NCBI GenBank assembly: GCA_014192065.1
Contig: BJHH01000002.1
Span: 434,001-498,000, forward strand
Direction: 5' to 3'
Length of the DNA stretch: 64,000 nt
From: Gemmatimonadota bacterium
GTDB taxonomy: Bacteria > Gemmatimonadota > Gemmatimonadetes > Gemmatimonadales > Gemmatimonadaceae
A model generated the notes under the pieces. That model worked only from the letters and a program-made list of their open reading frames with translations, made no database searches and was not told the DNA's origin. Positions within the stretch are counted from its first letter, which is position 1; every line of letters begins with the position of its first letter. Both the position numbers and the translations under genes were made by a program. Shown here piece after piece: positions 1 through 64,000 of the stretch.

Positions 1-1018
1 CGCCTGGCGCCGCATGCCAGAGTTCGCGCGCTAGGCCAGTCGCGGGATCGCCCACCATGATCTTGAGTGCGGACCCGTTCTCGAATGCGGAGCTGTAGAG
101 TCCGGGCCGCGCGTCGGTAGGCCCGGCCTGGCCACGCCCACCGCCACCGCCACCGCCGCCGCCACGCCCCCCCGGCGCGTTGCCGCGACCGGTCAGTACC
201 GCGGCACTGCCGGCGGCGGCGCCCGGCGCCAACATTTGGCCGAACGACAGGCCTGGGCGCCTCAGGAACGCGATCTGCTTTCCATCGACAGACCAAGTCG
301 GGCTCGTATCGAAGTCGACGAATGGCGACATGTAGTGCACCGTGCGCTTTTTGACGTCATAGATCGCAATGAAAGAATGGTCGTTGCGGTTCGTCACGAA
401 CGCGATCTTCGACCCGTCCGGCGACCACCGCGCATTGCTTTGCGAACCCCACGCCTTGATGAAGGGTTCTTCGCCCTTGTCCATTTTGCTCGACTGGGCC
501 GTCTGGAACACGGCGGCACGGTACACCTGACCGTCCTTGAGGAAGAGGACGGAACGGCCGTCCGGCGACAGCACGGGACTGCTGCCCTGCGACACGCGCC
601 ATGCTGGCCCACCCGACGTTCGCACGGCCCAAATGGCGCGTTCGGCGCCATTGGGATCGGCCGTCGGATTGGCGACCCAACCCTGCCCGTTCGGATTCAG
701 TCCGCGAATGAACGCCACGACCGAACCGTCATCCGAGATCGTGACATCGGTCAGTTCGGTGCCATCGTCGGTGAGGAAACTCGTGAGCCGTTTCGCCTTG
801 AAGTCGGGCGCGGCCGCGAAGTAGACGTTTCGCTTCCCTTCCTCATAGACCTGCCACGCAATCTTGTCGGCCTTCTTGGCCGCCACCATGAACTGCGGAT
901 ACCCTGGGGCCAGCCATTGCTGGATCGTCGGCTTGCTTTGCGCAAACAGCGGCGCGGACGACAGGATGACGACGGCAGACACGGCCGCGCCGGTGATCAA
1001 TCGGGTGGAGAGTCGCAT
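1..1018 (-). CDS. S9-type secreted peptidase/PD40 beta-propeller protein, N-terminal part (cut by window edge)
   Basis: The frame is open from an ATG at 1018 to the left edge, giving 339 visible codons. Residues 1-26 form a clear signal peptide (MRLSTRLITGAAV, ending SAPLFAQ), so the protein is exported. PD40/TolB-like blades follow, with the repeats SPDGRSVLFLKDG, WSPDGSKIAFVTNR and WSVDGKQIAFLRRP, as in the N-terminal propeller of prolyl-oligopeptidase-like S9 peptidases. A Gly/Arg-rich insert (GGRGGGGGGGGRGQ) sits near residues 284-300. The alpha/beta-hydrolase domain with the Ser-Asp-His triad would lie beyond the edge, so peptidase activity is inferred only from propeller type. A GAGGG about 6 bases upstream of the ATG can serve as ribosome-binding site. 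It is the third of three minus-strand genes, 79 bases after the DUF5916 gene. A non-enzymatic TolB-like protein is the alternative. Confidence 0.8.
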   Translation of the reverse strand, partial: MRLSTRLITGAAVSAVVILSSAPLFAQSKPTIQQWLAPGYPQFMVAAKKADKIAWQVYEEGKRNVYFAAAPDFKAKRLTSFLTDDGTELTDVTISDDGSVVAFIRGLNPNGQGWVANPTADPNGAERAIWAVRTSGGPAWRVSQGSSPVLSPDGRSVLFLKDGQVYRAAVFQTAQSSKMDKGEEPFIKAWGSQSNARWSPDGSKIAFVTNRNDHSFIAIYDVKKRTVHYMSPFVDFDTSPTWSVDGKQIAFLRRPGLSFGQMLAPGAAAGSAAVLTGRGNAPGGRGGGGGGGGGRGQAGPTDARPGLYSSAFENGSALKIMVGDPATGLARELWHAAPG

Positions 1019-1097
1019 GAAGCCCTCGGTGCAGGTCGAACTTAAGTGACGCACGGCGCGGCCGGAACGCTAGGCAGGTCCCCCCGGCAGGCCGGGC

Positions 1098-3365
1098 TTA
1101 GAACGCGATCATCTGCGTGAATTTCACCACGATGCTTCGGCCGGCCATGGGCGCGTCCGGCGTGGTGAACCGCTGTTCATTGAACACGATGAATAGGTCC
1201 GAGAGCGGATGGTGGATCAGATTGAATCGAATGTTCGCGTTGAACTGCTTGATCGCCGCGTCGTACTGGGTCAGCGCATCGAGGAACATGTTCGTGGTGA
1301 ACGAATAATTCGCGCGTCCGGTCCAGACCGTGGCCGTGAATTTCTGCTTCGGCCGGTCAAGATCGGCGCTCGTGTGCTGCACGCCGGTGGCAAGCCGGAA
1401 CCGGTAGGTAGGACGCATCGTTACGGTGGCGTTGAGCGCGTTCTGCGTGCCGCTCCAGAGCCCGCCATGCGAGGCGGTGAAGTTGAACGAGAGCGGACGC
1501 GCCGCGTTGCTGTTGTACAGCCAGCGCCACTCGGTCCACTGGTACCCGCCGGGCGCGAGCCGCTGCGCCTTGGGATCACCACGGTTGAGCCGCAGCGAAT
1601 CCGTGATGAACTCGTATCGCGCATTCGCCGAAAGTTCGGTGAACCCGCCGTCGTTGAAGAACCACGAGTTAGCCGTGTGTAGGTTTTTGCCGATCGGCCG
1701 CCCCAAGAGATCGTTGTAGTAGTTCCAGGTGATGTGCGGGTGCAGTTCGCGCACGCCATGGGCCTTCCACCACGCCGGCCGCGGGCGAATCCCGGCGTCG
1801 AGAAACCACTTTCGGACGTTGGTGCGCTTATAGTACGCGAGGTCGTCCTGGAAGCCTTCGCCGATCTCGAGCGCCGCCGCCTTCACATGGACGAACTGAC
1901 CCTCATAGTTAAGCGACGTGCGCCAGGTGTACTGACCACCGGTCTTCCCTGGCGTCTCGGATGCGACCGCGAACGAGTTCCAGTCGAGCTGCTTGAAGAA
2001 CCGGATGTTCGCGTCTACGCCGTACGCACGATTGTGATCCCGCGATGAATCGACGGCCTCGCGGCCCATGTAAATCACCCCGATGTCGGAGCCCGCGGCG
2101 AGGTTTTTCTTGAGGCGAACCGCACTGTAGGTGCTCGCCGGTGTCGTACCCTGCCGTTCCGTCCGCATGGCCAGCGCGCCAACACCCAGATCACCGACCG
2201 TACCGGTGAGTCTGGCGCCGACGGGGATCGTGACCGGCTGCCGGGAGGAGGTGATCCCGATTCGCCGGCTGAAGAAGAGCAGCATGTCCTCGTCGGGGGT
2301 CGGCGGAACGAACGCACGATTATTGCGTGCGGCATCGCCAACATAAAACGTTCCCGAATTCTCGAGGAAGAACTCTCGTTTCTCCGGGTGAAACTGCGAG
2401 AACTGCGTCAGATTCACCTGCTGCTCGTCGGCCTCCACCTGCGCAAAATCAGGATTCACGGTCACGTCAAGCGTCAACGCCCGCGTGAGACCGGCCTTCA
2501 TGTCGACACCGGCAGCACCCCGCGACATGAAGTCCTTCAGGCCTACGTCACGGACCGAGCGCCCAAGCGCGTACGGCTTGACCCGAAGGTCGCGCGACGC
2601 ACGCTCGGGACGTACACCAACCAACTCTCCGGCCAGCGTCAGGCGCGCCAGGTTAAACTCACGTGGAATGGGCGCCCAGAACGTGACCTCGTTCTTGCGT
2701 CGGATGCGACGCGAGAAGTTCACACCCCAGGTACCGTCCCCGTTCGGATCGTAGCGCAGCGATCGAAACGGAATCGCCATCTCGACAACCCAACCATCGG
2801 CCACGCGCCGCGTCCGCACGTCCCAGACGGCATCCCAGCTCCCGTTGATCTCACGCCCCTCGCCGGCCACCTGTCGGTCGAGCTTGGCTCCCTCGACGTT
2901 CGTGATGAACACGTAGCCATTGTGCCGGTCGTGGAAGGTGTCGAGGATGACCTCAAAGTCGTCTTGGTCCTCCTCCTTGAAGTCCTTCCGGATCTCATTG
3001 ACCACGATTCGGTTCGGCTCGTGATCGTGCAGATATGCGCCGATGTAGAGATTTTTGGCATCGAACGCCACGCGTACCTCAGTGGCCTCCGTCGCCGCGC
3101 GCCCGGTCGCCGGCTCGCTCTGCGTGAACCCGTCGGCAACCGCGGCGCGTTTCCACACCTCATCGTCGAGAACTCCATCGAGTTTCACGGCATCGGTCGC
3201 GGCCACGGCGTTGAGCCGGCGGACGATCTCGGCGGTTCGCCGGCCCGTGGTCGTCACCGCGCTAGCCGGGATATCACCGGAGTGCGTCTGAGTGGCTGGA
3301 GGAGTGGTCTGCGCCTGTGCCAGTGTCGCGGAGACGATTAACAACGGGAGAATCAGAATGTTCAT
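1098..3365 (-). CDS. DUF5916 family protein with N-terminal CBM9-like domain, outer-membrane barrel type
   Basis: The 755-residue protein has a signal peptide (MNILILPLLIVSATLAQAQ). A CBM9-like carbohydrate-binding fold follows at about residues 55-260 (LDGVLDDEVWKRA, LYIGAYLHDHEPN, GWVVEMAIPFRSLRY, WGVNFSRRIRRKNE). The long remainder is typical of DUF5916: VNPDFAQVEADEQQVNLTQF and HPEKREFFLENSGTFYVG. The C-terminal half is rich in alternating aromatic/polar strands and the protein ends in Phe (FTQMIAF), which fits an outer-membrane beta-barrel recognised by the BAM machinery. No enzymatic function is established for the family; binding or transport of glycans or peptides is inference. The gene starts 40 bases after the stop of the symporter at 3406-4698 and precedes the S9 gene, so the three may be co-transcribed. 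Confidence 0.85.
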   Translation of the reverse strand: MNILILPLLIVSATLAQAQTTPPATQTHSGDIPASAVTTTGRRTAEIVRRLNAVAATDAVKLDGVLDDEVWKRAAVADGFTQSEPATGRAATEATEVRVAFDAKNLYIGAYLHDHEPNRIVVNEIRKDFKEEDQDDFEVILDTFHDRHNGYVFITNVEGAKLDRQVAGEGREINGSWDAVWDVRTRRVADGWVVEMAIPFRSLRYDPNGDGTWGVNFSRRIRRKNEVTFWAPIPREFNLARLTLAGELVGVRPERASRDLRVKPYALGRSVRDVGLKDFMSRGAAGVDMKAGLTRALTLDVTVNPDFAQVEADEQQVNLTQFSQFHPEKREFFLENSGTFYVGDAARNNRAFVPPTPDEDMLLFFSRRIGITSSRQPVTIPVGARLTGTVGDLGVGALAMRTERQGTTPASTYSAVRLKKNLAAGSDIGVIYMGREAVDSSRDHNRAYGVDANIRFFKQLDWNSFAVASETPGKTGGQYTWRTSLNYEGQFVHVKAAALEIGEGFQDDLAYYKRTNVRKWFLDAGIRPRPAWWKAHGVRELHPHITWNYYNDLLGRPIGKNLHTANSWFFNDGGFTELSANARYEFITDSLRLNRGDPKAQRLAPGGYQWTEWRWLYNSNAARPLSFNFTASHGGLWSGTQNALNATVTMRPTYRFRLATGVQHTSADLDRPKQKFTATVWTGRANYSFTTNMFLDALTQYDAAIKQFNANIRFNLIHHPLSDLFIVFNEQRFTTPDAPMAGRSIVVKFTQMIAF

Positions 3366-3405
3366 GGTGGGTTAATTACGCGCACGCACGCCACGGCGCT
3401 GTCAG

Positions 3406-4698
3406 TCAATCCCCTGCCCGCTCTTCCGGCGCGGGGCCGTTGTCGACCCTCGCCACGATCACGGTGCTCGTGAGATGGGCCATGACATTGGCCAGCGTCT
3501 TGAACATGTCCGGAATCGCGTCGACCGCGATCAGAATCCCTACGCCTTCCACCGGGATGCCATGCTGCGCGAGAACCGGCGAGAGCAGAAAGAGGCTCGC
3601 CGAGGGCAGGCCAGGCACACTGAACGAGATGAGCGTCGCCGTCACCACAAGCATCGCCAGCGTGGCCACGGGCATCGGCACGCCGTAGAGCTTGCCCAAG
3701 AAAATCAGCCCGACGACCCAGGCCGGCGGCACGTTGATGCGAAACACAGAGACCGCGAGCGGAAGCGTGAACCCACTCGCACGCGGCCCAAGCTTGAGGG
3801 TGTCACGCACCGCTGTGATCATCGCCGGTAGCGCCGCGATCGATGACCGGGTGCTGAATGCGACCGCCTGCGCCGGGAGTGCGGCGGAGGCAAAGCGCAG
3901 CGGCGAGATCCGGCCGACTACCGCGACGACGACATACAGCAGCAGCGTCACGGCAAAGAGCGCCGCAGCGAGCGTCGCCACATAGTGCAGCAGCGCGCCC
4001 GCGGACGACCCGCCCATCTTCAGGCCCAGCGCAACCGCGAGTGCAAACACGCCGATTGGCGCGAGCGCCAGCACCCATTGCACCAGCACGAGCAGCGCGT
4101 CGGAGATTGCTCGGCAGATTTCGACGAGCGGTTCGCGCCGCTCAGGTGTGAGGCGGGTCAGCGCGAGCCCCAGGGCGAGCGAAAAGACCACGACCGACAG
4201 GATCGTACCGTCGGCCGCGGCCTTGATTGGGTTGACCGGCACGATGTCGATGATGCGCTGCGCCAGCGACGGCATCGCCACCGGCCCGCCGGTCATCGTG
4301 CCGACCGACTCCCGCAGGCGCGCGGCGACTTCTGGCGGGATCTCGAGCCGATCGAGCGAGAACGGCACCACGAGCATGGTAAAGAACCCGCTCGCGAGCA
4401 GCAGCACCGCGAACACGGCAACGGCGTACATCCCCAGTTTGCCGAGTGTTGCCGCATCACCCGATCGCGCGACCGACGCGATCGTCAGCGCGGCCACCAA
4501 CGGAATCACCGTCATCCGGATGGCGTTGATCCAGATGGTGCCGATGATCTCGACGCTTCCCACCATGCGGGCGAACGCGGCGGAACCCGACGCCTGCACG
4601 GCCGCTCCGATAGCAATTCCGACAACGAGTGCCGCCAAGACCAGTAGGGCCTGTCGGGATCGGGACGGTGTCACTGGCAGGACGGTCACAGATTCCAT
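3406..4698 (-). CDS. Dicarboxylate/amino acid:cation symporter (DAACS, GltP/SLC1-like)
   Basis: The 430-residue polytopic membrane protein has SLC1-family features: a hydrophobic N-terminus (residues 15-45), a loop and re-entrant hairpin equivalent (QAVAFSTRSSIAALPAMITA), FTLPLAVSVFRINVPPAWVV, and a late hydrophobic stretch FSVPGLPSASLFLLSPVLA followed by VGILIAVDAIPDMFKTLANV. The Ser-rich hairpin and the Asp of the last segment sit where family members bind substrate and cations. Sodium- or proton-coupled uptake of glutamate, aspartate or dicarboxylates is inferred from family; the exact substrate is unknown. It is divergent from the S9 peptidase gene at 4740 with only 41 bases between the starts, so their promoters must overlap. 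Peptide breakdown outside and amino-acid uptake here would make sense together. Confidence 0.88.
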   Translation of the reverse strand: MESVTVLPVTPSRSRQALLVLAALVVGIAIGAAVQASGSAAFARMVGSVEIIGTIWINAIRMTVIPLVAALTIASVARSGDAATLGKLGMYAVAVFAVLLLASGFFTMLVVPFSLDRLEIPPEVAARLRESVGTMTGGPVAMPSLAQRIIDIVPVNPIKAAADGTILSVVVFSLALGLALTRLTPERREPLVEICRAISDALLVLVQWVLALAPIGVFALAVALGLKMGGSSAGALLHYVATLAAALFAVTLLLYVVVAVVGRISPLRFASAALPAQAVAFSTRSSIAALPAMITAVRDTLKLGPRASGFTLPLAVSVFRINVPPAWVVGLIFLGKLYGVPMPVATLAMLVVTATLISFSVPGLPSASLFLLSPVLAQHGIPVEGVGILIAVDAIPDMFKTLANVMAHLTSTVIVARVDNGPAPEERAGD

Positions 4699-4739
4699 AC
4701 TATCACACGGATCGCCTCACCATAAGAAGGAGACTCCCC

Positions 4740-6788
4740 ATGAAGGTTCTGCGACTCCTGGCGGCAACGCTCGTTACCATTGCCCCCACCCTCACAGCTG
4801 CCCAGCAACCGGCCGCGAGGTCCGACCGTCTCACACTGTCCGATTACCTCGAGTGGGAGACCGTCTCGGGCCCGCAGCTCTCCCCTGACGCCACGCGAAT
4901 CATCTACACGCGCGGCTGGATCGACAAGCTCAACGACAAGCGCTCGAACTCGATCTACACCATGAACGCCGACGGCAGCAAACAGCGCAAGCTCGTCGAC
5001 GGGAGCGGGGCGACCTGGTCCCCTGACGGATCGCGCATTGCCTTCATCGCACCAGGTGATCCAAACAATACGCCGCAGATTTTCGCGCGGTATATGGACG
5101 CCGAGGGGGCCGTTACCCAGCTGACACGCCTGACCTCCGCACCGGGCGGCCTTCGCTGGTCACCAGACGGCAAGTCCATTGCGTTCACCATGCAGGTGGC
5201 CAACAGCACGCCGGACGGGAGCGCCGAAGGGCAGTTGTCGCAATACCGCCCGCGCGGCGCCAACTGGACCACTCCACCGCGCGTGGTCAACAAGCTGGAT
5301 TACCGTCAGGACGGTCTGGGCTTCACCGCCGACGCCACACAGCACCTCTTTGTGCTTCCCGCCGACGGCGGCACGCCTCGACAGGTGTCCACCGGTCAGT
5401 GGAGCGTGGGGGCCGCTACCTGGGCACCAGACGGCAAGTCGTTCATCTACTCGTCGGGCCCGCGCGTTCCCGACGCGGAGTACGAGTGGCGCCAGTCGGA
5501 CATCTACCGGATGGATGCGGCCAGCGGCGCGGTGAAAAAGCTCACGAACCGGAATGGCCCCGACAACGGTCCGGCCATCTCACCAGACGGCAAATGGATT
5601 GCCTATACGGGCTACGATTCCACGTCGGACACCTGGATCGACTCGAAGATGTACCTGATGTCGTCCGACGGCACGGGATCGAAGCTTCTCCTCGACATGG
5701 ACCGCTCGCCATCGAACCTCACCTGGGCCAGCGACAACAGCGGCATCTACTTCTCCGTGGCTTCCGAGGGTTCGCAGAACCTCTGGTTCGTCACGCCCGG
5801 TGGACAGTCTCGCAAGGTCACCGACGGCAAGCAGATGCTGACGGTGTCCGACATCCATCCGAGCGGGGCCGCCGTCGGCACACTCAGCTCGCCGACGCTG
5901 CCGGGCGACATCGTCACCTTCAACCTGAAAACGCCGACGCAGATCAAGCAGCTCACCGACGTCAATGGCGACGTGCTCGAAGGCAAGAAGATCGGCGCCA
6001 CAGAAGAGATCTGGTACACCTCGGTGGACAACCTCAAGATCCAGGGCTGGATCGTGAAGCCGCCGGATTTCGATCCGAACAAGAAATACCCACTGATGCT
6101 CTCTATCCACGGTGGCCCGCACGCGATGGACAACGTCGCGTTCAAGTTCAACTATCAGGAACACGCCGCGAACGGGTTCATTACGCTCTACACTAACCCA
6201 CGCGGCAGCACGGGCTACGGTAGTAAGTTCGGCAACGCCATCAAGAACGCGTACCCGAGCAAGGACTACGACGACCTGATGAAGGGCGTCGATGAAGTCA
6301 TCGCCAAGGGCTACGTCGACACCGCAAACCTCTTCGTCTACGGCTGCTCAGGCGGAGGCGTCCTCACCGCCTGGATCGTCGGGCACACCAACCGGTTCGC
6401 GGCCGCGTCGTCCAACTGCCCCGTGATCAATTGGATCAGCTTCGTCGGCAACACCGATGGAGCGGGTTGGTACAACAATTTTGAGAAGAAGCCGTGGGAA
6501 GACATCACGGAGCACTGGAACCGCTCGCCCCTCAAGTACGTGGGCAATGTGACGACGCCGACGATGCTGATGACGGGTGTGAACGACCTCCGCACGCCGA
6601 TCGGTCAGACCGAGGAGTTCTACGAGGCGCTCAAGGTTCGCAAGATTCCCACACAGATGGTGCGGTTCAACGAGGAGTGGCATGGAACGAGCTCCAAGCC
6701 GTCGAACTTCATTCGCTCACAGCTCTACCTGCGCGACTGGTTCAAGCAGCATGCGCGAGGCGCACTGAAACCGGTGACTCAGGAGTAG
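4740..6788 (+). CDS. S9 family (acylaminoacyl-/dipeptidyl-peptidase-like) secreted serine peptidase
   Basis: A 682-residue exported peptidase. I chose the ATG at 4740 because it follows AAGAAGGAGA and begins the signal peptide MKVLRLLAATLVTIAPTLTAAQ; an upstream in-frame ATG at 4629 would overlap the divergent symporter gene. Residues 40-400 are PD40 propeller blades (WSPDGSRIAFIAPG, WSPDGKSIAFTMQ, WAPDGKSFIYSSG, ISPDGKWIAYTGYD). The alpha/beta-hydrolase domain follows, with LMLSIHGGPHAMDN (oxyanion region), the nucleophile elbow YGCSGGG with Ser537, the Asp region TGVNDLRTP and the His region NEEWHG. All three catalytic elements are present, so it should be active on oligopeptides. The usual GGSYGG is here GCSGGG, which keeps the Ser and both downstream Gly. 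The 3' end faces the gene at 7045 and is followed by a large hairpin. Confidence 0.93.
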   Translation: MKVLRLLAATLVTIAPTLTAAQQPAARSDRLTLSDYLEWETVSGPQLSPDATRIIYTRGWIDKLNDKRSNSIYTMNADGSKQRKLVDGSGATWSPDGSRIAFIAPGDPNNTPQIFARYMDAEGAVTQLTRLTSAPGGLRWSPDGKSIAFTMQVANSTPDGSAEGQLSQYRPRGANWTTPPRVVNKLDYRQDGLGFTADATQHLFVLPADGGTPRQVSTGQWSVGAATWAPDGKSFIYSSGPRVPDAEYEWRQSDIYRMDAASGAVKKLTNRNGPDNGPAISPDGKWIAYTGYDSTSDTWIDSKMYLMSSDGTGSKLLLDMDRSPSNLTWASDNSGIYFSVASEGSQNLWFVTPGGQSRKVTDGKQMLTVSDIHPSGAAVGTLSSPTLPGDIVTFNLKTPTQIKQLTDVNGDVLEGKKIGATEEIWYTSVDNLKIQGWIVKPPDFDPNKKYPLMLSIHGGPHAMDNVAFKFNYQEHAANGFITLYTNPRGSTGYGSKFGNAIKNAYPSKDYDDLMKGVDEVIAKGYVDTANLFVYGCSGGGVLTAWIVGHTNRFAAASSNCPVINWISFVGNTDGAGWYNNFEKKPWEDITEHWNRSPLKYVGNVTTPTMLMTGVNDLRTPIGQTEEFYEALKVRKIPTQMVRFNEEWHGTSSKPSNFIRSQLYLRDWFKQHARGALKPVTQE

Positions 6789-6829
6789 TCGGTCCGGCAC
6801 CGCTTGGGCTTCGGCCCTCGCGGTGAACC

Positions 6830-6909
6830 GGAAGAGGCGCGGATTGGAACAGAGCTGTCGGATAGGCGTTACGGTATCCGCAGCATCCGTTCCAATCCGC
6901 GCTTCTTCC
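6830..6909. repeat. Long imperfect palindrome between convergent genes
   Basis: Arms 6830-6850 and 6889-6909 are 21-base inverted repeats with a single mismatch. A second nested pair of arms lies at 6854-6864 and 6875-6884 (GCTGTCGGATA against TATCCGCAGC, one bulge). The resulting 80-base hairpin sits between the convergent genes ending at 6788 and 7045. It could end transcription from both sides, although neither strand has a marked T-run. It may instead be a REP-like or MITE-like element; I saw no second copy in this window. Confidence 0.6.
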
Positions 6910-7044
6910 ATTTAACAGCGCCGAGACATCAGCCAAGACGGTTTTCGTTATACGCCGCCGCTCATGACCTAGGGTTTCAACGGCCAGTTCGCCAGTTCCC
7001 TACAACACTCTGCCGGTAAGATCGTTTGGCCATATGAATGCTCC

Positions 7045-8304
7045 CTACGGCGGCACCAACCGATTGTACTTCTTGAGAATGGCCTTGAGCTGGTCGTGCG
7101 GTAGCGCCCACGACCGGCGATAGTCGGCGCCATCCATGTTCTCGGCGGCGAGCATGGCATTGACGATCGCTTCTTCCGTCGCCTCGACTGTCGCGGTGAA
7201 CAGCGGGTCCATTCGCCCGGACCCCAGGCGCTGCATCGTTGGCGCCGGAAGCGGCGACGGGCCGCTGTTGCCCCAGTCCACGCCTCGGTTGGCCGTGGAG
7301 AACGCGAGAAAGATGTCGCCAGATCCATTGCCGTTAATCGAACCCATCCGGCCCATGCCTAGGGCCACACGCCGGACCACGCGCTTGAGTTCATCCGGCG
7401 ACAGAGGCGCGTTCGTCGCCACCACGATGATGATCGATCCCTGTTCTGGATCTTCGCCCGGCTTCTCCGTCAGCGGGACGGCAATCCCGCAGACGGGCAG
7501 GGCCCGTCCGTCCGCTGCGGTGATCGGCGGGTCAAGGAGCTTGCCTACACAGGGATCAACGCCCGTGATTTCGCGGCCGACCGGGATGCCCGCGATCCGA
7601 AGCTGCGATCGCTGCCCGTAGTTGCACTGCACGAGTACCCCAACGGTGAAGCCTCCCTGGGTCGCAGGAAGCACCCGCGACGACGTGCCGGTACCACCCT
7701 TGAATCCATTGCAGTTCATCGCCGTGCCGCCGCCGACGTTGCCCTCGGCGACCGCACCGCCCTTCGCGTTCTCAAGCGCCTGGAATGCGTGCTCGGGCTT
7801 CACATGCAGCCCCTTCATGTCGTTCAGTCCGCCATCGGAAGTCTCCGTGACCACCGGATACCAAAACGGACCCGGTGCGTTGCGCTTGACCATCCAGTCC
7901 ACGACGGCATCGCGCACCGTTCCCACCGACAATGTGTTCGTGATCATCACCGGCGTCTCGAGCACGCCAGTTTCCTCGATCCAGTGCGTCCCCGTCATGT
8001 CGCCATTCCCATTACCGGCATAGAACGCGGCGAACACGGGCTCGAGCGTCGCCTTGCCACGCGGGAGAATCGCCGTCACTCCGGTGCGCACAGGGCCCTG
8101 CCCGATCACACGCCGGCCGTCGCCGCGCATCAGCGTCACGTATCCAACTTCCACACCGGCTACATCGGTGATGGCATTGAGTGCCCCCGGCGTTCCATCA
8201 AACGGCACACCAAGCTGCCGCGCACGGGATTTTTGCGCACTCGCAACGGAGAGCGTAGTCACCAAGAGTGCGGCGGCGCGCAGGACTTCACGCGAAATCG
8301 TCAT
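7045..8304 (-). CDS. P1 family peptidase (DmpA/BapA-like N-terminal-nucleophile aminopeptidase)
   Basis: 419 residues from the ATG at 8304, which follows GAGGA and opens a signal peptide (MTISREVLRAAALLVTTLSVASAQ); the frame extends upstream to 8583 but that part looks non-coding. Family marks are TDVAGVEVGYVTL near the N-terminus, GNGNGDMTGTHWIEETG, and the segment FKGGTGTSSRVL, which corresponds to the region where DmpA-type enzymes self-process to expose the catalytic Ser. NGNGSGDIFLAFSTAN near residue 340 is also conserved in the family. Known members remove N-terminal D- or L-residues from small peptides or amides. Export fits a role in scavenging peptides. It is divergent from the M28 peptidase gene at 8620. 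Confidence 0.9.
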   Translation of the reverse strand: MTISREVLRAAALLVTTLSVASAQKSRARQLGVPFDGTPGALNAITDVAGVEVGYVTLMRGDGRRVIGQGPVRTGVTAILPRGKATLEPVFAAFYAGNGNGDMTGTHWIEETGVLETPVMITNTLSVGTVRDAVVDWMVKRNAPGPFWYPVVTETSDGGLNDMKGLHVKPEHAFQALENAKGGAVAEGNVGGGTAMNCNGFKGGTGTSSRVLPATQGGFTVGVLVQCNYGQRSQLRIAGIPVGREITGVDPCVGKLLDPPITAADGRALPVCGIAVPLTEKPGEDPEQGSIIIVVATNAPLSPDELKRVVRRVALGMGRMGSINGNGSGDIFLAFSTANRGVDWGNSGPSPLPAPTMQRLGSGRMDPLFTATVEATEEAIVNAMLAAENMDGADYRRSWALPHDQLKAILKKYNRLVPP

Positions 8305-8619
8305 GTCGGTTCCTCGAGGAGGGATCGCACCACTGTTCCGGTCGCGAGTAACGGAATGTTCGCCGGATCCGAAGTTGCCGTGTTTATCCGATCCACCGAT
8401 AGGGCAGAGGCGCCGGCATGATGCACCTGTCTTGAGCGACAGGGTCAAGGGCGCCATTTGCGCAGCGGTTCCCCGGGTACAATCCGTACTGAGCCAGATG
8501 GAGCCATTCGAAGGCGACAAGAGGTAGGGAGTTGCTCGTCGTTGCCGGCCAGATCGCTTCGGTCCAGATTTCCTTCGCGTCATTCATTCCTGATTCCGCT
8601 CTGTCGCCGGAGTTCCATC
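8305..8619. promoter_or_regulatory. Divergent intergenic region between P1 and M28 peptidase genes
   Basis: These 315 bases separate two divergent peptidase genes and must hold both promoters. A small hairpin (CCTGTC/GACAGG, around 8424-8441) and GGAG at 8609-8612 before the GTG start at 8620 are visible. I found no convincing -35/-10 pair. The region is open in several frames but shows no signal peptide or domain, so I call no gene here. Confidence 0.4.
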
Positions 8620-10539
8620 GTGCAACGCTTGGCCTTCGCTCTCGCCCTCGTCCTCGGTTCCGCCGCCTCACTCGCCGCGCAGGCCAAGTCCGGCGACCGG
8701 CCGGTGACGACGAAAGTCACCCTCGACAAGACGGTGTGGCCCGACGAGGGACCTCGCAAATGGGCGCCGCGAAAGACGGAGTCGGCGATCACGGCAAACG
8801 ATCTCCGCACGCGACTCTACCAGTTCGCCGATGACTCGATGGCTGGCCGCCGTATCGGCGAGCTCGGTAACTGGAAGGGCACCGAATACATCGCCAGTGA
8901 GTTCAAGCGGCTCGGATTGAAACCAGCCGGCGACAACGGAACCTGGTTCCAGGAGTTGCCGTTCGGTCCGACCGGGTTTGACGCGGCGGTATCGCGGCTC
9001 ACGACCGGCACCGCGACAATCGCACCAACGGCGGACTGGATTCCACTCACACCCGCAGCCAACAACGGCCTCGGATCGCGGATGAGCACGACCAACGCGC
9101 CCGTGGTCTACGCCGGTCGCTGGGTGGACAACACCCCGCTCGATCCAGCGCTCTACCGTGGAAAAATCGTTGTCTTTAGCGGCGCGCCAGGCGCTGGTGG
9201 TGGCGGCGGCGGTCGTGGGACCGTGAACCTACAAAGCTGCGACGCACTGCCAGACCGATTTGGTGCACGAATGGCCGCCTACTCCGACTCGGTCACTGCT
9301 GCGGGTCGCGGCAGCGCCGCTGGTGGCGCTGGTGGCGCTGGTGGCGCTGGTGGCGCTGCTGCTACTGCCGCCGGGCGCGGTGGCCGTGGCGGAGCGGCGA
9401 ATGCTCGTGACACGCGCGCCATGGCTGCCGGCGCAGTCGGTGTGTTGTTCATCGGTCTCGAATCGATGCCCGCTGCCACCGTGAACGGCGCCTTCACGCT
9501 TCGTGGGGCCATGCAGCCCGCCATGGTCGAGGGCCCCGGCGGCGGCGTGATCAGCGCGGCGGCAGCGGCTACACTCTTTGGCAAGGCGGCGGATCAACTG
9601 GCCGTCGGCGACGTGGGCCAATCGGTCACGGCGAGTTGGGGCTACGAGTGGCACCTGTCCAAAACACCAGCCCGCAACGTCATCGCCGTGCTCCCGGGCT
9701 CCGATCCGACGCTCGCCAGCGAGTATGTGCTCGTCGGCGCGCACAACGACCACGTCGGTACGAATCCGATCGGCATCGATCACGATTCGGCCAGAGCGGT
9801 TAACTGGGTCACGCGCCGCCAGGGCTCCAACGATCCCGCCTGCAAACCCACCGCCGCGCAACAGCAGCGCGTTGATTCGCTCATCGCACGTGCGCGCAGC
9901 ATCCGGCCGGTCCGGCGCGACTCCATTATGAATGGCGCCGATGACGATGGATCGGGCACGGTCGTGCTGCTCGAGATCGCGGAGAAGTTCGCGAATGAAA
10001 AGCCGGCGCGCTCGATCATCTTCGTGTCGCACCAAGGCGAGGAAGGCGGACTGCTTGGCTCCAAGTGGTTCGTCGATCACCCCACGATTCCGCTCGACAA
10101 GATCGCCGCCGCACACAACATGGACATGGTCGGCAAGGGCCGTCCGGACTACGTGAAATTTGGCGGACCAAACTCAGTGCAGACGTTGGGCTCGCGCCGT
10201 CAGTCCCGTGAGTTCGGCGACATCATCGACTCGGTCAACGCCACGCGGTCGGAACCGATGGCGATCGACAAGACGTGGGATGTATTCGAGAACCCAATGA
10301 ACCGGTTCTGCCGGAGCGACCAGGTGAACTATGTGACGAAGGGCGTGCCCGTGACCTACTTCTCAACGGGATACGCGCCCGACTATCACATGGCCACAGA
10401 CGAGCCACAGTACATCGAATACGATCATTCGGCGCGCTTGGCCCGATTCATTCACGACGTGATGTGGGCGATTGCGGTTCGAAAAGACCGGCCGGCCATC
10501 GCGGGAGCCGATCCACGCTATCCAAGCTGCGGACGGTAG
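8620..10539 (+). CDS. M28 family zinc metallopeptidase with PA-type insert, secreted
   Basis: 639 residues from a GTG at 8620 preceded by GGAG; this start gives the signal peptide VQRLAFALALVLGSAASLAAQ, whereas the frame upstream to 8458 is non-coding in character. Residues 60-130 form the N-terminal cap, and 150-330 the PA-like domain, interrupted by Gly/Arg/Ala-rich inserts (GAGGGGGGRG; GGAGGAGGAGG). The M28 zinc site follows: LVGAHNDHVG near residue 374, NGADDDGSG, HQGEEGG with the catalytic Glu pair, HNMDMVGKG and a late TGYAPDYHMATDE. All five expected metal-ligand positions are present, so an active di-zinc aminopeptidase is likely. It is followed after 49 bases by the reductase gene at 10589. 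Confidence 0.93.
   Translation: MQRLAFALALVLGSAASLAAQAKSGDRPVTTKVTLDKTVWPDEGPRKWAPRKTESAITANDLRTRLYQFADDSMAGRRIGELGNWKGTEYIASEFKRLGLKPAGDNGTWFQELPFGPTGFDAAVSRLTTGTATIAPTADWIPLTPAANNGLGSRMSTTNAPVVYAGRWVDNTPLDPALYRGKIVVFSGAPGAGGGGGGRGTVNLQSCDALPDRFGARMAAYSDSVTAAGRGSAAGGAGGAGGAGGAAATAAGRGGRGGAANARDTRAMAAGAVGVLFIGLESMPAATVNGAFTLRGAMQPAMVEGPGGGVISAAAAATLFGKAADQLAVGDVGQSVTASWGYEWHLSKTPARNVIAVLPGSDPTLASEYVLVGAHNDHVGTNPIGIDHDSARAVNWVTRRQGSNDPACKPTAAQQQRVDSLIARARSIRPVRRDSIMNGADDDGSGTVVLLEIAEKFANEKPARSIIFVSHQGEEGGLLGSKWFVDHPTIPLDKIAAAHNMDMVGKGRPDYVKFGGPNSVQTLGSRRQSREFGDIIDSVNATRSEPMAIDKTWDVFENPMNRFCRSDQVNYVTKGVPVTYFSTGYAPDYHMATDEPQYIEYDHSARLARFIHDVMWAIAVRKDRPAIAGADPRYPSCGR
9322..9357 (+). repeat. In-frame 9-base tandem repeat (4 copies of GGTGGCGCT)
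   Basis: Four perfect copies of GGTGGCGCT encode Gly-Gly-Ala repeats inside the low-complexity insert of the M28 peptidase. The unit is a multiple of three, so copy-number change by slippage would keep the frame and only alter linker length. Confidence 0.9.
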
Positions 10540-10588
10540 GCGATTCGCGGGCGGCGATTATTAAGCAGCGCCGACGTTCGCATTCACC

Positions 10589-11638
10589 ATGCTCCTGATC
10601 TACGGATCGAACGGATACACCGGACGCCTCATCGTCGCCGAGGCGCTCGCCAATGGACTGCGCCCCGTGCTCGCCGGGCGTTCGGCCGATGCGCTTCGCG
10701 CGCAGGCCGAACCGCTCGGACTCGAATGGCGAACGGCTGACATCGGCGACGCCGCCGCGCTGGATGCCGCGCTCGACGGCGTGACCGTGGTGCTGCATTG
10801 CGCCGGCCCATTCGTCCACACCTGGCGCGCGATGTCTGACGCCTGCATTCGCAACCACGTGCATTACCTCGACATCACTGGCGAGATCGGCGTCTTTGAG
10901 GGACTCGCCAGCCGTGACGCGGAAGCGAAGGCAGTGAATATCATGCTCCTTCCCGGCGCCGGCTTCGATGTTGTGCCGTCGGATTGCCTCGCGACCCATC
11001 TCGCGCGGCGTCTCCCGCACGCGACGAAGCTCTCGCTTGGATTCCTCGCCATCGGCGGCGCGTCGCGTGGCACGATGCTGAGCGTGGTCGAAGGACTCGG
11101 CATGCCGGGCGCCGTGCGCCGAAATGGAAAAATCGTCGCGATACCTCCTGCATGGCACACGCGCCGCATCGATTTCGGCGACGGGAAACTCCGCGACGCC
11201 ACAACCATTCCGTGGGGCGACGTCTCCACCGCATTCCACAGCACCGCGATTCCCGACATCGAGGTGTACATGAGCATACGACCGTCGATGCGCAGGGTGA
11301 TGATCGCATCGCGGTGGTTTGCGCCTTTGCTGCGAACCACGACCGTGCGTCGATATCTCGCCGCGCGCATCCGCCGGGAGCCGGCAGGGCCGGACGATGC
11401 AGCGCGCGCGCGTGGCGCCAGCCTCCTCTGGGGTGAGGCCGTCACCGCCGATGGCCACCGCGTCGAATCAAGGTTATGCGGTGCAAGCGGTTACACACTG
11501 ACCGCCCAGACCGCCGTACATCTGGCCGCGAAAGCGCTTGGTGGAAATGCGCCGGTGGGATTCCAGACCCCTTCGCGCGCTTTCGGTCCGGACCTCATCC
11601 TCGAGATTCCCGGAGTCAGGCGCACGGACGTGGCGTAA
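10589..11638 (+). CDS. Saccharopine dehydrogenase-like / trans-acting enoyl reductase-like NAD(P)-binding protein
   Basis: 349 residues beginning with a Rossmann fold (LLIYGSNGYTGRLI), then GRSADALRAQAEPL and VVLHCAGPFVHTW, the pattern of the saccharopine dehydrogenase NADP-binding family that includes mycobacterial trans-acting enoyl reductases. HYLDITGE and GAGFDVVPSDCLA are also family-typical. Lysine biosynthesis is unlikely because no partner genes are near; reduction of a lipid or other small-molecule intermediate is the more common role, but the substrate cannot be read from sequence. No signal peptide, so it is cytoplasmic. A strong hairpin follows at 11656. Confidence 0.82.
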   Translation: MLLIYGSNGYTGRLIVAEALANGLRPVLAGRSADALRAQAEPLGLEWRTADIGDAAALDAALDGVTVVLHCAGPFVHTWRAMSDACIRNHVHYLDITGEIGVFEGLASRDAEAKAVNIMLLPGAGFDVVPSDCLATHLARRLPHATKLSLGFLAIGGASRGTMLSVVEGLGMPGAVRRNGKIVAIPPAWHTRRIDFGDGKLRDATTIPWGDVSTAFHSTAIPDIEVYMSIRPSMRRVMIASRWFAPLLRTTTVRRYLAARIRREPAGPDDAARARGASLLWGEAVTADGHRVESRLCGASGYTLTAQTAVHLAAKALGGNAPVGFQTPSRAFGPDLILEIPGVRRTDVA

Positions 11639-11655
11639 TCGAGTCGTTAAACGCA

Positions 11656-11686
11656 AACCGCGCCCCGATGGTTTCGGGGCGCGGTT
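11656..11686. terminator. Intrinsic-terminator-like hairpin between convergent genes
   Basis: Perfect 13-base arms AACCGCGCCCCGA (11656-11668) and TCGGGGCGCGGTT (11674-11686) enclose a five-base loop. The hairpin lies between the reductase gene (ends 11638) and the desaturase gene (ends 11728 on the opposite strand). The following TTGCTTGCTC is only moderately T-rich on the plus strand. Confidence 0.75.
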
Positions 11687-11727
11687 GCTTGCTCTGCGTA
11701 CTGCCGTGGTGCGCGATCGGTGCCGTC

Positions 11728-12822
11728 CTACGCCGTCATCCCTTCCGGCGGCCGCGACATCTGCTTCAGCCACCGGAAGTGCGACGCAATCGCGGAACGG
11801 AACGTCGGATGCATGCTGTAACTCACCCCGTGCTCCTTACACGTCTGCTCTACGATCGGCGCGAGCGCCGGATAATGCACATGGCTCACGCTCGGAAAGA
11901 GATGATGCTCGATCTGATAGTTGAGTCCACCGAGGTACCAGGTCCACAGTGCTGAACGTGGCGCAAAATTTACCGTCGTCTCGACTTGATGCGCGGCCCA
12001 TTCGTTCTTGATGCGTTCTTCAGGCGCACCCGGAGGTGGCGGAACGAAATCAGCTTCCTCGACCGTGTGCGCCATCTGGAACACGACCGCGACCGTTGTG
12101 CCAAGCATGATGTTCACGGCCAGGTATCCAAAAATTACCAGCCCAAGCGAATACTGGGTAAGCGGCAACACCAGAAACAGCGTCAGCCAGCAGAGCTTGC
12201 CCAGGATGAAGAGCGCCATTTCGCCACCTTTCGGGCGCGGAATGTCAGCGGTACCAATCTTGGCCTTGACGATATTGATATAGTCATCCGCCAGCTGCCA
12301 CTTCACCGTGATCAGGCCGTAAAGAACCCAGAGGTAGTAGTGCTGGAAGCGGTGGAATTTGTAATGCTTCTGGGTGGGCGCCATGCGCCCGATTCCCGCG
12401 AGGTTGATGTCGTCGTCGACACCAGGAATGTTCGTGAATCCGTGGTGAAATACGTTGTGCTTCCAGTGCCAGAGATATGAACTGGCTCCCATCATATCAA
12501 AGGCGAACGCCATGGCCCGGTTGAGCTTAGGGTTCGTCGAATAACTGCCGTGGCTTGCGTCGTGCGGGATGTTAAAGCTCATTCCCGCCGCGGCGAGCGA
12601 GAGCGAAATGGCGAAGAGCGCGAACTGCCACCAGTTGGTGCTGTAGAACACCAGGCCGATGTAAGAAACCGCCATCCAGGCGATGATCACCAACGACTTC
12701 CGGTACATGGCGAACGGCGCACGAACTCGCCTGCCGCAGGATCCGAGGTAGGCGTCCACTCGCGCGTGGAGTTCCTTTCGGAACTCAGACCGAAGTCCGA
12801 ATTTGATTGGGATAGAGAGCAT
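11728..12822 (-). CDS. Membrane fatty acid (acyl-CoA/acyl-lipid) desaturase
   Basis: 364 residues from the ATG at 12822 (MLSIPIKFGLRSEF); an ATG at 12867 in the same frame is less likely because it would add non-conserved residues across a hairpin. The three His boxes of the di-iron desaturases are present: HDASHGSY, HNVFHHGFTN and QIEHHLFPSVSH. Hydrophobic segments lie near residues 50-90, 190-240. The box pattern with Q..HH resembles linoleoyl-CoA/front-end desaturases, but no cytochrome b5 domain is fused. It would introduce a double bond into membrane acyl chains using an external electron donor. No strong Shine-Dalgarno sequence precedes 12822, and a GGAGG is locked in a hairpin at 12840-12860. 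Confidence 0.92.
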   Translation of the reverse strand: MLSIPIKFGLRSEFRKELHARVDAYLGSCGRRVRAPFAMYRKSLVIIAWMAVSYIGLVFYSTNWWQFALFAISLSLAAAGMSFNIPHDASHGSYSTNPKLNRAMAFAFDMMGASSYLWHWKHNVFHHGFTNIPGVDDDINLAGIGRMAPTQKHYKFHRFQHYYLWVLYGLITVKWQLADDYINIVKAKIGTADIPRPKGGEMALFILGKLCWLTLFLVLPLTQYSLGLVIFGYLAVNIMLGTTVAVVFQMAHTVEEADFVPPPPGAPEERIKNEWAAHQVETTVNFAPRSALWTWYLGGLNYQIEHHLFPSVSHVHYPALAPIVEQTCKEHGVSYSMHPTFRSAIASHFRWLKQMSRPPEGMTA

Positions 12823-12839
12823 GGGTCTAATGTAAACTC

Positions 12840-12860
12840 GGAGGCCGCTGTTTGGCCTCC
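12840..12860 (-). promoter_or_regulatory. Hairpin in the leader of the desaturase gene
   Basis: Arms GGAGGCC (12840-12846) and GGCCTCC (12854-12860) with a 7-base loop lie 17 bases upstream of the desaturase ATG. On the minus-strand RNA the GGAGG of the upstream arm is paired. It may tune translation, or the proper start may be the upstream ATG at 12867, which would place the hairpin inside the coding region. Confidence 0.45.
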
Positions 12861-12896
12861 CCTTCATTTAACACCGGCTCAGCCCAAAGTGCCTGA

Positions 12897-13226
12897 ATGA
12901 AACGTCCTATCTGCTTGGTACTGTGCATGTTGGCGTTGTCCGGAGGGGCGGTCCACGCGCAGCAGTCTGTAACGATTCGCGCGGGCAAGATCATCGACGA
13001 CCTAGGCAGTGCACGGTCAAACGTCGTGATCACCGTCCGTGGAACGCGAATCGAAAAAATCGCGCCGTATGTCCCAAGAACAGCCGCGACATACAACTTC
13101 TGGAAATACACGGTCCTTCCCGGGCTGATCGACTCAAATGTGCACATCGACTCGCATTTCGGGGCCGCACCGAAAGCGCTGTCGCGCGTGAATGTGAGCG
13201 GCGGCGCGATCGCGCCGAGCCCCTAA
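12897..13226 (+). pseudogene. Truncated metal-dependent amidohydrolase (N-terminal fragment)
   Basis: 109 codons with a signal peptide (MKRPICLVLCMLALSGGAVHAQ) and the first part of an exported amidohydrolase: VTIRAGKIIDDLGSARSNVV, RIEKIAPYVP and TVLPGLIDSNVHIDSHFGAAP. Homologous enzymes run to about 430 residues; here the match stops shortly after the first metal-binding strand and the frame ends at 13226. The normal TH-V-H metal motif reads SN-V-H, so the first His ligand is lost. No continuation was found in other frames before the minus-strand genes begin. I read it as a decayed gene. A short secreted protein re-using the fragment is possible but less likely. Confidence 0.75.
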
Positions 13227-13242
13227 CACCCACGCACGCGCG

Positions 13243-13782
13243 TCAGCAGTTCGATATCGGTCGCTCGGCTTTCGCCACCGCTTGCCCCTCGAGCTGCCAC
13301 CAGATCATGCCAGCCGCGTACTGCGCAAACACCGTGTTGAGCATGTACACGTCGCCCGCCGCGCAGCGGTTGTTGATTCGGATCGCCCCCGGTGCCTTGA
13401 CCGCCGGATCGCCAGTCAGGAAGGTCACGGCCAGACCAACGATCGCGGTGCATGACTTGTCGGGATTCAGTCCCGCCATCGCGTCACACATTACTCTGGA
13501 CTTCATGGTCGGCCGGACGGTCATGGCCATCATACCCTCCACGGCGCCATCGCGAAATCGAAATCCACGCGCGGTCAGTACGCTGCGCAACCGCGCTTCG
13601 AAGTCGTCGCCGGATCCATAGCGCTTGTCCGGCGGATAACTGGCTGACGTCTGGCCAGCACCCCAGTCGAGGACGAACGAGCACATGGTAGCCTTGCAGG
13701 GAATCGCACTGTCCTGCGCGGATACCACGGATGGCAGCGACGCGACGACAACGACCGTGATAGCCTTGGCAATGCGATTCAT
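13243..13782 (-). CDS. Secreted Cys-containing protein of unknown family (long paralogue)
   Basis: 179 residues from the ATG at 13782, which opens a signal peptide (MNRIAKAITVVVVASLPSVVSAQ). I do not recognise a family. The mature part begins with a C-x4-C element (CKATMC) followed by FVLDWGAGQ, PPDKRYGSGDDFEARLR, a middle block with two more Cys (RVMC and KSC), then INNRCAAGD and AGMIWWQLEG, ending in a terminal Cys. Six Cys in all suggests three disulfides in the periplasm. It is a paralogue of the next gene (13814-14185), 31 bases upstream, and carries an extra block of about 50-60 residues (from RFRDGAVEGMMAMTVRP to FLTGDP) that the other lacks. Function unknown. Confidence 0.75.
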   Translation of the reverse strand: MNRIAKAITVVVVASLPSVVSAQDSAIPCKATMCSFVLDWGAGQTSASYPPDKRYGSGDDFEARLRSVLTARGFRFRDGAVEGMMAMTVRPTMKSRVMCDAMAGLNPDKSCTAIVGLAVTFLTGDPAVKAPGAIRINNRCAAGDVYMLNTVFAQYAAGMIWWQLEGQAVAKAERPISNC

Positions 13783-13813
13783 CAAAAGACTCCGATGCTG
13801 GGGACGGTCAACG

Positions 13814-14185
13814 CTAACATTTTCCCGACGGCTTGTTGGCTTTCTGTTGTTCACCGTCGAGTGCGAACCATATCATTTCGCCGACGAACTTGCCGAACTG
13901 CTTCATCGACATCACCCCCTCGCTCGCACCGCAACGGTTGATCATGCGGACGGTCGTCGGATCGTGGCTCCTGAGCGCCTCGCGCAATGCCGCGTCGAAC
14001 TCGGCGGGCGACCCATACCGCCGGTCCGGCGGCATGTCCGCGACGGACTTGCCGACCCCCCAGTCGACGATCAATGAACAGGGCGATTCACGGCACGCCG
14101 TCACCGGTGTCCCTTGCGCTCGACTGGTGGCAACGGCCAGCATGCCGAATACGGCGACGGTCGCACACCGTCTGAACGGTGTCAC
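13814..14185 (-). CDS. Secreted Cys-containing protein of unknown family (short paralogue)
   Basis: 123 residues from a GTG at 14185; this start gives a plausible signal peptide (VTPFRRCATVAVFGMLAVAT, then SRAQ). The frame stays open upstream to 14377 but that part has no signal-peptide character. The mature part aligns with the neighbouring gene: CRESPC, LIVDWGVGK, PPDRRYGSPAEFDAALR, MINRCGASEG, GEMIWFALDG and a terminal Cys. It has four mature Cys where the paralogue has six, and lacks the internal block. The two genes are in tandem on the minus strand and look like a local duplication with an internal insertion or deletion. Function unknown. Confidence 0.7.
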   Translation of the reverse strand: MTPFRRCATVAVFGMLAVATSRAQGTPVTACRESPCSLIVDWGVGKSVADMPPDRRYGSPAEFDAALREALRSHDPTTVRMINRCGASEGVMSMKQFGKFVGEMIWFALDGEQQKANKPSGKC

Positions 14186-14350
14186 CTGACAGTCCGGTGG
14201 GCCCAAGTATGAATCCGGGTCATCTTCAACGCTCCGGTAGCAGCGATTCCAGCGCAAGTGACGGTACCAGGTTGGCGGCCAGGAGTTGCCTTTCCGGGCG
14301 CCCACCCCACATATGCCTAGAGACAGAGGTCCCCGTACGTCGAGGCGCCC

Positions 14351-14842
14351 ATGAGCCTGCGCAACACGCTGACGCATCGTTTACACGACACCTGGCACGG
14401 ATCGCCGTGGTACGGTGATTCGTGCGACAAGATCCTCTCTGGCGTGACGGCCGAGGAAGCGGCCCGTCAGCTCGTACCCGGCACACACACGATCTGGGAG
14501 ATCGTGCTGCACCTGACGGCGTGGACCGAGGCCGTTTGCGCGCGGGTGCGCGGAGCCGGCGCCAAAGCACCTGAACGCGGTGACTGGCCGGCCGTCACGA
14601 CCACGACGAATGAGGCCTGGATTGCCGTGCTGGCCGAACTCGAGGCGGCACGCAAACAACTACTCGACGAGATCGACGCCACGCACGAGGAGGAGATCCA
14701 GATCCACGTGCGCAATCACTCCCCGCCGTTTGCTGACACCGGACTCTCTCGTGCCGGAACCATCATGGGGCTGATCGAGCACGACGCCTATCACCTTGGG
14801 CAGATCGCGCTCCTCAAGCGGGCCATCCGCGAAACGCCGTAG
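14351..14842 (+). CDS. DinB family protein (DfsB-type four-helix metal protein)
   Basis: 163 residues. The pattern WEIVLHLTAWTEAV near residues 48-62 and the C-terminal GLIEHDAYHLGQIALLKRA supply the three His ligands of the DinB/YfiT-like metal-binding bundle. Known relatives are thiol-dependent transferases or enzymes of unknown activity; no substrate can be named here. No signal peptide, so cytoplasmic. It is divergent from the short Cys-rich paralogue, with 165 bases between starts. Confidence 0.85.
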   Translation: MSLRNTLTHRLHDTWHGSPWYGDSCDKILSGVTAEEAARQLVPGTHTIWEIVLHLTAWTEAVCARVRGAGAKAPERGDWPAVTTTTNEAWIAVLAELEAARKQLLDEIDATHEEEIQIHVRNHSPPFADTGLSRAGTIMGLIEHDAYHLGQIALLKRAIRETP

Positions 14843-15072
14843 CCATTCGGCGCGGGCGTCACCCGCTCCGCCTATTTCGCGCAGGCCCGCCAAGCGCGTG
14901 CCGCGGAACAATCATTGGAAAGCCGCGCGACGCGAACGAGGCACCGGCGGCCATCATGCCCGCGTCGGCGACAAGGGTGCGGCGGGAAACCTTTTACGTC
15001 CCATGGCAGCCTCGATATGACGGATTACCCGAATCACGGTCTTGCGGGCCACGCCGTCAAACGACGGACCCG

Positions 15073-16035
15073 CTAATCCTTGAGCTTCACCATCGATTGT
15101 CGCCGGCGATCCACGGTGAGTTGGGTGACATCGGGGCGACCATAGTGGCCCGTGGCGTCAAAACTCTGGCGCTCCTCGAACACACGCCGGTGCTCGATGG
15201 TCCGTACGACGAGTGTTTGCTTTCCCACCACCGGCGGCACGATCCATTCTCCATCGGGCCCGGCAAGGCACGATCCGCCATTGCCCATCACCGCGGGAAC
15301 AGCCCGACGGATCGCCGCCGCATGCGGGACCGAGTCGGGAATGTCCGAGCGGCGCATCAGGGCCGATGCGGCGAGGACGTAGCTCCGCCCTTCACGCGCG
15401 GCAAACCGTGTGACGTCGCGCGTGTTGTAATCGTTGCCAGGCCACGAGGCGACGTGAAGATCTTCGCCCTGAGCGTACAGCGCCGTGCGTGCGAGCGGCA
15501 TCCAATTTTCCCAACAGTTCAGCGCGCCAACCGTGAACGCCCCGAGCGCGTGCGTTACGAGGCCATGTCCGTCACCCGGCGCCCATGAGAGTCGTTCTTC
15601 GTAGGTCGGCATCAACTTGCGATGTACGGACGCGATCGAACCCTTCGGGTCGATGTATACCAGCGAGCAGTACACGCTGTGGCCGCCCCGACCACGGGGC
15701 CGCTCAATCGTCCCGAGGACGACCGCGATCTTTCGCTTCTTCGCGACAGCGCAAACCGCATCGAGATGACTGGCATCAATGTCCACGGCTTCGGCTAAAT
15801 AGTGCGCGTGGAGCGTCTTCTGCATTGGCGAGTTGAACCGGGCGGCATTTGTATGCTCCAGCCACCACGGATAGCCTGGCACCAACGCTTCACCGAATGC
15901 CACCAAACCGGCGCCTCGGTCCGCCGCACGCCCGATCCAGCGCGCGACCTTGGCCAGCGTCCGCTCCCGGTCCAGCCAGACCGGCGCGATCTGGGCAGCA
16001 GCAATCGTGAGCGATGTGTGTTTTGCAGTTCCCAT
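15073..16035 (-). CDS. Carbon-nitrogen hydrolase of the nitrilase superfamily (nitrilase-like)
   Basis: 320 residues with the nitrilase Glu-Lys-Cys triad visible: Glu49 in AFGEALVPGYPWW, Lys140 in HRKLMPTYEERLSW and Cys174 in ALNCWENWMP. The sequence around each residue (GYPWW; PTYEER.SW.PGDG; NCWEN) is that of branch 1 nitrilases rather than amidases or carbamoylases, so conversion of a nitrile to the acid is likely. No signal peptide. It stands alone, divergent from the small secreted protein at 16200. Confidence 0.9.
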   Translation of the reverse strand: MGTAKHTSLTIAAAQIAPVWLDRERTLAKVARWIGRAADRGAGLVAFGEALVPGYPWWLEHTNAARFNSPMQKTLHAHYLAEAVDIDASHLDAVCAVAKKRKIAVVLGTIERPRGRGGHSVYCSLVYIDPKGSIASVHRKLMPTYEERLSWAPGDGHGLVTHALGAFTVGALNCWENWMPLARTALYAQGEDLHVASWPGNDYNTRDVTRFAAREGRSYVLAASALMRRSDIPDSVPHAAAIRRAVPAVMGNGGSCLAGPDGEWIVPPVVGKQTLVVRTIEHRRVFEERQSFDATGHYGRPDVTQLTVDRRRQSMVKLKD

Positions 16036-16199
16036 TGGCCTCTAATCCGTTTGATCCGTCCCCTACCGATACACCAACAGGCCCGCGATGGGCAATCGCC
16101 CGAACTTACCGCAAGGACAGCACCGCGGTCACATCGGCAGCCGAGGGCGGGCACCTAACGAATGGTGCGCCGGTTCAGTCCAACGAGGCAACTACCTCA

Positions 16200-16874
16200 A
16201 TGACCCGGAGCCTTCCCGTGAGAACAATCAGTGCGATCTGCCTTGCCCTCGCGATGCTCGCCGCTGGCGATGCCTCTGCCCAGCGCGGGAGCAGCGGACG
16301 CGGCGCAATCGGGGGGATGCTCGGCGGACGCGGCGGAATCGATGGCACGGGTGGTCGCCGCGGGGGCGGCGGCGTCAACCGCGAGGCGCCGATCAAGCTG
16401 CCTGCCGCGAGTGAGCTCCAGCGCTTCAACCCCGCCGCACTGTTGATCGATAAACGAAGGAAGGTGACGCTCGCGGATTCGCAGGTGACGGCCCTTATCG
16501 AGATCCGGAACATGATTAATGAACGGAACGCGCCATTGCTCGCGCGCTACGATTCGATCCGAAAAGATTTCAGCCCGCCGAAGCCACAGGACCGCGACCG
16601 CGTTGGCTCCACGCCTGAAACCGATTCGGTGAGGACCACGGCGCTAAGCCAGATGCGAACGCTGCAGTCGCTGCTCGACTCGCTTTCGGCCCGCCGCACC
16701 GCGGATGTCGGTGACGTACTCGCCTATCTCACCGACGCTACGCAGCACCGCGCGGCGGTAAAACTATTGAACGAACAGGACCGTGACTTCAGCGACAAAC
16801 TGCCGGGCCTGGGTCAGGATGGCTCAGGACGCGGCGGACGCGGCGGACGCTCTGGGCGCGGCCAACCGAATTAG
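16200..16874 (+). CDS. Secreted helical protein with Gly/Arg-rich tails, Spy-like (unknown function)
   Basis: 224 residues from the ATG at 16200 (signal peptide MTRSLPVRTISAICLALAML, cut near DASAQ); the frame upstream to 16014 overlaps the nitrilase start region and looks non-coding. After a Gly-rich stretch (residues 30-60: GGMLGGRGGIDGTGGRRGGG), residues 75-205 are predicted largely helical, with KVTLADSQVTALIEIRNMIN recalling the LTxxQ-type helices of Spy/CpxP periplasmic proteins. The C-terminus is again Arg/Gly-rich (GRGGRGGRSGRGQ). A periplasmic chaperone or metal-sensor-like role is only a guess from the helix pattern. Confidence 0.7.
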   Translation: MTRSLPVRTISAICLALAMLAAGDASAQRGSSGRGAIGGMLGGRGGIDGTGGRRGGGGVNREAPIKLPAASELQRFNPAALLIDKRRKVTLADSQVTALIEIRNMINERNAPLLARYDSIRKDFSPPKPQDRDRVGSTPETDSVRTTALSQMRTLQSLLDSLSARRTADVGDVLAYLTDATQHRAAVKLLNEQDRDFSDKLPGLGQDGSGRGGRGGRSGRGQPN

Positions 16875-17069
16875 CTGCGCCGACCGCGTGCGGAGCCGCG
16901 GTGATTTCCTGACCACCGTGCAGCGCTTCCAAGAGACCGCAACACACTGGGGGAACCACCACGACGCATGCCATGTCGTGAGCAGCTCCCCCAGATGGTG
17001 CACTGTTCGTCTCAGTAAATCTCGGTTCGACGCCCCGCGAACCTCCGCGGTTTCCAGCCGATCGCTGGC

Positions 17070-18338
17070 CTACTTCCGAACCATCGCACCGATCAGCTGT
17101 CCGATCGCGCCCATCGTGGTCTGCGCTGACGTGAGCCCCAGCATGAAATCCTTGTCCGTGAACGTCGTCAACACGTCCGTCGGCTGATGGTGTGTCGGGT
17201 CCCAGTTTCCGCCGATATGCGCGCCACGTTCGTTCTCGCGCAGACTGATCGCCGGCACGAGGTCCTTGAACGGATCCGAGTCCGTGTTCGTCATGTGCGG
17301 ACCGACCGTCGCCGGGTAGTGCGTCGCGTACTTGTTGTTCGCGAGCTTGAACGCGAACGCCAGCTTCATCGCATCGTCTGCCATTTTGGACGTGATCGCG
17401 AACTCAATATTGATGTCGGCCTCGGCGCGCTGCTCCGGCGCCAGCTTGCCATCGGCCGTCGGCGGGCCGTGGTCCACCATCATCATGTCGTGCTGAATCA
17501 TCCCGAGCCACTTGGGCTCCGGATACTTGCCCGATCCGGCCGGGATTTCTTTGCCCTGCATCGCCGCACGCTGCTCGACGTATGCGCGGGCGCCATTGAG
17601 GCCAGTCTCTTCGTTATTCCAGAGGGCAAAACGGATCGACCGCTCTGTCTGCACGTCCGGCATCGAGAAAATACGGGCCAGTTCCATCACGATCGCCGAG
17701 CCTGACGCGTCGTCATTCACGGCCTGGCCCCAGCCGATCCCGTCCATGTGGCCGCCGATGACGTACATCTCGTTCGGGTACTTCGTTCCGACCTTCAAGC
17801 AGATCACTTCCTGACGTTCGCCAGGCGTGCTTGGCTCCATGTTGATGGCGCGAATGGCCAGATCTGGCTGGCGCAGCGAATCGTTGTTTACGCCCGCTTC
17901 GCGCATGTCGGTGAAGATCCTGCTTCCGCCCGGACCGTTGCCCGCGCGTCCACGACCGTTCGGCGACGCCGCGCGCGCGCCGGCACCGCGACCGCCGGCG
18001 GCTCCGGCTGCGGCACCCGCACCGCCACGCGGCGCCGGCGGAGCAGGATTGTACTGGTAAGTGATCCGCTCGACGTTCTGGCAGCCGTAGCTCTTGAGCT
18101 GCGCCTCAATCCAGTCCACCGCATCGCGATTCCGTTTCGTGCCCTGCTTCCGGTCGCCAAACTGGGCGAGTCCCTTGATCGTGTTCTTGTACTTCTCGAG
18201 ATCGAGTCGCCCGACGAGGTCGCGGACGGGATCGTAGGCGGTATCGGCCTGCGCACCGCCCTGCGCGAGCGCCGTACCACGGGTTCCAAGAATGACCGCC
18301 AGACTGCAGCAGGCCAGTGCGATGCGATTCAACTGCAC
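17070..18338 (-). CDS. M28 family metallopeptidase, secreted
   Basis: 422 residues with signal peptide (MQLNRIALACCSLAVILGTR, then GTALAQ). The M28 zinc ligands are present: VIGGHMDGIGWG, AVNDDASGSA, WNNEETGLNG with the catalytic Glu, MIQHDMMMVDHG and a late THHQPTDVL. A Gly/Ala/Arg-rich insert (GGAGAAAGAAGGRGAGARA) sits at about residues 105-140, before the catalytic domain. The zinc site is complete, so it should be an active aminopeptidase or carboxypeptidase. No PA domain is evident, unlike the larger M28 protein at 8620. It is divergent from the GH20 gene with 140 bases between. Confidence 0.92.
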   Translation of the reverse strand: MQLNRIALACCSLAVILGTRGTALAQGGAQADTAYDPVRDLVGRLDLEKYKNTIKGLAQFGDRKQGTKRNRDAVDWIEAQLKSYGCQNVERITYQYNPAPPAPRGGAGAAAGAAGGRGAGARAASPNGRGRAGNGPGGSRIFTDMREAGVNNDSLRQPDLAIRAINMEPSTPGERQEVICLKVGTKYPNEMYVIGGHMDGIGWGQAVNDDASGSAIVMELARIFSMPDVQTERSIRFALWNNEETGLNGARAYVEQRAAMQGKEIPAGSGKYPEPKWLGMIQHDMMMVDHGPPTADGKLAPEQRAEADINIEFAITSKMADDAMKLAFAFKLANNKYATHYPATVGPHMTNTDSDPFKDLVPAISLRENERGAHIGGNWDPTHHQPTDVLTTFTDKDFMLGLTSAQTTMGAIGQLIGAMVRK

Positions 18339-18478
18339 GGTGCCTCTCCGGATCGTGGGAAACTGTCTCAGATTCTAACCTCTCGACCCACCCTGACACC
18401 ACCATCTGGGGCGCCGCGGACCCCGGATCGATCCCCTGACGGTGTGTCGGATTGAGCGGGCCGAATTAACATTCTGCC

Positions 18479-20638
18479 ATGCCGCGCTTCTTTCAGATTG
18501 CTTGGGTCGGCCTCATGCTCGCCGGCTCGACCGCTGTTCCCGCCGCCGCGTTCGCGCAGGCTCCCGACCCGCACCTCATCCCGCGACCCCGCGAGATCAA
18601 GACCGGGTCGTACGTCGCGATCCCCCGCTCTGTCTCGATCAGTGCGGCGGCAAGCGGAGACGACCGGTTCGCCGCGACCGAACTGGCGAACACGCTGCGA
18701 GACCGCGGCCTACGCACGAGCACCACGGCCACCGCCACGGCCACCGCCACGGCCACCACCCCGACGCCAACCACGGGCACCTACCGGGTCACCTTGGCGC
18801 GCGCCGACTCACCGGTGGGCAGGCAGCTGCTCGGTGCGTACGCTCTTGCGCTCAACGGCGACCAGCGGGCCGAAGGCTACGCCATCGTCTCCGACAAGGA
18901 TCAGACGGTCGTCGTCGCCGCGTCGGCCGCCGGCATCTTCTATGGCGTCCAGACGGTGAAGCAACTGATCCGGACCGACGGCACCGAACCACAGATCTTC
19001 ACCGCCACCATCCGCGACTGGCCCGCCATGCGCTGGCGCGGCATGCAGGATGACCTGTCGCGCGGCCCGCTGCCGACGCTGGAGTTTCAGAAGCGGCAGA
19101 TCCGCATTTTCGCGGCATACAAGCTCAACGTCTATTCGCCCTACTACGAGCACACCTTCGAGTACAAGTCACACCCGTTGATGGCACCTCCGGGCGGCGT
19201 GATGACGCAGGACGAAGTAAAGGAGTTGATCGCCTATGCGAGGCCGTACCACATCGACGTGGTCCCTGAGCAGGAGGCCTTTGGCCACCTGCACCACATG
19301 CTCAAGTACGATCTCTATGGCCAGCTCGCGGAGTCGCCGCACGGGCATGTGCTGGCGCCTGGTCAGGCCGGCTCCATCGAGGTCATCAAGGAATGGTTTG
19401 CAGAGATCAACGCCGTCTTCCCGTCGCAGTTCGTGCACATCGGTGCCGACGAAACATTCGAGCTCGGACGCGGACAGACCCGCGATCGTGTGCAGAAAGA
19501 GTCGCTCGGCGTGGTCTACATGCAGTTCCTCAAGGAGATCGAAGTCGCCATCCGGCGACCGGGCAAGCGCTACCTGTTCTGGGGCGACATCGCCCAGGAA
19601 TCGCCACAACTCGTGAAGTCTCTACCCAAGGACATGATCGCCGTCGCGTGGAACTACTGGTCGTTCAGTGGATTCGACCGCTCCATCAAACCGTTCAGTG
19701 ACGCCGGCATCGAAACGTGGGTCGCACCGGGCGTGAACAACTGGAATCGCGTCTTTCCCAACAACGACGTTGCCCTCCGCAACATTCAGGGCTTCGTGCG
19801 CGACGGCCAACGGCTTGGCTCCACCGGCATGCTCAACACCAACTGGGACGACGACGGCGAGGGCCTCTTCAACCAGACCTGGTACGGCGTGCTCTTTGGC
19901 GCCACGGCCAGCTGGCAGAAGGGCGAAGCCTCCATCCCGGAGTTCACGGAAAGCTTCGGACTCCAGTTTCACGGTGATCCCACCGGCAGGATTGACGCCG
20001 CGCAGCAGAAGCTCTCACAGGCCCAAGCGCTGCTCGCCAAGTCGGGCCCGGGCGAGGCGACAACTCAACTCTATTGGATCGATCCGTTCACCCCCGAAGG
20101 GCAGATCGCCGCTCAGCGCATTCGCGCCATCTCGCGCGACGTCCGGGTGCTTGCCGAATCCGCGCTCGTGCTCGTGGCACAGGCGCGCTACACCCTCACC
20201 GGCAAAGAGGGCGCGCTCGCTGCGCTGCGTGAACGTGACGCGCTCGAGGCCGTGGAAATGGGCGCGCGCCGCATCGATTTCATCGGCATGAAATTCCAGC
20301 TCGCCGATGAAATCGTTCGCCACTACTCCGCGGCGCTTGATTCTGTGGCCAAGGGCGCCAATCCGACCCAAGACCTCACCGAGATCGCCTCGCAGATCAA
20401 CAGCCGCACCCAGGATCTTCGCGACGGGTACGTGTTAGGCCGCGAACTCTACGAACGCAGCTGGAAGGCGGAAAACCGCCCGTACTGGTCGTACAACGTG
20501 CTCAATCGGTTCGACATCGGCGCGCAAACCTGGATCAGGCGAATCGATCAGTTCAACCAGGTACGCGCCCAGTACAATCGCACCAAGAAACTGCCGGGGC
20601 TCGAGGAGATGGGACTGCCGCGTCTCGTCACGCCGTAG
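18479..20638 (+). CDS. Glycoside hydrolase family 20 beta-N-acetylhexosaminidase, secreted
   Basis: 719 residues with signal peptide (MPRFFQIAWVGLMLAGSTAV, cut after AFAQ). The N-terminal GH20b domain spans about residues 30-170 (LIPRPREIKTGSYVAIP; YAIVSDKDQTVVVAASAAGI; FYGVQTVKQL). The TIM barrel contains VHIGADETFEL with the Asp324-Glu325 pair used in substrate-assisted catalysis. WNYWSFSGFDRSIK and NTNWDDDGEGLFN supply further active-site elements. It would release terminal GlcNAc or GalNAc from glycans or peptidoglycan fragments. The rhomboid protease gene follows after 29 bases, so the two are probably co-transcribed. Confidence 0.9.
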   Translation: MPRFFQIAWVGLMLAGSTAVPAAAFAQAPDPHLIPRPREIKTGSYVAIPRSVSISAAASGDDRFAATELANTLRDRGLRTSTTATATATATATTPTPTTGTYRVTLARADSPVGRQLLGAYALALNGDQRAEGYAIVSDKDQTVVVAASAAGIFYGVQTVKQLIRTDGTEPQIFTATIRDWPAMRWRGMQDDLSRGPLPTLEFQKRQIRIFAAYKLNVYSPYYEHTFEYKSHPLMAPPGGVMTQDEVKELIAYARPYHIDVVPEQEAFGHLHHMLKYDLYGQLAESPHGHVLAPGQAGSIEVIKEWFAEINAVFPSQFVHIGADETFELGRGQTRDRVQKESLGVVYMQFLKEIEVAIRRPGKRYLFWGDIAQESPQLVKSLPKDMIAVAWNYWSFSGFDRSIKPFSDAGIETWVAPGVNNWNRVFPNNDVALRNIQGFVRDGQRLGSTGMLNTNWDDDGEGLFNQTWYGVLFGATASWQKGEASIPEFTESFGLQFHGDPTGRIDAAQQKLSQAQALLAKSGPGEATTQLYWIDPFTPEGQIAAQRIRAISRDVRVLAESALVLVAQARYTLTGKEGALAALRERDALEAVEMGARRIDFIGMKFQLADEIVRHYSAALDSVAKGANPTQDLTEIASQINSRTQDLRDGYVLGRELYERSWKAENRPYWSYNVLNRFDIGAQTWIRRIDQFNQVRAQYNRTKKLPGLEEMGLPRLVTP
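18722..18760 (+). repeat. In-frame 12-base tandem repeat encoding Thr-Ala
   Basis: Two full copies of ACCGCCACGGCC (18731-18754) flanked by partial copies encode a Thr/Ala run followed by TPTPTT within the N-terminal domain of the GH20 enzyme. The unit keeps the reading frame, so length change would be tolerated. Confidence 0.8.
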
Positions 20639-20667
20639 CACCGCGCGATCCCCCTGACACCCTGCAG

Positions 20668-21435
20668 ATGACTCCCTGGGTTCGACGCTTCCTTGGCGCA
20701 AACCTCATCGTGTTTTTCGTTCAGACCACGATGCCGGCGTTCGCCGATGCCTTCGTCTTCGTGCCGCGCCTCGCCCTGTTCCGACCGTGGACGATCGTCA
20801 CCTACATGTTCCTCCACGCCGGCATTTCGCACATCCTCTTCAACATGGTCGGGCTCTTCTTCTTCGGCTCGCGCGTCGAGGAACGGCTCGGCTCGAAGCG
20901 TTTCGTGCAGCTCTACTTCATTAGCGGGATTTCCGGCGCGTTGTTGTCCGTCGCGTTCGCGCCCAATGCAGCTATTATCGGGGCATCGGCAGCGGTCTTC
21001 GGCGTCATGCTAGCGTTCGCCATGTTCTGGCCGCGCGACCAGATCCTCATCTGGGGAATCATCCCCGTCCAGGCGCGGTGGCTAGTCATCATCACCACCG
21101 TCATGGCGATGTACAGTGGCCTTGGCGGATCTCGCGGAGGCGTCGCCGACTTCGCTCACCTCGGCGGCTACCTCGGCGCGTGGCTATTTCTGCGGCTGAT
21201 TGATCCGGCCAAGCGCGTGGCACGATTCAAGGCCAGCACCATCGGGAAGCCCTCCGCGAACGTGCTTACCAACTGGAAGCAGGTGGATGTTACGCGGGTG
21301 CACGAGGTCAACCGCGACGAAGTCAACCGCATGCTCGACAAAATCAACTTCAGTGGGTTGGCTAGCCTGACGCCTCAAGAGCGCTTGTTTCTCTCGAACT
21401 TCGTCCCGCCAGACGACCGGGCGCCCATCTCCTAG
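20668..21435 (+). CDS. Rhomboid family intramembrane serine protease
   Basis: 255 residues with about six transmembrane helices. The catalytic dyad is Ser107 in IIGASAAVFG and His164 in DFAHLGGYLGAWL; the HAGISHILFNMVGLFFFG segment supplies the conserved His and Asn of helix 2. The soluble C-terminal tail (residues 195-255; VNRMLDKINFSGLASLTPQE) is the short motif often appended to rhomboids in Bacteroidota and Gemmatimonadota-like genomes. It would cleave membrane-anchored substrates within the inner membrane. The tail end faces dctA. Confidence 0.93.
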   Translation: MTPWVRRFLGANLIVFFVQTTMPAFADAFVFVPRLALFRPWTIVTYMFLHAGISHILFNMVGLFFFGSRVEERLGSKRFVQLYFISGISGALLSVAFAPNAAIIGASAAVFGVMLAFAMFWPRDQILIWGIIPVQARWLVIITTVMAMYSGLGGSRGGVADFAHLGGYLGAWLFLRLIDPAKRVARFKASTIGKPSANVLTNWKQVDVTRVHEVNRDEVNRMLDKINFSGLASLTPQERLFLSNFVPPDDRAPIS

Positions 21436-21451
21436 TGCAGTACGAGCGACG

Positions 21452-22726
21452 TTAGCCCGTCGCGGCACCGGAGCGAGCGCTCTCCATTTCCGCGATGGCC
21501 AGCGCGTGTTTCGCGTCGTCGAACGCGCCCTCGCTTCGCGAAATCACCAGCGTCGCCACACCATTACCAATGATGTTCGTGATCGCGCGCGCTTCGCTCA
21601 TGAACCGGTCCACGCCGAGCAGCAGCGCGAGTCCCTCGAGCGGAATCACCTGCATGGCGGAGAGGGTGCTTGCCAGGACGATGAACCCGGACCCCGTCAC
21701 CCCGGCTGCGCCTTTCGACGTGACCATCAACACCGCGAGTACGGTGAGCTGCTGTCCCAGCGACATCGGAATGTTGTAAACCTGTGCCAGGAAAATCGTC
21801 GCCATCGAGAGGTAGATGCTCGTTCCGTCGAGATTGAAGGAGTAACCGGTCGGCACGACGAGCCCCACCACGGGCCGCGCGCACCCATACCGCTCCAGTT
21901 TTTCCATCAGGCGCGGCAAGGCCGCTTCCGAGGACGACGTACCCAGCACAATCAGGATTTCGTCGCGAATGTATTTGAGGAACTGCCAGAGGCTGAAGCC
22001 GTACCAACGCGCGATCAGGTTCAGCACGATGAAAATGAACAGGAACATCGTGAGATAGACGTCGCCCATCAGCCGGAGCAGCGGCACGAGCGTCTTGAGC
22101 CCAAAGTTCCCCACCGTGAACGCCATCGCGCCAAAGGCGCCGAGCGGCGCCACCTTCATCACGATTTCCACCACGCGGAACATCGTCTCAAGGCCGCCCT
22201 CAGCGAGTTCCACCATCCGCTTGCCCCGCTGACCGAGTATGACGAGCGCGGCACCGAACAACATCGAGAAGAAGACCACCTGCAGGATGTTGCCGTCGGC
22301 AAGCGAGCGAATCACGCTCTCCGGCACGACCTGCACCAGAAAATCCGCGAACGACATCGCCTTGCCCTGGACGGCGTACGACGAAATGTCGCCCTTGGCC
22401 ATCGTACTCACGTCGAGACCCGCCCCGGGTTTCGTGATGTTGATCACGACGAGGCCAATCGCGATCGCGAACGTCGTCACGATTTCGAAATAGAGCAGCG
22501 CCTTCCCACCAACGCGCCCCACTTTCTTCATATCGGCGATGTTGGCGATGCCCAAAATGATCGTGAGAAAGATCACCGGACCGATCACCATCTTCACGAG
22601 CCGAATGAAGACGTCGCCGAGGAGCTTCATCTCCTTGGCGTGCGTCGGATCGACGATGCCGAAGATGACCCCGAGGGTGACGGCGACGAGAACCCGGAAC
22701 GTGAGGTTGTTGAGGAGGCGTTTCAT
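21452..22726 (-). CDS. dctA: C4-dicarboxylate:cation symporter DctA
   Basis: 424 residues of the SLC1/DAACS fold with the full DctA signature: LGTSSSEAALPRLM (hairpin 1), VPTGYSFNLDGTSIYLSMAT (substrate/cation site), KGAAGVTGSGFIVLA (hairpin 2) and LLGVDRFMSEARAITNIIGN. Known DctA proteins import succinate, fumarate and malate with protons or sodium. The ATG overlaps the stop of the GHL10 gene by four bases (ATGA), so translation is probably coupled. It is much closer to DctA than the first symporter at 3406. Confidence 0.95.
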   Translation of the reverse strand: MKRLLNNLTFRVLVAVTLGVIFGIVDPTHAKEMKLLGDVFIRLVKMVIGPVIFLTIILGIANIADMKKVGRVGGKALLYFEIVTTFAIAIGLVVINITKPGAGLDVSTMAKGDISSYAVQGKAMSFADFLVQVVPESVIRSLADGNILQVVFFSMLFGAALVILGQRGKRMVELAEGGLETMFRVVEIVMKVAPLGAFGAMAFTVGNFGLKTLVPLLRLMGDVYLTMFLFIFIVLNLIARWYGFSLWQFLKYIRDEILIVLGTSSSEAALPRLMEKLERYGCARPVVGLVVPTGYSFNLDGTSIYLSMATIFLAQVYNIPMSLGQQLTVLAVLMVTSKGAAGVTGSGFIVLASTLSAMQVIPLEGLALLLGVDRFMSEARAITNIIGNGVATLVISRSEGAFDDAKHALAIAEMESARSGAATG

Positions 22727-24288
22727 CGGAGGCGAATTGCCACCGGGGAGCCCGCCGCGCCAGTCCTGCCGACCGGCGTGAGCGCTAACACCTCAGGACC
22801 CGCGGCAGCTGGTCCGGCGAACGTCGTCATCGCCACCTCGGATAACTCCCCGTGAATGATGTACGTGCGCCACAACTCGGCAGCCCGCGTCTGCACGACC
22901 CACCACTGGACGTCGTCAGTGGATCGGCGGGCGATCGTCAGCACGGCGCCGCCCCGACCGGCTGTAATGCCGATCGCCGGCGTCCGCGGCACCGTTTGGC
23001 CCTTCCACGGCGACGCCGGCACGAGCGCCCGAGCATTGTACGGACCGGCCGCGAGGCGTGTAGCGACTGAATCGCGATCCTCGAGGAGGGCCGTCATCTG
23101 GAAATGCACGCTCCCGGCCGTCGTCGTCGCACCAGCGGCGGCCCGCGTGGTATCGATCTGTCGCAATATCTCGCCACTGCCCCAACGGGCTGGGGCGTCG
23201 CCAATCTTGTAGTCCGCCAGCCCGGGCCAGACATGGCGCAACTGGCTGTTCTGGGCATTCCACCAGCGCAATAGGTCGCCGAACGGTTGGCCTGCCTGCT
23301 CCACCCCCCAGTACAACTGCGGGACGAGGTAATCCACCCAGCCGTTCGCGAGCCACTTCTTTGCATCGGCAAAGATCTTCCCGTACGCGTCAAATCCGCG
23401 CACCATCGCCGGTTCGCCAGGCCGCCAGATGCCAAACGGACTGACGCCGAATTTCACCCAGGGTTTTGCCTTCGCAATTTCCGTGCGCAGCGTGTCAATC
23501 AACAGGTCCACGTTGCGGCGTCGCCAGTCATCGCGGCCGAGCTTCCCGCCCTGCTTCTTGTATCGCGCGAATGTCGCCGCATCGGGAAACGGAATCTCGC
23601 GCCGGCGCCGCAGTTCCGGATACGGATAGAAGTAGTCGTCAAGGTGAATCCCATCCACATCGTACCGCTTGAGCACATCCAGCACGACCCGCACCGTGCG
23701 GCGCATCACGGCCGGCTCCCCCGGATCGAACCAGGTGTACCGCCCGTATCGCCTCGCGTACGATGGGTACTGGATAGCCAAGTGAGGCTTGGCCAGCGGC
23801 CCTTTCGCCGTCGGATCTTTTGCGCGGTACGGGTTGAACCAGGCGTGAAGCTCAAGCCCGCGTACGTGGGCTTCCCGCACGGCGAACGCCAACGGATCCC
23901 ACGGCTCGTCCGGTGCGCGACCCTGTTTCCCTGTCAGGTACTCGGACCAGGGTTCAATCGTCGACGCATACAGCGCGTCGCCCGAAGGCCGCACCTGAAA
24001 CAGCACGGCGTTGAGTCCGGTGCGTTGAACGTGGTTCAGGATCCGGAGCAGCTCCAGTCGCGCACTGTCCGCTGGCAAGCCCGCGCGCGACGGCCAGTCC
24101 ATGTTGCCGACCGTCGCCACCCAGACGCCGCGAAACTCACGCGGCACCGACGGTGGAGCGCAGCTGGGATCCTCCTGCGGACAGGCTGAAAACTGTACGA
24201 CCGGCGCCATCGTGGCGGCGGTGGCTGGTGCGACCGGCTGCGCAGCAACGCGTGTGGTCACGAGCACCGCGACCACGATCAGTCGCAC
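22723..24288 (-). CDS. Family 10-like glycosyl hydrolase (GHL10/DUF187), secreted
   Basis: 521 residues from a GTG at 24288, chosen because it opens a signal peptide (VRLIVVAVLVTTRVAAQ) and lies 32 bases past the sco stop; the frame continues upstream across sco but that is shadow. GHL10 signatures are PREFRGVWVATVGNMDWPS, NAVLFQVRPSGDALY, EPWSEYLTGKQG, LHAWFNPYRA, YDVDGIHLDDYFYPYP and WVDYLVPQLYWG. This is a TIM barrel with Asp/Glu candidates in the DGIHLDDYF strand. Family members act on peptidoglycan-like or other envelope glycans in a few studied cases; the substrate here is unknown. The tail past residue 400 is probably a beta-sandwich. Confidence 0.88.
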   Translation of the reverse strand: MRLIVVAVLVTTRVAAQPVAPATAATMAPVVQFSACPQEDPSCAPPSVPREFRGVWVATVGNMDWPSRAGLPADSARLELLRILNHVQRTGLNAVLFQVRPSGDALYASTIEPWSEYLTGKQGRAPDEPWDPLAFAVREAHVRGLELHAWFNPYRAKDPTAKGPLAKPHLAIQYPSYARRYGRYTWFDPGEPAVMRRTVRVVLDVLKRYDVDGIHLDDYFYPYPELRRRREIPFPDAATFARYKKQGGKLGRDDWRRRNVDLLIDTLRTEIAKAKPWVKFGVSPFGIWRPGEPAMVRGFDAYGKIFADAKKWLANGWVDYLVPQLYWGVEQAGQPFGDLLRWWNAQNSQLRHVWPGLADYKIGDAPARWGSGEILRQIDTTRAAAGATTTAGSVHFQMTALLEDRDSVATRLAAGPYNARALVPASPWKGQTVPRTPAIGITAGRGGAVLTIARRSTDDVQWWVVQTRAAELWRTYIIHGELSEVAMTTFAGPAAAGPEVLALTPVGRTGAAGSPVAIRLR

Positions 24289-24320
24289 CGCCCGCGTGGT
24301 CGCCCGCTCGACGCAGCCGC

Positions 24321-24932
24321 TCAGCGGATCCGTCGCAGGTCCGACGCGATGTCCGCCGGGCTCGTGTTCGGCGGAAGAATCTCGCGAATCCGGCCCGCCC
24401 GATCGATCACGAATGTGCCGGCAGGGTGCCCCACGCCATACTCGCCTGGCTTCATCTCGGGCGTCGTCTCGTGACGGGCGGCGAATGTCCACGAGGCCTG
24501 GAGCGAATCGAGCTGCGCCCTCGTGGGGACGAGGCCGACGAACGTCGTATCGAATTGCCGAACGTAGTCCCGGACGACCTGCGGCGTGTCGCGTTCCGGA
24601 TCCACGCTCACGAAGATGAACCGCACGCCGCGACCAGCGGAGCCAAGCTCGGCATTGGCGCGTGCCCAGTCGGCGATCGTCGTCGGGCAGACATCCGGAC
24701 AGTGCGTGTACCCAAAGAAGAGGGCGACTGACCGCTTGCCCCGTTCATCATCGAGATCGATGATCGTACCCGCAGCATCGGCGATCCGCACCATCGGCGC
24801 TTCCGGTGGCGGATCAAGCACCATGCCGTGCAGCGGTGTGTCGGGCACAGCACACCCTTGGGCGCCACCCAACGCGCCAGCCAGAACCGCCAGAACCGCC
24901 AGTCCCGCCATCGTCCGCATCTGCATCTGCAT
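24321..24932 (-). CDS. SCO1/SenC family copper chaperone/thioredoxin-like protein
   Basis: 203 residues with a hydrophobic N-terminus and a thioredoxin fold. The copper site is complete: FFGYTHCPDVCPTTIADW supplies CxxxC and GVGHPAGTFVIDRAG supplies the His. SVDPERDTP is also conserved. SCO proteins deliver copper to the CuA centre of cytochrome c oxidase. No oxidase gene is in the window. The start is ambiguous: three ATG codons lie in a GCATCT repeat (24932, 24926, 24920), then one at 24911. A Cys at residue 27 (GGAQGC) only weakly resembles a lipobox. It heads the sco/GHL10/dctA minus-strand operon. Confidence 0.9.
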   Translation of the reverse strand: MQMQMRTMAGLAVLAVLAGALGGAQGCAVPDTPLHGMVLDPPPEAPMVRIADAAGTIIDLDDERGKRSVALFFGYTHCPDVCPTTIADWARANAELGSAGRGVRFIFVSVDPERDTPQVVRDYVRQFDTTFVGLVPTRAQLDSLQASWTFAARHETTPEMKPGEYGVGHPAGTFVIDRAGRIREILPPNTSPADIASDLRRIR

Positions 24933-25083
24933 CTGCGAAATGTAATGGCGACTGGCGCCACAACCGGCCCGCTCACGGCGCCCGCCCGCCTCTCACGCGC
25001 ACCTCGCGCGCGCACCTACTCGCGCCGAGGCGCGGGTCACGCGAAGTTTGTTCGTTGACGTCCTCCCCTCCGAGGCTACCGCC

Positions 25084-26751
25084 GTGCATAACACACCCAT
25101 CCTGTTTCGTTCGCATGTCCGTCGCGCCATTACGCTGTGCGCCCTGATTGCCGTTGCCGCCTGCGCCGGAGCCACCGCGTCAGGGTCCGGTGGCGGCTCC
25201 TCATCGCCTGGGGGTGCCGCGCCGATCGTTGGCCCACCGCGCGGTACCGTGGTCGTGGTCGGCGGCGGCGGCATGGGGCCGGAGATCTACAAGGCATTCA
25301 TCGACGCGGCTGGCGGCCCCAATGCACTCATCGTCGACGTTCCGACTGCCGGTGGCGACACCATCTACCCAGCCGACTGGCGTGGCGCCAACGGCTTCAA
25401 GGCCGCCGGCGCGAAGAATGTGGTCGTGTTGCACTCGAATCCGGATCGCAAGGATCTCGCCAACTCCGACAGCTTCACGACGATCCTGAAGCGCGCTGGT
25501 GGCATCTGGTTTGAAGGCGGTCGACAGTTCCATCTCGTCGACTCGTACGGCGGGACAAAAACCGAGACGGAATTCATGAACGTCCTCGCCCGCGGTGGCG
25601 TGGTCGGTGGCTCGTCCGCCGGCGCATCGATCCTCGGCAGCTTCATGGTCCGTGGTGCACCGTCCAGCAACAACATGATCATGGAGTATCCGGGCTACAC
25701 ACGCGGCTTTGGATATCTCCGCAACACCGGTGTCGACCAGCACGTCGTCGCCCGAGAGCGGCTCGCCGATATCGCCGACTCGCTCATACCACGTCACCCC
25801 GAGATGCTCTTCATTTCAGAGGACGAAGGCACAGCGTGGGTCGTGAAGGGCGATGTCGGCGAAATCGTCGGTCGCAACAAGGCATTCGTCTACAACGGCA
25901 AGGATGCCAACGATCCCGGCAAGCCATTCACGACACTTTTTCCTGGCGACAAGTACCACTTAGGCGCGCGCAAGATCATCTCTCGCGCCCTCGATGAGTC
26001 GCCGCTGACGCACGCCTTCATCGACTCGGTTTTCGCGTCGATTGGCGGCGGCAAAGCCACCGTGCACATCGCGCAGGAGGGGCGTGTGCTAATCGCGAAA
26101 GGCTACGGCGTCGAGACGCAGCGGAAGTACACGCCCGTCACAGCCATCCCAAACTTCCCCATCGGCGCCATCGGCGACGGCTTTCTCGCCGCCGCGACGC
26201 TTGCGGTGGTGCGCGACGGCAAACTCAAGCTCGACGAACCGCTGTCATCCGGCGGTGGCACCACCATTCGCGAATACCTCACTGGCGCGAGCGCCGCTCC
26301 CGAGGGATCGAAGAAGGTTGCCCGGCTGCTCATCGAGCGCTCCGGTGGCAAACTTGCCGACCTGATGCAGCGTCGCGTCTTCTCGTCCATTGGTGGCCAG
26401 CGTACGCGTGCCGATGAAGACGGGGCGATCCTGTCGAACGTGGACGATCTCTACCGCTGGGAACTGGGACTCACGGCAAACACCGCCCTCACGATCTCCG
26501 GTCCCGACTCGATGTTCGCACCAAGTGGCGGCACGGGAAATGGCAACGGACTCGGCTGGCGTTCCGACGTCTATCGCGGAATCGCGCGGCACTCGGCCTT
26601 CGTTGCGCCAGATGGCAAACAGGGCGCATTCATCCGCGTTCCAGGACGCCGCGCCTCAATCATCATCCTCACCGACCGCACGGACTTTGACGCGCGCACG
26701 GCCGCCAGCCGCATCACCGACCGGCTGCTCTTCAACGCCAGTTCCCGGTGA
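25084..26751 (+). CDS. Lipoprotein fusion: cyanophycinase-like (peptidase S51) domain plus degenerate beta-lactamase-like domain
   Basis: 555 residues from a GTG at 25084 with GAGG eight bases before it. A lipobox (IAVAACAG) predicts a lipoprotein. Residues 55-320 match cyanophycinase/S51: VVVVGGGGMGPEIYKAFIDA, GGIWFEGGRQFHLVD and the nucleophile motif GGSSAGAS with Ser178. Residues 330-555 follow the serine beta-lactamase/penicillin-binding fold (VRDGKLKLDEPLSSGG, NVDDLYRWELGL, GRRASIIILTDR). The SxxK motif, expected at FPIGSxxK, reads FPIGAIGD, so both Ser and Lys are replaced (Ala362, Asp365). The N-terminal half should be an active Ser-dependent peptidase for aspartyl-type linkages; the C-terminal half looks non-catalytic. 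The amidase gene follows after 37 bases. Confidence 0.85.
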   Translation: MHNTPILFRSHVRRAITLCALIAVAACAGATASGSGGGSSSPGGAAPIVGPPRGTVVVVGGGGMGPEIYKAFIDAAGGPNALIVDVPTAGGDTIYPADWRGANGFKAAGAKNVVVLHSNPDRKDLANSDSFTTILKRAGGIWFEGGRQFHLVDSYGGTKTETEFMNVLARGGVVGGSSAGASILGSFMVRGAPSSNNMIMEYPGYTRGFGYLRNTGVDQHVVARERLADIADSLIPRHPEMLFISEDEGTAWVVKGDVGEIVGRNKAFVYNGKDANDPGKPFTTLFPGDKYHLGARKIISRALDESPLTHAFIDSVFASIGGGKATVHIAQEGRVLIAKGYGVETQRKYTPVTAIPNFPIGAIGDGFLAAATLAVVRDGKLKLDEPLSSGGGTTIREYLTGASAAPEGSKKVARLLIERSGGKLADLMQRRVFSSIGGQRTRADEDGAILSNVDDLYRWELGLTANTALTISGPDSMFAPSGGTGNGNGLGWRSDVYRGIARHSAFVAPDGKQGAFIRVPGRRASIIILTDRTDFDARTAASRITDRLLFNASSR

Positions 26752-26788
26752 GATAGCCTCGCTTGATGCTGTCGCCTACTCGCCGCGC

Positions 26789-28489
26789 ATGACGTACGAC
26801 CTGCGTTCCCTGTCGCTCCCTCGGCTCGGAAGCCGCGCGCTGGCGTTCCTCGTCACGCTACTCGAAAACCGATTCGTCGGCCCAACGCTGATCGAGAAAC
26901 TCAAGCGGGACGCAGGCATCACGCGTCTCCGCACGCTCGACATTGCGGAACCGCCGACCTATTTCCCGACCCACAGTTCCGAAGATCCGGGCATTCCAGC
27001 GCTTGCCCAGGTCGACCCAGACGACAGCCCCTACAGCGACCAACCGTCGGCACCTCCGCCCCCTCGGGGATTTCAGTTTCCTGGCGCCGAGCAGTACATC
27101 GCCGCGTTCCGGTCAGGCCGAATTACTCCGCGTGATATCGCCCAGAACTTCGTCACGCAGTGGCAGGCCAGTGATGCGCACGATCGGCCGCTCCGAGCCT
27201 TCATCGCCGTGCGTGCGGATGACCTCGCTGCTCAGGCCGATGCGAGCACGGCGCGTTGGAAGGCTGGCAAGCCGCTCGGACCCTGGGATGGCGTTCCGAT
27301 CGCCGTGAAGGACGAACTGCACGCGATCGGATACCCGCTGACCGTCGGGACCCGCCTACTCGGTGGTGCACCGTCGACCATGGATGCCACGGTGGTCGCG
27401 CGGATGCGGGCCGCGGGCGCGCTCATCGTCGGCAAGGCGAATATGCATGAGATCGGCATCAACATCACCGGACTCAATCCGCATTACGGCACCACACGCA
27501 ACCCGTACGACGACGCGTACCACACCGGCGGATCGTCAAGCGGCCCTGCCACCGCGGTAGCGAGTGGGCTTGTACCGGTCGCCATCGGCGCAGACGGCGG
27601 TGGCTCGATCCGCATTCCCGCCGCGTTTTGCGGCCTCGTGGGCATCAAGCCAACCTTCGGCCGCGTGAGCGAACATGGCGCGGCCCCGCTGGTCTGGAGT
27701 GTCGCACACCTCGGGCCCATCGCGGGAACCGTTCGCGACTGCGCGGCCGCGTACGCCCTGATGGCTGGCGAAGACCCGCTCGACCCAACCTCGCGCGCGC
27801 ATCCATCTGTTGCCCTCGATGTCGCGGTGCCGGGCTCGCTGCGCGGTATCAGGATGGGCGTGTACTGGCCCTGGTTTCGGCACGCCAGCAAGGACGTCGT
27901 GGAACGATGTGAGGCGATGGTTCGTGAATTCTCCAGACTTGGCGCCACGCTCATCGAAGTCGACATTCCCGAACTCGATCTCGAACGCGTCGCCCACGTG
28001 GCCGCGATTACCGGCGAAATAGCGGCCGCCATGGCGCTGCATCATCCGGCGAGGCGAACGGAGTTTTCGCTCGACACGCGCACCAACCTGGCGATTGCGC
28101 GCTCGTTCTCCGCCGCGGAACTCGTCACCGCAGCGCGCGTTCGCACACGAGCGATGACGCACTGGAAGGCCGCGTTCCGCGACGTACACATCATCATCAC
28201 GCCGGCCACAGGACAGGTCGCACCGCGTATCAATCCCGCCGCGCTCGTCCGCGGCGAGTCCGATCTCTCGATGACCACGGAGGTGATGCGGTTTGCGTTT
28301 CCGCCGAATCTCACCGGCCATCCGGCGATCAGTTTCCCAGCAGGATATGATGCCAGCGGCCTGCCGATCGGACTTCAGGTCATCGGTCGGCCATGGAGTG
28401 AACGGCTGCTCTTCCGAGTGGCGGCCATGGCAGAACAACTCGTCGATCGGCGCAAGCCGAAGCGCTGGTATCCACTACTCGACGCATAA
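26789..28489 (+). CDS. Amidase signature family enzyme
   Basis: 566 residues from the ATG at 26789; the frame extends upstream into the previous gene but without coding character. The amidase-signature Ser-cisSer-Lys triad is visible: GVPIAVKDELHAIG (Lys), HTGGSSSGPATAVASG (cis-Ser) and ADGGGSIRIPAAFCGLVGIK (nucleophile Ser). An N-terminal extension of about 110 residues precedes the catalytic fold, as in fatty-acid-amide-hydrolase-like members. There is no signal peptide. It would hydrolyse an amide to acid and ammonia; the substrate is unknown. Co-transcription with the S51 fusion is likely, and a terminator follows at 28514. Confidence 0.9.
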   Translation: MTYDLRSLSLPRLGSRALAFLVTLLENRFVGPTLIEKLKRDAGITRLRTLDIAEPPTYFPTHSSEDPGIPALAQVDPDDSPYSDQPSAPPPPRGFQFPGAEQYIAAFRSGRITPRDIAQNFVTQWQASDAHDRPLRAFIAVRADDLAAQADASTARWKAGKPLGPWDGVPIAVKDELHAIGYPLTVGTRLLGGAPSTMDATVVARMRAAGALIVGKANMHEIGINITGLNPHYGTTRNPYDDAYHTGGSSSGPATAVASGLVPVAIGADGGGSIRIPAAFCGLVGIKPTFGRVSEHGAAPLVWSVAHLGPIAGTVRDCAAAYALMAGEDPLDPTSRAHPSVALDVAVPGSLRGIRMGVYWPWFRHASKDVVERCEAMVREFSRLGATLIEVDIPELDLERVAHVAAITGEIAAAMALHHPARRTEFSLDTRTNLAIARSFSAAELVTAARVRTRAMTHWKAAFRDVHIIITPATGQVAPRINPAALVRGESDLSMTTEVMRFAFPPNLTGHPAISFPAGYDASGLPIGLQVIGRPWSERLLFRVAAMAEQLVDRRKPKRWYPLLDA

Positions 28490-28513
28490 AGAGACCATGC
28501 GATTGGCAGAGAC

Positions 28514-28552
28514 AAAAGGGCCGGGCTCCTCTTGCGAGTGCCCGGCCCTTTT
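28514..28552. terminator. Bidirectional Rho-independent terminator
   Basis: AAAAGGGCCGGGC (28514-28526) pairs perfectly with GCCCGGCCCTTTT (28540-28552) around a 13-base loop. The A-run and T-run make it a terminator in both directions: for the amidase operon on the plus strand and for anything read from the tRNA side on the minus strand. Confidence 0.9.
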
Positions 28553-28676
28553 CACTCCTGTCGCCTCAGCGCGCCCGGACGCGTACCGAGTCGACAACAG
28601 TAGAGTACATCGACACCGGTGAATCACGCAATACGGTAACGCGATTCAATGACACGAGTCCGGTACGCGGAATTGA

Positions 28677-28709
28677 CGAGCGGCGAGCAGCTTCGTTGCT
28701 CGCCGCTCG
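28677..28709. terminator. GC-rich hairpin downstream of tRNA-Cys
   Basis: Perfect 13-base arms CGAGCGGCGAGCA (28677-28689) and TGCTCGCCGCTCG (28697-28709) with a 7-base loop. It lies 37 bases past the tRNA 3' end in the direction of its transcription. The T-run is poor, so it may be a processing or stability structure rather than a true terminator. Confidence 0.6.
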
Positions 28710-28745
28710 CGCCACCGCGTCGTTCCTGTCGCAGAAATCATCACG

Positions 28746-28817
28746 AGGCACCGGTCGGAATCGAACCGACGAATGAGAGATTTGCAGTCTCCTGCCTTAC
28801 CACTTGGCTACGGTGCC
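28746..28817 (-). tRNA. tRNA-Cys (GCA)
   Basis: Read on the minus strand from 28817, the acceptor GGCACCG pairs with CGGTGCC near the 3' end, with discriminator U at 28746. The anticodon loop CTGCAAA carries GCA (Cys), and the T-arm has GGTTCGATTCC. The 72-base gene does not encode the 3' CCA, which must be added by a nucleotidyltransferase. Confidence 0.95.
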
Positions 28818-28941
28818 GCTGGTCGTTCTGGTGCTCCTGTGCCGAGAGAGGAAGCTAGCCCGCGCCGCCACCCCACTCAAGGCACGGTGACTCGCGGCTG
28901 ACTCGCACGGGGCGCGGCTCCACGCTGTACATTCTCGCCCC

Positions 28942-30342
28942 ATGCCGTTGATCGTGCGCTGGTCCCTCGTCGCCGCTTCCGCGCTCGGCGTCCTCGCCGT
29001 TCCGGTGCCGCAAGGCATCACGCCGGAATCGTGGCATCTCTTTGCCATCTTCATCGCCACGATCATTGGTTCCATCGTACGGCCGGTCCCGGCCGGCGCC
29101 GTGGTGTTCCTCGGTGTTGCCGCCCTCGCCATCACGAAAACCATGCCGACGCGCGAAGCGCTCGCCGGCTACGCCGACCCGTTGGTCTGGCTCGTGCTGT
29201 GCGCCTTTTTCATGTCGCGTGGCGTGTTGCACACGGGACTGGGCCGGCGCATCGCGTACCTCTTCATTCGGGCCATCGGGAAGAGTTCGCTCGGTCTGTC
29301 GTATGCGCTCACGTCAACTGACACCCTGCTCGCGGGATTCCTGCCGAGCAACAGCGCACGCTGCGGTGGCGTGATCTTCCCCATCGCGCGCAGCCTGGCT
29401 GAGGCATACGATTCGAAACCAGGAACCACTGCACGCCGCCTCGGGGCGTTCCTGCTCGTCACGATATACCAGAGCGACGTGATCGCCTGCGCGATGTTCC
29501 TGACGGGCCAGGCGTCAAATGTGATTGTCGCCAAGCTGGCAATGCAATCGGCGAACATCGACCTGAACTACTCAACCTGGCTCCTCGGGTCATCGGTGCC
29601 GGGCATCCTGTCCCTCGCATTCATTCCCTGGCTGATCTTCAAGCTCTACCCGCCGACCGTCACGCATACCCCCGACGCCACGCGCCTCGCCACGAAAGAA
29701 CTGGAACGCATCGGGCCGATGAAGCGCAACGAGCGCATGATGCTCTGTGTTTTTGCGCTCGTGGCTGGCCTCTGGATGACCGGACCGCTGCACCAGATCG
29801 AGTACGCGGTGGTCGCATTGCTTGGCGTCTGCCTGCTCTTCCTCACCGGCGTGCTCAGTTGGGATGACATCATCAGCGAGCGCGGCGCCTGGGATGTGTT
29901 TCTCTGGTACGGCGGTGTCGTGCGAATGGCCGAGGCTGTCGGCAAGTCCGGCCTGACCGAAAAATTCGCCCAGTCATCAGCCGGCATGACCTCTGGGCTC
30001 GCCTGGGGCGCAGCGCTCGCGATCCTGCTGCTCATCTACTTCTATGCGCATTACGGATTCGCGAGCATCACGGCCCACGTGACGGCCATGTTCGTTCCCT
30101 TCGTCGCGGTGCTCATCGCCGCTGGCACGCCACCATTTCTCGCCGTCGTGATGCTGGCGTATTTCTCGAACCTGTCTGCATCGCTGACGCATTACGGCAC
30201 GACCACCGCGCCCATCTACTTCGGTGCCAACTACATCACACAGCGTGACTGGTGGCGACTGGGACTCTACGTCTCCTTCGCGACAATCACCATCTGGTCG
30301 GTCGTTGGAATGGCCTGGTGGAAGTTCTTGGGATGGTGGTAG
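28942..30342 (+). CDS. DASS family transporter (2-oxoglutarate/malate translocator-like)
   Basis: 466 residues with about a dozen hydrophobic segments. The two conserved hairpin-tip motifs of the DASS family are present: FLPSNSARCGGVIFPIARSL near residue 130 (usually SNT; here SNS) and YFSNLSASLTHYGTTTAPI near residue 410. The second motif and the overall pattern are closest to the plant DiT1/bacterial 2-oxoglutarate/malate translocator branch rather than sodium-citrate carriers. The role is import or exchange of dicarboxylates. It lies just upstream of glutamine synthetase III, a pairing that links 2-oxoglutarate supply and nitrogen assimilation (inference). Confidence 0.9.
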   Translation: MPLIVRWSLVAASALGVLAVPVPQGITPESWHLFAIFIATIIGSIVRPVPAGAVVFLGVAALAITKTMPTREALAGYADPLVWLVLCAFFMSRGVLHTGLGRRIAYLFIRAIGKSSLGLSYALTSTDTLLAGFLPSNSARCGGVIFPIARSLAEAYDSKPGTTARRLGAFLLVTIYQSDVIACAMFLTGQASNVIVAKLAMQSANIDLNYSTWLLGSSVPGILSLAFIPWLIFKLYPPTVTHTPDATRLATKELERIGPMKRNERMMLCVFALVAGLWMTGPLHQIEYAVVALLGVCLLFLTGVLSWDDIISERGAWDVFLWYGGVVRMAEAVGKSGLTEKFAQSSAGMTSGLAWGAALAILLLIYFYAHYGFASITAHVTAMFVPFVAVLIAAGTPPFLAVVMLAYFSNLSASLTHYGTTTAPIYFGANYITQRDWWRLGLYVSFATITIWSVVGMAWWKFLGWW

Positions 30343-30488
30343 GATCTGACATGTAACACCAAGCACGGCAACTGGTTACGGCATTCGGCGCAGGAATCAA
30401 GTCGAATGACACGGCGTAGAGTGTCACAATTGTGCCGCAGTCCGTGCGATTAACGCCTAAATACGTTGATAACTTTCACATAATTTGC

Positions 30489-30517
30489 TTGAATTGTGTG
30501 TTTTGTATCGCTAAAAT
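30489..30517 (+). promoter_or_regulatory. Candidate sigma-70 promoter of the GSIII gene
   Basis: TTGAAT (30489-30494), a 17-base spacer and TAAAAT (30512-30517) lie in an AT-rich block (30440-30570) that stands out from the GC-rich surroundings. A start of transcription near 30524 would give a leader of about 48 bases. No strong Shine-Dalgarno sequence is seen next to the ATG at 30572. Confidence 0.55.
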
Positions 30518-30571
30518 TGTAAAATATGCACGAATTGAAGGACACACGCCCACGCCTCCATTCATAATAAC

Positions 30572-32791
30572 ATGACCGAATCTGCATCAGCCCGCGCCAC
30601 TGCACTTCGAGCCATCAGCGCACGGTTTCTTGCTGACCCGCGCGCCGCTTCCGCCGATCTGCCATCGCCGACATCCGCCTACTTCGGCATCAATACGTTC
30701 GGTGCCAAGCAGATGCGCGCCAAACTGCCCGCCGAGGTGTATGTGAAACTCCTCGCCTCGGTGCGCCTCGGGAAAAAACTGGACATCGACATCGCGCCAA
30801 CGGTCGCTCAGGTCATCAAGGAGTGGGCCGTCTCGCGCGACGTCACGCACTTCTGTCACTGGTTTCAGCCGCAGACGGGCCTGACCGCGGAGAAGCACGA
30901 TGCGTTCCTCGCCTTCGACGAGAACAATCTTCCCATCGAGAAGTTCTCTGGCGATCAGCTCATTCAGAGCGAGCCGGATGCGTCGTCGTTCCCTTCGGGC
31001 GGGCTTCGCGCCACCTGGGAAGCCCGCGGCTACACCGCCTGGAACCCGGCGTCGCCGGTGTTCATCATGGAGTCGGGAAGCACAAAGACGCTCTGCATTC
31101 CGTCGGCGTTCATCGGCTACCACGGTGAGGCACTCGACGAACTCACCCCGTTGCTTCGCTCGAGCGAAGTCTTGTCTTCTCGCTCCATCGAGCTACTCGA
31201 CTTGCTCAGCGACAAGGGTGCCCTGCGCGTGTACACCACGCTGGGCGCCGAACAGGAATACTTCCTCATCGATCGCGGCCACTTCGCACTCCGCCCCGAC
31301 CTCGTCATGGGCGGGCGCACGCTGCTCGGCGCTCCGCCGCCGCGAGGCCAGCAGCTCGAAGACCATTACTTCGGCGGTATCCCGGAACGCATTCAGGCGT
31401 GCATCGCCGAAGTCGAGCACGAGCTCTACAAGCTTGGCGTACCCATCATGACGCGCCACAACGAAGTCGCCCCCTGCCAGTTCGAGATGGCACCGCTCTT
31501 CGAGGAGACCGATCTCGCGGTCGATCACAACCAGCTCGTGATGACCATACTCAAAAAGGTCGCGCTGCGTCACGGCCTCCAGACGCTACTGCACGAAAAG
31601 CCCTTCGCTGGCATCAACGGCTCTGGCAAGCACTGCAACTGGGCGCTGGCTATCGCATCCGACAACGATCTCAATGGCGTGAACCTCCTCAAGCCGGGCA
31701 AAACACCGCACCAGAACATCCGCTTCCTGCTGTTCCTTGCCGCCGTCCTCAAGGCGGTGCACAAGCACGCGGGCCTCATCCGCGCGGGTATTGCCACCAG
31801 CGGTAACGAGCATCGGCTCGGCGCCAACGAGGCGCCGCCGGCCATCATTTCGGTGTTTATGGGTGACATGCTCACCCGTGTGATTGACGACATCGCCGCC
31901 GGAAAGACCGGGAAGCAGGGAGCGGCCGAGGCAATGATCAAGCTCGGCGTCGCCAAGCTGCCCGAGGTCGCGAAGGACAACACCGACCGCAACCGCACGT
32001 CGCCGTTTGCGTTCACCGGCGTCAAGTTCGAGTTCCGCGCCGTCGGCTCGTCGCAGTCCATCGCCTTCCCCGTGATGCTGCTCAACGCCACGGTCGCAGA
32101 GGCGATCGGTGAACTCACCGCACAGCTCCGGTTAGAAATGAAGAAGACCAAAAACCGCGACGACGCGGTGCTCAAGGTCGTCAGCGCGGCCTTCCGCGAC
32201 ACCAAGGCCGTCCGGTTCGAAGGCAACAACTACTCCGACGCGTGGGTGGTTGAGGCGAAAAAGCGCGGCCTGCTCAATCTCCGCCGTTCACCGGAAGCGT
32301 TGGCCCAAATCGTCACGCCGCAGGCGCGCAAGCTCTTCACGTCGCTTGGTATTCTCTCGAACGAGGAAGTCGAGTCGCGGTACCACATCCGCCTTGAGCG
32401 TTATGTGAAGGACATGCTCATCGAAATGCACACCATGGCTGAGATGGCCGACACAATGGTCGCGCCGGCGGCGCACAGCTACTACGCCATGCTCGTCAAC
32501 GCGGCGGCGGCAGCCAAGGCGGCCGGCGTGAAGGTCGTACCGCAGGTCGCCGCGGCGAATGCAATCGGCAAGCTGTTGACGGATCTGCAGGCGGCTTCAG
32601 CTGCGCTGCACGCGGCGATCGACAAGGCCGAGGGTATGCACGACGCCATGGCCAAGCAGGCGCAATTCCTGACCTCCACCGGCGCCGACACGATGACCGA
32701 CGTTCGCACAGCGTCCGATTCGCTCGAATTGAAGATCGACGACGCCCTCTGGCCGCTGCCACGCTACCGGGAGATGGTGTTTCCGGTATAA
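30572..32791 (+). CDS. glnN: Glutamine synthetase type III
   Basis: 739 residues, the usual length of GSIII (GlnN) and far longer than GSI. Family marks include FGINTFGAKQMRAKLP, THFCHWFQPQTGLTAEKHDA, PSGGLRATWEARGYTAWNP, TLGAEQEYFLIDR (metal-binding Glu), MTRHNEVAPCQFEMAP, AGINGSGKHCNWAL and IRAGIATSGNEHRLGANEAPP. It makes glutamine from glutamate, ammonia and ATP in the cytoplasm as a dodecamer. It has its own promoter region and terminator, and converges on a GSI gene, so the organism has two isozymes side by side. Confidence 0.97.
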   Translation: MTESASARATALRAISARFLADPRAASADLPSPTSAYFGINTFGAKQMRAKLPAEVYVKLLASVRLGKKLDIDIAPTVAQVIKEWAVSRDVTHFCHWFQPQTGLTAEKHDAFLAFDENNLPIEKFSGDQLIQSEPDASSFPSGGLRATWEARGYTAWNPASPVFIMESGSTKTLCIPSAFIGYHGEALDELTPLLRSSEVLSSRSIELLDLLSDKGALRVYTTLGAEQEYFLIDRGHFALRPDLVMGGRTLLGAPPPRGQQLEDHYFGGIPERIQACIAEVEHELYKLGVPIMTRHNEVAPCQFEMAPLFEETDLAVDHNQLVMTILKKVALRHGLQTLLHEKPFAGINGSGKHCNWALAIASDNDLNGVNLLKPGKTPHQNIRFLLFLAAVLKAVHKHAGLIRAGIATSGNEHRLGANEAPPAIISVFMGDMLTRVIDDIAAGKTGKQGAAEAMIKLGVAKLPEVAKDNTDRNRTSPFAFTGVKFEFRAVGSSQSIAFPVMLLNATVAEAIGELTAQLRLEMKKTKNRDDAVLKVVSAAFRDTKAVRFEGNNYSDAWVVEAKKRGLLNLRRSPEALAQIVTPQARKLFTSLGILSNEEVESRYHIRLERYVKDMLIEMHTMAEMADTMVAPAAHSYYAMLVNAAAAAKAAGVKVVPQVAAANAIGKLLTDLQAASAALHAAIDKAEGMHDAMAKQAQFLTSTGADTMTDVRTASDSLELKIDDALWPLPRYREMVFPV

Positions 32792-32810
32792 TCGCGAGTT
32801 TGTAAAGTTG

Positions 32811-32848
32811 AAAACGCCGGGTCCGCAGCGCAGCGGGCCCGGCGTTTT
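32811..32848. terminator. Bidirectional terminator between the two glutamine synthetase genes
   Basis: Arms AAAACGCCGGGTCCGC (32811-32826) and GCGGGCCCGGCGTTTT (32833-32848) pair with a single G-T position around a 6-base loop. The flanking A- and T-runs make it functional in both directions, between glnN (ends 32791) and glnA (ends 32945 on the other strand). Confidence 0.9.
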
Positions 32849-32944
32849 CGTCAGTTCCGTCGAACGCCTTACCGGCGTTCCACTATGCAGGTCCACCAGG
32901 ATCACCGTATTCGTCAGCTTGTTGCCGGCAATCAGAATCCCCTC

Positions 32945-34300
32945 CTAGTACTTCGCCAGGTACTGCTCGAGCTCCCACGCCGACACCTGGCTGATGTACT
33001 CGCGCCATTCCTGCCGCTTGGCCTCGAGGAAGTGCTTCGTGATGTGCGGCCCGAGCGCGGCCTGCACCACTTCGTCCTTCTCGAGTTCGTCGCACGCCTC
33101 GTTCAGGTCGTGCGGCAGGTCGTCAATCTTGAGTCGCCGTTTTTCGCGGAAGCTCATTTCCCAGATGTTTTCGTTGACCGGCTCGCGCGAACTCGCCTGG
33201 GTCTCGACACCGTCCAGTCCTGCGGCCAGCATCACCGCGAGCGCCAGGTACGGATTCGCGCTCGGATCTGGCGACCGTAACTCCACGCGCGTCCCTGTTC
33301 CACGCCGCGCCGGCACGCGAATGAGCGGCGACCGGTTCCGCATCGACCACGCCACGTTCACCGGCGCCTCATAGCCAGGCACGAGACGCTTGTACGAGTT
33401 GACCAGCGGATTGGTGATCGCGCACATCCCACGCGCGTGCTGCAGCAGGCCACCCATGTACTGGTGGGCGGTCGCCGACATTTCGTACTCGCCCTTCGCG
33501 TCATAAAACGCGTTCTTGCCGCCAGAGAAAAGCGACTGGTGCGTGTGCATCCCGCTGCCGTTCTGTCCAAAGATCGGCTTCGGCATGAATGAGGCGTGCA
33601 TACCGTACTGCTTGGCGACCTGCCGAACCACGAACCGGAACGTCGCAAGGTTGTCCGCCGTCGTGAGCGCGTCGGCGTAACGAAAATCGATTTCATGCTG
33701 CCCGTGTGCCACTTCGTGATGCGCGGCCTCGATTTCGAACCCCATCTGCTCAAGCACGTCCACGATCGTCCGACGAGCATCTTCACCCATGTCGACGGGC
33801 GTCAGGTCGAAGTAGGCGCCCACGTCGTGCGTGGTCGTCGTCGGGGCGCCGTCCGGACCGAGCTTGAACATGAAGAACTCGGCTTCCATCCCGGCGTTCA
33901 TCGTGAAGCCAAGCTTCGCAGCGCGCGCCACCTGGCGTTTGAGCGCGCCTCGCGGGTCGCCGTCGAACGGCTGCCCTTCCGGCGTCGTGATGTCGCAGAT
34001 GAGCCGTGCAACCCGACTTTCCGTGCTACCGCCCGGAAAGATCTTGAAGGTCGTGAGATCGGGACTGAGCAGCATGTCCGATTCTTCGATCCGGACGAAC
34101 CCCTCGATCGACGACCCATCGAACATGATGTCGCCTGCCAGCGCCTTGCCGAACTGCGATGCGGGAACCTCGACGTTCTTGTTCACGCCGAGGATGTCGG
34201 TGAACATCAATCGCAGGAAACGCACCTGATGCGCTTCCGCGAGGTCGAGGATGTCCTGCTTCGTTGCACCGGAAAGATCGGCGAGAAGCGATCGGGTCAT
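32945..34300 (-). CDS. glnA: Glutamine synthetase type I (GSI-alpha-like)
   Basis: 451 residues from the ATG at 34300 (MTRSLLADLSGATKQDIL), with AGGAG about 13 bases upstream. GSI motifs: FDGSSIEGF, NAGMEAEFFMFK, HHEVAHGQHEIDFRY, QNGSGMHTHQSLF, YKRLVPGYEAPVNVAWS and RNRSPLIRVPA. The region where the adenylylated Tyr of GSI-beta lies reads RRLKIDDLPHDLNEA with no Tyr, so control is probably by feedback or protein interaction and not by GlnE. It is convergent with glnN and divergent from the zinc-ribbon gene at 34400. Confidence 0.95.
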   Translation of the reverse strand: MTRSLLADLSGATKQDILDLAEAHQVRFLRLMFTDILGVNKNVEVPASQFGKALAGDIMFDGSSIEGFVRIEESDMLLSPDLTTFKIFPGGSTESRVARLICDITTPEGQPFDGDPRGALKRQVARAAKLGFTMNAGMEAEFFMFKLGPDGAPTTTTHDVGAYFDLTPVDMGEDARRTIVDVLEQMGFEIEAAHHEVAHGQHEIDFRYADALTTADNLATFRFVVRQVAKQYGMHASFMPKPIFGQNGSGMHTHQSLFSGGKNAFYDAKGEYEMSATAHQYMGGLLQHARGMCAITNPLVNSYKRLVPGYEAPVNVAWSMRNRSPLIRVPARRGTGTRVELRSPDPSANPYLALAVMLAAGLDGVETQASSREPVNENIWEMSFREKRRLKIDDLPHDLNEACDELEKDEVVQAALGPHITKHFLEAKRQEWREYISQVSAWELEQYLAKY

Positions 34301-34399
34301 GCCGGCCACGGTTCTCCTGGGCTGTGCGCGCTGGTCCAAGGGTGAAATATCGGACTCCGCGCACCCCCACGCCAAATGCGCTGATGATACGTTTCTCTC

Positions 34400-35200
34400 G
34401 TGACGAAAACCTCATCCGAAACACGCTGCCCTCGCTGCAGCGAACCGGCCTCTGGCCCGTTCTGCGCCGGTTGTGGCGCCGCCCTTTCTACGCAACCCTG
34501 CGCCACCTGCGGAAAGCCAATGACCGCCGGTGGGCGTTTTTGCCACCAGTGCGGCGCCCCCGCATCCGGCGCCGCTGCGTCTGAGGTGCAGGTCCCTTCA
34601 CGGAGTAAGATTCCGCAGGCATGGACCATGGCCGCTGGTGTCGTGATCGTCCTGATCGCGTTCGTTGCCGGTCAGCAGCTCGCCAACGCTCCGCCGGATG
34701 TCGATCCTGCCGCCGAAGCGACGCCAATGGCGCCCTTTGCAGGCACCGCTGGGCGCGCGGCGACCGACATCACCAACATGTCGCCCGAGGAAGCCGCCAG
34801 TCGGTTATTCGACCGCGTGATGCGGTACGCGAACGAAGGAAAAGCCGACAGCGCCAATATGTTCGCCCCAATGGCCATCCTTGCGTACGAGCGCATCGGT
34901 CCACTTGACGCACATGCCCGTTACGACATCGGCACCGTCTCCGTAGTGGTCGGTGACGCTGCTGCCAGCGGCGCACAAGCCGACACCATTCTCAAGGCGC
35001 AACCGAATCACCTGCTCGGCCTCATCCTCGCCGCCAAGGCGGCGGACCTTCGCAAGGATGCGTCTGGCGCCGCGAAGTTCCGCGCCCGCTTCGGCACAGC
35101 CGCCGCCGCAGAGCGCGCGAAAGGCCTCAAAGAGTACGTGGACCACCAGGACGAGATCAAAACCGCACTCGGCAAACCCAGATCCACAACCAAGCCGTAG
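34400..35200 (+). CDS. Double zinc-ribbon, single-pass membrane protein with repeat-type C-terminal domain
   Basis: 266 residues from a GTG. The first 60 residues hold two zinc ribbons (CPRC, CAGC, then CATC, CHQC), followed by a transmembrane helix near residues 75-92 (WTMAAGVVIVLIAFVAGQQL). Residues 120-250 are helical and TPR-like (EEAASRLFDRVMRYANEGK; ILKAQPNHLLGLILAAKAA). With the ribbons at the N-terminus and a membrane anchor, the ribbons should be cytoplasmic and the repeats periplasmic. Function unknown; many such proteins are assembly or regulatory factors. Divergent from glnA with a 99-base gap. Confidence 0.8.
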   Translation: MTKTSSETRCPRCSEPASGPFCAGCGAALSTQPCATCGKPMTAGGRFCHQCGAPASGAAASEVQVPSRSKIPQAWTMAAGVVIVLIAFVAGQQLANAPPDVDPAAEATPMAPFAGTAGRAATDITNMSPEEAASRLFDRVMRYANEGKADSANMFAPMAILAYERIGPLDAHARYDIGTVSVVVGDAAASGAQADTILKAQPNHLLGLILAAKAADLRKDASGAAKFRARFGTAAAAERAKGLKEYVDHQDEIKTALGKPRSTTKP

Positions 35201-35241
35201 CCCTACTGCTGGCCACACCATAAACAGGTCAGAATACCCCC

Positions 35242-36072
35242 GTGAAGATTCACGTCGCCCATAGTCCCGATTCCGATGACGCATTCATGTTTTACGCGTT
35301 GGCCGAAGGCTTGATCGACACCGAAGGCCTTGAGTACATCCACCAGTTGCAGGACATCGAAACGCTCAATCACCGCGCGCTGCGCGGAGAACTCGAGGTG
35401 AGCGCGGTATCAATCCACGCCTTTGCATTTCTGACCGATCGGTACGCGCTGCTCTCGAGCGGTGCCTCCATGGGTGATCGCTACGGACCTCGCCTCGTGG
35501 CGCGGACGCCCCTCGGTCGCGGCGACGTCAAGGGAAAGCGCATCGCCATTCCTGGCTTACTCACCAGCGCCTACCTCGCGCTCCGGCTCTACGAGCCTGA
35601 ATTCGAAGCGGTCGTGACACCGTTCGACCAGGTAGAGGCCGCCGTGCTTGACGGTCGCGCTGACCTCGCGCTCATCATCCACGAAGGTCAGCTGACGTAT
35701 ACCGACAACGGACTGCACCTCGTTGCGGACATGGGAGAGTGGTGGTTTGCTGAAACCGGCCTACCGCTTCCGCTCGGTGGCAATGTCGTCAGGAAGGACC
35801 TCGGACCTGAGATAACTTCAAAGATTTCGCGACATCTTAAAGCCAGTATAGCGCATGCATTAAGCCATCGCACCAGTGCACTGGACCATGCGATGAAGTA
35901 CGCCAGGGGCCTGGAACGAGCCAAAGCCGACGAATTTGTCGGCATGTACGTGAACGACTGGACCCTCGAATACGGCGAGGCCGGACGTCGCTCGGTCGCG
36001 CTCTTTCTTGAGCGCGGAGCAGCCGCCGGCCTGATTCCGCACCGCGTAATTCCAGAATTCGTGAAGCCATAA
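35242..36072 (+). CDS. mqnD: MqnD-like 1,4-dihydroxy-6-naphthoate synthase (futalosine menaquinone pathway)
   Basis: 276 residues from a GTG. It has the MqnA/MqnD periplasmic-binding-protein-like fold: KIHVAHSPDSDDAFMFYALA at the N-terminus, SAVSIHAFAFLTDRYALLSS, GKRIAIPGLLTSAYLALRLY, and ADLALIIHEGQLTYTDNGL. The length and the absence of a signal peptide fit the cytoplasmic enzyme, which converts cyclic dehypoxanthine futalosine to 1,4-dihydroxy-6-naphthoate. No other mqn gene is in the window, so the pathway is inferred; the related MqnA dehydratase is the alternative. It follows the zinc-ribbon gene by 41 bases. Confidence 0.8.
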   Translation: MKIHVAHSPDSDDAFMFYALAEGLIDTEGLEYIHQLQDIETLNHRALRGELEVSAVSIHAFAFLTDRYALLSSGASMGDRYGPRLVARTPLGRGDVKGKRIAIPGLLTSAYLALRLYEPEFEAVVTPFDQVEAAVLDGRADLALIIHEGQLTYTDNGLHLVADMGEWWFAETGLPLPLGGNVVRKDLGPEITSKISRHLKASIAHALSHRTSALDHAMKYARGLERAKADEFVGMYVNDWTLEYGEAGRRSVALFLERGAAAGLIPHRVIPEFVKP

Positions 36073-36093
36073 AGCGCGGCAGCGCGTGCTCCT

Positions 36094-36120
36094 GCCCTGC
36101 ATGTCAGTCCAACGCAGGGC
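36094..36120 (+). terminator. Hairpin between mqnD and the efflux operon
   Basis: GCCCTGC (36094-36100) and GCAGGGC (36114-36120) form a 7-base stem with a 13-base loop, 21 bases past the mqnD stop. There is no T-run, so termination is uncertain. Confidence 0.4.
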
Positions 36121-36142
36121 GCTCCACCTACGTTAAACGTCG

Positions 36143-37603
36143 ATGAACTTACGCGCGCTTTTCCTGGCCGCCGGAGCCGCGGTGCTTCTGGCCCAACCCG
36201 CTGTCGCTCAACGTGCTACGGCACGCGCGGACACGCTCCGCCTCTCCATCGGAGAGGCCGTCACGCACGCGATCACGGATTCGGACGAGTCGCGCCTCAG
36301 CCGGCTTACGCTGCAAGTAACCGACGCGCAGTTTGGCGCCGCGCGCGCGAACTCGGTCCCGCAGCTCCGGTTCCAGGGCACCAACGCACAAAGCCTCAAG
36401 AACGCCCGCGGCGACATCGTGGGCTCTGCGTTCCAGCAAAGCTACACCTTCCAAGGCACGTTCATTGCAACCCAAACGCTCTTTCAAGGCGGCCGCATCA
36501 TCTCGGCCGCACGCGCCGCCACCAAGCTGCGCGACGCGTCCGAATTTGACGCCGGCGAAACGCGCGCCCGACTCGCCGTAGACATGCAACGGTCGTACCT
36601 GAACGCGACATTTTTCGCCCGGATCGCCGAGCTGCAGGAGCGCAACCTCGCCCTGTCGACCGAACGCCTCCAGCAGGTGGAGCAACTGGAGGCCGCGGGG
36701 AGGGCATCGCGCTTTGATGTGCTCCACGCTCGCGTGCAAAGAGCGAACATCGAGCCGCTCGTATTTCAGTCGCGCAACGACCGCGACAACGCCCTGCTTG
36801 ACCTCAAGCGCCTACTCGACTTGCCCATGGACCGTCCCGTCGCCCTGACCACCGTCCTCGACACCGGCACCATCCGCGCGATCGTGAACGCCTCCGTCGC
36901 CGACGCCGCGCCAGAACCGGTGCGCGGCACCGTGCGCTCGGCGGAGTTGGCCCTGATGGCCCGCACCGATGCCGTTCGTGTTGCCCGCGGATCGTTGATG
37001 CCCACGGTGAACATGAACTTCAACTACGGCTACCTGGCGCTTCCAACGAAGAACGGGTTTCCCAACCGGTTGGGTGCCACGGCAGGAGAGTTCTGCTCGC
37101 CGCCGTCCACGACCCGCCTCTGCCAGAACAGCGGATTCTTTGCGGACCGCAGTTTCGGCTTCACCGTGAACTGGGCGCTCTTCGACGGATTCCTGACCAA
37201 GTCCAACATCGAAATCGCTTCGGCGCAGCGCTCAATCGCCGAGACAAATCTTCACCAGCAGCGCGAAGCGGCATCGCTCGATATCGCCCGCGCGCGGGCC
37301 GAGTTCGACCGCGCCCGCGCCTCCTGGAATGCCCGCGGCCAAACGTCAGCTGAAGCCGAGGAGTCATTCCAGCTGGCCGCTCTTCGTTTCAAGAGCGGCC
37401 TGAGCACACAACTCGAGGTCACCGACTCGCAGTTCGCGATGCTCACCGCCCAGTCCAACGAAATCCGTGCCCTGTTCGATGTCTATCTCGCGACGGCTGA
37501 GCTCGCGCGCGTACGCGGTCGGGCCATCCCGCTTCCGACCGGAGCGACAATCCCGGTTAGCTCATCTTCTGGACTTTCCTCTCGTGCCTCGAATACTCCG
37601 TAA
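36143..37603 (+). CDS. TolC family outer-membrane efflux protein
   Basis: 486 residues with a signal peptide (MNLRALFLAAGAAVLLAQPA, then VAQ). Two OEP repeats with coiled-coil helices are seen at about residues 30-240 and 260-470; typical stretches are TLRLSIGEAVTHAI, LAVDMQRSYLNATFFARIAE, GRASRFDVLHARVQ and ALRFKSGLSTQLEVTDSQ. It would form the outer-membrane channel of the RND pump encoded next door. The stop overlaps the downstream adaptor start by 20 bases. Confidence 0.93.
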   Translation: MNLRALFLAAGAAVLLAQPAVAQRATARADTLRLSIGEAVTHAITDSDESRLSRLTLQVTDAQFGAARANSVPQLRFQGTNAQSLKNARGDIVGSAFQQSYTFQGTFIATQTLFQGGRIISAARAATKLRDASEFDAGETRARLAVDMQRSYLNATFFARIAELQERNLALSTERLQQVEQLEAAGRASRFDVLHARVQRANIEPLVFQSRNDRDNALLDLKRLLDLPMDRPVALTTVLDTGTIRAIVNASVADAAPEPVRGTVRSAELALMARTDAVRVARGSLMPTVNMNFNYGYLALPTKNGFPNRLGATAGEFCSPPSTTRLCQNSGFFADRSFGFTVNWALFDGFLTKSNIEIASAQRSIAETNLHQQREAASLDIARARAEFDRARASWNARGQTSAEAEESFQLAALRFKSGLSTQLEVTDSQFAMLTAQSNEIRALFDVYLATAELARVRGRAIPLPTGATIPVSSSSGLSSRASNTP

Positions 37604-38918
37604 CACCGCCCTCATCTCCGCGGCCTGCTGTGCGCTCGCGGCTTCCGCCGCCGCCCAGGACTCGGCGCGCGGTCGGGGGCGTGGGCGAAAGGTTGCAGAT
37701 TCCGCATCCGCTCCGACCCAGGGCGCCGTACCAGAAACAAAGGCAGGCGCCGCCCCGCAGGACCCATCGCAGCGCGGCGGTGGCCGTAGTGGGGCGCGCG
37801 GCAGTGGTCGTAGTGGCGGGCGTGGTGGCGACGCCGCGGCCGGTGCCGCGCAGGGTGGGCGCGGCGGCCCGCGAACCGCGTCAATCGTGCTTGGACCCAC
37901 GGACACCTACAAGGTCGGCAAGGGAGCGGTCGAGGCGACCCTCGCCATCTCTGGGGATCTCCGCGCATTCGAGAGTGCGAATATCCGCACACGCATTGAT
38001 GGCGTGATCGAAAAGGTGTTCGTGCGCGAGGGGCAACCGGTTGCCGCCGGCACCGTGCTGGCCAAATACGAATCCAGCGAGCAGGACGCCTCGCTCCGTT
38101 CCGCCGAGGCCGATGTCGCCGCTACGAAGAGCGACGCCGAAACAGCGCAATGGAACGCCGAACAATCGAAGGGACTGTTCAAGGTCGGCGCCATTGCCGA
38201 ACGCGACCTGCGCTTGACCGAACAGGCGGCCGTGGCGGCCAAGGCGCGCCTCGCGGCCGCTGAGGCCCGTCAGCGCACGGCCACAAACACCGTGCGCGAC
38301 ACGAAAGTCGTCGCGCCATTCATTGGCACCATCGAGAAGCGACTCGTCCAGGACGGCGAGAACACATCGCGTGGCACGCAGTTGTTCACGATGGTGCGCA
38401 CGACGATCCTCGAACTCACCGGCTCGCTACCGGCACGCAGCGCCGACGACGTGAAGCCTGGCCAGGTGGTCCGGTTCACCGCCGACGGCCGTGCTTTCAC
38501 GGGCCGAGTATCGCGTGTCAGCCCAACGATCGACCCCGCCACACGGTCCGTGGCCGTATACGTCACGGTCCCGAACCCTCGGGGGGTGCTCAAGGGCAAT
38601 ACCTTCGCGACGGGTCAGGTCGTGACAACGGCCATCTCCGATGCGCTCGTTGTGCCAGCGACTGCCATTCGCGCCAACGTGGACGGTACGCGCAGCTTCG
38701 TCTACAAAATCCAGGGCGGCGAACTGGTCATGGCATTCGTGCGCACAGGGATCAGCGACGAATCCCGTGGCATGGTCCAGATCGTTGAAGGTCTACAGGA
38801 ACAGGATCAGGTCGTCGTCGGCAGCCCGGGCACGCTCGGCCCAACCATGAAGGTGACGATCATCGGCAATGAAGGGGGTCGCGGCGGTGGCCGTCGCGGC
38901 CAGAAGTCCACGCCCTGA
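37584..38918 (+). CDS. RND efflux periplasmic adaptor (membrane fusion) protein
   Basis: 444 residues from a GTG at 37584, chosen because it opens the signal peptide (VPRILRNTALISAACCALAA). Residues 25-115 are an unusually long Arg/Gly/Ala-rich linker (GRGRGRK; RGGGRSGARGSGRSGGRGG). The adaptor core follows: lipoyl-like half (NIRTRIDGVIEKVFVREGQP), alpha-hairpin (EADVAATKSDAETAQWNAEQ), second lipoyl half (VVAPFIGTIEKRLVQDGE) and beta-barrel/membrane-proximal domains. The C-terminus is again Gly/Arg-rich. It bridges the TolC and RND proteins. No lipobox is clear. Confidence 0.92.
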   Translation: MPRILRNTALISAACCALAASAAAQDSARGRGRGRKVADSASAPTQGAVPETKAGAAPQDPSQRGGGRSGARGSGRSGGRGGDAAAGAAQGGRGGPRTASIVLGPTDTYKVGKGAVEATLAISGDLRAFESANIRTRIDGVIEKVFVREGQPVAAGTVLAKYESSEQDASLRSAEADVAATKSDAETAQWNAEQSKGLFKVGAIAERDLRLTEQAAVAAKARLAAAEARQRTATNTVRDTKVVAPFIGTIEKRLVQDGENTSRGTQLFTMVRTTILELTGSLPARSADDVKPGQVVRFTADGRAFTGRVSRVSPTIDPATRSVAVYVTVPNPRGVLKGNTFATGQVVTTAISDALVVPATAIRANVDGTRSFVYKIQGGELVMAFVRTGISDESRGMVQIVEGLQEQDQVVVGSPGTLGPTMKVTIIGNEGGRGGGRRGQKSTP

Positions 38919-38945
38919 ACGGCGCGCCCCCAGCAGACGGTTCCC

Positions 38946-41900
38946 ATGTTTCTCTCTGACGTATCCATCAAGCGCCCCGTCTTCGCCACCATGATGATGG
39001 TGGCGCTCGTCGTGTTTGGCATAGTCGGTTTCTCGCGACTGGCAGTCGACGAGTACCCCGACGTGAGCTATCCCGTCATCAGCGTCAGCGTGAGCTACCC
39101 CGGCGCCTCGCCCGAGGTGATGGAGCGCGAAGTCACGCGCCCGATCGAACAGGCGCTCAACACCGTCGACGGCCTCAATGAGATCACGTCGACGTCGTCC
39201 GAGGGATCGTCGAGCGTTCGCCTGAACTTCAACCTCGGCGTCGATCCGGTCCGGATGCAGCCGGAAATTTCAACGAAAGTCTCGCGCATCCGCCGTCAGC
39301 TCCCACGCGACGTCCTCGAGCCGACGATCATGCGGTTCGACCCGAATGATTCGCCGGTGATGACGATCGCACTCCAGAGCAAGACGCGGACGCTCCGTGA
39401 AGTCAGCGATCTCGCCGACCAGGTCATCCGCCTTCGCGTAGAAAGCGTTCCCGGCGTGGGCGGCGTGACCGTCAACGGCGCCGCATCGCGCCAGATCCGC
39501 GTCGAGCTCGACCCGGTCAATATGCGGGCCTATGGCGTCTCGCCTGACGTCGTGATCGCCGCGCTGAACCGAGAGAACCAAGAGGTACCGGCCGGGCGCA
39601 TCGTGAAAGGAGACGGCGAGCGACTCGTCCGCATCACCGGTCGTGTCACCGACCCGGCCGCCTTCGCCGACGTCGTCGTTCAGGTGCGGGCTGGCACACC
39701 GGTGCGCGTGCGCGACATCGGTCGCGTCGTGGACACCGTGGCGGAAAAACGCTCCGCGTCCCTGCTCAACAACGTGCCAACCGTGTCCATCGAGGTCCTC
39801 AAGATCTCGGGCTCGAACACGGTGGACGTCGTCGAGCGCGTCAGCGCGGTCATCCGAGAGGTCGAGCGCACGCTGCCGTCTGACCTGTCGCTGACCGTGG
39901 TGCGCGACAACGCCAAGCACATCCGCGAGGCCCTCGCCGACGTCGAGTTGACGATCCTCCTCGGCGCGGTGCTGACGATTGCGATCATCTATCTCTTCCT
40001 GAATTCGTGGCGTTCCACGGTGATCACCGGCCTCACGCTGCCGGTCAGCATCATCTCATCGTTCTTCATCATGTGGGTGTTCAACTTCACGCTGAACACG
40101 ATGACCCTCATGGCGCTGTCGCTCGCCATCGGGCTCCTCATCGACGACGCGATCGTGGTGCGCGAGAACATCGTCCGACATTTGGGAATGGGTAAAGACC
40201 ACCATCGCGCCGCCAAAGACGGTACCGATGAAATCGGCCTGGCGGTACTGTCGACGTCGCTTGCCGTGGTGGCGGTCTTCATTCCGGTCGCCTTTATGGG
40301 CGGCACAATTGGCATGATGTTCTTCCAGTTCGGCGTGACCGTCGCGTTCGCCGTGCTGGTATCGCTCTTCGTATCGTTCACGCTCGACCCGATGCTGTCG
40401 AGTATTTGGCACGATCCGGACGCCGGCCAGCACGGAGAAGAAGCGCGCCGGAACGCCGGGCCGATTCGCCGCATCGCGTTGGCCTTTGACGAACGCTTCG
40501 AGAATGTGGCCAGCCGGTACCCCGGCTGGCTGCGCTGGTCACTCGCCCATCGGCCCTGGATCGTCGCCGGTGCCGCCGTGTCCATCGCGACAGCGTTCGT
40601 GTTGCTTCGTTTCGTCGGCTTTACCTGGATGCCCGACTACGACGCCGGCGAGTTCTCCGTGAATGTCCGCACCGTTCCCGGGGCCAGCCTGAACTACGCC
40701 CTCGCCCGCACGGAACTCGTCGATAAGTTCGTCCAGAAAATTCCGGAAGTGGCGTTCACACAGCTCTCGGTCGGCGGCGGCGGCATGGGTGGACGCGGCG
40801 GTGGCGGGAGTGTGTACGTGCGCCTCAAACCAAAGGCCGAACGGACCCGCAGCCAGTTCGACATCCAGTCCGAACTCCGATCCCAACTCGGACAGTTCCC
40901 GGGCGTCCGGGCGAGTATCGGCGGCACGATGTCTATGTTCGGCGGGCGTGGCGCGCCGATTCAGATCAACGTACAGGGCCCTGAGCCGGCACGATTGAAG
41001 CTCATCGCCGCGCAGGTGCTCGACGCCATACGGACAACCGAGGGGATGGCCGAGCCGACCTCGTCGGACGATGGCGACATCCCACAGCTCGATATCCGCG
41101 TCGACCGCCAGCAGGCTTGGGCGGCAGGGCTCGGGATCGGCACGATCGCCAGCACACTCCAGCCACTCTTCACCGGTGGCCGCGCCACGACATGGCAGGA
41201 CCCGCAGGGCTATTCACATGACGTGGTGGTGATCTACCCCGATTCGCTTCGCGAAACGGCCGGTGACGTATCCGATATCCCCATCGCAGGCTCGGGGATC
41301 GATGCGCGCACCGGACGTAATGCCAGCATTCCGCTTGGTCAGGTCGCCGAATTTCGGCCTGGCGTCGGGCCACAAACCATTCAGCGACTGCAGCTCGAAC
41401 GCCAGATCCAGATCAACGCCCAGGTGTTGCCAGGAGCAGCCGTCGGCGATGTCGCCAAGCGCGCGCAGGCTGCGATCGATGCGCTGTCGCTGCCGGCCGG
41501 CTATCGCACCAAGTTTGGCGGCGACGTCAAGAACCTCAACGAGACGAAAGGGTACGTTTTGCAGGCCCTCGCCCTCGCCGTCGTCTTCATCTACCTGATC
41601 CTTGCGTCGCTCTTCGGCTCGTTCATCCAGCCGTTGTCCATCATGTTGTCGCTGCCCCTCAGTTTCCTCGGCGTCGTTCTGGCCCTGCTCCTGACCGGTG
41701 GCACGCTCAACATCATGAGCATGATCGGCATTATTATGCTCATGGGACTCGTCACGAAAAACGGCATCCTGCTCATCGATTTTGTGAACCAACGGCGCAA
41801 CGAAGGCGAGTCGCGCGTGGATGCGATTCTGCAGGCCGGCCGCATTCGGCTCAGGCCGATCATCATGACCACGATGTCCATGATCTTCGGCATGCTCCCG

Positions 41901-42128
41901 TTGGCCTTCGCACTGGGCGAGGGCGCCGAACAGCGGGCCCCGATGGCCCGAGCCGTGATCGGCGGACTGATTACATCGACGCTCCTGACGCTGTTCGTCG
42001 TGCCGATCGTGTACACCTTGCTCGACGACCTGACAGGCTGGCTTGGGGTCAGGTGGAAGGCACGATCACCCCACCGACGGAGCCCGGTTCCTGCTCTAAC
42101 GGATGCCGATATTCGGACGACCGCTTGA
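38946..42128 (+). CDS. RND family multidrug/solute efflux transporter (HAE-1, AcrB-like)
   Basis: 1060 residues, the usual length of HAE-1 permeases. The first helix reads SIKRPVFATMMMVALVVFGI, and the proton-relay Asp pair lies in AIGLLIDDAIVVRENIVRH (TM4). Other marks are GASPEVMEREVTRPIEQAL, EYPDVSYPVISVSVSYPGA and the second half GSFIQPLSIMLSLPLSFLG. A Gly-rich insert (GGGGMGGRGGGGS) lies in the second porter loop. It uses the proton gradient to export hydrophobic compounds through the TolC channel. It is the last of three genes; spacing to the adaptor is 27 bases. Confidence 0.95.
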   Translation: MFLSDVSIKRPVFATMMMVALVVFGIVGFSRLAVDEYPDVSYPVISVSVSYPGASPEVMEREVTRPIEQALNTVDGLNEITSTSSEGSSSVRLNFNLGVDPVRMQPEISTKVSRIRRQLPRDVLEPTIMRFDPNDSPVMTIALQSKTRTLREVSDLADQVIRLRVESVPGVGGVTVNGAASRQIRVELDPVNMRAYGVSPDVVIAALNRENQEVPAGRIVKGDGERLVRITGRVTDPAAFADVVVQVRAGTPVRVRDIGRVVDTVAEKRSASLLNNVPTVSIEVLKISGSNTVDVVERVSAVIREVERTLPSDLSLTVVRDNAKHIREALADVELTILLGAVLTIAIIYLFLNSWRSTVITGLTLPVSIISSFFIMWVFNFTLNTMTLMALSLAIGLLIDDAIVVRENIVRHLGMGKDHHRAAKDGTDEIGLAVLSTSLAVVAVFIPVAFMGGTIGMMFFQFGVTVAFAVLVSLFVSFTLDPMLSSIWHDPDAGQHGEEARRNAGPIRRIALAFDERFENVASRYPGWLRWSLAHRPWIVAGAAVSIATAFVLLRFVGFTWMPDYDAGEFSVNVRTVPGASLNYALARTELVDKFVQKIPEVAFTQLSVGGGGMGGRGGGGSVYVRLKPKAERTRSQFDIQSELRSQLGQFPGVRASIGGTMSMFGGRGAPIQINVQGPEPARLKLIAAQVLDAIRTTEGMAEPTSSDDGDIPQLDIRVDRQQAWAAGLGIGTIASTLQPLFTGGRATTWQDPQGYSHDVVVIYPDSLRETAGDVSDIPIAGSGIDARTGRNASIPLGQVAEFRPGVGPQTIQRLQLERQIQINAQVLPGAAVGDVAKRAQAAIDALSLPAGYRTKFGGDVKNLNETKGYVLQALALAVVFIYLILASLFGSFIQPLSIMLSLPLSFLGVVLALLLTGGTLNIMSMIGIIMLMGLVTKNGILLIDFVNQRRNEGESRVDAILQAGRIRLRPIIMTTMSMIFGMLPLAFALGEGAEQRAPMARAVIGGLITSTLLTLFVVPIVYTLLDDLTGWLGVRWKARSPHRRSPVPALTDADIRTTA

Positions 42129-42197
42129 CGCCAGTGCTCGACCATAGTATTCAGCGGTAAGCACGAACGTGCACTACAGAATTAAATGGAGGGTTTC

Positions 42198-42791
42198 ATG
42201 GCGAATTCCAGCGCCCTGACCAACGAACGAAGCTATGACGACGATGCCGACGACACCGGATATACCGGTGGGAGCAGCAGCGCGTCGTATGATGAAGACG
42301 AGAACGAAGAAGGTGGGTGGGCGGTCAACAAGGACCAGAGCGATTCGCTTTGGGACAGCGCCGAGGACTCGTCAGATGATGACGACGAGACGCCCGATGT
42401 GGTCGAAGCCACGGACGAGGAAGACGACACCGAGCTCTTCGAAGAATCGGCGCCGCGGCGGCGCGGCCGGAAGCCCGGCTCACAGTCGCTGCTTGCCGGC
42501 GGCGCTCCACCAGCTCAGACACCGCCCGCTCCGAAGATCCAGGCGAAAGTAGTCGCTGCGCCTGCGAAGCCCGCGGCGAAGGCCGTTCCGAAGGCCCCTG
42601 CCAAGACCGTTCCGAAGGCTGCCGCCAAGCCCGTGGCAAAATCGGCAGCAAAGCCGGCAAAGATCGTGGCCAAGAAGGCCGCGCCGGTCGCCAAAAAGGC
42701 GGCACCGAAGCCGTCTAAGCCGGCAAAGAAAAAAGCGGTGGCAACGAAGTCCAAGCCGGCCGCAAAGCAGAAGGCGCGCCCAAAGAAGTAG
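42198..42791 (+). CDS. Histone H1-like Lys/Ala/Pro-rich protein with acidic N-terminus
   Basis: 197 residues from the ATG at 42198, preceded by GGAGGG at 42188; an earlier in-frame ATG at 42186 lacks a ribosome-binding site. Residues 1-85 are acidic (DDDADDTGYTGG; EDSSDDDDETPD; EEDDTELFEES) and 110-197 are repeats of Lys/Ala/Pro (KAVPKAPAKTVPKAAAKPVA). An RRRGRKPGS AT-hook-like stretch sits between them. The basic tail resembles bacterial H1-like proteins and AlgP, which bind DNA. The acidic head, common in eukaryotic chaperones, is less usual. A nucleoid or DNA-binding role is inferred from composition. It is followed by a MerR-like gene after seven bases. Confidence 0.75.
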   Translation: MANSSALTNERSYDDDADDTGYTGGSSSASYDEDENEEGGWAVNKDQSDSLWDSAEDSSDDDDETPDVVEATDEEDDTELFEESAPRRRGRKPGSQSLLAGGAPPAQTPPAPKIQAKVVAAPAKPAAKAVPKAPAKTVPKAAAKPVAKSAAKPAKIVAKKAAPVAKKAAPKPSKPAKKKAVATKSKPAAKQKARPKK

Positions 42792-42793
42792 GT

Positions 42794-42812
42794 CGCGGAT
42801 GCAAAATCCGCG
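42794..42812 (+). promoter_or_regulatory. Hairpin containing the start codon of the MerR-like gene
   Basis: CGCGGAT (42794-42800) and ATCCGCG (42806-42812) pair around GCAAA. The ATG of the next gene is 42799-42801, so it lies at the top of the left arm and loop. The structure could limit translation or end transcription of the upstream gene. Confidence 0.5.
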
Positions 42813-43368
42813 TCTACCCATGGCCCCAGAACAAGCGGTTTCGCTGCTGCGAGCCCACGCACGCCACGCCCCGTGGAATGCGCGTGGGCTCGCGGCACAT
42901 GTCACGTCCCTCGTTGATGCCGCCGGCATCCGACCGACCAACGCGTCGGCGCGCGCGGCGCCGAGCGCGCGCGCGGTCCGGTTCTACGTCGCGACAAGCC
43001 TCATCGACCATCCAGAAGGTCGCGGCACTGCTGCCACCTATCACTACCGCCACCTGCTTCAGCTGCTCGCGATCAAAATCCGCCAGCGTGAAGGCATCAC
43101 GCTCGATGGAATTCGCCGGGAGATGGCTGAACTCAGCGGCGACCTCCTGGAACGGCGCGTCGCGCTGGCGCTTGCCCCAGCACTCGGCACCGGCGCTGAT
43201 CAATCGGTCCTCTCGGGAAGCGATGCGCCGGTCTCATGGCATCGGATCGCGGTAGCAGACGGCATAGAACTGAGCGTTCGCGCTGATTCACCCGCCGCTG
43301 GCGAGGCGGCGCTGACCGCGATGCGCGACGCCGTGCGGGCAGCGCTGGGCCGCGAAGACCTGCAGTGA
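42799..43368 (+). CDS. MerR-like winged-helix transcriptional regulator
   Basis: 189 residues. The stretch ARAVRFYVATSLIDHPEGRG followed by TYHYRHLLQLLAIKIRQREG and ITLDGIRREMAEL is a MerR-type DNA-binding domain (helix-turn-helix, wing and start of the dimer helix) at about residues 50-115. The C-terminal half (VSWHRIAVADGIELSVRADS) is not recognised as an effector domain. A Cys metal site like that of MerR is absent. It sits between the H1-like and RPA genes and may control them. The start codon is held in a hairpin. Confidence 0.8.
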   Translation: MQNPRLPMAPEQAVSLLRAHARHAPWNARGLAAHVTSLVDAAGIRPTNASARAAPSARAVRFYVATSLIDHPEGRGTAATYHYRHLLQLLAIKIRQREGITLDGIRREMAELSGDLLERRVALALAPALGTGADQSVLSGSDAPVSWHRIAVADGIELSVRADSPAAGEAALTAMRDAVRAALGREDLQ

Positions 43369-43441
43369 ACCCAGCCGTGACCGCGACGTCGGGCCCCATC
43401 CGCTCAGTCGTGGTCACCGGCCAACTCGTCGACCGCACCCC

Positions 43442-44293
43442 GTGACCGATCCAGCTAGGCGGCGTGGCATCTCCCGAACGGTCGCCCTCGACCGCTCGCT
43501 CGAACTCCTCCCGCTCTTTCGCCTGAGTGACTCGTCGGATGAGGCGGCCATCACGTACGAACCAGACGGCGGTGGGCGGTGGCGCGTACTCCCCGCTCCA
43601 GGTGAACGACTGCCGGGCACCTTCGATCAGGACGTATTCATCGAACTGATCCGACGGTATCACGAGGCAGGAAGTCCCGCCGATGGAACCATCGCATTTA
43701 CACTGCATGCGTTTCTGCGTTCCATGGGGCGCCGTGTCGACGGCCGAACCTATGAGCAACTCCGGTCTGCACTCAACCGGCTGCTCCGAACAACGCTCGA
43801 GTCGGACGGCGCCTACTTCGACTTCACAACCGGTGCCAATATGAACGGAAGTTTCTCGGTGCTTTCGTCGGTCCAGATCGACCGACGACGATTTGCCGAA
43901 CGCGACCAACTCGCATTATTCCCCACGCTGGCAAACAACGAGCCCGGTGACGCCCACGTAACGATCGTCGGCACGATTCGCGCCAACATCGCGGCCGGGC
44001 ATCTAGTCTCCCTTTCCTCCGCTCGATACTTCGCGCTCTCCTCTCCCGTGGCACGGCGCATCTACCGCCTGATCGGGCTCGTACGTGTACAGGGTTCACC
44101 GGTCTGGAGGATTTCGCTCGACCGCCTGGCAGAACAACTCCCGCTCATTCAGCGGTTTCCGTCGCACCTCCAACGCGTCCTCCAACCGGCCCACGAGATG
44201 CTGGTCGCCGCCGGCATCCTCCGATCGGCCCGTTTCGTTCAGGATTCCCGAGTCTGGCACGTTGAGTACACGCTTGGCACTGCCGCTAACTGA
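43442..44293 (+). CDS. Replication initiator protein A (RPA/RepA-like family)
   Basis: 283 residues from a GTG. The pattern LFRLSDSSDEAAITYEPDGG, PGTFDQDVFIELIRRYHEAG, IAFTLHAFLRSMGRRVDGRT, YEQLRSALNRLLRTTLES and ALSSPVARRIYRLIGLVRVQ follows the RPA family of plasmid initiators (winged-helix, N-terminal DNA-binding). No iterons, origin repeats, par genes or plasmid mobilisation genes flank it, and the neighbours are chromosomal in character. It may be a relic of an integrated plasmid or a chromosomal protein that adopted the fold as a regulator. No strong ribosome-binding site precedes the GTG. Its upstream neighbour is the MerR-like gene, 73 bases away. Confidence 0.75.
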   Translation: MTDPARRRGISRTVALDRSLELLPLFRLSDSSDEAAITYEPDGGGRWRVLPAPGERLPGTFDQDVFIELIRRYHEAGSPADGTIAFTLHAFLRSMGRRVDGRTYEQLRSALNRLLRTTLESDGAYFDFTTGANMNGSFSVLSSVQIDRRRFAERDQLALFPTLANNEPGDAHVTIVGTIRANIAAGHLVSLSSARYFALSSPVARRIYRLIGLVRVQGSPVWRISLDRLAEQLPLIQRFPSHLQRVLQPAHEMLVAAGILRSARFVQDSRVWHVEYTLGTAAN

Positions 44294-44447
44294 GTCGTAG
44301 CGCGTTGGGCCACATGGAGTTGGCGTGCCACATCCCATCGGGCGCAGTTGGCAAAAAGAGAGCTGGAACCGATGCTTTGCGTCGGGCGTATTCAGAAGGT
44401 ATTCTCCGTCGTGGTATGTCTATAGAGCCTTTCTCCCGGATCGACCC

Positions 44448-46052
44448 GTGAACTCTCCCCGCGCCAAGAAACTCCTCCTCGCCGCCACCCTCGTCGCACC
44501 GATCGTCATCGGCGGCTTCGTCGTTCAGGAACGAACGGCGCAAAGCGGCGTGCGGTTGTTTCAACAGGTGGTCGCCATCGTCAACGACCGTTTCGTAGAC
44601 TCGCTCTCGGTCGGGGCTCTCTATGAGAAGGCAGCACGTGGCTTGGTCACCGAATTGAAGGATCCGTACGCGGAGCTCTACACGCCGAAGGATCTCGACA
44701 TGTTCAACCAGAACACCGGCGGGTTCTACGGTGGCGTCGGGATGACCATTGTGAGCCAAGAAGGGCTCATCACCGTTGAAAAGGTCTTCCCCCGCACGCC
44801 GGCAGAACGTGCCGGCATCCGCGTCGGTGACAAAATCGTCGGCGTCGACACCGCGAATGTTCGCGGATGGCGAATCGAACAGGTCTCCGCAAAGTTGAAG
44901 GGCCCGCCCGGAACGCCGGTCAACGCCAGGTTCCTGCGCCCTGGATCCGAGCCGTTTGCCGTCACGTTTACGCGTGAAGTCGTACGCATCCCGGCCGTGC
45001 CTTACGCGATTATGCTCGACCATAAGGTGGCCTACATCCCCGTTCAGGGATTCAGCGAGACCGCATCGTCCGAAGTTCGCGCGTCGCTCACACGCCTCGT
45101 CGCGGAAGGGGCGAAGGGCGTGGTACTCGACCTACGGGGAAATCCTGGTGGATTCCTCGAACAGGCCGACACCATGACGAACATTTTCCTCGAAAAGGGA
45201 CAGGAAATCGTCAGCGTGCGCCAACGTGGCGACCCGACCATTACCCACGTCACCACCCAGAAGGCGCTCGCGCCTGCAATCCCAGTCATCATCCTCACCG
45301 ACGGACGCTCGGCGTCGGCATCAGAGATCGTCGCTGGTGCACTGCAGGACCACGACCGCGCCCTCGTGCTCGGTACGACCTCGTTCGGCAAAGGGCTCGT
45401 CCAGTCGATGTATCGCCTCGACGGCGGATACGCGATCAAGTTGACGACGGCTAAGTGGTACACACCAAGCGGTCGCTCGATCCAGCGTGAGCGCAAGATC
45501 ACCGACGATGGGCAACTCATCGAGGTGCACCCCGATTCCCTCGAGTCGGACTCTGTTCGTGCCGCCCGACCAAAGTTCAAATCTGACGGTGGACGCACCG
45601 TGTACGGCGGTGGCGCGATCACACCGGACATCATCGTTCCGTTCGACACGCTCACATCGGTCGAGCAGCGGTTCGATCGCATGCTTGCGGTCAAGTCGCA
45701 GGAAGCCTACCTCGCGCTGTACGACTATGCGTTCGAGTTGCGCGGCAAGGTGAAACCCGACTTCGTCATCACGCCAGAGATGCGCGACGAGTTCTTCCAG
45801 CGACTCGGCAAACGCGGCGTCTCCGTCGAACGAAAAGATTTCGACGCGGCGCAGGCCTACGTGAACCGTATGCTCGACAACCGGATCTCGACACTCGCAT
45901 TCGGCGACTCCACCGCGAAACGTCGCTTTGTCAAAGAAGACCCCCAGCTCAGGAAGGCAGTCGAACTCCTGCAGCGCGGATCGACCACCAAGGATCTACT
46001 GGCCCTGGCGCCTTCTGCCACGCCAGCAACCACCAAGCCGGAGCCCCGCTGA
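44448..46052 (+). CDS. S41 family C-terminal processing peptidase (PDZ-containing)
   Basis: 534 residues from a GTG at 44448 chosen for the signal/anchor helix (VNSPRAKKLLLAATLVAPIV, then IGGFV); the upstream frame is non-coding. Residues 35-100 are the N-terminal helical part, 100-185 the PDZ domain (GGFYGGVGMTIVSQEGLITV; PAERAGIRVGDKIVGVD), and the protease core follows: VVLDLRGNPGGFLEQA and the Ser-Lys dyad Ser290 (GRSASASE) and Lys315 (TSFGKG), 25 residues apart as in Tsp. It would trim or degrade periplasmic proteins. Confidence 0.94.
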   Translation: MNSPRAKKLLLAATLVAPIVIGGFVVQERTAQSGVRLFQQVVAIVNDRFVDSLSVGALYEKAARGLVTELKDPYAELYTPKDLDMFNQNTGGFYGGVGMTIVSQEGLITVEKVFPRTPAERAGIRVGDKIVGVDTANVRGWRIEQVSAKLKGPPGTPVNARFLRPGSEPFAVTFTREVVRIPAVPYAIMLDHKVAYIPVQGFSETASSEVRASLTRLVAEGAKGVVLDLRGNPGGFLEQADTMTNIFLEKGQEIVSVRQRGDPTITHVTTQKALAPAIPVIILTDGRSASASEIVAGALQDHDRALVLGTTSFGKGLVQSMYRLDGGYAIKLTTAKWYTPSGRSIQRERKITDDGQLIEVHPDSLESDSVRAARPKFKSDGGRTVYGGGAITPDIIVPFDTLTSVEQRFDRMLAVKSQEAYLALYDYAFELRGKVKPDFVITPEMRDEFFQRLGKRGVSVERKDFDAAQAYVNRMLDNRISTLAFGDSTAKRRFVKEDPQLRKAVELLQRGSTTKDLLALAPSATPATTKPEPR

Positions 46053-46078
46053 TTCACAGTCAATCTGTCCGCATTGCC

Positions 46079-47107
46079 GTGATCGGGGCCGTATGGCTGC
46101 TCGCCTCCGGACCCGCGAACGCTCAGGTCAATATCCGCCGAGCCCCCGCCGCGACGGAAACCCACTTGGGCAAACTCCGTCAGCTCACGAACGAAGGCAC
46201 TCAGGCTGAGGCGTATTTCAGTCGCGACGGGCGCTGGATCACCTTCCAGTCCACGCGCGGCGACCATCCGTGCGACCTGCAGTTCGTCATGCGCCCGAAT
46301 GGCACGGATCTGCGTCGTGTTTCTTCCGCTGGCGGCAAAACAACCTGCGGATGGTTCCTTGAGGACGGGCGCCGGCTCTTCTTCGGTTCCACCCATGCCC
46401 AAGGGGATGCGTGCCCACAGCGCCCGGATCCATCGAAGGGGTATGTCTGGGGACTCGATCCGTTCGACATGTACACCGTCGGTAGCGACGGCACAGACCT
46501 CCGTCGCATCACGAACTATGGCGTGTACACCGCCGAGGGCGTGCTCTCGCCGAACGGCAAGCGCATTGTATTCACGTCCCTCAAGGACGGCGATCTCGAG
46601 ATCTACACGATGAACGTGGACGGCACCGATGTCCGCCGTCTCACGAACATCGCTGGCTACGACGGTGGCCCCTGGTGGTCGCCAGACGGCAAGCAGATCG
46701 TCTACCGTTCGTACCATCCCACCGACCCGAAAGAACTGCAGGACTACCAAGACCTGCTGGCGCAGCGCATCGTCCGCCCCAGCAAGATGGAAATCTGGGT
46801 GATGAACGCCGATGGGAGCGACCAGCGCCAGATCACACACCTTGGTGGAGCGAATTTCGGCCCCTCGTGGACCCCTGATGGGAAGCAAATCATCTTTTCG
46901 TCGAACTACAAGAACCCCCGCGGTGCGAACTTCGACATCTACATCGTATCGCTCGACGGCACCGGCCTAACGCAAATCACCAGCGATGAAGGGTTCGATG
47001 GATTCCCAATGTTCAGTCCGGACGGCAAGAAGTTGATCTGGGGATCTGGCCGGAACGCGACGGGCGAGCGAGACGTCAACCTGTTCATCGCCGACTGGCG
47101 CAAATAA
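46079..47107 (+). CDS. TolB-like PD40 beta-propeller protein, exported
   Basis: 342 residues from a GTG at 46079. The N-terminus (VIGAVWLLASGPANAQ) ends like a signal peptide but lacks the usual basic residues; the frame upstream adds SVRIA, so a non-canonical start (ATT at 46052, overlapping the stop of the protease) is possible. At least five PD40 repeats follow (FSRDGRWITFQST, LSPNGKRIVFTS, WSPDGKQIVYRS, WTPDGKQIIFSSN, FSPDGKKLIWGSG) with DGTDLRR/VDGTDVRRLT spacers. No hydrolase domain is attached. A periplasmic protein-interaction role is inferred. It is 26 bases after the S41 gene. Confidence 0.82.
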   Translation: MIGAVWLLASGPANAQVNIRRAPAATETHLGKLRQLTNEGTQAEAYFSRDGRWITFQSTRGDHPCDLQFVMRPNGTDLRRVSSAGGKTTCGWFLEDGRRLFFGSTHAQGDACPQRPDPSKGYVWGLDPFDMYTVGSDGTDLRRITNYGVYTAEGVLSPNGKRIVFTSLKDGDLEIYTMNVDGTDVRRLTNIAGYDGGPWWSPDGKQIVYRSYHPTDPKELQDYQDLLAQRIVRPSKMEIWVMNADGSDQRQITHLGGANFGPSWTPDGKQIIFSSNYKNPRGANFDIYIVSLDGTGLTQITSDEGFDGFPMFSPDGKKLIWGSGRNATGERDVNLFIADWRK

Positions 47108-47165
47108 CCTGCCCGCGGTGCAACCGCCGGCGAAGGTGAAGCTCTCTACGTGAACTGAGGTAGGT

Positions 47166-48137
47166 GTGCTCAATATTTCCACGCTGGCGCAAAACGATCG
47201 TGTCCAGCATGAGCTCATGGTTCGTGCGCGGAGCGACAAGACCACGCGAAACGGCGATCCGTATGCCGTCATCACGCTCGGCAACGCCACCGGCCAGCTC
47301 GCTGCCAACGTCTGGAAGGAACAGCTTCCGTGGATCGAGGGAGTGAAGGCCGGCTCGATCGTCCAGGTCATCGGAGCCATCGAACTCTATCAGGGCCGGC
47401 GGCAACTCAAACTGACGGCTCCACTCCGCCTCGTCGCTGGCGGCACTGCCAATCTCGCTGAGTTTTTGCCGCACATCGCGGGTGACGTCGCGGCGCTCTG
47501 GCACACGGTGGACGGCTGGCGTACCGCCATCAAGGCGAAGTCACTACGCAAGGCGGTCGACCTCTTCTTCGCCGACGACGCCTTTCGGACGTTATTTGAG
47601 AAATCACCGGGGGCCCCGCGCGGACATCACGCACAGGTTGGCGGGCTGATCCAGCACGTCGTCGAAGTGGGGACGATCGCGCGTGCCGCCGCTGACACAA
47701 TGGAAGGCGATGTCGACCTTGTGACGGTCGGCGCGTTGCTTCACGACATCGGCAAGGTCGAGGCGTATTCGACCGGGGCAGCGGGCTTTGACCACACCAC
47801 CGCAGGCCGGCTGCTCGGACATGTCGCCATCGGCGCGCTCATGCTCGAGCGCCGGCTCCGCACACTGCCCGACGGAACACTGACCACGGCGCAGGAGCTC
47901 GAACTCCACCACTTCATCTTGTCGCATCACGGACAGCTGCAGTTCGGCGCCGCCGTGCAGCCAATGACTCTCGAGGCCGACCTGTTGCACTGGGCCGATC
48001 AATCATCGGCCAAGGGCAATGATTTCGCAGAGGCAGTCCGCGATCCCGATCTGTTCCCCGGTGATGAGGAATTTTCGGTGCGAAAGAGCTGGCGTCTCGA
48101 TCGCAATGTGTGGAAACGCAGCCACTCATGGGCGTGA
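47166..48137 (+). CDS. OB-fold plus HD-domain 3'-5' exoribonuclease, YhaM-like
   Basis: 323 residues from a GTG preceded by GAGGTAGGT. Residues 15-95 form an OB-fold nucleic-acid-binding domain (RNGDPYAVITLGNATGQLAA; GRRQLKLTAPLRLV). The HD domain begins near residue 160 with the metal ligands GGLIQHVVEV, VGALLHDIGKVEAY, GHVAIGALMLE, HHFILSHHGQLQFG and DLLHWADQSSA. Known YhaM degrades RNA and single-stranded DNA from the 3' end with Mn. It is cytoplasmic. The stop overlaps the MFS transporter start by ten bases. Confidence 0.9.
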   Translation: MLNISTLAQNDRVQHELMVRARSDKTTRNGDPYAVITLGNATGQLAANVWKEQLPWIEGVKAGSIVQVIGAIELYQGRRQLKLTAPLRLVAGGTANLAEFLPHIAGDVAALWHTVDGWRTAIKAKSLRKAVDLFFADDAFRTLFEKSPGAPRGHHAQVGGLIQHVVEVGTIARAAADTMEGDVDLVTVGALLHDIGKVEAYSTGAAGFDHTTAGRLLGHVAIGALMLERRLRTLPDGTLTTAQELELHHFILSHHGQLQFGAAVQPMTLEADLLHWADQSSAKGNDFAEAVRDPDLFPGDEEFSVRKSWRLDRNVWKRSHSWA

Positions 48138-49369
48138 TCCAGTCGCCGGTACTGCGCGACGCTGATGCTCCTGCTCGCTGGCGGATGCTCGCACTGCTGG
48201 TATGCGCGGAGCTGTTGGGGATGTCGCTTTGGTTCGCCGGTAGCGCCGCGGCACCGCTGCTGCGCCAGGCCTGGAACCTAACGGACTCCCAAGTGGCATG
48301 GCTCACGACCGCGACCCAACTGGGTTTCGTCGTGGGCACCGCGGTGTCAGCACTGCTCAACCTCGCAGACATCATCCCCACTCGGTTGTTCTTCGCCACC
48401 TGCGCCCTACTCGGCGCAACGGCAAACGGATGGCTCGCCGTCACCGATTCCCTCGGCCCGGCGATCGCGTCGCGCTTTCTCGCTGGCGTCTTCCTCGCCG
48501 GTGTGTATCCGCCGGCGATGAAAATGGCGGCCACCTGGTTTCGCGATCGGCGCGGGCTTGCGGTCGGCGCAGTGGTCGGCGCGCTCACCGTCGGGAAGGC
48601 CGGCCCCTACCTCATCTCAGCAATCCCCGGTGCTGGAGTGGGCTTCATCACCGCGCTCGCCAGTGCCAGCGCCGTCATCGCTGCCGCGATCGTTTTCGTC
48701 GGATATCGCGACGGTCCGTTTGCCTTTCCATCGCGGCCATTTTCGTGGCTGAGGACGCGCGAGGTGATCGGTTCGCGTGCATGGCGCCTCGCGCTCGGTG
48801 GATACCTCGGCCATATGGCCGAGCTCTATTCGTACTGGACGTGGATTCCCGCCTTTCTCGCGGCCAGTATGATTGGCGATCCCCACGCACTGACCGCCAC
48901 CGCGTCGCCAGCGATCCGCGTCCTCGCATTCGCCGTGATTGCGGTCGGTGGCGCCGGATGCATCTGGGGTGGCTTGGTTGCAGACCGTATCGGCCGGGCA
49001 CCACTCGTGATACGCGCGCTCACCGTGAGCGCCGCGTGTTGTGCAGGAATCGGCCTAGCGTTTGGCCACTCCCTCTGGTTGCTGGCCCCCATCGCCCTGG
49101 TGTGGGGGTTCTTCATCATTGCCGATAGCGCACAGTTCAGTGTTCTGGTCACCGAGAGCGTCGCTCCGCACGCCGTCGGAACCGCAATTACACTGCAGGT
49201 GTCGCTCGGGTTTTTGCTGACGACAGCCACAATTCAGGTGGTACCAGTCGTCGTCAGGACCCTCGGGTGGCCATGGGTATTCGCGCTGCTCAGCATCGGT
49301 CCACTCGCGGGAATCGTGGCCGTGCGGCGGCTAACTTTGAGTGCAGAACCCAGAGGACTCGCGCTATGA
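48128..49369 (+). CDS. Major facilitator superfamily transporter
   Basis: 413 residues from the ATG at 48128 (a GTG at 48110 in the same frame is possible). There are twelve hydrophobic segments. The first loop reads LNLADIIPTRLFFATCALLG, and a second MFS-type loop GGLVADRIGRAPLVIRAL occurs near residue 285. The MFS type is not clear from sequence; cyanate/nitrate-type or nucleoside-type carriers are possible. It overlaps the YhaM gene upstream and the fumarase gene downstream (ATGA), so it is part of a packed operon. Confidence 0.82.
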   Translation: MGVIQSPVLRDADAPARWRMLALLVCAELLGMSLWFAGSAAAPLLRQAWNLTDSQVAWLTTATQLGFVVGTAVSALLNLADIIPTRLFFATCALLGATANGWLAVTDSLGPAIASRFLAGVFLAGVYPPAMKMAATWFRDRRGLAVGAVVGALTVGKAGPYLISAIPGAGVGFITALASASAVIAAAIVFVGYRDGPFAFPSRPFSWLRTREVIGSRAWRLALGGYLGHMAELYSYWTWIPAFLAASMIGDPHALTATASPAIRVLAFAVIAVGGAGCIWGGLVADRIGRAPLVIRALTVSAACCAGIGLAFGHSLWLLAPIALVWGFFIIADSAQFSVLVTESVAPHAVGTAITLQVSLGFLLTTATIQVVPVVVRTLGWPWVFALLSIGPLAGIVAVRRLTLSAEPRGLAL

Positions 49370-50886
49370 CCATCATCAAGCAGGACGATTTCGTCCAGTC
49401 CATTCAGGACGCCCTCCAGCACATCTCGTACTTCCATCCCCTCGACTACATCAGCGCGCTCGCCGATGCGTACGAGCGCGAGCAGTCGCCCGCCGCAAAG
49501 GACGCGATCGCGCAGATCCTCACCAACTCACGGATGTGCGCCGAAGGACATCGCCCGATCTGCCAGGACACGGGTATCGTCGTGGTCTTCCTGAAGGTCG
49601 GCATGAACGTCCAATGGGAAGCAACGCTTTCGGTCACGGAGATGGTGAACGAGGGCGTGCGTCGCGCCTACCTCCAACCTGACAATGTGTTGCGCGCCTC
49701 GATCGTTGCGGACCCTGCGTTCGGGCGAACAAATACCAAGGACAACACGCCGGCCGTCATCCACTACGAGATTGTTCCTGGCGACACCGTCGACGTGAAG
49801 ATCGCGGCCAAGGGGGGCGGTTCCGAGAACAAGGCAAAGTTCGCGATGCTCAATCCCAGCGATTCCATCGTTGACTGGGTCGTCAAGACGGTGCCGACGA
49901 TGGGTGCCGGCTGGTGCCCTCCGGGAATGCTCGGCATCGGCATCGGTGGGACCGCGGAGAAGGCGATGATTCTTGCGAAGGAAGCGCTCATGGACCGCAT
50001 CGACATGACGCAACTCAAGGCGCGCGGTCCGAAGAACAAGATCGAGGAACTACGCATCGAGCTGTACGAAAAGGTCAATGCGCTCGGGATCGGCGCGCAG
50101 GGACTGGGCGGCCTTTCGACGGTACTCGACATCAAGATCCTCGATTATCCGACGCATGCTGCGTCGAAGCCGATCGCCATCATCCCGAACTGCGCGGCAA
50201 CGCGCCATGCCCACTTCACACTCGACGGCTCGGGCGTGGCGGTGCTGCCAACACCACGGCTCGATGCATGGCCCGATATCACCTGGCATCCCGATCGCAA
50301 CGCGCGGCGCGTGGATCTCGACACGCTGACGCCTGCTGACGTAGCAAGCTGGAAAGCCGGTGATCGTTTGCTGTTATCTGGGCGCCTCCTGACCGGCCGC
50401 GACGCCGCGCACAAGCGCATCGCCGACCTTTTTGCCAGCGGACAAGGATTGCCGCCGGGTGTCGACTTCACGAATCGCGTGATCTACTACGTTGGCCCAG
50501 TTGCTCCGGTCCGCGAAGAAGTGGTCGGGCCGGCCGGTCCAACCACCGCCACGCGGATGGACAAATTCACGGAAATGATGCTTGAAAAAACCGGGCTCAT
50601 CGCCATGGTCGGAAAGGCCGAACGCGGGCCGCTCGGGCTCGAAGCCATTCGCAAGCACAAGGCCGCATATCTCATGGCGGTCGGTGGCGCGGCGTACCTC
50701 GTATCCAAGGCAATTCGGGCATCCCGATGCGTGGCATTCGAAGAACTTGGCATGGAGGCCATCTACGAATTCACTGTTGACGATATGCCGGTAACCGTAG
50801 CGGTTGATGCCGCCGGCAGCAATGTGCACGAGACCGGTCCAGCCGAGTGGAAGGAACGAATTCGGAATCTGCCGATTCTCGGCTGA
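49366..50886 (+). CDS. fumA: Class I (iron-sulfur) fumarate hydratase
   Basis: 506 residues from the ATG at 49366, with AGAGGA upstream and a four-base ATGA overlap with the MFS stop; the frame extends further upstream without coding sense. The three Cys expected for the [4Fe-4S] cluster are in HRPICQDTGIVVVF, GAGWCPPGMLGIG and IIPNCAATRHAHF. GGGSENKAKFAML is also conserved. The C-terminal beta domain carries GPVAPVREEVVGPAGPTTAT and DKFTEMMLEKTGLIAMVGK. It interconverts fumarate and malate in the citric acid cycle. The cluster makes it oxygen-labile. It closes the run of plus-strand genes that begins at 44448. Confidence 0.94.
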   Translation: MTIIKQDDFVQSIQDALQHISYFHPLDYISALADAYEREQSPAAKDAIAQILTNSRMCAEGHRPICQDTGIVVVFLKVGMNVQWEATLSVTEMVNEGVRRAYLQPDNVLRASIVADPAFGRTNTKDNTPAVIHYEIVPGDTVDVKIAAKGGGSENKAKFAMLNPSDSIVDWVVKTVPTMGAGWCPPGMLGIGIGGTAEKAMILAKEALMDRIDMTQLKARGPKNKIEELRIELYEKVNALGIGAQGLGGLSTVLDIKILDYPTHAASKPIAIIPNCAATRHAHFTLDGSGVAVLPTPRLDAWPDITWHPDRNARRVDLDTLTPADVASWKAGDRLLLSGRLLTGRDAAHKRIADLFASGQGLPPGVDFTNRVIYYVGPVAPVREEVVGPAGPTTATRMDKFTEMMLEKTGLIAMVGKAERGPLGLEAIRKHKAAYLMAVGGAAYLVSKAIRASRCVAFEELGMEAIYEFTVDDMPVTVAVDAAGSNVHETGPAEWKERIRNLPILG

Positions 50887-50896
50887 AAAATAATGC

Positions 50897-50919
50897 AACC
50901 CATTGTACCATATTGGGTT
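50897..50919. repeat. Short inverted repeat downstream of fumarase
   Basis: AACCCA (50897-50902) and TGGGTT (50914-50919) flank an 11-base centre in an AT-rich stretch just past the fumarase stop. It could be a weak terminator or an operator for the small zinc-ribbon gene at 51070. Confidence 0.35.
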
Positions 50920-51069
50920 AGGAGAAAATTTTCGAGTTAGCACATTTCCAGGCGGCGAAGCTCTCGGGACTTAGAATTCGGACCAAAATTGATTATCTTC
51001 AAGTGGCTGTGCCGTTGACGGTGCCCTAGAACTCTGTCGGCGCCCTTGAAGTCTCCATATGGAGTGCAG

Positions 51070-51279
51070 ATGCGCAAGCCACGCCCGGCCTCGTACAATC
51101 CCGCGCAGGCCCTGAACCTGATAGCAAATGACCGGAACGGCACGCCCCTCTCGTGCCCATCGTGCTCCGGATCAATCGAACGGGATCCGCTCGAGATTCC
51201 GCCTCCACCGCGATGTCAGGTGACCCTCCGCTGCACAAACTGCGGTCGGTTCGCCAAGTACCTCGCCGGCGCCGCCTAG
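51070..51279 (+). CDS. Small zinc-ribbon protein (69 aa)
   Basis: 69 residues from the ATG at 51070, with GGAG seven bases before it; a TTG at 51046 would add eight residues. Two CxxC knuckles (SCPSCSG and RCTNCGRF) flank a proline-rich loop (DPLEIPPPP), giving a single zinc ribbon. The N-terminal 30 residues are basic then neutral. Function unknown; nucleic-acid or protein binding is common for such ribbons. It lies between fumarase and yggX, which face each other across it. Confidence 0.65.
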   Translation: MRKPRPASYNPAQALNLIANDRNGTPLSCPSCSGSIERDPLEIPPPPRCQVTLRCTNCGRFAKYLAGAA

Positions 51280-51313
51280 CCCCTCCCAATCGCGGGAGGG
51301 ACGCCGGTCGCGG

Positions 51314-51592
51314 TCAGTGGCTGATCGTGCCCTGTTTCGTTGTATCGACAACGTCACCCTGGCCCGCCTTGAACAGGAACGCTTCCATGTTCCTCGTCAG
51401 GTATTGGCGTGCCTGAGGATCCATCACGTTGAGGCCGTAGTGATTGATCAGCATGGTTTGCTGTTTCAGCCAGTCAGCCCAGCATTCACGACAGGTCGAT
51501 TCAACAATCCGCGCACCGACCGCGCCCGGGAACGGGGCGCGATCAAAGGCGTCTTTCGTTTTGGCGCAACGCGCGCAGGTAATCGTCGGCAT
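51314..51592 (-). CDS. yggX: Fe(2+)-trafficking protein YggX
   Basis: 92 residues from the ATG at 51592; the longer frame to 51715 is shadow. The match to YggX is close: CARCAKTKDAFDRAPFPGAV, CRECWADWLKQQTMLINHYG and DPQARQYLTRNMEAFLF are the family's signature blocks, including the conserved early Cys. YggX protects iron-sulfur clusters and limits iron-driven DNA damage under oxidative stress. It lies opposite the class I fumarase, a typical labile-cluster enzyme. It is last in a minus-strand run of five genes. Extra Cys residues (CARC, CREC) beyond the single conserved one suggest a zinc-ribbon variant. Confidence 0.9.
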   Translation of the reverse strand: MPTITCARCAKTKDAFDRAPFPGAVGARIVESTCRECWADWLKQQTMLINHYGLNVMDPQARQYLTRNMEAFLFKAGQGDVVDTTKQGTISH

Positions 51593-51638
51593 CCCTGAAA
51601 TTATCCGGTCGACCAGCGCGGTGCTCGCGTGGCGGCCA

Positions 51639-52472
51639 TCATGGTGCCGTCGGCCGTGCCAAGGAATCCGGATGGCGCGCCAACCACTGGTCGAGCCCGT
51701 GCTCGCAGCGCTCAACCCGGTCGCGCATCGTGCCTTCGAAGATCGCGTGATTTTGGTCGAGCGACGCCTGTGACCGCGTCGGGTGGTGCAAATGCCAGGC
51801 GACGGCCGAAAACTTCAAGTTCCGGCGTAGCACCCCGCTCTGTTGCAAGCGCGCCGCGAGTTCGCTGTCCTCGCGACCCCACCCCTCGATGGCTTCGTTG
51901 TAGCCGTTCACGCGAACAACGTCGTCACGCCAGAACGCCATGTTGCAGCCCCGTGTCCTGCGCAATGGATCGGTCGGCCCACGAATGATCCCCGAGAGCA
52001 GGGGCAGGTGAAGAGCATTCACCCGGTTTCGTACGCCCGCCGACCACGCAGCGGTTACGATCCGCCCCGCGCGCAGGCACTCGGCGGTACGTCCCTCGCT
52101 GAGCATCACGCGACTGCCTTGCACGTATGCGCCGGGGCGCGCGAACGCGAGATGCGACGACACGAACTCGGTATGCAGCACGAGGTCCCCATCAAGCTGG
52201 ATCAGATATTCGCCGACGGCAGCCGCCATCGCTTTGTTTCGGATCGTTCCGAGGCGAAAACCGGAGTCTTCATGCCAGATGTGTCGAAGCGGAACCGGAA
52301 AGGTCGCCGCCTCACGCAACACCAGTTCGCGCGTGTCGTCGCGCGATCCATCGTCGGCGATGAGCACTTCTGTTGGCCACACCCGCTGGGCCCGGACGCT
52401 CGCGAGCACAAGCGCAAGCGCGGCCGGCCAGTTGTACGTGGCGATCAGTAAGCTCGACGACTTTGGTGTCAC
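51639..52472 (-). CDS. Family 2 glycosyltransferase with C-terminal galactosyltransferase-type domain
   Basis: 277 residues from a GTG at 52472, chosen because it comes just before the GT-A fold (SSSLLIATYNWPAALALVLA) and 46 bases past the upstream stop; the frame extends back to 52655 over the reductase gene as shadow. ADDGSRDDT and the metal motif YLIQLDGDLVLH mark the GT2 domain, and RGCNMAFWRDDVVRVNGYNE with GWGREDSELAARL marks the galactosyltransferase C-terminal part. It is soluble or peripheral and would add a sugar to a surface glycan. Substrate unknown. Confidence 0.87.
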   Translation of the reverse strand: MTPKSSSLLIATYNWPAALALVLASVRAQRVWPTEVLIADDGSRDDTRELVLREAATFPVPLRHIWHEDSGFRLGTIRNKAMAAAVGEYLIQLDGDLVLHTEFVSSHLAFARPGAYVQGSRVMLSEGRTAECLRAGRIVTAAWSAGVRNRVNALHLPLLSGIIRGPTDPLRRTRGCNMAFWRDDVVRVNGYNEAIEGWGREDSELAARLQQSGVLRRNLKFSAVAWHLHHPTRSQASLDQNHAIFEGTMRDRVERCEHGLDQWLARHPDSLARPTAP

Positions 52473-52518
52473 GAGGCCACGGGCCGCCGCAACAGCGGGC
52501 GCGCGAGCACGGCGCTGG

Positions 52519-53436
52519 TCACGACTTTCGTAGAAATCCGTGCGCGACTTGGCCGGCGATCCCGTCAAAATCGAGCGTGGTCTTGTAGCGTTCGTGCCGG
52601 CCGTCGCCGGCGACCTGACGCGCCTTCTGGCGAAGAGCGTCCATTTCGCCAGCATGAAACGGCGCGAAACCCGCAGCCAGTTTCAGATTCTTGCGTAGCA
52701 CGGCAACACTGTCCATGCCACAGATAATCGTGCTGGCCGGCAGGGAAAAGCAGTAGCGGAGCGCCTCCTCTGGCCTGACGCACCGCGTTTCCGTCATCGC
52801 ACCTCCGGCAATCGGCTTGCAGCCGAACACCGCCGCGCCGCGCCGAATGGTCTCCGGGAGCACCTGCTTCTCGAACGAGCGGAAGGTGGAATCGAGCGGA
52901 TTCAAAGGCATGGTGACCGCGTCCCAGGCAAAACCACGATTCAACAGCTTCAGGTGGATGTGCGGTGACTTGTGCCCGCCAAATCCGATCAATCGGACCC
53001 GCCCCTGCTCCCGCGCTTCCTGCGCGGCGTCGAGTCCGCCATGATCGTACAGCCAGTCGGGGTCGTTGTCGCAGTTCACGTCATGAACGCTCCACAGGTC
53101 GAACGTCGCCGTGCGGATGCGCTTCAGCGACTCCTCAAACTGCTGCATCGACGTTTTGTAGTCGCGTAGGGGCGCGCAGCACTGCCAGATGAGGGTCACG
53201 CGTTCGCGGTAGCCATCCCGCAGCGCCAGCCCCAGCCATTGCTCAACGCGCCCATCACCATACTCGTGACCGGTTTCGATCACCGTCACACCATGGTCGA
53301 TCGCCTCGCGCACAATCTGGATCGCTGCCCGCTGACCTACCTTTGCCAGTCGGCGCGTGCCGAGCGCCAGAATGGCGACACCGTGCCCGTTGCGACCCAA
53401 GCGGCGCTGTTCGAGAACCTGTGGTGGCTTCGGCAT
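52519..53436 (-). CDS. Aldo/keto reductase family protein with altered catalytic tetrad
   Basis: 305 residues of the AKR TIM barrel: ILALGTRRLAKVGQ, VTVIETGHEYGDGRVEQWLG, DLWSVHDVNCDNDPDWLYDH, RLIGFGGHKSPHIHLKLLNR and FEKQVLPETIRRGAAVFGCK. The conserved Asp-Tyr-Lys-His tetrad reads Glu54, Tyr59, Gln85 and His118 by eye alignment, so Asp and Lys are changed. The subfamily otherwise resembles the AKRs with GGLDAAQEAREQGRVRLIGF. Weak or altered redox chemistry is possible. Shares a minus-strand run with Smr and GT2. Confidence 0.85.
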   Translation of the reverse strand: MPKPPQVLEQRRLGRNGHGVAILALGTRRLAKVGQRAAIQIVREAIDHGVTVIETGHEYGDGRVEQWLGLALRDGYRERVTLIWQCCAPLRDYKTSMQQFEESLKRIRTATFDLWSVHDVNCDNDPDWLYDHGGLDAAQEAREQGRVRLIGFGGHKSPHIHLKLLNRGFAWDAVTMPLNPLDSTFRSFEKQVLPETIRRGAAVFGCKPIAGGAMTETRCVRPEEALRYCFSLPASTIICGMDSVAVLRKNLKLAAGFAPFHAGEMDALRQKARQVAGDGRHERYKTTLDFDGIAGQVAHGFLRKS

Positions 53437-53466
53437 TGAGGAAGTGGGAAAGGTGAAGGTCGCGAA

Positions 53467-54081
53467 TCAGGCGTTGTCTTCGAATGCAGCGCGCGACGCC
53501 GCGATCAGGAGTCGGAGGCGACCATCACGATCCGTCTCGTCCGTCGCGATACTACGCACGAGCACACTGAAATACCGCGCCATCTCGTGCCGCACGAACG
53601 CGGCGCTGTGCGGCACGCCCAACTGCGTGAGCGAGTACTCGGCCACCAGCCGGAGTTCTGCATGGGTTGCCTCGTCAAGGTCGCCCAGCATCGCCAGATC
53701 AGTCGGCGTTTCCGCAGACGCACGCGACCGGGAGCCCACGGGGCGGTCATACAACGCGCTCATCGGCGCCAACTCCACGACGCACGAGCCAGGGGTGTGC
53801 TCCACTATTCGCCCCACAACACCTTGGCGCTTGAGTCTCGTCAGCAACTGATGCACGGCTTCGCGCACGACACCGACGCCGCCCGGACTCCCACGTCCGC
53901 GCCCTGTGACGATCAGCACCTCTCCCGCGCGCGCTATCTGCCGTTCGCGCAGCCATGGCTCGACGCGTCGCACTGCCTCGGCGGCCGTTGGAAGGCTCGA
54001 TCGCAGGTCCAAGATGCGCGCAGAGCCAAACCGTGCCTCATCGAACGCGCGAACCAGGGCCGTGCGATCGTGGCTGGCCAT
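53467..54081 (-). CDS. Smr domain protein (MutS2 C-terminal-like) with extra C-terminal region
   Basis: 204 residues from the ATG at 54081 (a GTG at 54087 is possible). Residues 20-110 resemble an Smr nuclease-like domain: ILDLRSSLPTAAEAVRRVEP and VLIVTGRGRGSPGGVGVVRE, although the usual LDLHG and HGKG read LDLRS and TGRG. Residues 130-204 are helical (LVAEYSLTQLGVPHSAAF). Smr domains can nick or bind branched DNA or RNA; activity is uncertain because of the changed His. It follows the phosphatase after 12 bases. Confidence 0.7.
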   Translation of the reverse strand: MASHDRTALVRAFDEARFGSARILDLRSSLPTAAEAVRRVEPWLRERQIARAGEVLIVTGRGRGSPGGVGVVREAVHQLLTRLKRQGVVGRIVEHTPGSCVVELAPMSALYDRPVGSRSRASAETPTDLAMLGDLDEATHAELRLVAEYSLTQLGVPHSAAFVRHEMARYFSVLVRSIATDETDRDGRLRLLIAASRAAFEDNA

Positions 54082-54093
54082 GATCACGAGATG

Positions 54094-55728
54094 CTACCGA
54101 ACGACTTGGCTGAGCACGCGGCCATCCAATCGCTCGATCGGCTTTACACCGAGGAGCGCGGCAAGCGTAGGCGCCATGTCCACGACACGGACCACGTTGG
54201 CGTGCTGTCCCGGCACAACACCCGCACCCCAGAAGATGATCGGTACATTCGCGTCGGAGTCGTGCGGCGAACCGTGGGTGGGGTATGAATCGGACAACCA
54301 GTAGCTGTACGGCGTCAGTGTCACGATGAGGCGGACGTTCTGGTCGGGGCGGAACATATGCAACCAGCGGCGGGCAATGACGTCGCGAACAGTGTCTGCT
54401 TTCGCGAGGTTCGTCATCAGATCCGCGCGCTGTACACCCTGCACTCGCAGGAAATCCCTTGCGAGTCCCGCGAGCAACGCGTCGGCACCACCCGTGACGT
54501 CCTTGAACGCCAGCGGATTCATCACAGTGACCAGACCCTCTTCAAGCGCGACCGCATTGGTGTCTATGCCAACACCCAGCAGTCGCTGCTGAAACGCTCG
54601 CCACGGGGCATCCAACGCAACGCGCTTCGCCTCTCCATTCGGGTAGATCGTCGACTTGAGCGTCGGAAGCGGCGTGATCCCGTGATCCGCGGTCAGCGCC
54701 ACGACGAAAGTTCCCGCTCCACGTATTGCCTCGAGCGAATCAAGGAAGGCATCCAGATACCAGTCAACCCGCAGCACCTGATCATGGACTTCTTTAGAGT
54801 CCGGTCCAAACCGGTGCCCCACGGCATCGAGCGTCGACAGCGAAACCGCGAGTACGTCCGTTCGATTGGGGTCAGCACCGAGTCCCTGCGCCCGCACACC
54901 GGTCAGTGCCAGGCGAAGGGTGAGCTCATCCATCCATGGAAACCCGACGAACGCCGCCGCCGCACTAGCGGGATCTGCCGGGACGGTGTGCGGAAATGTT
55001 ACATCGCCGCCCGTACTGTTTGCCTCGATCCCGACCGTATCTGCTTCGGGATACGACGCCGCGTCTAGTAGTGGTTCCCACGACTTTCCCGCATACGATT
55101 GCGGGATTTTCAGCGCGTTGAACGCACGTACCCAGGTTGGGAGTGTATCGGCGTAGTACGTGGACGTAGTAAACTCGCCCGTTGGCAGGTACCAGTAAAC
55201 GTCACCCTTGCTCTTGCCGATCGGCAGGATTGCGCTGCGGTCCTTGCGACTGACCGAGAGCCATTTCGTGGACGGATTCGCGGCGCGCAGCCAGTCGACA
55301 AGCGTCGTGCCTTTGAATCGGTCCGGCGATGCGGATTGGCCAGCACGCGCACCAAGCACCTGAGCGTTCGGAACGCCGTTGACGCCCTGACTGTTCGTTA
55401 CGATTCCGGTGTGCACCGGGAATCGTCCCGACAGAATCGCCGCGTGACCCGGCGCCGTTTCGGTGATCGCGTGATCATGAAACCCGTTCTTGAAACTCGC
55501 CCCGCCCCTAGACAGCCGTTTGAGTCCGCCCGTCAGCTGGCGATCGAACCGAGCGATGTAGTCTGCCCGCATCTGGTCGGCCGTGATCAACACTATGAGC
55601 GTCGGCTTTTTGGAAGAGGACGCACGCACCGGAGCTTGGGCTGTCACGCCAGCCGAAGCGCCGGCGATGAACAGGACCAACGCGGCAGCTCTCGGAATCA
55701 GACGAAACACAGAACGTGCAAATGGCAT
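54094..55728 (-). CDS. PafA-like alkaline phosphatase/type I phosphodiesterase, secreted
   Basis: 544 residues with signal peptide (MPFARSVFRLIPRAAALVLF, then IAGASAGVTAQ). The alkaline-phosphatase superfamily metal sites are visible: LIVLITADQMRADYI, the nucleophile region HAITETAPGHAAILSGRFP (Thr), VSLSTLDAVGHRFGPDS, ALTADHGITPLPTL and YPTHGSPHDSDANVPIIFWG. The Thr nucleophile and TADHG motif fit PafA, a calcium/zinc phosphatase common in soil and marine bacteria, with little need for phosphate induction. It starts a minus-strand run of five genes. Confidence 0.92.
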   Translation of the reverse strand: MPFARSVFRLIPRAAALVLFIAGASAGVTAQAPVRASSSKKPTLIVLITADQMRADYIARFDRQLTGGLKRLSRGGASFKNGFHDHAITETAPGHAAILSGRFPVHTGIVTNSQGVNGVPNAQVLGARAGQSASPDRFKGTTLVDWLRAANPSTKWLSVSRKDRSAILPIGKSKGDVYWYLPTGEFTTSTYYADTLPTWVRAFNALKIPQSYAGKSWEPLLDAASYPEADTVGIEANSTGGDVTFPHTVPADPASAAAAFVGFPWMDELTLRLALTGVRAQGLGADPNRTDVLAVSLSTLDAVGHRFGPDSKEVHDQVLRVDWYLDAFLDSLEAIRGAGTFVVALTADHGITPLPTLKSTIYPNGEAKRVALDAPWRAFQQRLLGVGIDTNAVALEEGLVTVMNPLAFKDVTGGADALLAGLARDFLRVQGVQRADLMTNLAKADTVRDVIARRWLHMFRPDQNVRLIVTLTPYSYWLSDSYPTHGSPHDSDANVPIIFWGAGVVPGQHANVVRVVDMAPTLAALLGVKPIERLDGRVLSQVVR

Positions 55729-55890
55729 CTACTTGAGCTCACCTAGAGTGAGGGTGGAGGCTTGAGCCAGTCGCCAATACGATGCGCGCCCGGCTGGCGT
55801 AGCCGCTAGATGGCAGCCGGTTCGGCAACCACCAGCGGGAAAAATAAACGTCTGTGTGCTCTGGCGGACAATGTCGGCCCGTCTGGGGCT

Positions 55891-55907
55891 GGGCGCCTGA
55901 GGCGCCC
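55891..55907 (-). terminator. GC-rich hairpin past argD
   Basis: GGGCGCC (55891-55897) and GGCGCCC (55901-55907) form a perfect stem with a three-base loop, 12 bases past the argD stop. There is no T-run, so termination is plausible but weakly supported. Confidence 0.5.
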
Positions 55908-55918
55908 GGGACGCGATG

Positions 55919-57109
55919 CTAGCCGATCGCGCGCGCGAGGAGGTCAATGCCACGCTGTAGATCACCGCGCGAGATCACCAATGGAGGCAACAACCGCAGC
56001 GTATGCTCGCCTGCCGAACAGATCAGCAGGCCGAGGTCCATCGCACGGGCCACGACGTCCTTTGCCGGCTCGGCGACATCGATTCCCCACATCAGCCCCA
56101 TCCCGCGGACGGCCCTCACCTTTCCGTTCGAGGATTGCAAGGCGACTAGCGCGGTTCGCAGCTCGTCGCCTCGCGCACGTACGCTCGTGAGTAGTTCGGG
56201 ATCGGAAAGGCGATCAAGCACGTGCAGCGCAACTGACGACACGAATGGGCCGCCGCCGAATGTCGTGCCATGATCCCCGGGCTGCATCACGTCCGCGACC
56301 GCTTGCGTGACCAGAACGGCACCCATCGGCAGGCCGCCTGCCATCGGCTTGGCCACAGTGAGAATGTCCGGCGTAATTCCCGAGTTCTCGTATGCCCAAA
56401 ACGAACCGGTTCGGGCATACCCGCACTGGATCTCGTCGAGGATGAGCAGGATTCCCCGCTCTTGCGTCAGCGCACGCAGCTCTTGCAGGAAGGCGCGCTC
56501 GAGCACCCGCACACCGCCCTCCCCCTGAATCGGCTCGACAATCAGGGCGGCAACGGTCTCGGGGTTCAACGCAACTCGCAACTCATCGAGATCGCGCTCC
56601 ATAATCGAAATACCACCAGCGAGCGGACGGAATGGTGCGCGATACTGTGGCCGGTCGGTCGCAGCCAGTGTACCAAACAGCCGTCCGTGAAATCCACCAC
56701 GAAGCGAGACGACCTCATGCTTCGGCGCACCGCCGACTGAACGGCCCCACCGACGGGCCATCTTGAACGCTCCTTCGTTCGCCTCAGCACCGGAATTACA
56801 GAAGAACACGCGATCGGCAAAACTTTTTTTCACCAGCTGCTCGGCCAACCGCTCGCCCGCCTGCGTCCTGTACAGATTCGACAGGTGAATCAGCGACCCG
56901 TCGAGCGCCTTGCGCATCGCCTGCTCAAGTCCCGCGTCACCGTAACCCAGCGCGTTGACCGCGATTCCAGCGACGAAGTCGAGGTACGCCTTGCCATCGC
57001 TATCAAACAGCTCGACACCGGCGCCGCGAACGAACTCCACCGGTGGTTTGCGATAGACGCCAACAAGGGCATCGGTTGTCGTAGGCAGCGGTGCGGCCAT
57101 CGGGGTCAC
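55919..57109 (-). CDS. argD: Acetylornithine aminotransferase (class III PLP enzyme)
   Basis: 396 residues with class III aminotransferase marks: GKAYLDFVAGIAVNALGYGD, VFFCNSGAEANEGAFKMARR, SLRGGFHGRLFGTLAATDRP, ALIVEPIQGEGGV, LILDEIQCGYARTGSFWAYE and the PLP Lys in TVAKPMAGGLPMGAVL. It transaminates N-acetylglutamate semialdehyde in arginine synthesis and may also act on lysine-pathway substrates. The GTG start overlaps the argB stop by four bases (GTGA); an ATG at 57100 is an alternative. It is the third gene of argC-argB-argD. Confidence 0.95.
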   Translation of the reverse strand: MTPMAAPLPTTTDALVGVYRKPPVEFVRGAGVELFDSDGKAYLDFVAGIAVNALGYGDAGLEQAMRKALDGSLIHLSNLYRTQAGERLAEQLVKKSFADRVFFCNSGAEANEGAFKMARRWGRSVGGAPKHEVVSLRGGFHGRLFGTLAATDRPQYRAPFRPLAGGISIMERDLDELRVALNPETVAALIVEPIQGEGGVRVLERAFLQELRALTQERGILLILDEIQCGYARTGSFWAYENSGITPDILTVAKPMAGGLPMGAVLVTQAVADVMQPGDHGTTFGGGPFVSSVALHVLDRLSDPELLTSVRARGDELRTALVALQSSNGKVRAVRGMGLMWGIDVAEPAKDVVARAMDLGLLICSAGEHTLRLLPPLVISRGDLQRGIDLLARAIG

Positions 57110-57882
57110 CGAACAGAGAAGGGAGGGAATGCGAGTCGCGTGCCCGCCGCGACGTCTGAGATACCGGCCACGCCGGCGATTCGCACCGAGGCAACACCGC
57201 CCTTGAGGGCGAACGCCGTCGCTTCGAGCTTTGCCGCCATGCCGCCGGTCGCAACGCCGCGTTGAATGAGCGCGGCGGCGGCATCAAGATCCAGCGATGG
57301 AATCACCTTGCCGTCCTCGATCACGCCGAGGACGTCTGCGACCAATACGAGGTCGTCGGCACCAAGCGCGACGGCGAGCGCCGCAGCGGCGTCATCACCG
57401 TTGACGTTCAGGCCCGCGCCGTCTTGGGAGCCGGCCTCGCGAGCGAGTGGCGAGACCACCGGCACGTAGCCGCCGGCAAGTAGATGGGAAATCAGTGACG
57501 CGTCGGCTCTGATATCACCGCCGACGCGACCCATGCGCTCGGGATCGGTCGCGCGTGCCTGAAACAGCGACGCGTCTTCACCGGACACGCCGACGGCCCG
57601 AATGCCAGCGCTGATGAATTGCGCTACCAACCGTTTGTTGATGGCACCCGAAAGCACCATGCGAACCACCTCGAGATCTTCGACGCTCGTGACGCGGCGC
57701 CCGCCAGAAAACTTCGGCTCCATCCCGAGCCGCCGTTGAAAACTGGAGACGTCATCGCCACCACCGTGAACCACGCAGACCGCGTCACCCTGCGCAACGG
57801 CGGCAGCGATTGCGTTCGCGAGCCCGGGGTCGCCCTGGGCGCGGCCGCCAATCTTCACCACCCGCATCATTCGTGGCGTCAC
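57106..57882 (-). CDS. argB: N-acetylglutamate kinase
   Basis: 258 residues with amino-acid-kinase marks: RVVKIGGRAQGDPGLANAIA, CVVHGGGDDVSSFQRRLGM, FSGGRRVTSVEDLEVVRMVL, GLNVNGDDAAAALAVALGAD, LVLVADVLGVIEDGKVIPS and GGMAAKLEATAFALKGG. It phosphorylates N-acetylglutamate in the second step of arginine synthesis. The absence of a LysW carrier gene argues against the LysW-linked variant, but the enzyme itself could accept either. The GTG overlaps the argC stop by four bases (GTGA), coupling translation. Confidence 0.93.
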   Translation of the reverse strand: MTPRMMRVVKIGGRAQGDPGLANAIAAAVAQGDAVCVVHGGGDDVSSFQRRLGMEPKFSGGRRVTSVEDLEVVRMVLSGAINKRLVAQFISAGIRAVGVSGEDASLFQARATDPERMGRVGGDIRADASLISHLLAGGYVPVVSPLAREAGSQDGAGLNVNGDDAAAALAVALGADDLVLVADVLGVIEDGKVIPSLDLDAAAALIQRGVATGGMAAKLEATAFALKGGVASVRIAGVAGISDVAAGTRLAFPPFSVR

Positions 57883-58841
57883 GCCGGCAATCCCATCGTT
57901 TCTTCGAGGCCCAGCATGAGATTGGCGTTCTGCACAGCCTGCCCCGCTGCGCCCTTCATCAGGTTGTCGATCGCCGAGAACACGACCAGGGTCGGGGTCC
58001 GGACATGCGCGGCCGGCACGACCCCAATGCGCACAACGTTTCGGCCGATCACATGCCTCATTTCAGGCGGCCCGGCAACCAGCTCGATGAACGGCTCATT
58101 CGCGTAACGCTCGCGCCATGGACCGAGTGGATCGGCTAACTCGCGAACGAGCGGCACCGTCATCGTCGCAAGTATTCCGCGCGCCGTCGGCAGGAGGTGC
58201 GGAGTGAACAAGAGGTCAATGTCGGCTCCCGTCTCCGCAACGAGCGCGCGCATCTCATTGAGATGCCGATGCGTGTTGCCCACACCGTAGGCCCGGAAGT
58301 TTTCCGTCACCTCGCCGAATAGCAGGTCGAGGCGTGCGGTGAGCCCCGCTCCGGTTACCCCACTCGCCGCGGCGATCGAAATCGTCGCGCCCGGCGCGAC
58401 CAGTCCCTGCTCGAGCAGCGGCAGCAGACCAAGCAACACCGACGTCGGATAACATCCCGGGTTGGCAACCACCTGGGCACCGCGGACCTGTTCGCGGCGC
58501 GCTTCGGTCAGTCCGTATGGAACACCCTCCACTCCGTTACCGATTCGGAGATCGTTCGAGAGATCAACAACGCGAGCTCCGGCCGCTCGCGCGCGGTCGA
58601 CCCACTGCTTCGACGCCCCATGCGGAAGCGCGCTGAACACGAGCGCTGCGTCCGGCAGCGGAGCCTGGTCCGTCGGAATAAAGGTGACGCTCCCGCCCCC
58701 TCGTAACTCGGCGGTATTTCCGCTTTGTGCATTGGCCGTCGCGAACGCGAGCGACAACCGCGGATGATTCCGGACGAGGGCGCAAAGCTCCCGACCAGCG
58801 TAACCGCTTGCCCCTAGCACACCAACCGGGATATTATGCAT
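57879..58841 (-). CDS. argC: N-acetyl-gamma-glutamyl-phosphate reductase
   Basis: 320 residues from the ATG at 58841 (MHNIPVGVLGASGYAGREL), which gives the usual ArgC N-terminus; the frame upstream adds eight residues from 58865. The catalytic Cys is in VVANPGCYPTSVLLGLLPLL, and GASGYAG is the NADP-binding loop. NTHRHLNEM and HLLPTARGILATM are also conserved. It reduces N-acetylglutamyl phosphate to the semialdehyde. The ATG lies inside a palindromic operator, and the -10 is so close that the transcript is probably leaderless. It heads argC-argB-argD. Confidence 0.95.
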   Translation of the reverse strand: MHNIPVGVLGASGYAGRELCALVRNHPRLSLAFATANAQSGNTAELRGGGSVTFIPTDQAPLPDAALVFSALPHGASKQWVDRARAAGARVVDLSNDLRIGNGVEGVPYGLTEARREQVRGAQVVANPGCYPTSVLLGLLPLLEQGLVAPGATISIAAASGVTGAGLTARLDLLFGEVTENFRAYGVGNTHRHLNEMRALVAETGADIDLLFTPHLLPTARGILATMTVPLVRELADPLGPWRERYANEPFIELVAGPPEMRHVIGRNVVRIGVVPAAHVRTPTLVVFSAIDNLMKGAAGQAVQNANLMLGLEETMGLPA

Positions 58842-58854
58842 ATATAATGCATAA
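58834..58854. promoter_or_regulatory. Putative ArgR operator (palindrome) at the argC start
   Basis: TTATGCAT (58834-58841) and ATGCATAA (58847-58854) are perfect 8-base arms separated by ATATA. Arg boxes in some bacteria contain such TGCAT arms. The site covers the argC ATG and the -10 element, next to the divergent argR gene, so ArgR binding would block argC transcription. Direct binding is inferred. Confidence 0.7.
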
Positions 58855-58876
58855 GTTTGCTGCATACTATTGTCAA
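58848..58876 (-). promoter_or_regulatory. Promoter of argC
   Basis: On the minus strand, TTGACA (58876-58871) and TATGCA (58853-58848) are 17 bases apart. Transcription would start close to 58841, at the first base of the argC ATG. The -35 is a perfect consensus and the -10 overlaps the ArgR-type operator. Confidence 0.6.
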
Positions 58877-58946
58877 CTGGTATTACGTTCCCGGACAGCC
58901 GATTTACAGCCGCGTTTTGGGCTGAGCCGATCCTCCGACCCTTCCA

Positions 58947-59408
58947 ATGTCTGCCGCTAAACAGGACCGACAGCAGGTCATCCGCGAAATCGTCACCTCG
59001 CGGACCGTCGCGAGCCAGGAGGAGCTGCGCCAGCTCCTCGTCGAGCGGGGCTGGGAGGTGACGCAGTCCACGCTGTCTCGCGACATGCGTGACCTGCGTC
59101 TCGCCCGGGTACCCACCGCGGCCGGCACCCGCTACACCACCGCAGACTCATCTTCTCCAAACGCAGAACGGGCAACCCTCGAGTCGATTTTTCCGCAGTT
59201 CTTCGCCCGACTCGACACCATGCGGGAGTTTCTGGTCGTGAGAACGAAGACCGCGGGCGCTCAGCCGATCGCCGAAGCAATCGACGCCGAAGACAACCCC
59301 GATATTCTCGGGACAATCGCCGGCGAGAACACCATCCTGATCATCTGTCGGTCTGAGGCGGCGCGCGATCGCGCCGCCAAACGTTTACTGGCACTTGCCC
59401 GTCGGTAA
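58947..59408 (+). CDS. argR: Arginine repressor ArgR
   Basis: 153 residues. The winged-helix N-terminus shows QVIREIVTSRTVASQEELRQ and TQSTLSRDMRDLRLARVPTA, the DNA-binding signature of ArgR/AhrC. The C-terminal domain (VRTKTAGAQPIAEAIDAEDN; DILGTIAGENTILIICRSE) is the arginine-binding hexamer core, with the conserved GTIAGDDT-like loop reading GTIAGENT. It represses arginine synthesis when arginine is plentiful. It lies between the divergent argC and co-directional argG, which both have operators. Confidence 0.95.
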   Translation: MSAAKQDRQQVIREIVTSRTVASQEELRQLLVERGWEVTQSTLSRDMRDLRLARVPTAAGTRYTTADSSSPNAERATLESIFPQFFARLDTMREFLVVRTKTAGAQPIAEAIDAEDNPDILGTIAGENTILIICRSEAARDRAAKRLLALARR

Positions 59409-59436
59409 AAGGCTACAATTGAGCCACTTGTGGACC

Positions 59437-59465
59437 TTGAATCAGCATATTTATGTGATTATCAT
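59437..59465 (+). promoter_or_regulatory. Promoter of argG
   Basis: TTGAAT (59437-59442), a 17-base spacer and TATCAT (59460-59465) lie in an AT-rich gap. A start near 59472 puts the ARG box at 59475-59488 just downstream of the start point. Confidence 0.6.
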
Positions 59466-59474
59466 CCTTTCTGC

Positions 59475-59488
59475 TGAATAGTCATTCA
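59475..59488. promoter_or_regulatory. ARG box (ArgR operator) before argG
   Basis: TGAAT-AGTC-ATTCA is an exact match to the core arms of the E. coli-type ARG box (TGAAT-N4-ATTCA). It lies 16 bases before the argG ATG. A weaker box, TGAATCAGCATATT, is at 59438-59451, so a two-box operator is possible. Confidence 0.8.
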
Positions 59489-59503
59489 TTTGCGGGGAAT
59501 CCG

Positions 59504-60778
59504 ATGCGTACGATCGCGCTGGCATACTCTGGTGGCCTCGACACTTCGATCATCGTCCCGTGGCTTCGCGAGCACTACGATGCCAAGGTCATCTGCGTCG
59601 CCGCCGACATCGGCCAGGGTGAGGAACTTGACGGCGTAAAGCAGAAGGCAATCGCCTCCGGTGCCGCGGAGTGCTACGTCGAAGACTTACGTACCGAATA
59701 TGTGCGCGATTTTATCTGGCCGACGCTTCGGGCTGGGGCGATCTACAACCGGAAGTACCTGCTCGGCACCTCGATGGCGCGTCCGCTCATCGCGAAAAAG
59801 CAGGTCGAGGTCGCGCGCGCCGTCGGCGCTGATGCGCTGGCCCACGGCTGCACCGGCAAGGGCAACGACCAGGTACGGTTCGAGCTGACGTATATGTCGT
59901 TTGCTCCCGACCTTCCGGTCATTGCGCCCTGGCGCATCTGGGATCTTCGCTCGCGCGAGGATTGCCTCGCCTATGCGGCTGCGCACAATGTGCCAGTCGC
60001 CGCCACAACCACCAAGATTTATTCGCGCGACCGCAACATCTGGCACATCTCCCATGAAGGTGGCGTCCTCGAGGATCCGAACAGCGTTCCCCCCAAGGAC
60101 CTGTTCATGCTCACCACCGATCCGGTTGACGCGCCGATGACTCCGGAAGACGTCACGATCGGTTTCGACGAGGGTATGCCGGCATCAGTGAACGGCGAAA
60201 CACTCGATCCAGTCACGCTCCTGACGAAGCTGAATGAAATCGGCGGACGCCATGGAATTGGGCGCGCCGACATCGTCGAGGATCGCCTCGTGGGAATGAA
60301 ATCGCGTGGGGTGTACGAGACCCCCGGCGGAACCCTGCTCTACACGGCGCACAGCGAGCTCGAGATGCTGGTGCTCGACCGCCGCACGCTTGCGGCCAAG
60401 GACCTCATCGCGCCGCGGTATGCGGACCTCGTCTATGAAGGGCGCTGGTGGACCACTGAACGTGAAGCGTACGACGCATTCGTGAACGCCACGCAGGGGC
60501 GTGTTACAGGAAGCATCACCCTGCGCCTCTGCCGAGGCACGGTCACCATCGCGGGCCGCCAGAGTGCGCATGCGCTCTACGACGAACGCTTCGTTACGTT
60601 CGGCGAAGACGACGTGTTCGAGCAGAGCGACGCCGCTGGATTCATCCGCCTTTTTGGCCTCGCCGCGCGCGTTCGCGCGCTCAAGGACATGGAAGCCGCA
60701 GGCGATGCCAACGCAGCATCGGCCGGCAAGATCAAAAACGCACGCACGCCGAAGCCTGGCGAACTCACCAACGCATGA
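59504..60778 (+). CDS. argG: Argininosuccinate synthase
   Basis: 424 residues. The PP-loop ATP-pyrophosphatase motif AYSGGLDTSI is at the N-terminus, followed by YLLGTSMARPLIAKKQVEVA, AHGCTGKGNDQVRFEL and KIYSRDRNIWHISHEGGVLE. It joins citrulline and aspartate with ATP to argininosuccinate. The ATG follows a GGGG at 59494-59497. The stop overlaps the argH start (ATGA). Confidence 0.97.
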   Translation: MRTIALAYSGGLDTSIIVPWLREHYDAKVICVAADIGQGEELDGVKQKAIASGAAECYVEDLRTEYVRDFIWPTLRAGAIYNRKYLLGTSMARPLIAKKQVEVARAVGADALAHGCTGKGNDQVRFELTYMSFAPDLPVIAPWRIWDLRSREDCLAYAAAHNVPVAATTTKIYSRDRNIWHISHEGGVLEDPNSVPPKDLFMLTTDPVDAPMTPEDVTIGFDEGMPASVNGETLDPVTLLTKLNEIGGRHGIGRADIVEDRLVGMKSRGVYETPGGTLLYTAHSELEMLVLDRRTLAAKDLIAPRYADLVYEGRWWTTEREAYDAFVNATQGRVTGSITLRLCRGTVTIAGRQSAHALYDERFVTFGEDDVFEQSDAAGFIRLFGLAARVRALKDMEAAGDANAASAGKIKNARTPKPGELTNA

Positions 60779-62178
60779 AGAAGCGCAGCGCCCGTGCCAA
60801 GTCCCACCAGCTCTGGGGCGGGCGCTTCGCCGCCGCGCCCCATCCCTCGCTCGAAGCGGTCAACCGCTCGATCGATGTGGATTTTCGGCTCTGGCCGCAC
60901 GACATCAACCTGTCGAAGGCGTGGGCAACAGCGCTCGTGGGCGCTCGGGTCCTTTCACGCGTCGAAGCAACGAAGATACAGCGTGGGCTCGATCGCGTAG
61001 CGCGGCGAATTCGCAGTGGCAACAAGCCGATCCGCACCGACGAAGATGTCCATACGATGATCGACCGCCTGCTGCACGATGAATCCGGCTCCGTGGCTTC
61101 CCGCCTCCACACCGGGCGGAGTCGCAACGACCAAGTGGCAACCGCATCTCGCCTGCTGGTGATGCACGAACTCGACGCCGTCACGCAGCTTGTGGAAGAA
61201 TTGCAGCGCACCTGCCACAAGCGCGCGGCCGGGTTATTGGACGCCATCATGCCAGCGTACACGCACATGCAGCGCGCGCAGCCGGTGAGCGCGGCGCACT
61301 GGATGCTCTCCCATTTCTGGGCGCTCGACCGCGACCGCGTACGCCTCCAGGCCGCGCGGGTCAGTGCCGGTGTCATGCCGCTTGGGTCAGGCGCGATAGC
61401 CGGCTCTGCATTTCGCGTGAACCGCACGCGCCTCGCCAAGACGCTTGGCTTTCATTCGATTTCGCCAAACAGTATCGACGCGGTCGGAGACAGGGACTTC
61501 ATAGCCGATGCGTTGTACGCGCTGACCGGCCTCGCGACCCATCTGTCGCGCCTCGCCGAAGACCTAATCTTGTTTGGCTCGAGCGAGTTTGGGTTCGTAC
61601 GATTCGCCGATGCATTCAGCACCGGCAGTTCGATGATGCCGCAGAAACGGAACCCGGACGCGCTGGAACTCGCCCGATCATCGCCGGCGCGGATCGGCGG
61701 CGACCTCTTCGCACTTCTGATGATGCTCAAGGGAACGCCGAGCGGCTACAACAAGGATTTCCAGGAAGACAAACGGGCGCTATTTGATGCGCTCGACGCT
61801 ATAACCCTCCTGCTCCCCGCGGTCTCGGGATCAGTCAGAACCCTCCGATTCGACCGGGCAAGGATGCGTGCAGCGGTGTCATCGTCGATGATGGCAACAG
61901 ACCTTGCTGATTATCTCGTGCGGCGCCGGGTCACGTTTCGTGAGGCCCACGGCGCGGTCGGCTCGCTTGTGCGCCAGGCTGAACTTGCACAGGTCGAACT
62001 CGACATGCTTGGCGCGAGTGTATTTCGCTCCGCCCATCCGTTGTTTGCTTCCGCAGCACGCCGTGAGCTCAACGCAGAATCGTCTCTGTCCCACCGTGAG
62101 ATCCCTGGTGGAACAGGCCCGCGCGCTGTGCGAACGCAGCTTGCACAGGCAGCAAAGAGAGTTCGGAAGAGTCGCTAA
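60775..62178 (+). CDS. argH: Argininosuccinate lyase
   Basis: 467 residues. The fumarase/aspartase superfamily signature is GSSMMPQKRNPDALEL near residue 285; other marks are LWGGRFAAAPHPSLEAVNRS, DEDVHTMIDRLLHD, LHTGRSRNDQVATASRLLVM and YTHMQRAQPVSAAHWMLSH. It splits argininosuccinate into arginine and fumarate. Translation is coupled to argG by the ATGA overlap. The fumarate released can feed the class I fumarase encoded at 49366. Confidence 0.96.
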   Translation: MKKRSARAKSHQLWGGRFAAAPHPSLEAVNRSIDVDFRLWPHDINLSKAWATALVGARVLSRVEATKIQRGLDRVARRIRSGNKPIRTDEDVHTMIDRLLHDESGSVASRLHTGRSRNDQVATASRLLVMHELDAVTQLVEELQRTCHKRAAGLLDAIMPAYTHMQRAQPVSAAHWMLSHFWALDRDRVRLQAARVSAGVMPLGSGAIAGSAFRVNRTRLAKTLGFHSISPNSIDAVGDRDFIADALYALTGLATHLSRLAEDLILFGSSEFGFVRFADAFSTGSSMMPQKRNPDALELARSSPARIGGDLFALLMMLKGTPSGYNKDFQEDKRALFDALDAITLLLPAVSGSVRTLRFDRARMRAAVSSSMMATDLADYLVRRRVTFREAHGAVGSLVRQAELAQVELDMLGASVFRSAHPLFASAARRELNAESSLSHREIPGGTGPRAVRTQLAQAAKRVRKSR

Positions 62179-62256
62179 CACTCAGTACAACTAAAGACTA
62201 CATACGTTTACTGGCTAATTGTTATTTACAGTGAATGTTTAGTTTACAACACACTA

Positions 62257-62286
62257 TGTATTATCCTCATTGAGGAGGATAATACA
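62257..62286. promoter_or_regulatory. Perfect palindrome over promoter, ribosome-binding site and start of the HTH gene
   Basis: TGTATTATCCTC (62257-62268) and GAGGATAATACA (62275-62286) are perfect 12-base inverted repeats with a 6-base centre. The left arm holds TATTAT (62259-62264), a good -10; the centre and right arm hold GAGGAGG (62272-62278), the ribosome-binding site; and the last base is the A of the start codon. It could be the operator of the encoded protein, an RNA hairpin that hides the start, or both. Confidence 0.8.
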
Positions 62287-62678
62287 TGAACTACACAACA
62301 ACTGATGTTGCGGCAGCGCTCGGTACGACGACGAAGATGGTCGACAACTTGCTCGCCAGGGAGGCAAAGCACCTCCTCTCCACTGGTAAAAGAGGAAAGT
62401 CGCGCCTGATTGACGAGTCGCTGATCGAAATACTCGCCATTGCATTGCTTCTTCGGCGCGATCTCGGAACGTCGGCTCGCACCTCGGTAAAATTGGCCTC
62501 TGGCATAGCGGCCTCACCGGTGTCCAACGTGGCCGTTGGCACGCTCGGCGTTCTCCACTTTGACGTCGCCAGCCTCAGACTGGTACTCCGCCAGGCGCTC
62601 GCCGATTCGCTCGAGGACAGGCAGCCGGTTCGGCGCGGACGACCCTTACTTAGCGCAAAACAGGGTACCTCGTTGTGA
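62286..62678 (+). CDS. Small MerR/helix-turn-helix-like DNA-binding protein
   Basis: 130 residues. The N-terminus MNYTTTDVAAALGTTTKMVD, then NLLAREAKHLL and GKRGKSRLIDESLIEILAIA, resembles the winged-helix DNA-binding part of MerR-type or phage-type excisionase regulators. The rest is hydrophobic and neutral (SNVAVGTLGVLHFDVASLRL) with no known effector domain. It is preceded by an AT-rich gap of about 100 bases after argH. Its own start is in a perfect palindrome, which suggests autoregulation. The downstream GT87-like remnant starts 121 bases later. Confidence 0.65.
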   Translation: MNYTTTDVAAALGTTTKMVDNLLAREAKHLLSTGKRGKSRLIDESLIEILAIALLLRRDLGTSARTSVKLASGIAASPVSNVAVGTLGVLHFDVASLRLVLRQALADSLEDRQPVRRGRPLLSAKQGTSL

Positions 62679-62799
62679 GGCACCCCGAGTTAGCAGCCAG
62701 GCGAGCAGCACACCGTGATCAAGAACACAAAGTAACGCTGGACACGAGTATCAAGTGGATGCAGTATTTGGGACGGCTCCATTTCGCCAGGGAGGATGA

Positions 62800-63879
62800 G
62801 TGCTGGGTTCCGAGCACATTCGGTTCTTCTACGACTCGTTCGATATCGGGATCTACTTTCGCGAGAGTGGTTGGATCCTCGCCTCGGCGCTGCCACGAAG
62901 CGAGCTTCCCTTCGGGTATCCTCCCTTGGCGCAGTTGTTGTTCGGCACGATGCGACTCGTGGCGAACGGCGTCCTCGGGCCATCTGAATCTGCATTCGCA
63001 AGAGTTTGGGTTGGGATCGCCGCCGCGCTCCTGGTGCTCGCAGTGGCATGGACCCTTTGGGTCACCCCATCCACGAGATGGCGGTCGCTCGCGGTGTGGG
63101 TCACGCCGGCAGCGCTGTACTTTGCCCTGTATCGGTTCGACCTCTTCCCGGCAATCGCGACGCTCGCAGCCTACTACCTCATCCGCGAGAATCGACTACT
63201 GGCGGGATCGCTCGTGCTGGGGCTGGCGATCGCGCTCAAAGGGTACGCCCTGTACCTACTTCCCGCGCTCTATTACTACATCGCGGCAAATCGCGGACAT
63301 AAGGCGGCGATTTCAGCGCTACTCCTTGCAATCGCCCCGCTGTTCGCCAGCGTCGCCGGGTTCCTCGTGTTCGCGGGAGTCGAAGAAACTCTCAAGCCGT
63401 TTGGCGCCTAGGCCACGCGAGGCTTCAACGGCGAGTCAAGCTATGATGCCCTCGCTGCTCTTGCCGGCATCCGACTTTCGCGTCACGTCGCGTTGGGAGG
63501 GTGGAGTCAACTGATTCAGCTGGCACAGTGGGGCGCTGCGCTGGGCGTTCTGCTCACTCGACCGAAAACCTTCAAGGCCTTCGCGGCGGCATCGCTCTTC
63601 GTGCTGATGGCGTTCCTGACGCTGTCACCCTATTACTCGCCTCAATATATCCTCTGGCTGCTTCCTCTGGCGTGCTTCGTCGAGGATCGGTTCGTGACTG
63701 CAACCGTCGTGTTGATGGGCTGGATCACGTATCTCTATTTCCCCGTTGCGTACGACAGTCTGGATGGTAGAGACAGCTGGATCCCTCCTCTCGTGTTCCT
63801 CTTGCTGATCGCCCGTATCGCTGCGGCGGGCCGAGCGTGGCTGGTCGCGTCTACTTCGTCGAATCCGCGACCGACGTGA
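62800..63879 (+). pseudogene. GT87-like membrane mannosyltransferase interrupted by an in-frame TAG
   Basis: A single frame runs from a GTG at 62800 (after GGAGG) to 63879 but has one TAG at 63409-63411. Before it, 203 residues include FFYDSFDIGIYFRESGWILA, LPFGYPPLAQLLFGTMRLVA and RFDLFPAIATLAAYYLIREN; after it, GFNGESSYDALAALAG, LTLSPYYSPQYILWLLPLAC and FLLLIARIAAAG. All are typical of GT87/DUF2029 polyprenyl-phosphate-dependent glycosyltransferases (GFNGES resembles the conserved RG..ES loop). The first transmembrane helix of the family is missing and a TGA directly precedes the GTG, so the 5' end may also be lost. Amber readthrough or a sequencing error is the alternative. Confidence 0.7.
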
Positions 63880-64000
63880 GCGCTTGTCGAGACTCAACCT
63901 CGTTTCCGAGGCGCAGTCGCTCGGGCCGTGAGTTGCCGACATGCGTGGGACGGTGGAGAACGAAGCTGGTGGAGCTCGAGCCATAGGGCCATTCCCCGCC
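63880..64000. other. Right-end stretch without a recognisable gene
   Basis: These 121 bases after the GT87-like remnant show no domain, start signal or clear terminator. A gene starting beyond the edge cannot be excluded. Confidence 0.4.

Follow-up and report, generated by a model that had tools for sequence, protein, structure and literature searches.

A predicted exported S51 peptidase fused to a catalytically dead beta-lactamase domain in Gemmatimonadota

The fusion gene and its neighbours

The window, that is, the whole stretch of 64,000 nucleotides analysed here, contains on its forward strand a gene (25084..26751) encoding a fusion of an S51 peptidase domain and a dead beta-lactamase domain, 555 aa in length and predicted to be exported. 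The ORF was confirmed: it starts with GTG at 25084, preceded by GAGG at a distance of about 10 bases, within a frame open from 24946 on. In the translation, a signal peptide (25084..25164, + strand) with a lipobox-like V-A-A-C (residues 24–27, the last being Cys27) was recognised by eye, by which the product is a predicted lipoprotein and may be anchored in the membrane. The Cys is absent there in some homologues, and residues 1–43 of the structure model have pLDDT below 50.

The next gene, after a gap of 37 bases, encodes an amidase-signature enzyme of 566 aa (26789..28489, + strand), whose Ser-Ser-Lys motifs are intact as judged by eye. This adjacent amidase had already been pointed out in the preliminary description, and the neighbourhood proved to be kept in 10/10 copies of the locus, which has the order GHL10 and/or SCO1 gene, fusion, amidase; the fusion paralogues found elsewhere in the relatives have no amidase neighbour, and the neighbours compared at the paralogue loci are mixed and share no common pathway. 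The fusion and the amidase may be co-transcribed and functionally linked. Since no signal peptide is obvious in the amidase, it would work in the cytoplasm on imported products, away from the lipoprotein. The listed GHL10 (22723-24492) and SCO1/SenC (24321-24932) ORFs, both on the reverse strand, overlap, and the true GHL10 start is probably downstream.

The cluster is flanked by an SDF dicarboxylate/amino-acid symporter (21452-22726, − strand) and a DASS-type carrier (28942-30342, + strand), the latter with a counterpart at this position in L075, L076 and L078. SDF and DASS are families that include Na+-coupled dicarboxylate/amino-acid transporters. In another Gemmatimonadota family, unfused S51 genes (L058–L062 and L065) have a sodium:solute symporter gene on either side, the two symporters belonging to one transporter family. 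Taken together, the SDF and DASS flanks and these symporter neighbours suggest peptide or amino-acid scavenging. Published scavenging clusters combine cyanophycinase, isoaspartyl dipeptidases and transporters (PMC10206079). Adjoining the window fusion no isoaspartyl dipeptidase gene was found, the genome has no IadA above the cut-off, and its one IaaA-type Asparaginase_2 protein lies away from the fusion locus.

The S51 half and its substrate pocket

The S51 peptidase (cyanophycinase-like) domain covers residues ~53–301 (25240..25986, + strand), as assigned from Pfam, structure matches and alignment with CphB. Pfam Peptidase_S51 (PF03575) matches residues 67–258 (E 6e-10, 39.5 bits against a gathering score of 23.9), and the predicted S51 half matches 7uqv (Z 28.3) and the cyanophycinase 3en0 (Z 27.4). 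The nucleophile Ser178 (codon 25615..25617, + strand, placed by alignment) lies within GGSSAGAS, and together with His220 and Glu248 it corresponds to Ser132, His174 and Glu201 of CphB, so that the S51-like lipoprotein with an intact nucleophile that had been proposed before is borne out, as a prediction, with a full Ser-His-Glu triad. Judged from these residues, the S51 catalytic centre looks competent.

According to the functional-residue list of CphB (PMC3235067), 8/9 residues are kept in the window protein. Among the binding residues 5/6 are kept (Gln101, Asp172, Gln173, Arg178 and Arg180), the exception being Arg183, whose equivalent is Asp229; this position is Asp in 71/71 S51 homologues, namely those collected from the phylum, fused and unfused. 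Moreover, the NCBIfam cyanophycinase equivalog TIGR02069 is not reached (85.6 bits against a cut-off of 126.6). Because Asp229 is invariant, the term "cyanophycinase-like" used at first needs a qualifier, and the protein is no proven cyanophycinase; with Asp at the place of CphB Arg183 in every member, cyanophycin or a beta-aspartyl peptide may not be the substrate.

In summary, the likeness to the CphB/CphE cyanophycinases (MEROPS S51; PDB 3en0, 7uqv, 7uqw) lies in the fold (Z 27–28), the triad, the five binding-residue equivalents and export, which CphE has and which is predicted for the window protein, whereas the differences lie in Asp229, the fused second domain, the score under the NCBIfam cut-off and the genomic context, the window genome having no cyanophycin synthetase above the cut-off. 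A cyanophycin-producer context was rejected, neither CphA nor IadA being found above the cut-off. The second S51 gene of the genome (G000:C1) was set aside as another S51 type by alignment, without the DQH and Arg motifs.

The beta-lactamase half in dead, active and shrunken fusions

Residues 302–555 (25987..26748, + strand) form a reduced, catalytically dead beta-lactamase/PBP-like domain according to Pfam, the model and the alignment. Pfam PF00144 matches residues 325–540 (E 1e-9, 38.1 bits against a gathering score of 27). An AlphaFold2 model, built on an alignment of 45 homologues, has pLDDT 86.4 and pTM 0.85, with pLDDT above 90 over most of residues 301–470 and 490–550. In this model residues 301–555 match PBP-like serine beta-lactamases, the best described being 2qmi (Z 20.9; residues 308–554, 239 residues aligned, rmsd 3.8 Å) and ClbP (4e6x, Z 20.7), and the C-terminal half also matches class C beta-lactamases. 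The high pLDDT and the matches at Z ~21 thus show a real beta-lactamase fold and no chance match.

The catalytic motifs are lost. Residues 358–369 read FPIGAIGDGFLA, with Ala362 and Asp365 at the SxxK position (A362-I-G-D365, 26167..26178, + strand, by alignment); besides this change from SxxK to AxxD, a deletion has removed YxN and HTG has disappeared, so that the window domain has none of the three motifs of an active serine beta-lactamase or DD-peptidase. The preliminary description had claimed a beta-lactamase fold with a dead SxxK site, and both parts were confirmed, the fold by prediction of the full protein, with a loss larger than it had supposed. Compared with the PF00144 hydrolases (2qmi, ClbP, class C), the likeness is one of fold over residues 301–555 (Z ~20), with an identical order of elements where these exist, whereas the window domain lacks SxxK, YxN and [KH]TG and is ~90 residues shorter.

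Searching for the fusion in other Gemmatimonadota, as had been proposed, yielded 52 distinct fusions, near relatives being reached by a scan of genome contigs. Dead forms make up 47/52, the window included; SxxK and YxN are missing in 47/47, and HTG was seen in none of them, three of the 47 being cut by contig ends beyond the first two motifs. No relocated S-x-x-K lies within 25–30 residues of the aligned site in the 47 dead-clade homologues scanned, so the alignment earlier suggested as a check gave no shifted, intact motif. The other five (L036, L038, L045, L048 and L074) are active forms of ~965 aa, which keep SVTK/YSN/HTG in 5/5 and end in a C-terminal YCF48/BNR propeller; in the two that were scanned, PF00144 gives E 2e-67 (L036) and 2e-61. 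They share with the window the locus, the downstream amidase and the first two domains, but the window has neither their SVTK/YSN/HTG nor their propeller. The beta-lactamase domain measures ~330 residues in active forms, ~245 in the window and ~180 in L043-like forms. Even the smallest form (L043), when modelled, still has the beta-lactamase core fold (Z 16.0 to 2qmi), and the fold core is retained in 44 full-length dead rows. Certain residues are fixed in the dead clade and differ from the active forms: Q346, K/R348, Y/F349, P356, Y/F506, F/W516 and D536. The dead module is genuine and lineage-wide, kept across a bacterial family. In the literature searched, no description of an S51–beta-lactamase fusion was found.

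History, selection and possible role

In the S51-domain tree, drawn with a midpoint root and with the unfused S51 proteins of other families on the opposite side, the 47 dead fusions form one clade (support 100/100) and the active forms branch earlier; it is proposed that catalysis was lost once, in the ancestor of the dead clade. At the amidase locus, both states occur: active copies in L036, L038 and three of another genus, dead copies in the window and L075–L078. The S51 part of L036 is 69–71% identical to the other genus versus 60–63% to L075–L078, and its beta-lactamase part 60% versus 35–39%, whereas its propeller is reversed, with 68–71% to L075–L078 versus 55–59% to the other genus. 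The amidase branch lengths side with the propeller, and an AU test on the S51 tree rejects the same-genus locus copies as one group (p 8e-5). The simplest account is a gene mosaic, in which the S51–beta-lactamase part of a dead paralogue replaced the resident part in place, the downstream amidase being native; replacement in the opposite direction, or repeated propeller loss with relocation, is less likely. Among the locus copies, only that of the window lacks the C-terminal YCF48-like propeller, which on the simplest account was lost after the replacement; elsewhere in the window genome no close copy of it was found, just distant BNR-like proteins. In two genomes, the fusion at the amidase locus is accompanied by a paralogue elsewhere (G294: L035, L078; G063: L084, L036), and of the G063 paralogues one is active and one dead.

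The dead domain is under continuing purifying selection. Its omega in close pairs is 0.13 (L093/L094), 0.06 (L020/L088), 0.14 (L080/L011), 0.22 (L047/L049), 0.20 (L041/L040) and 0.17 (L050/L053), the corresponding value for the active domain, in the close pair L036/L038, being 0.12; the S51 half gives 0.02–0.12 in the same close pairs, and the dead half changes faster in protein. For the window against its four nearest relatives omega is 0.15–0.31 (nearest 0.15), although dS exceeds 1 in these comparisons and the Nei-Gojobori estimate is crude. Selection and the newly fixed residues argue, at the level of sequence, for a retained but changed role over free decay.

The reading preferred here, with a probability of roughly 0.6, is an exported and probably membrane-anchored S51 peptidase for Asp-type bonds with a retired, repurposed beta-lactamase module. 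Outside the cytoplasm, the serine peptidase would cut alpha- or beta-aspartyl peptide bonds; the C-terminal module, whose ancestor was a serine beta-lactamase/PBP-like hydrolase, would serve it non-catalytically, either by substrate docking or by packing or oligomerisation; and the cell would import the products and process them further, in part through the neighbouring amidase. Peptidase activity, Asp specificity and the accessory role are inferred from the features above. That the beta-lactamase half is instead a decaying passenger, merely harmless to the S51 half, would explain the stepwise shortening (~330 to 245 to 180 residues), the quicker protein change and the loss of the window propeller, and since large deletions are tolerated in some dead lineages, slow erosion fits as well as reuse; but omega values far below 1 in all close pairs, residues fixed solely in the dead clade and the fold core of the full-length dead rows make a mere passenger unlikely.

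A binding role of the dead module, as first suggested, fits the selection and the new residues, and a structural or oligomerisation role would fit equally. Its narrower version, in which peptidoglycan or D-amino-acid stem peptides would be held in the former PBP cleft, agrees with the nearest folds, which are PBP-like/D-peptidase enzymes (2qmi, ClbP and the D-aminopeptidase 1ei5), and with new conserved aromatic and basic residues adjoining the former catalytic motifs in sequence; yet it is rather improbable, as nothing found points to peptidoglycan as ligand and the cleft has largely lost the helical part that in active relatives makes up one of its sides. Least probable by far is continued catalysis by this half from an active site formed elsewhere in it: the conserved polar residues T353, D454, R458 and R518 remain, but most such residues also occur in the active forms and appear to be structural, and the dead clade has lost each of the three catalytic motifs, with no conserved Ser/Lys pair in their place. 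Beyond the preferred reading of a repurposed module, a more specific proposal is possible, though somewhat doubtful: the dead domain may have become specialised in substrate recognition or assembly on behalf of an S51 peptidase whose specificity pocket is new and charge-reversed (Asp229), in an undescribed class of exported peptide scavengers, the active version having been replaced in place by the dead one, in the lineage of the window, through paralogue recombination.

Pseudo-enzyme domains are common. Here related genomes preserve a single fused beta-lactamase domain in its active, dead and shrunken states alongside one another, which makes it possible to read, and to test, in what order catalysis was lost, new residues became conserved and the domain shrank. 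At the same time, this is a phylum-wide S51 subfamily with a pocket unlike that of cyanophycinase, and Gemmatimonadota proteins annotated automatically as "cyanophycinase" may therefore have been assigned the wrong substrate. A plasmid search for the fusion (PLSDB) gave one full-length match, on the 1.04-Mb replicon of Gemmatirosa kalamazoonensis, a plasmid according to PLSDB, where the dead fusion L082 lies at NZ_CP007130.1:926174-927592.
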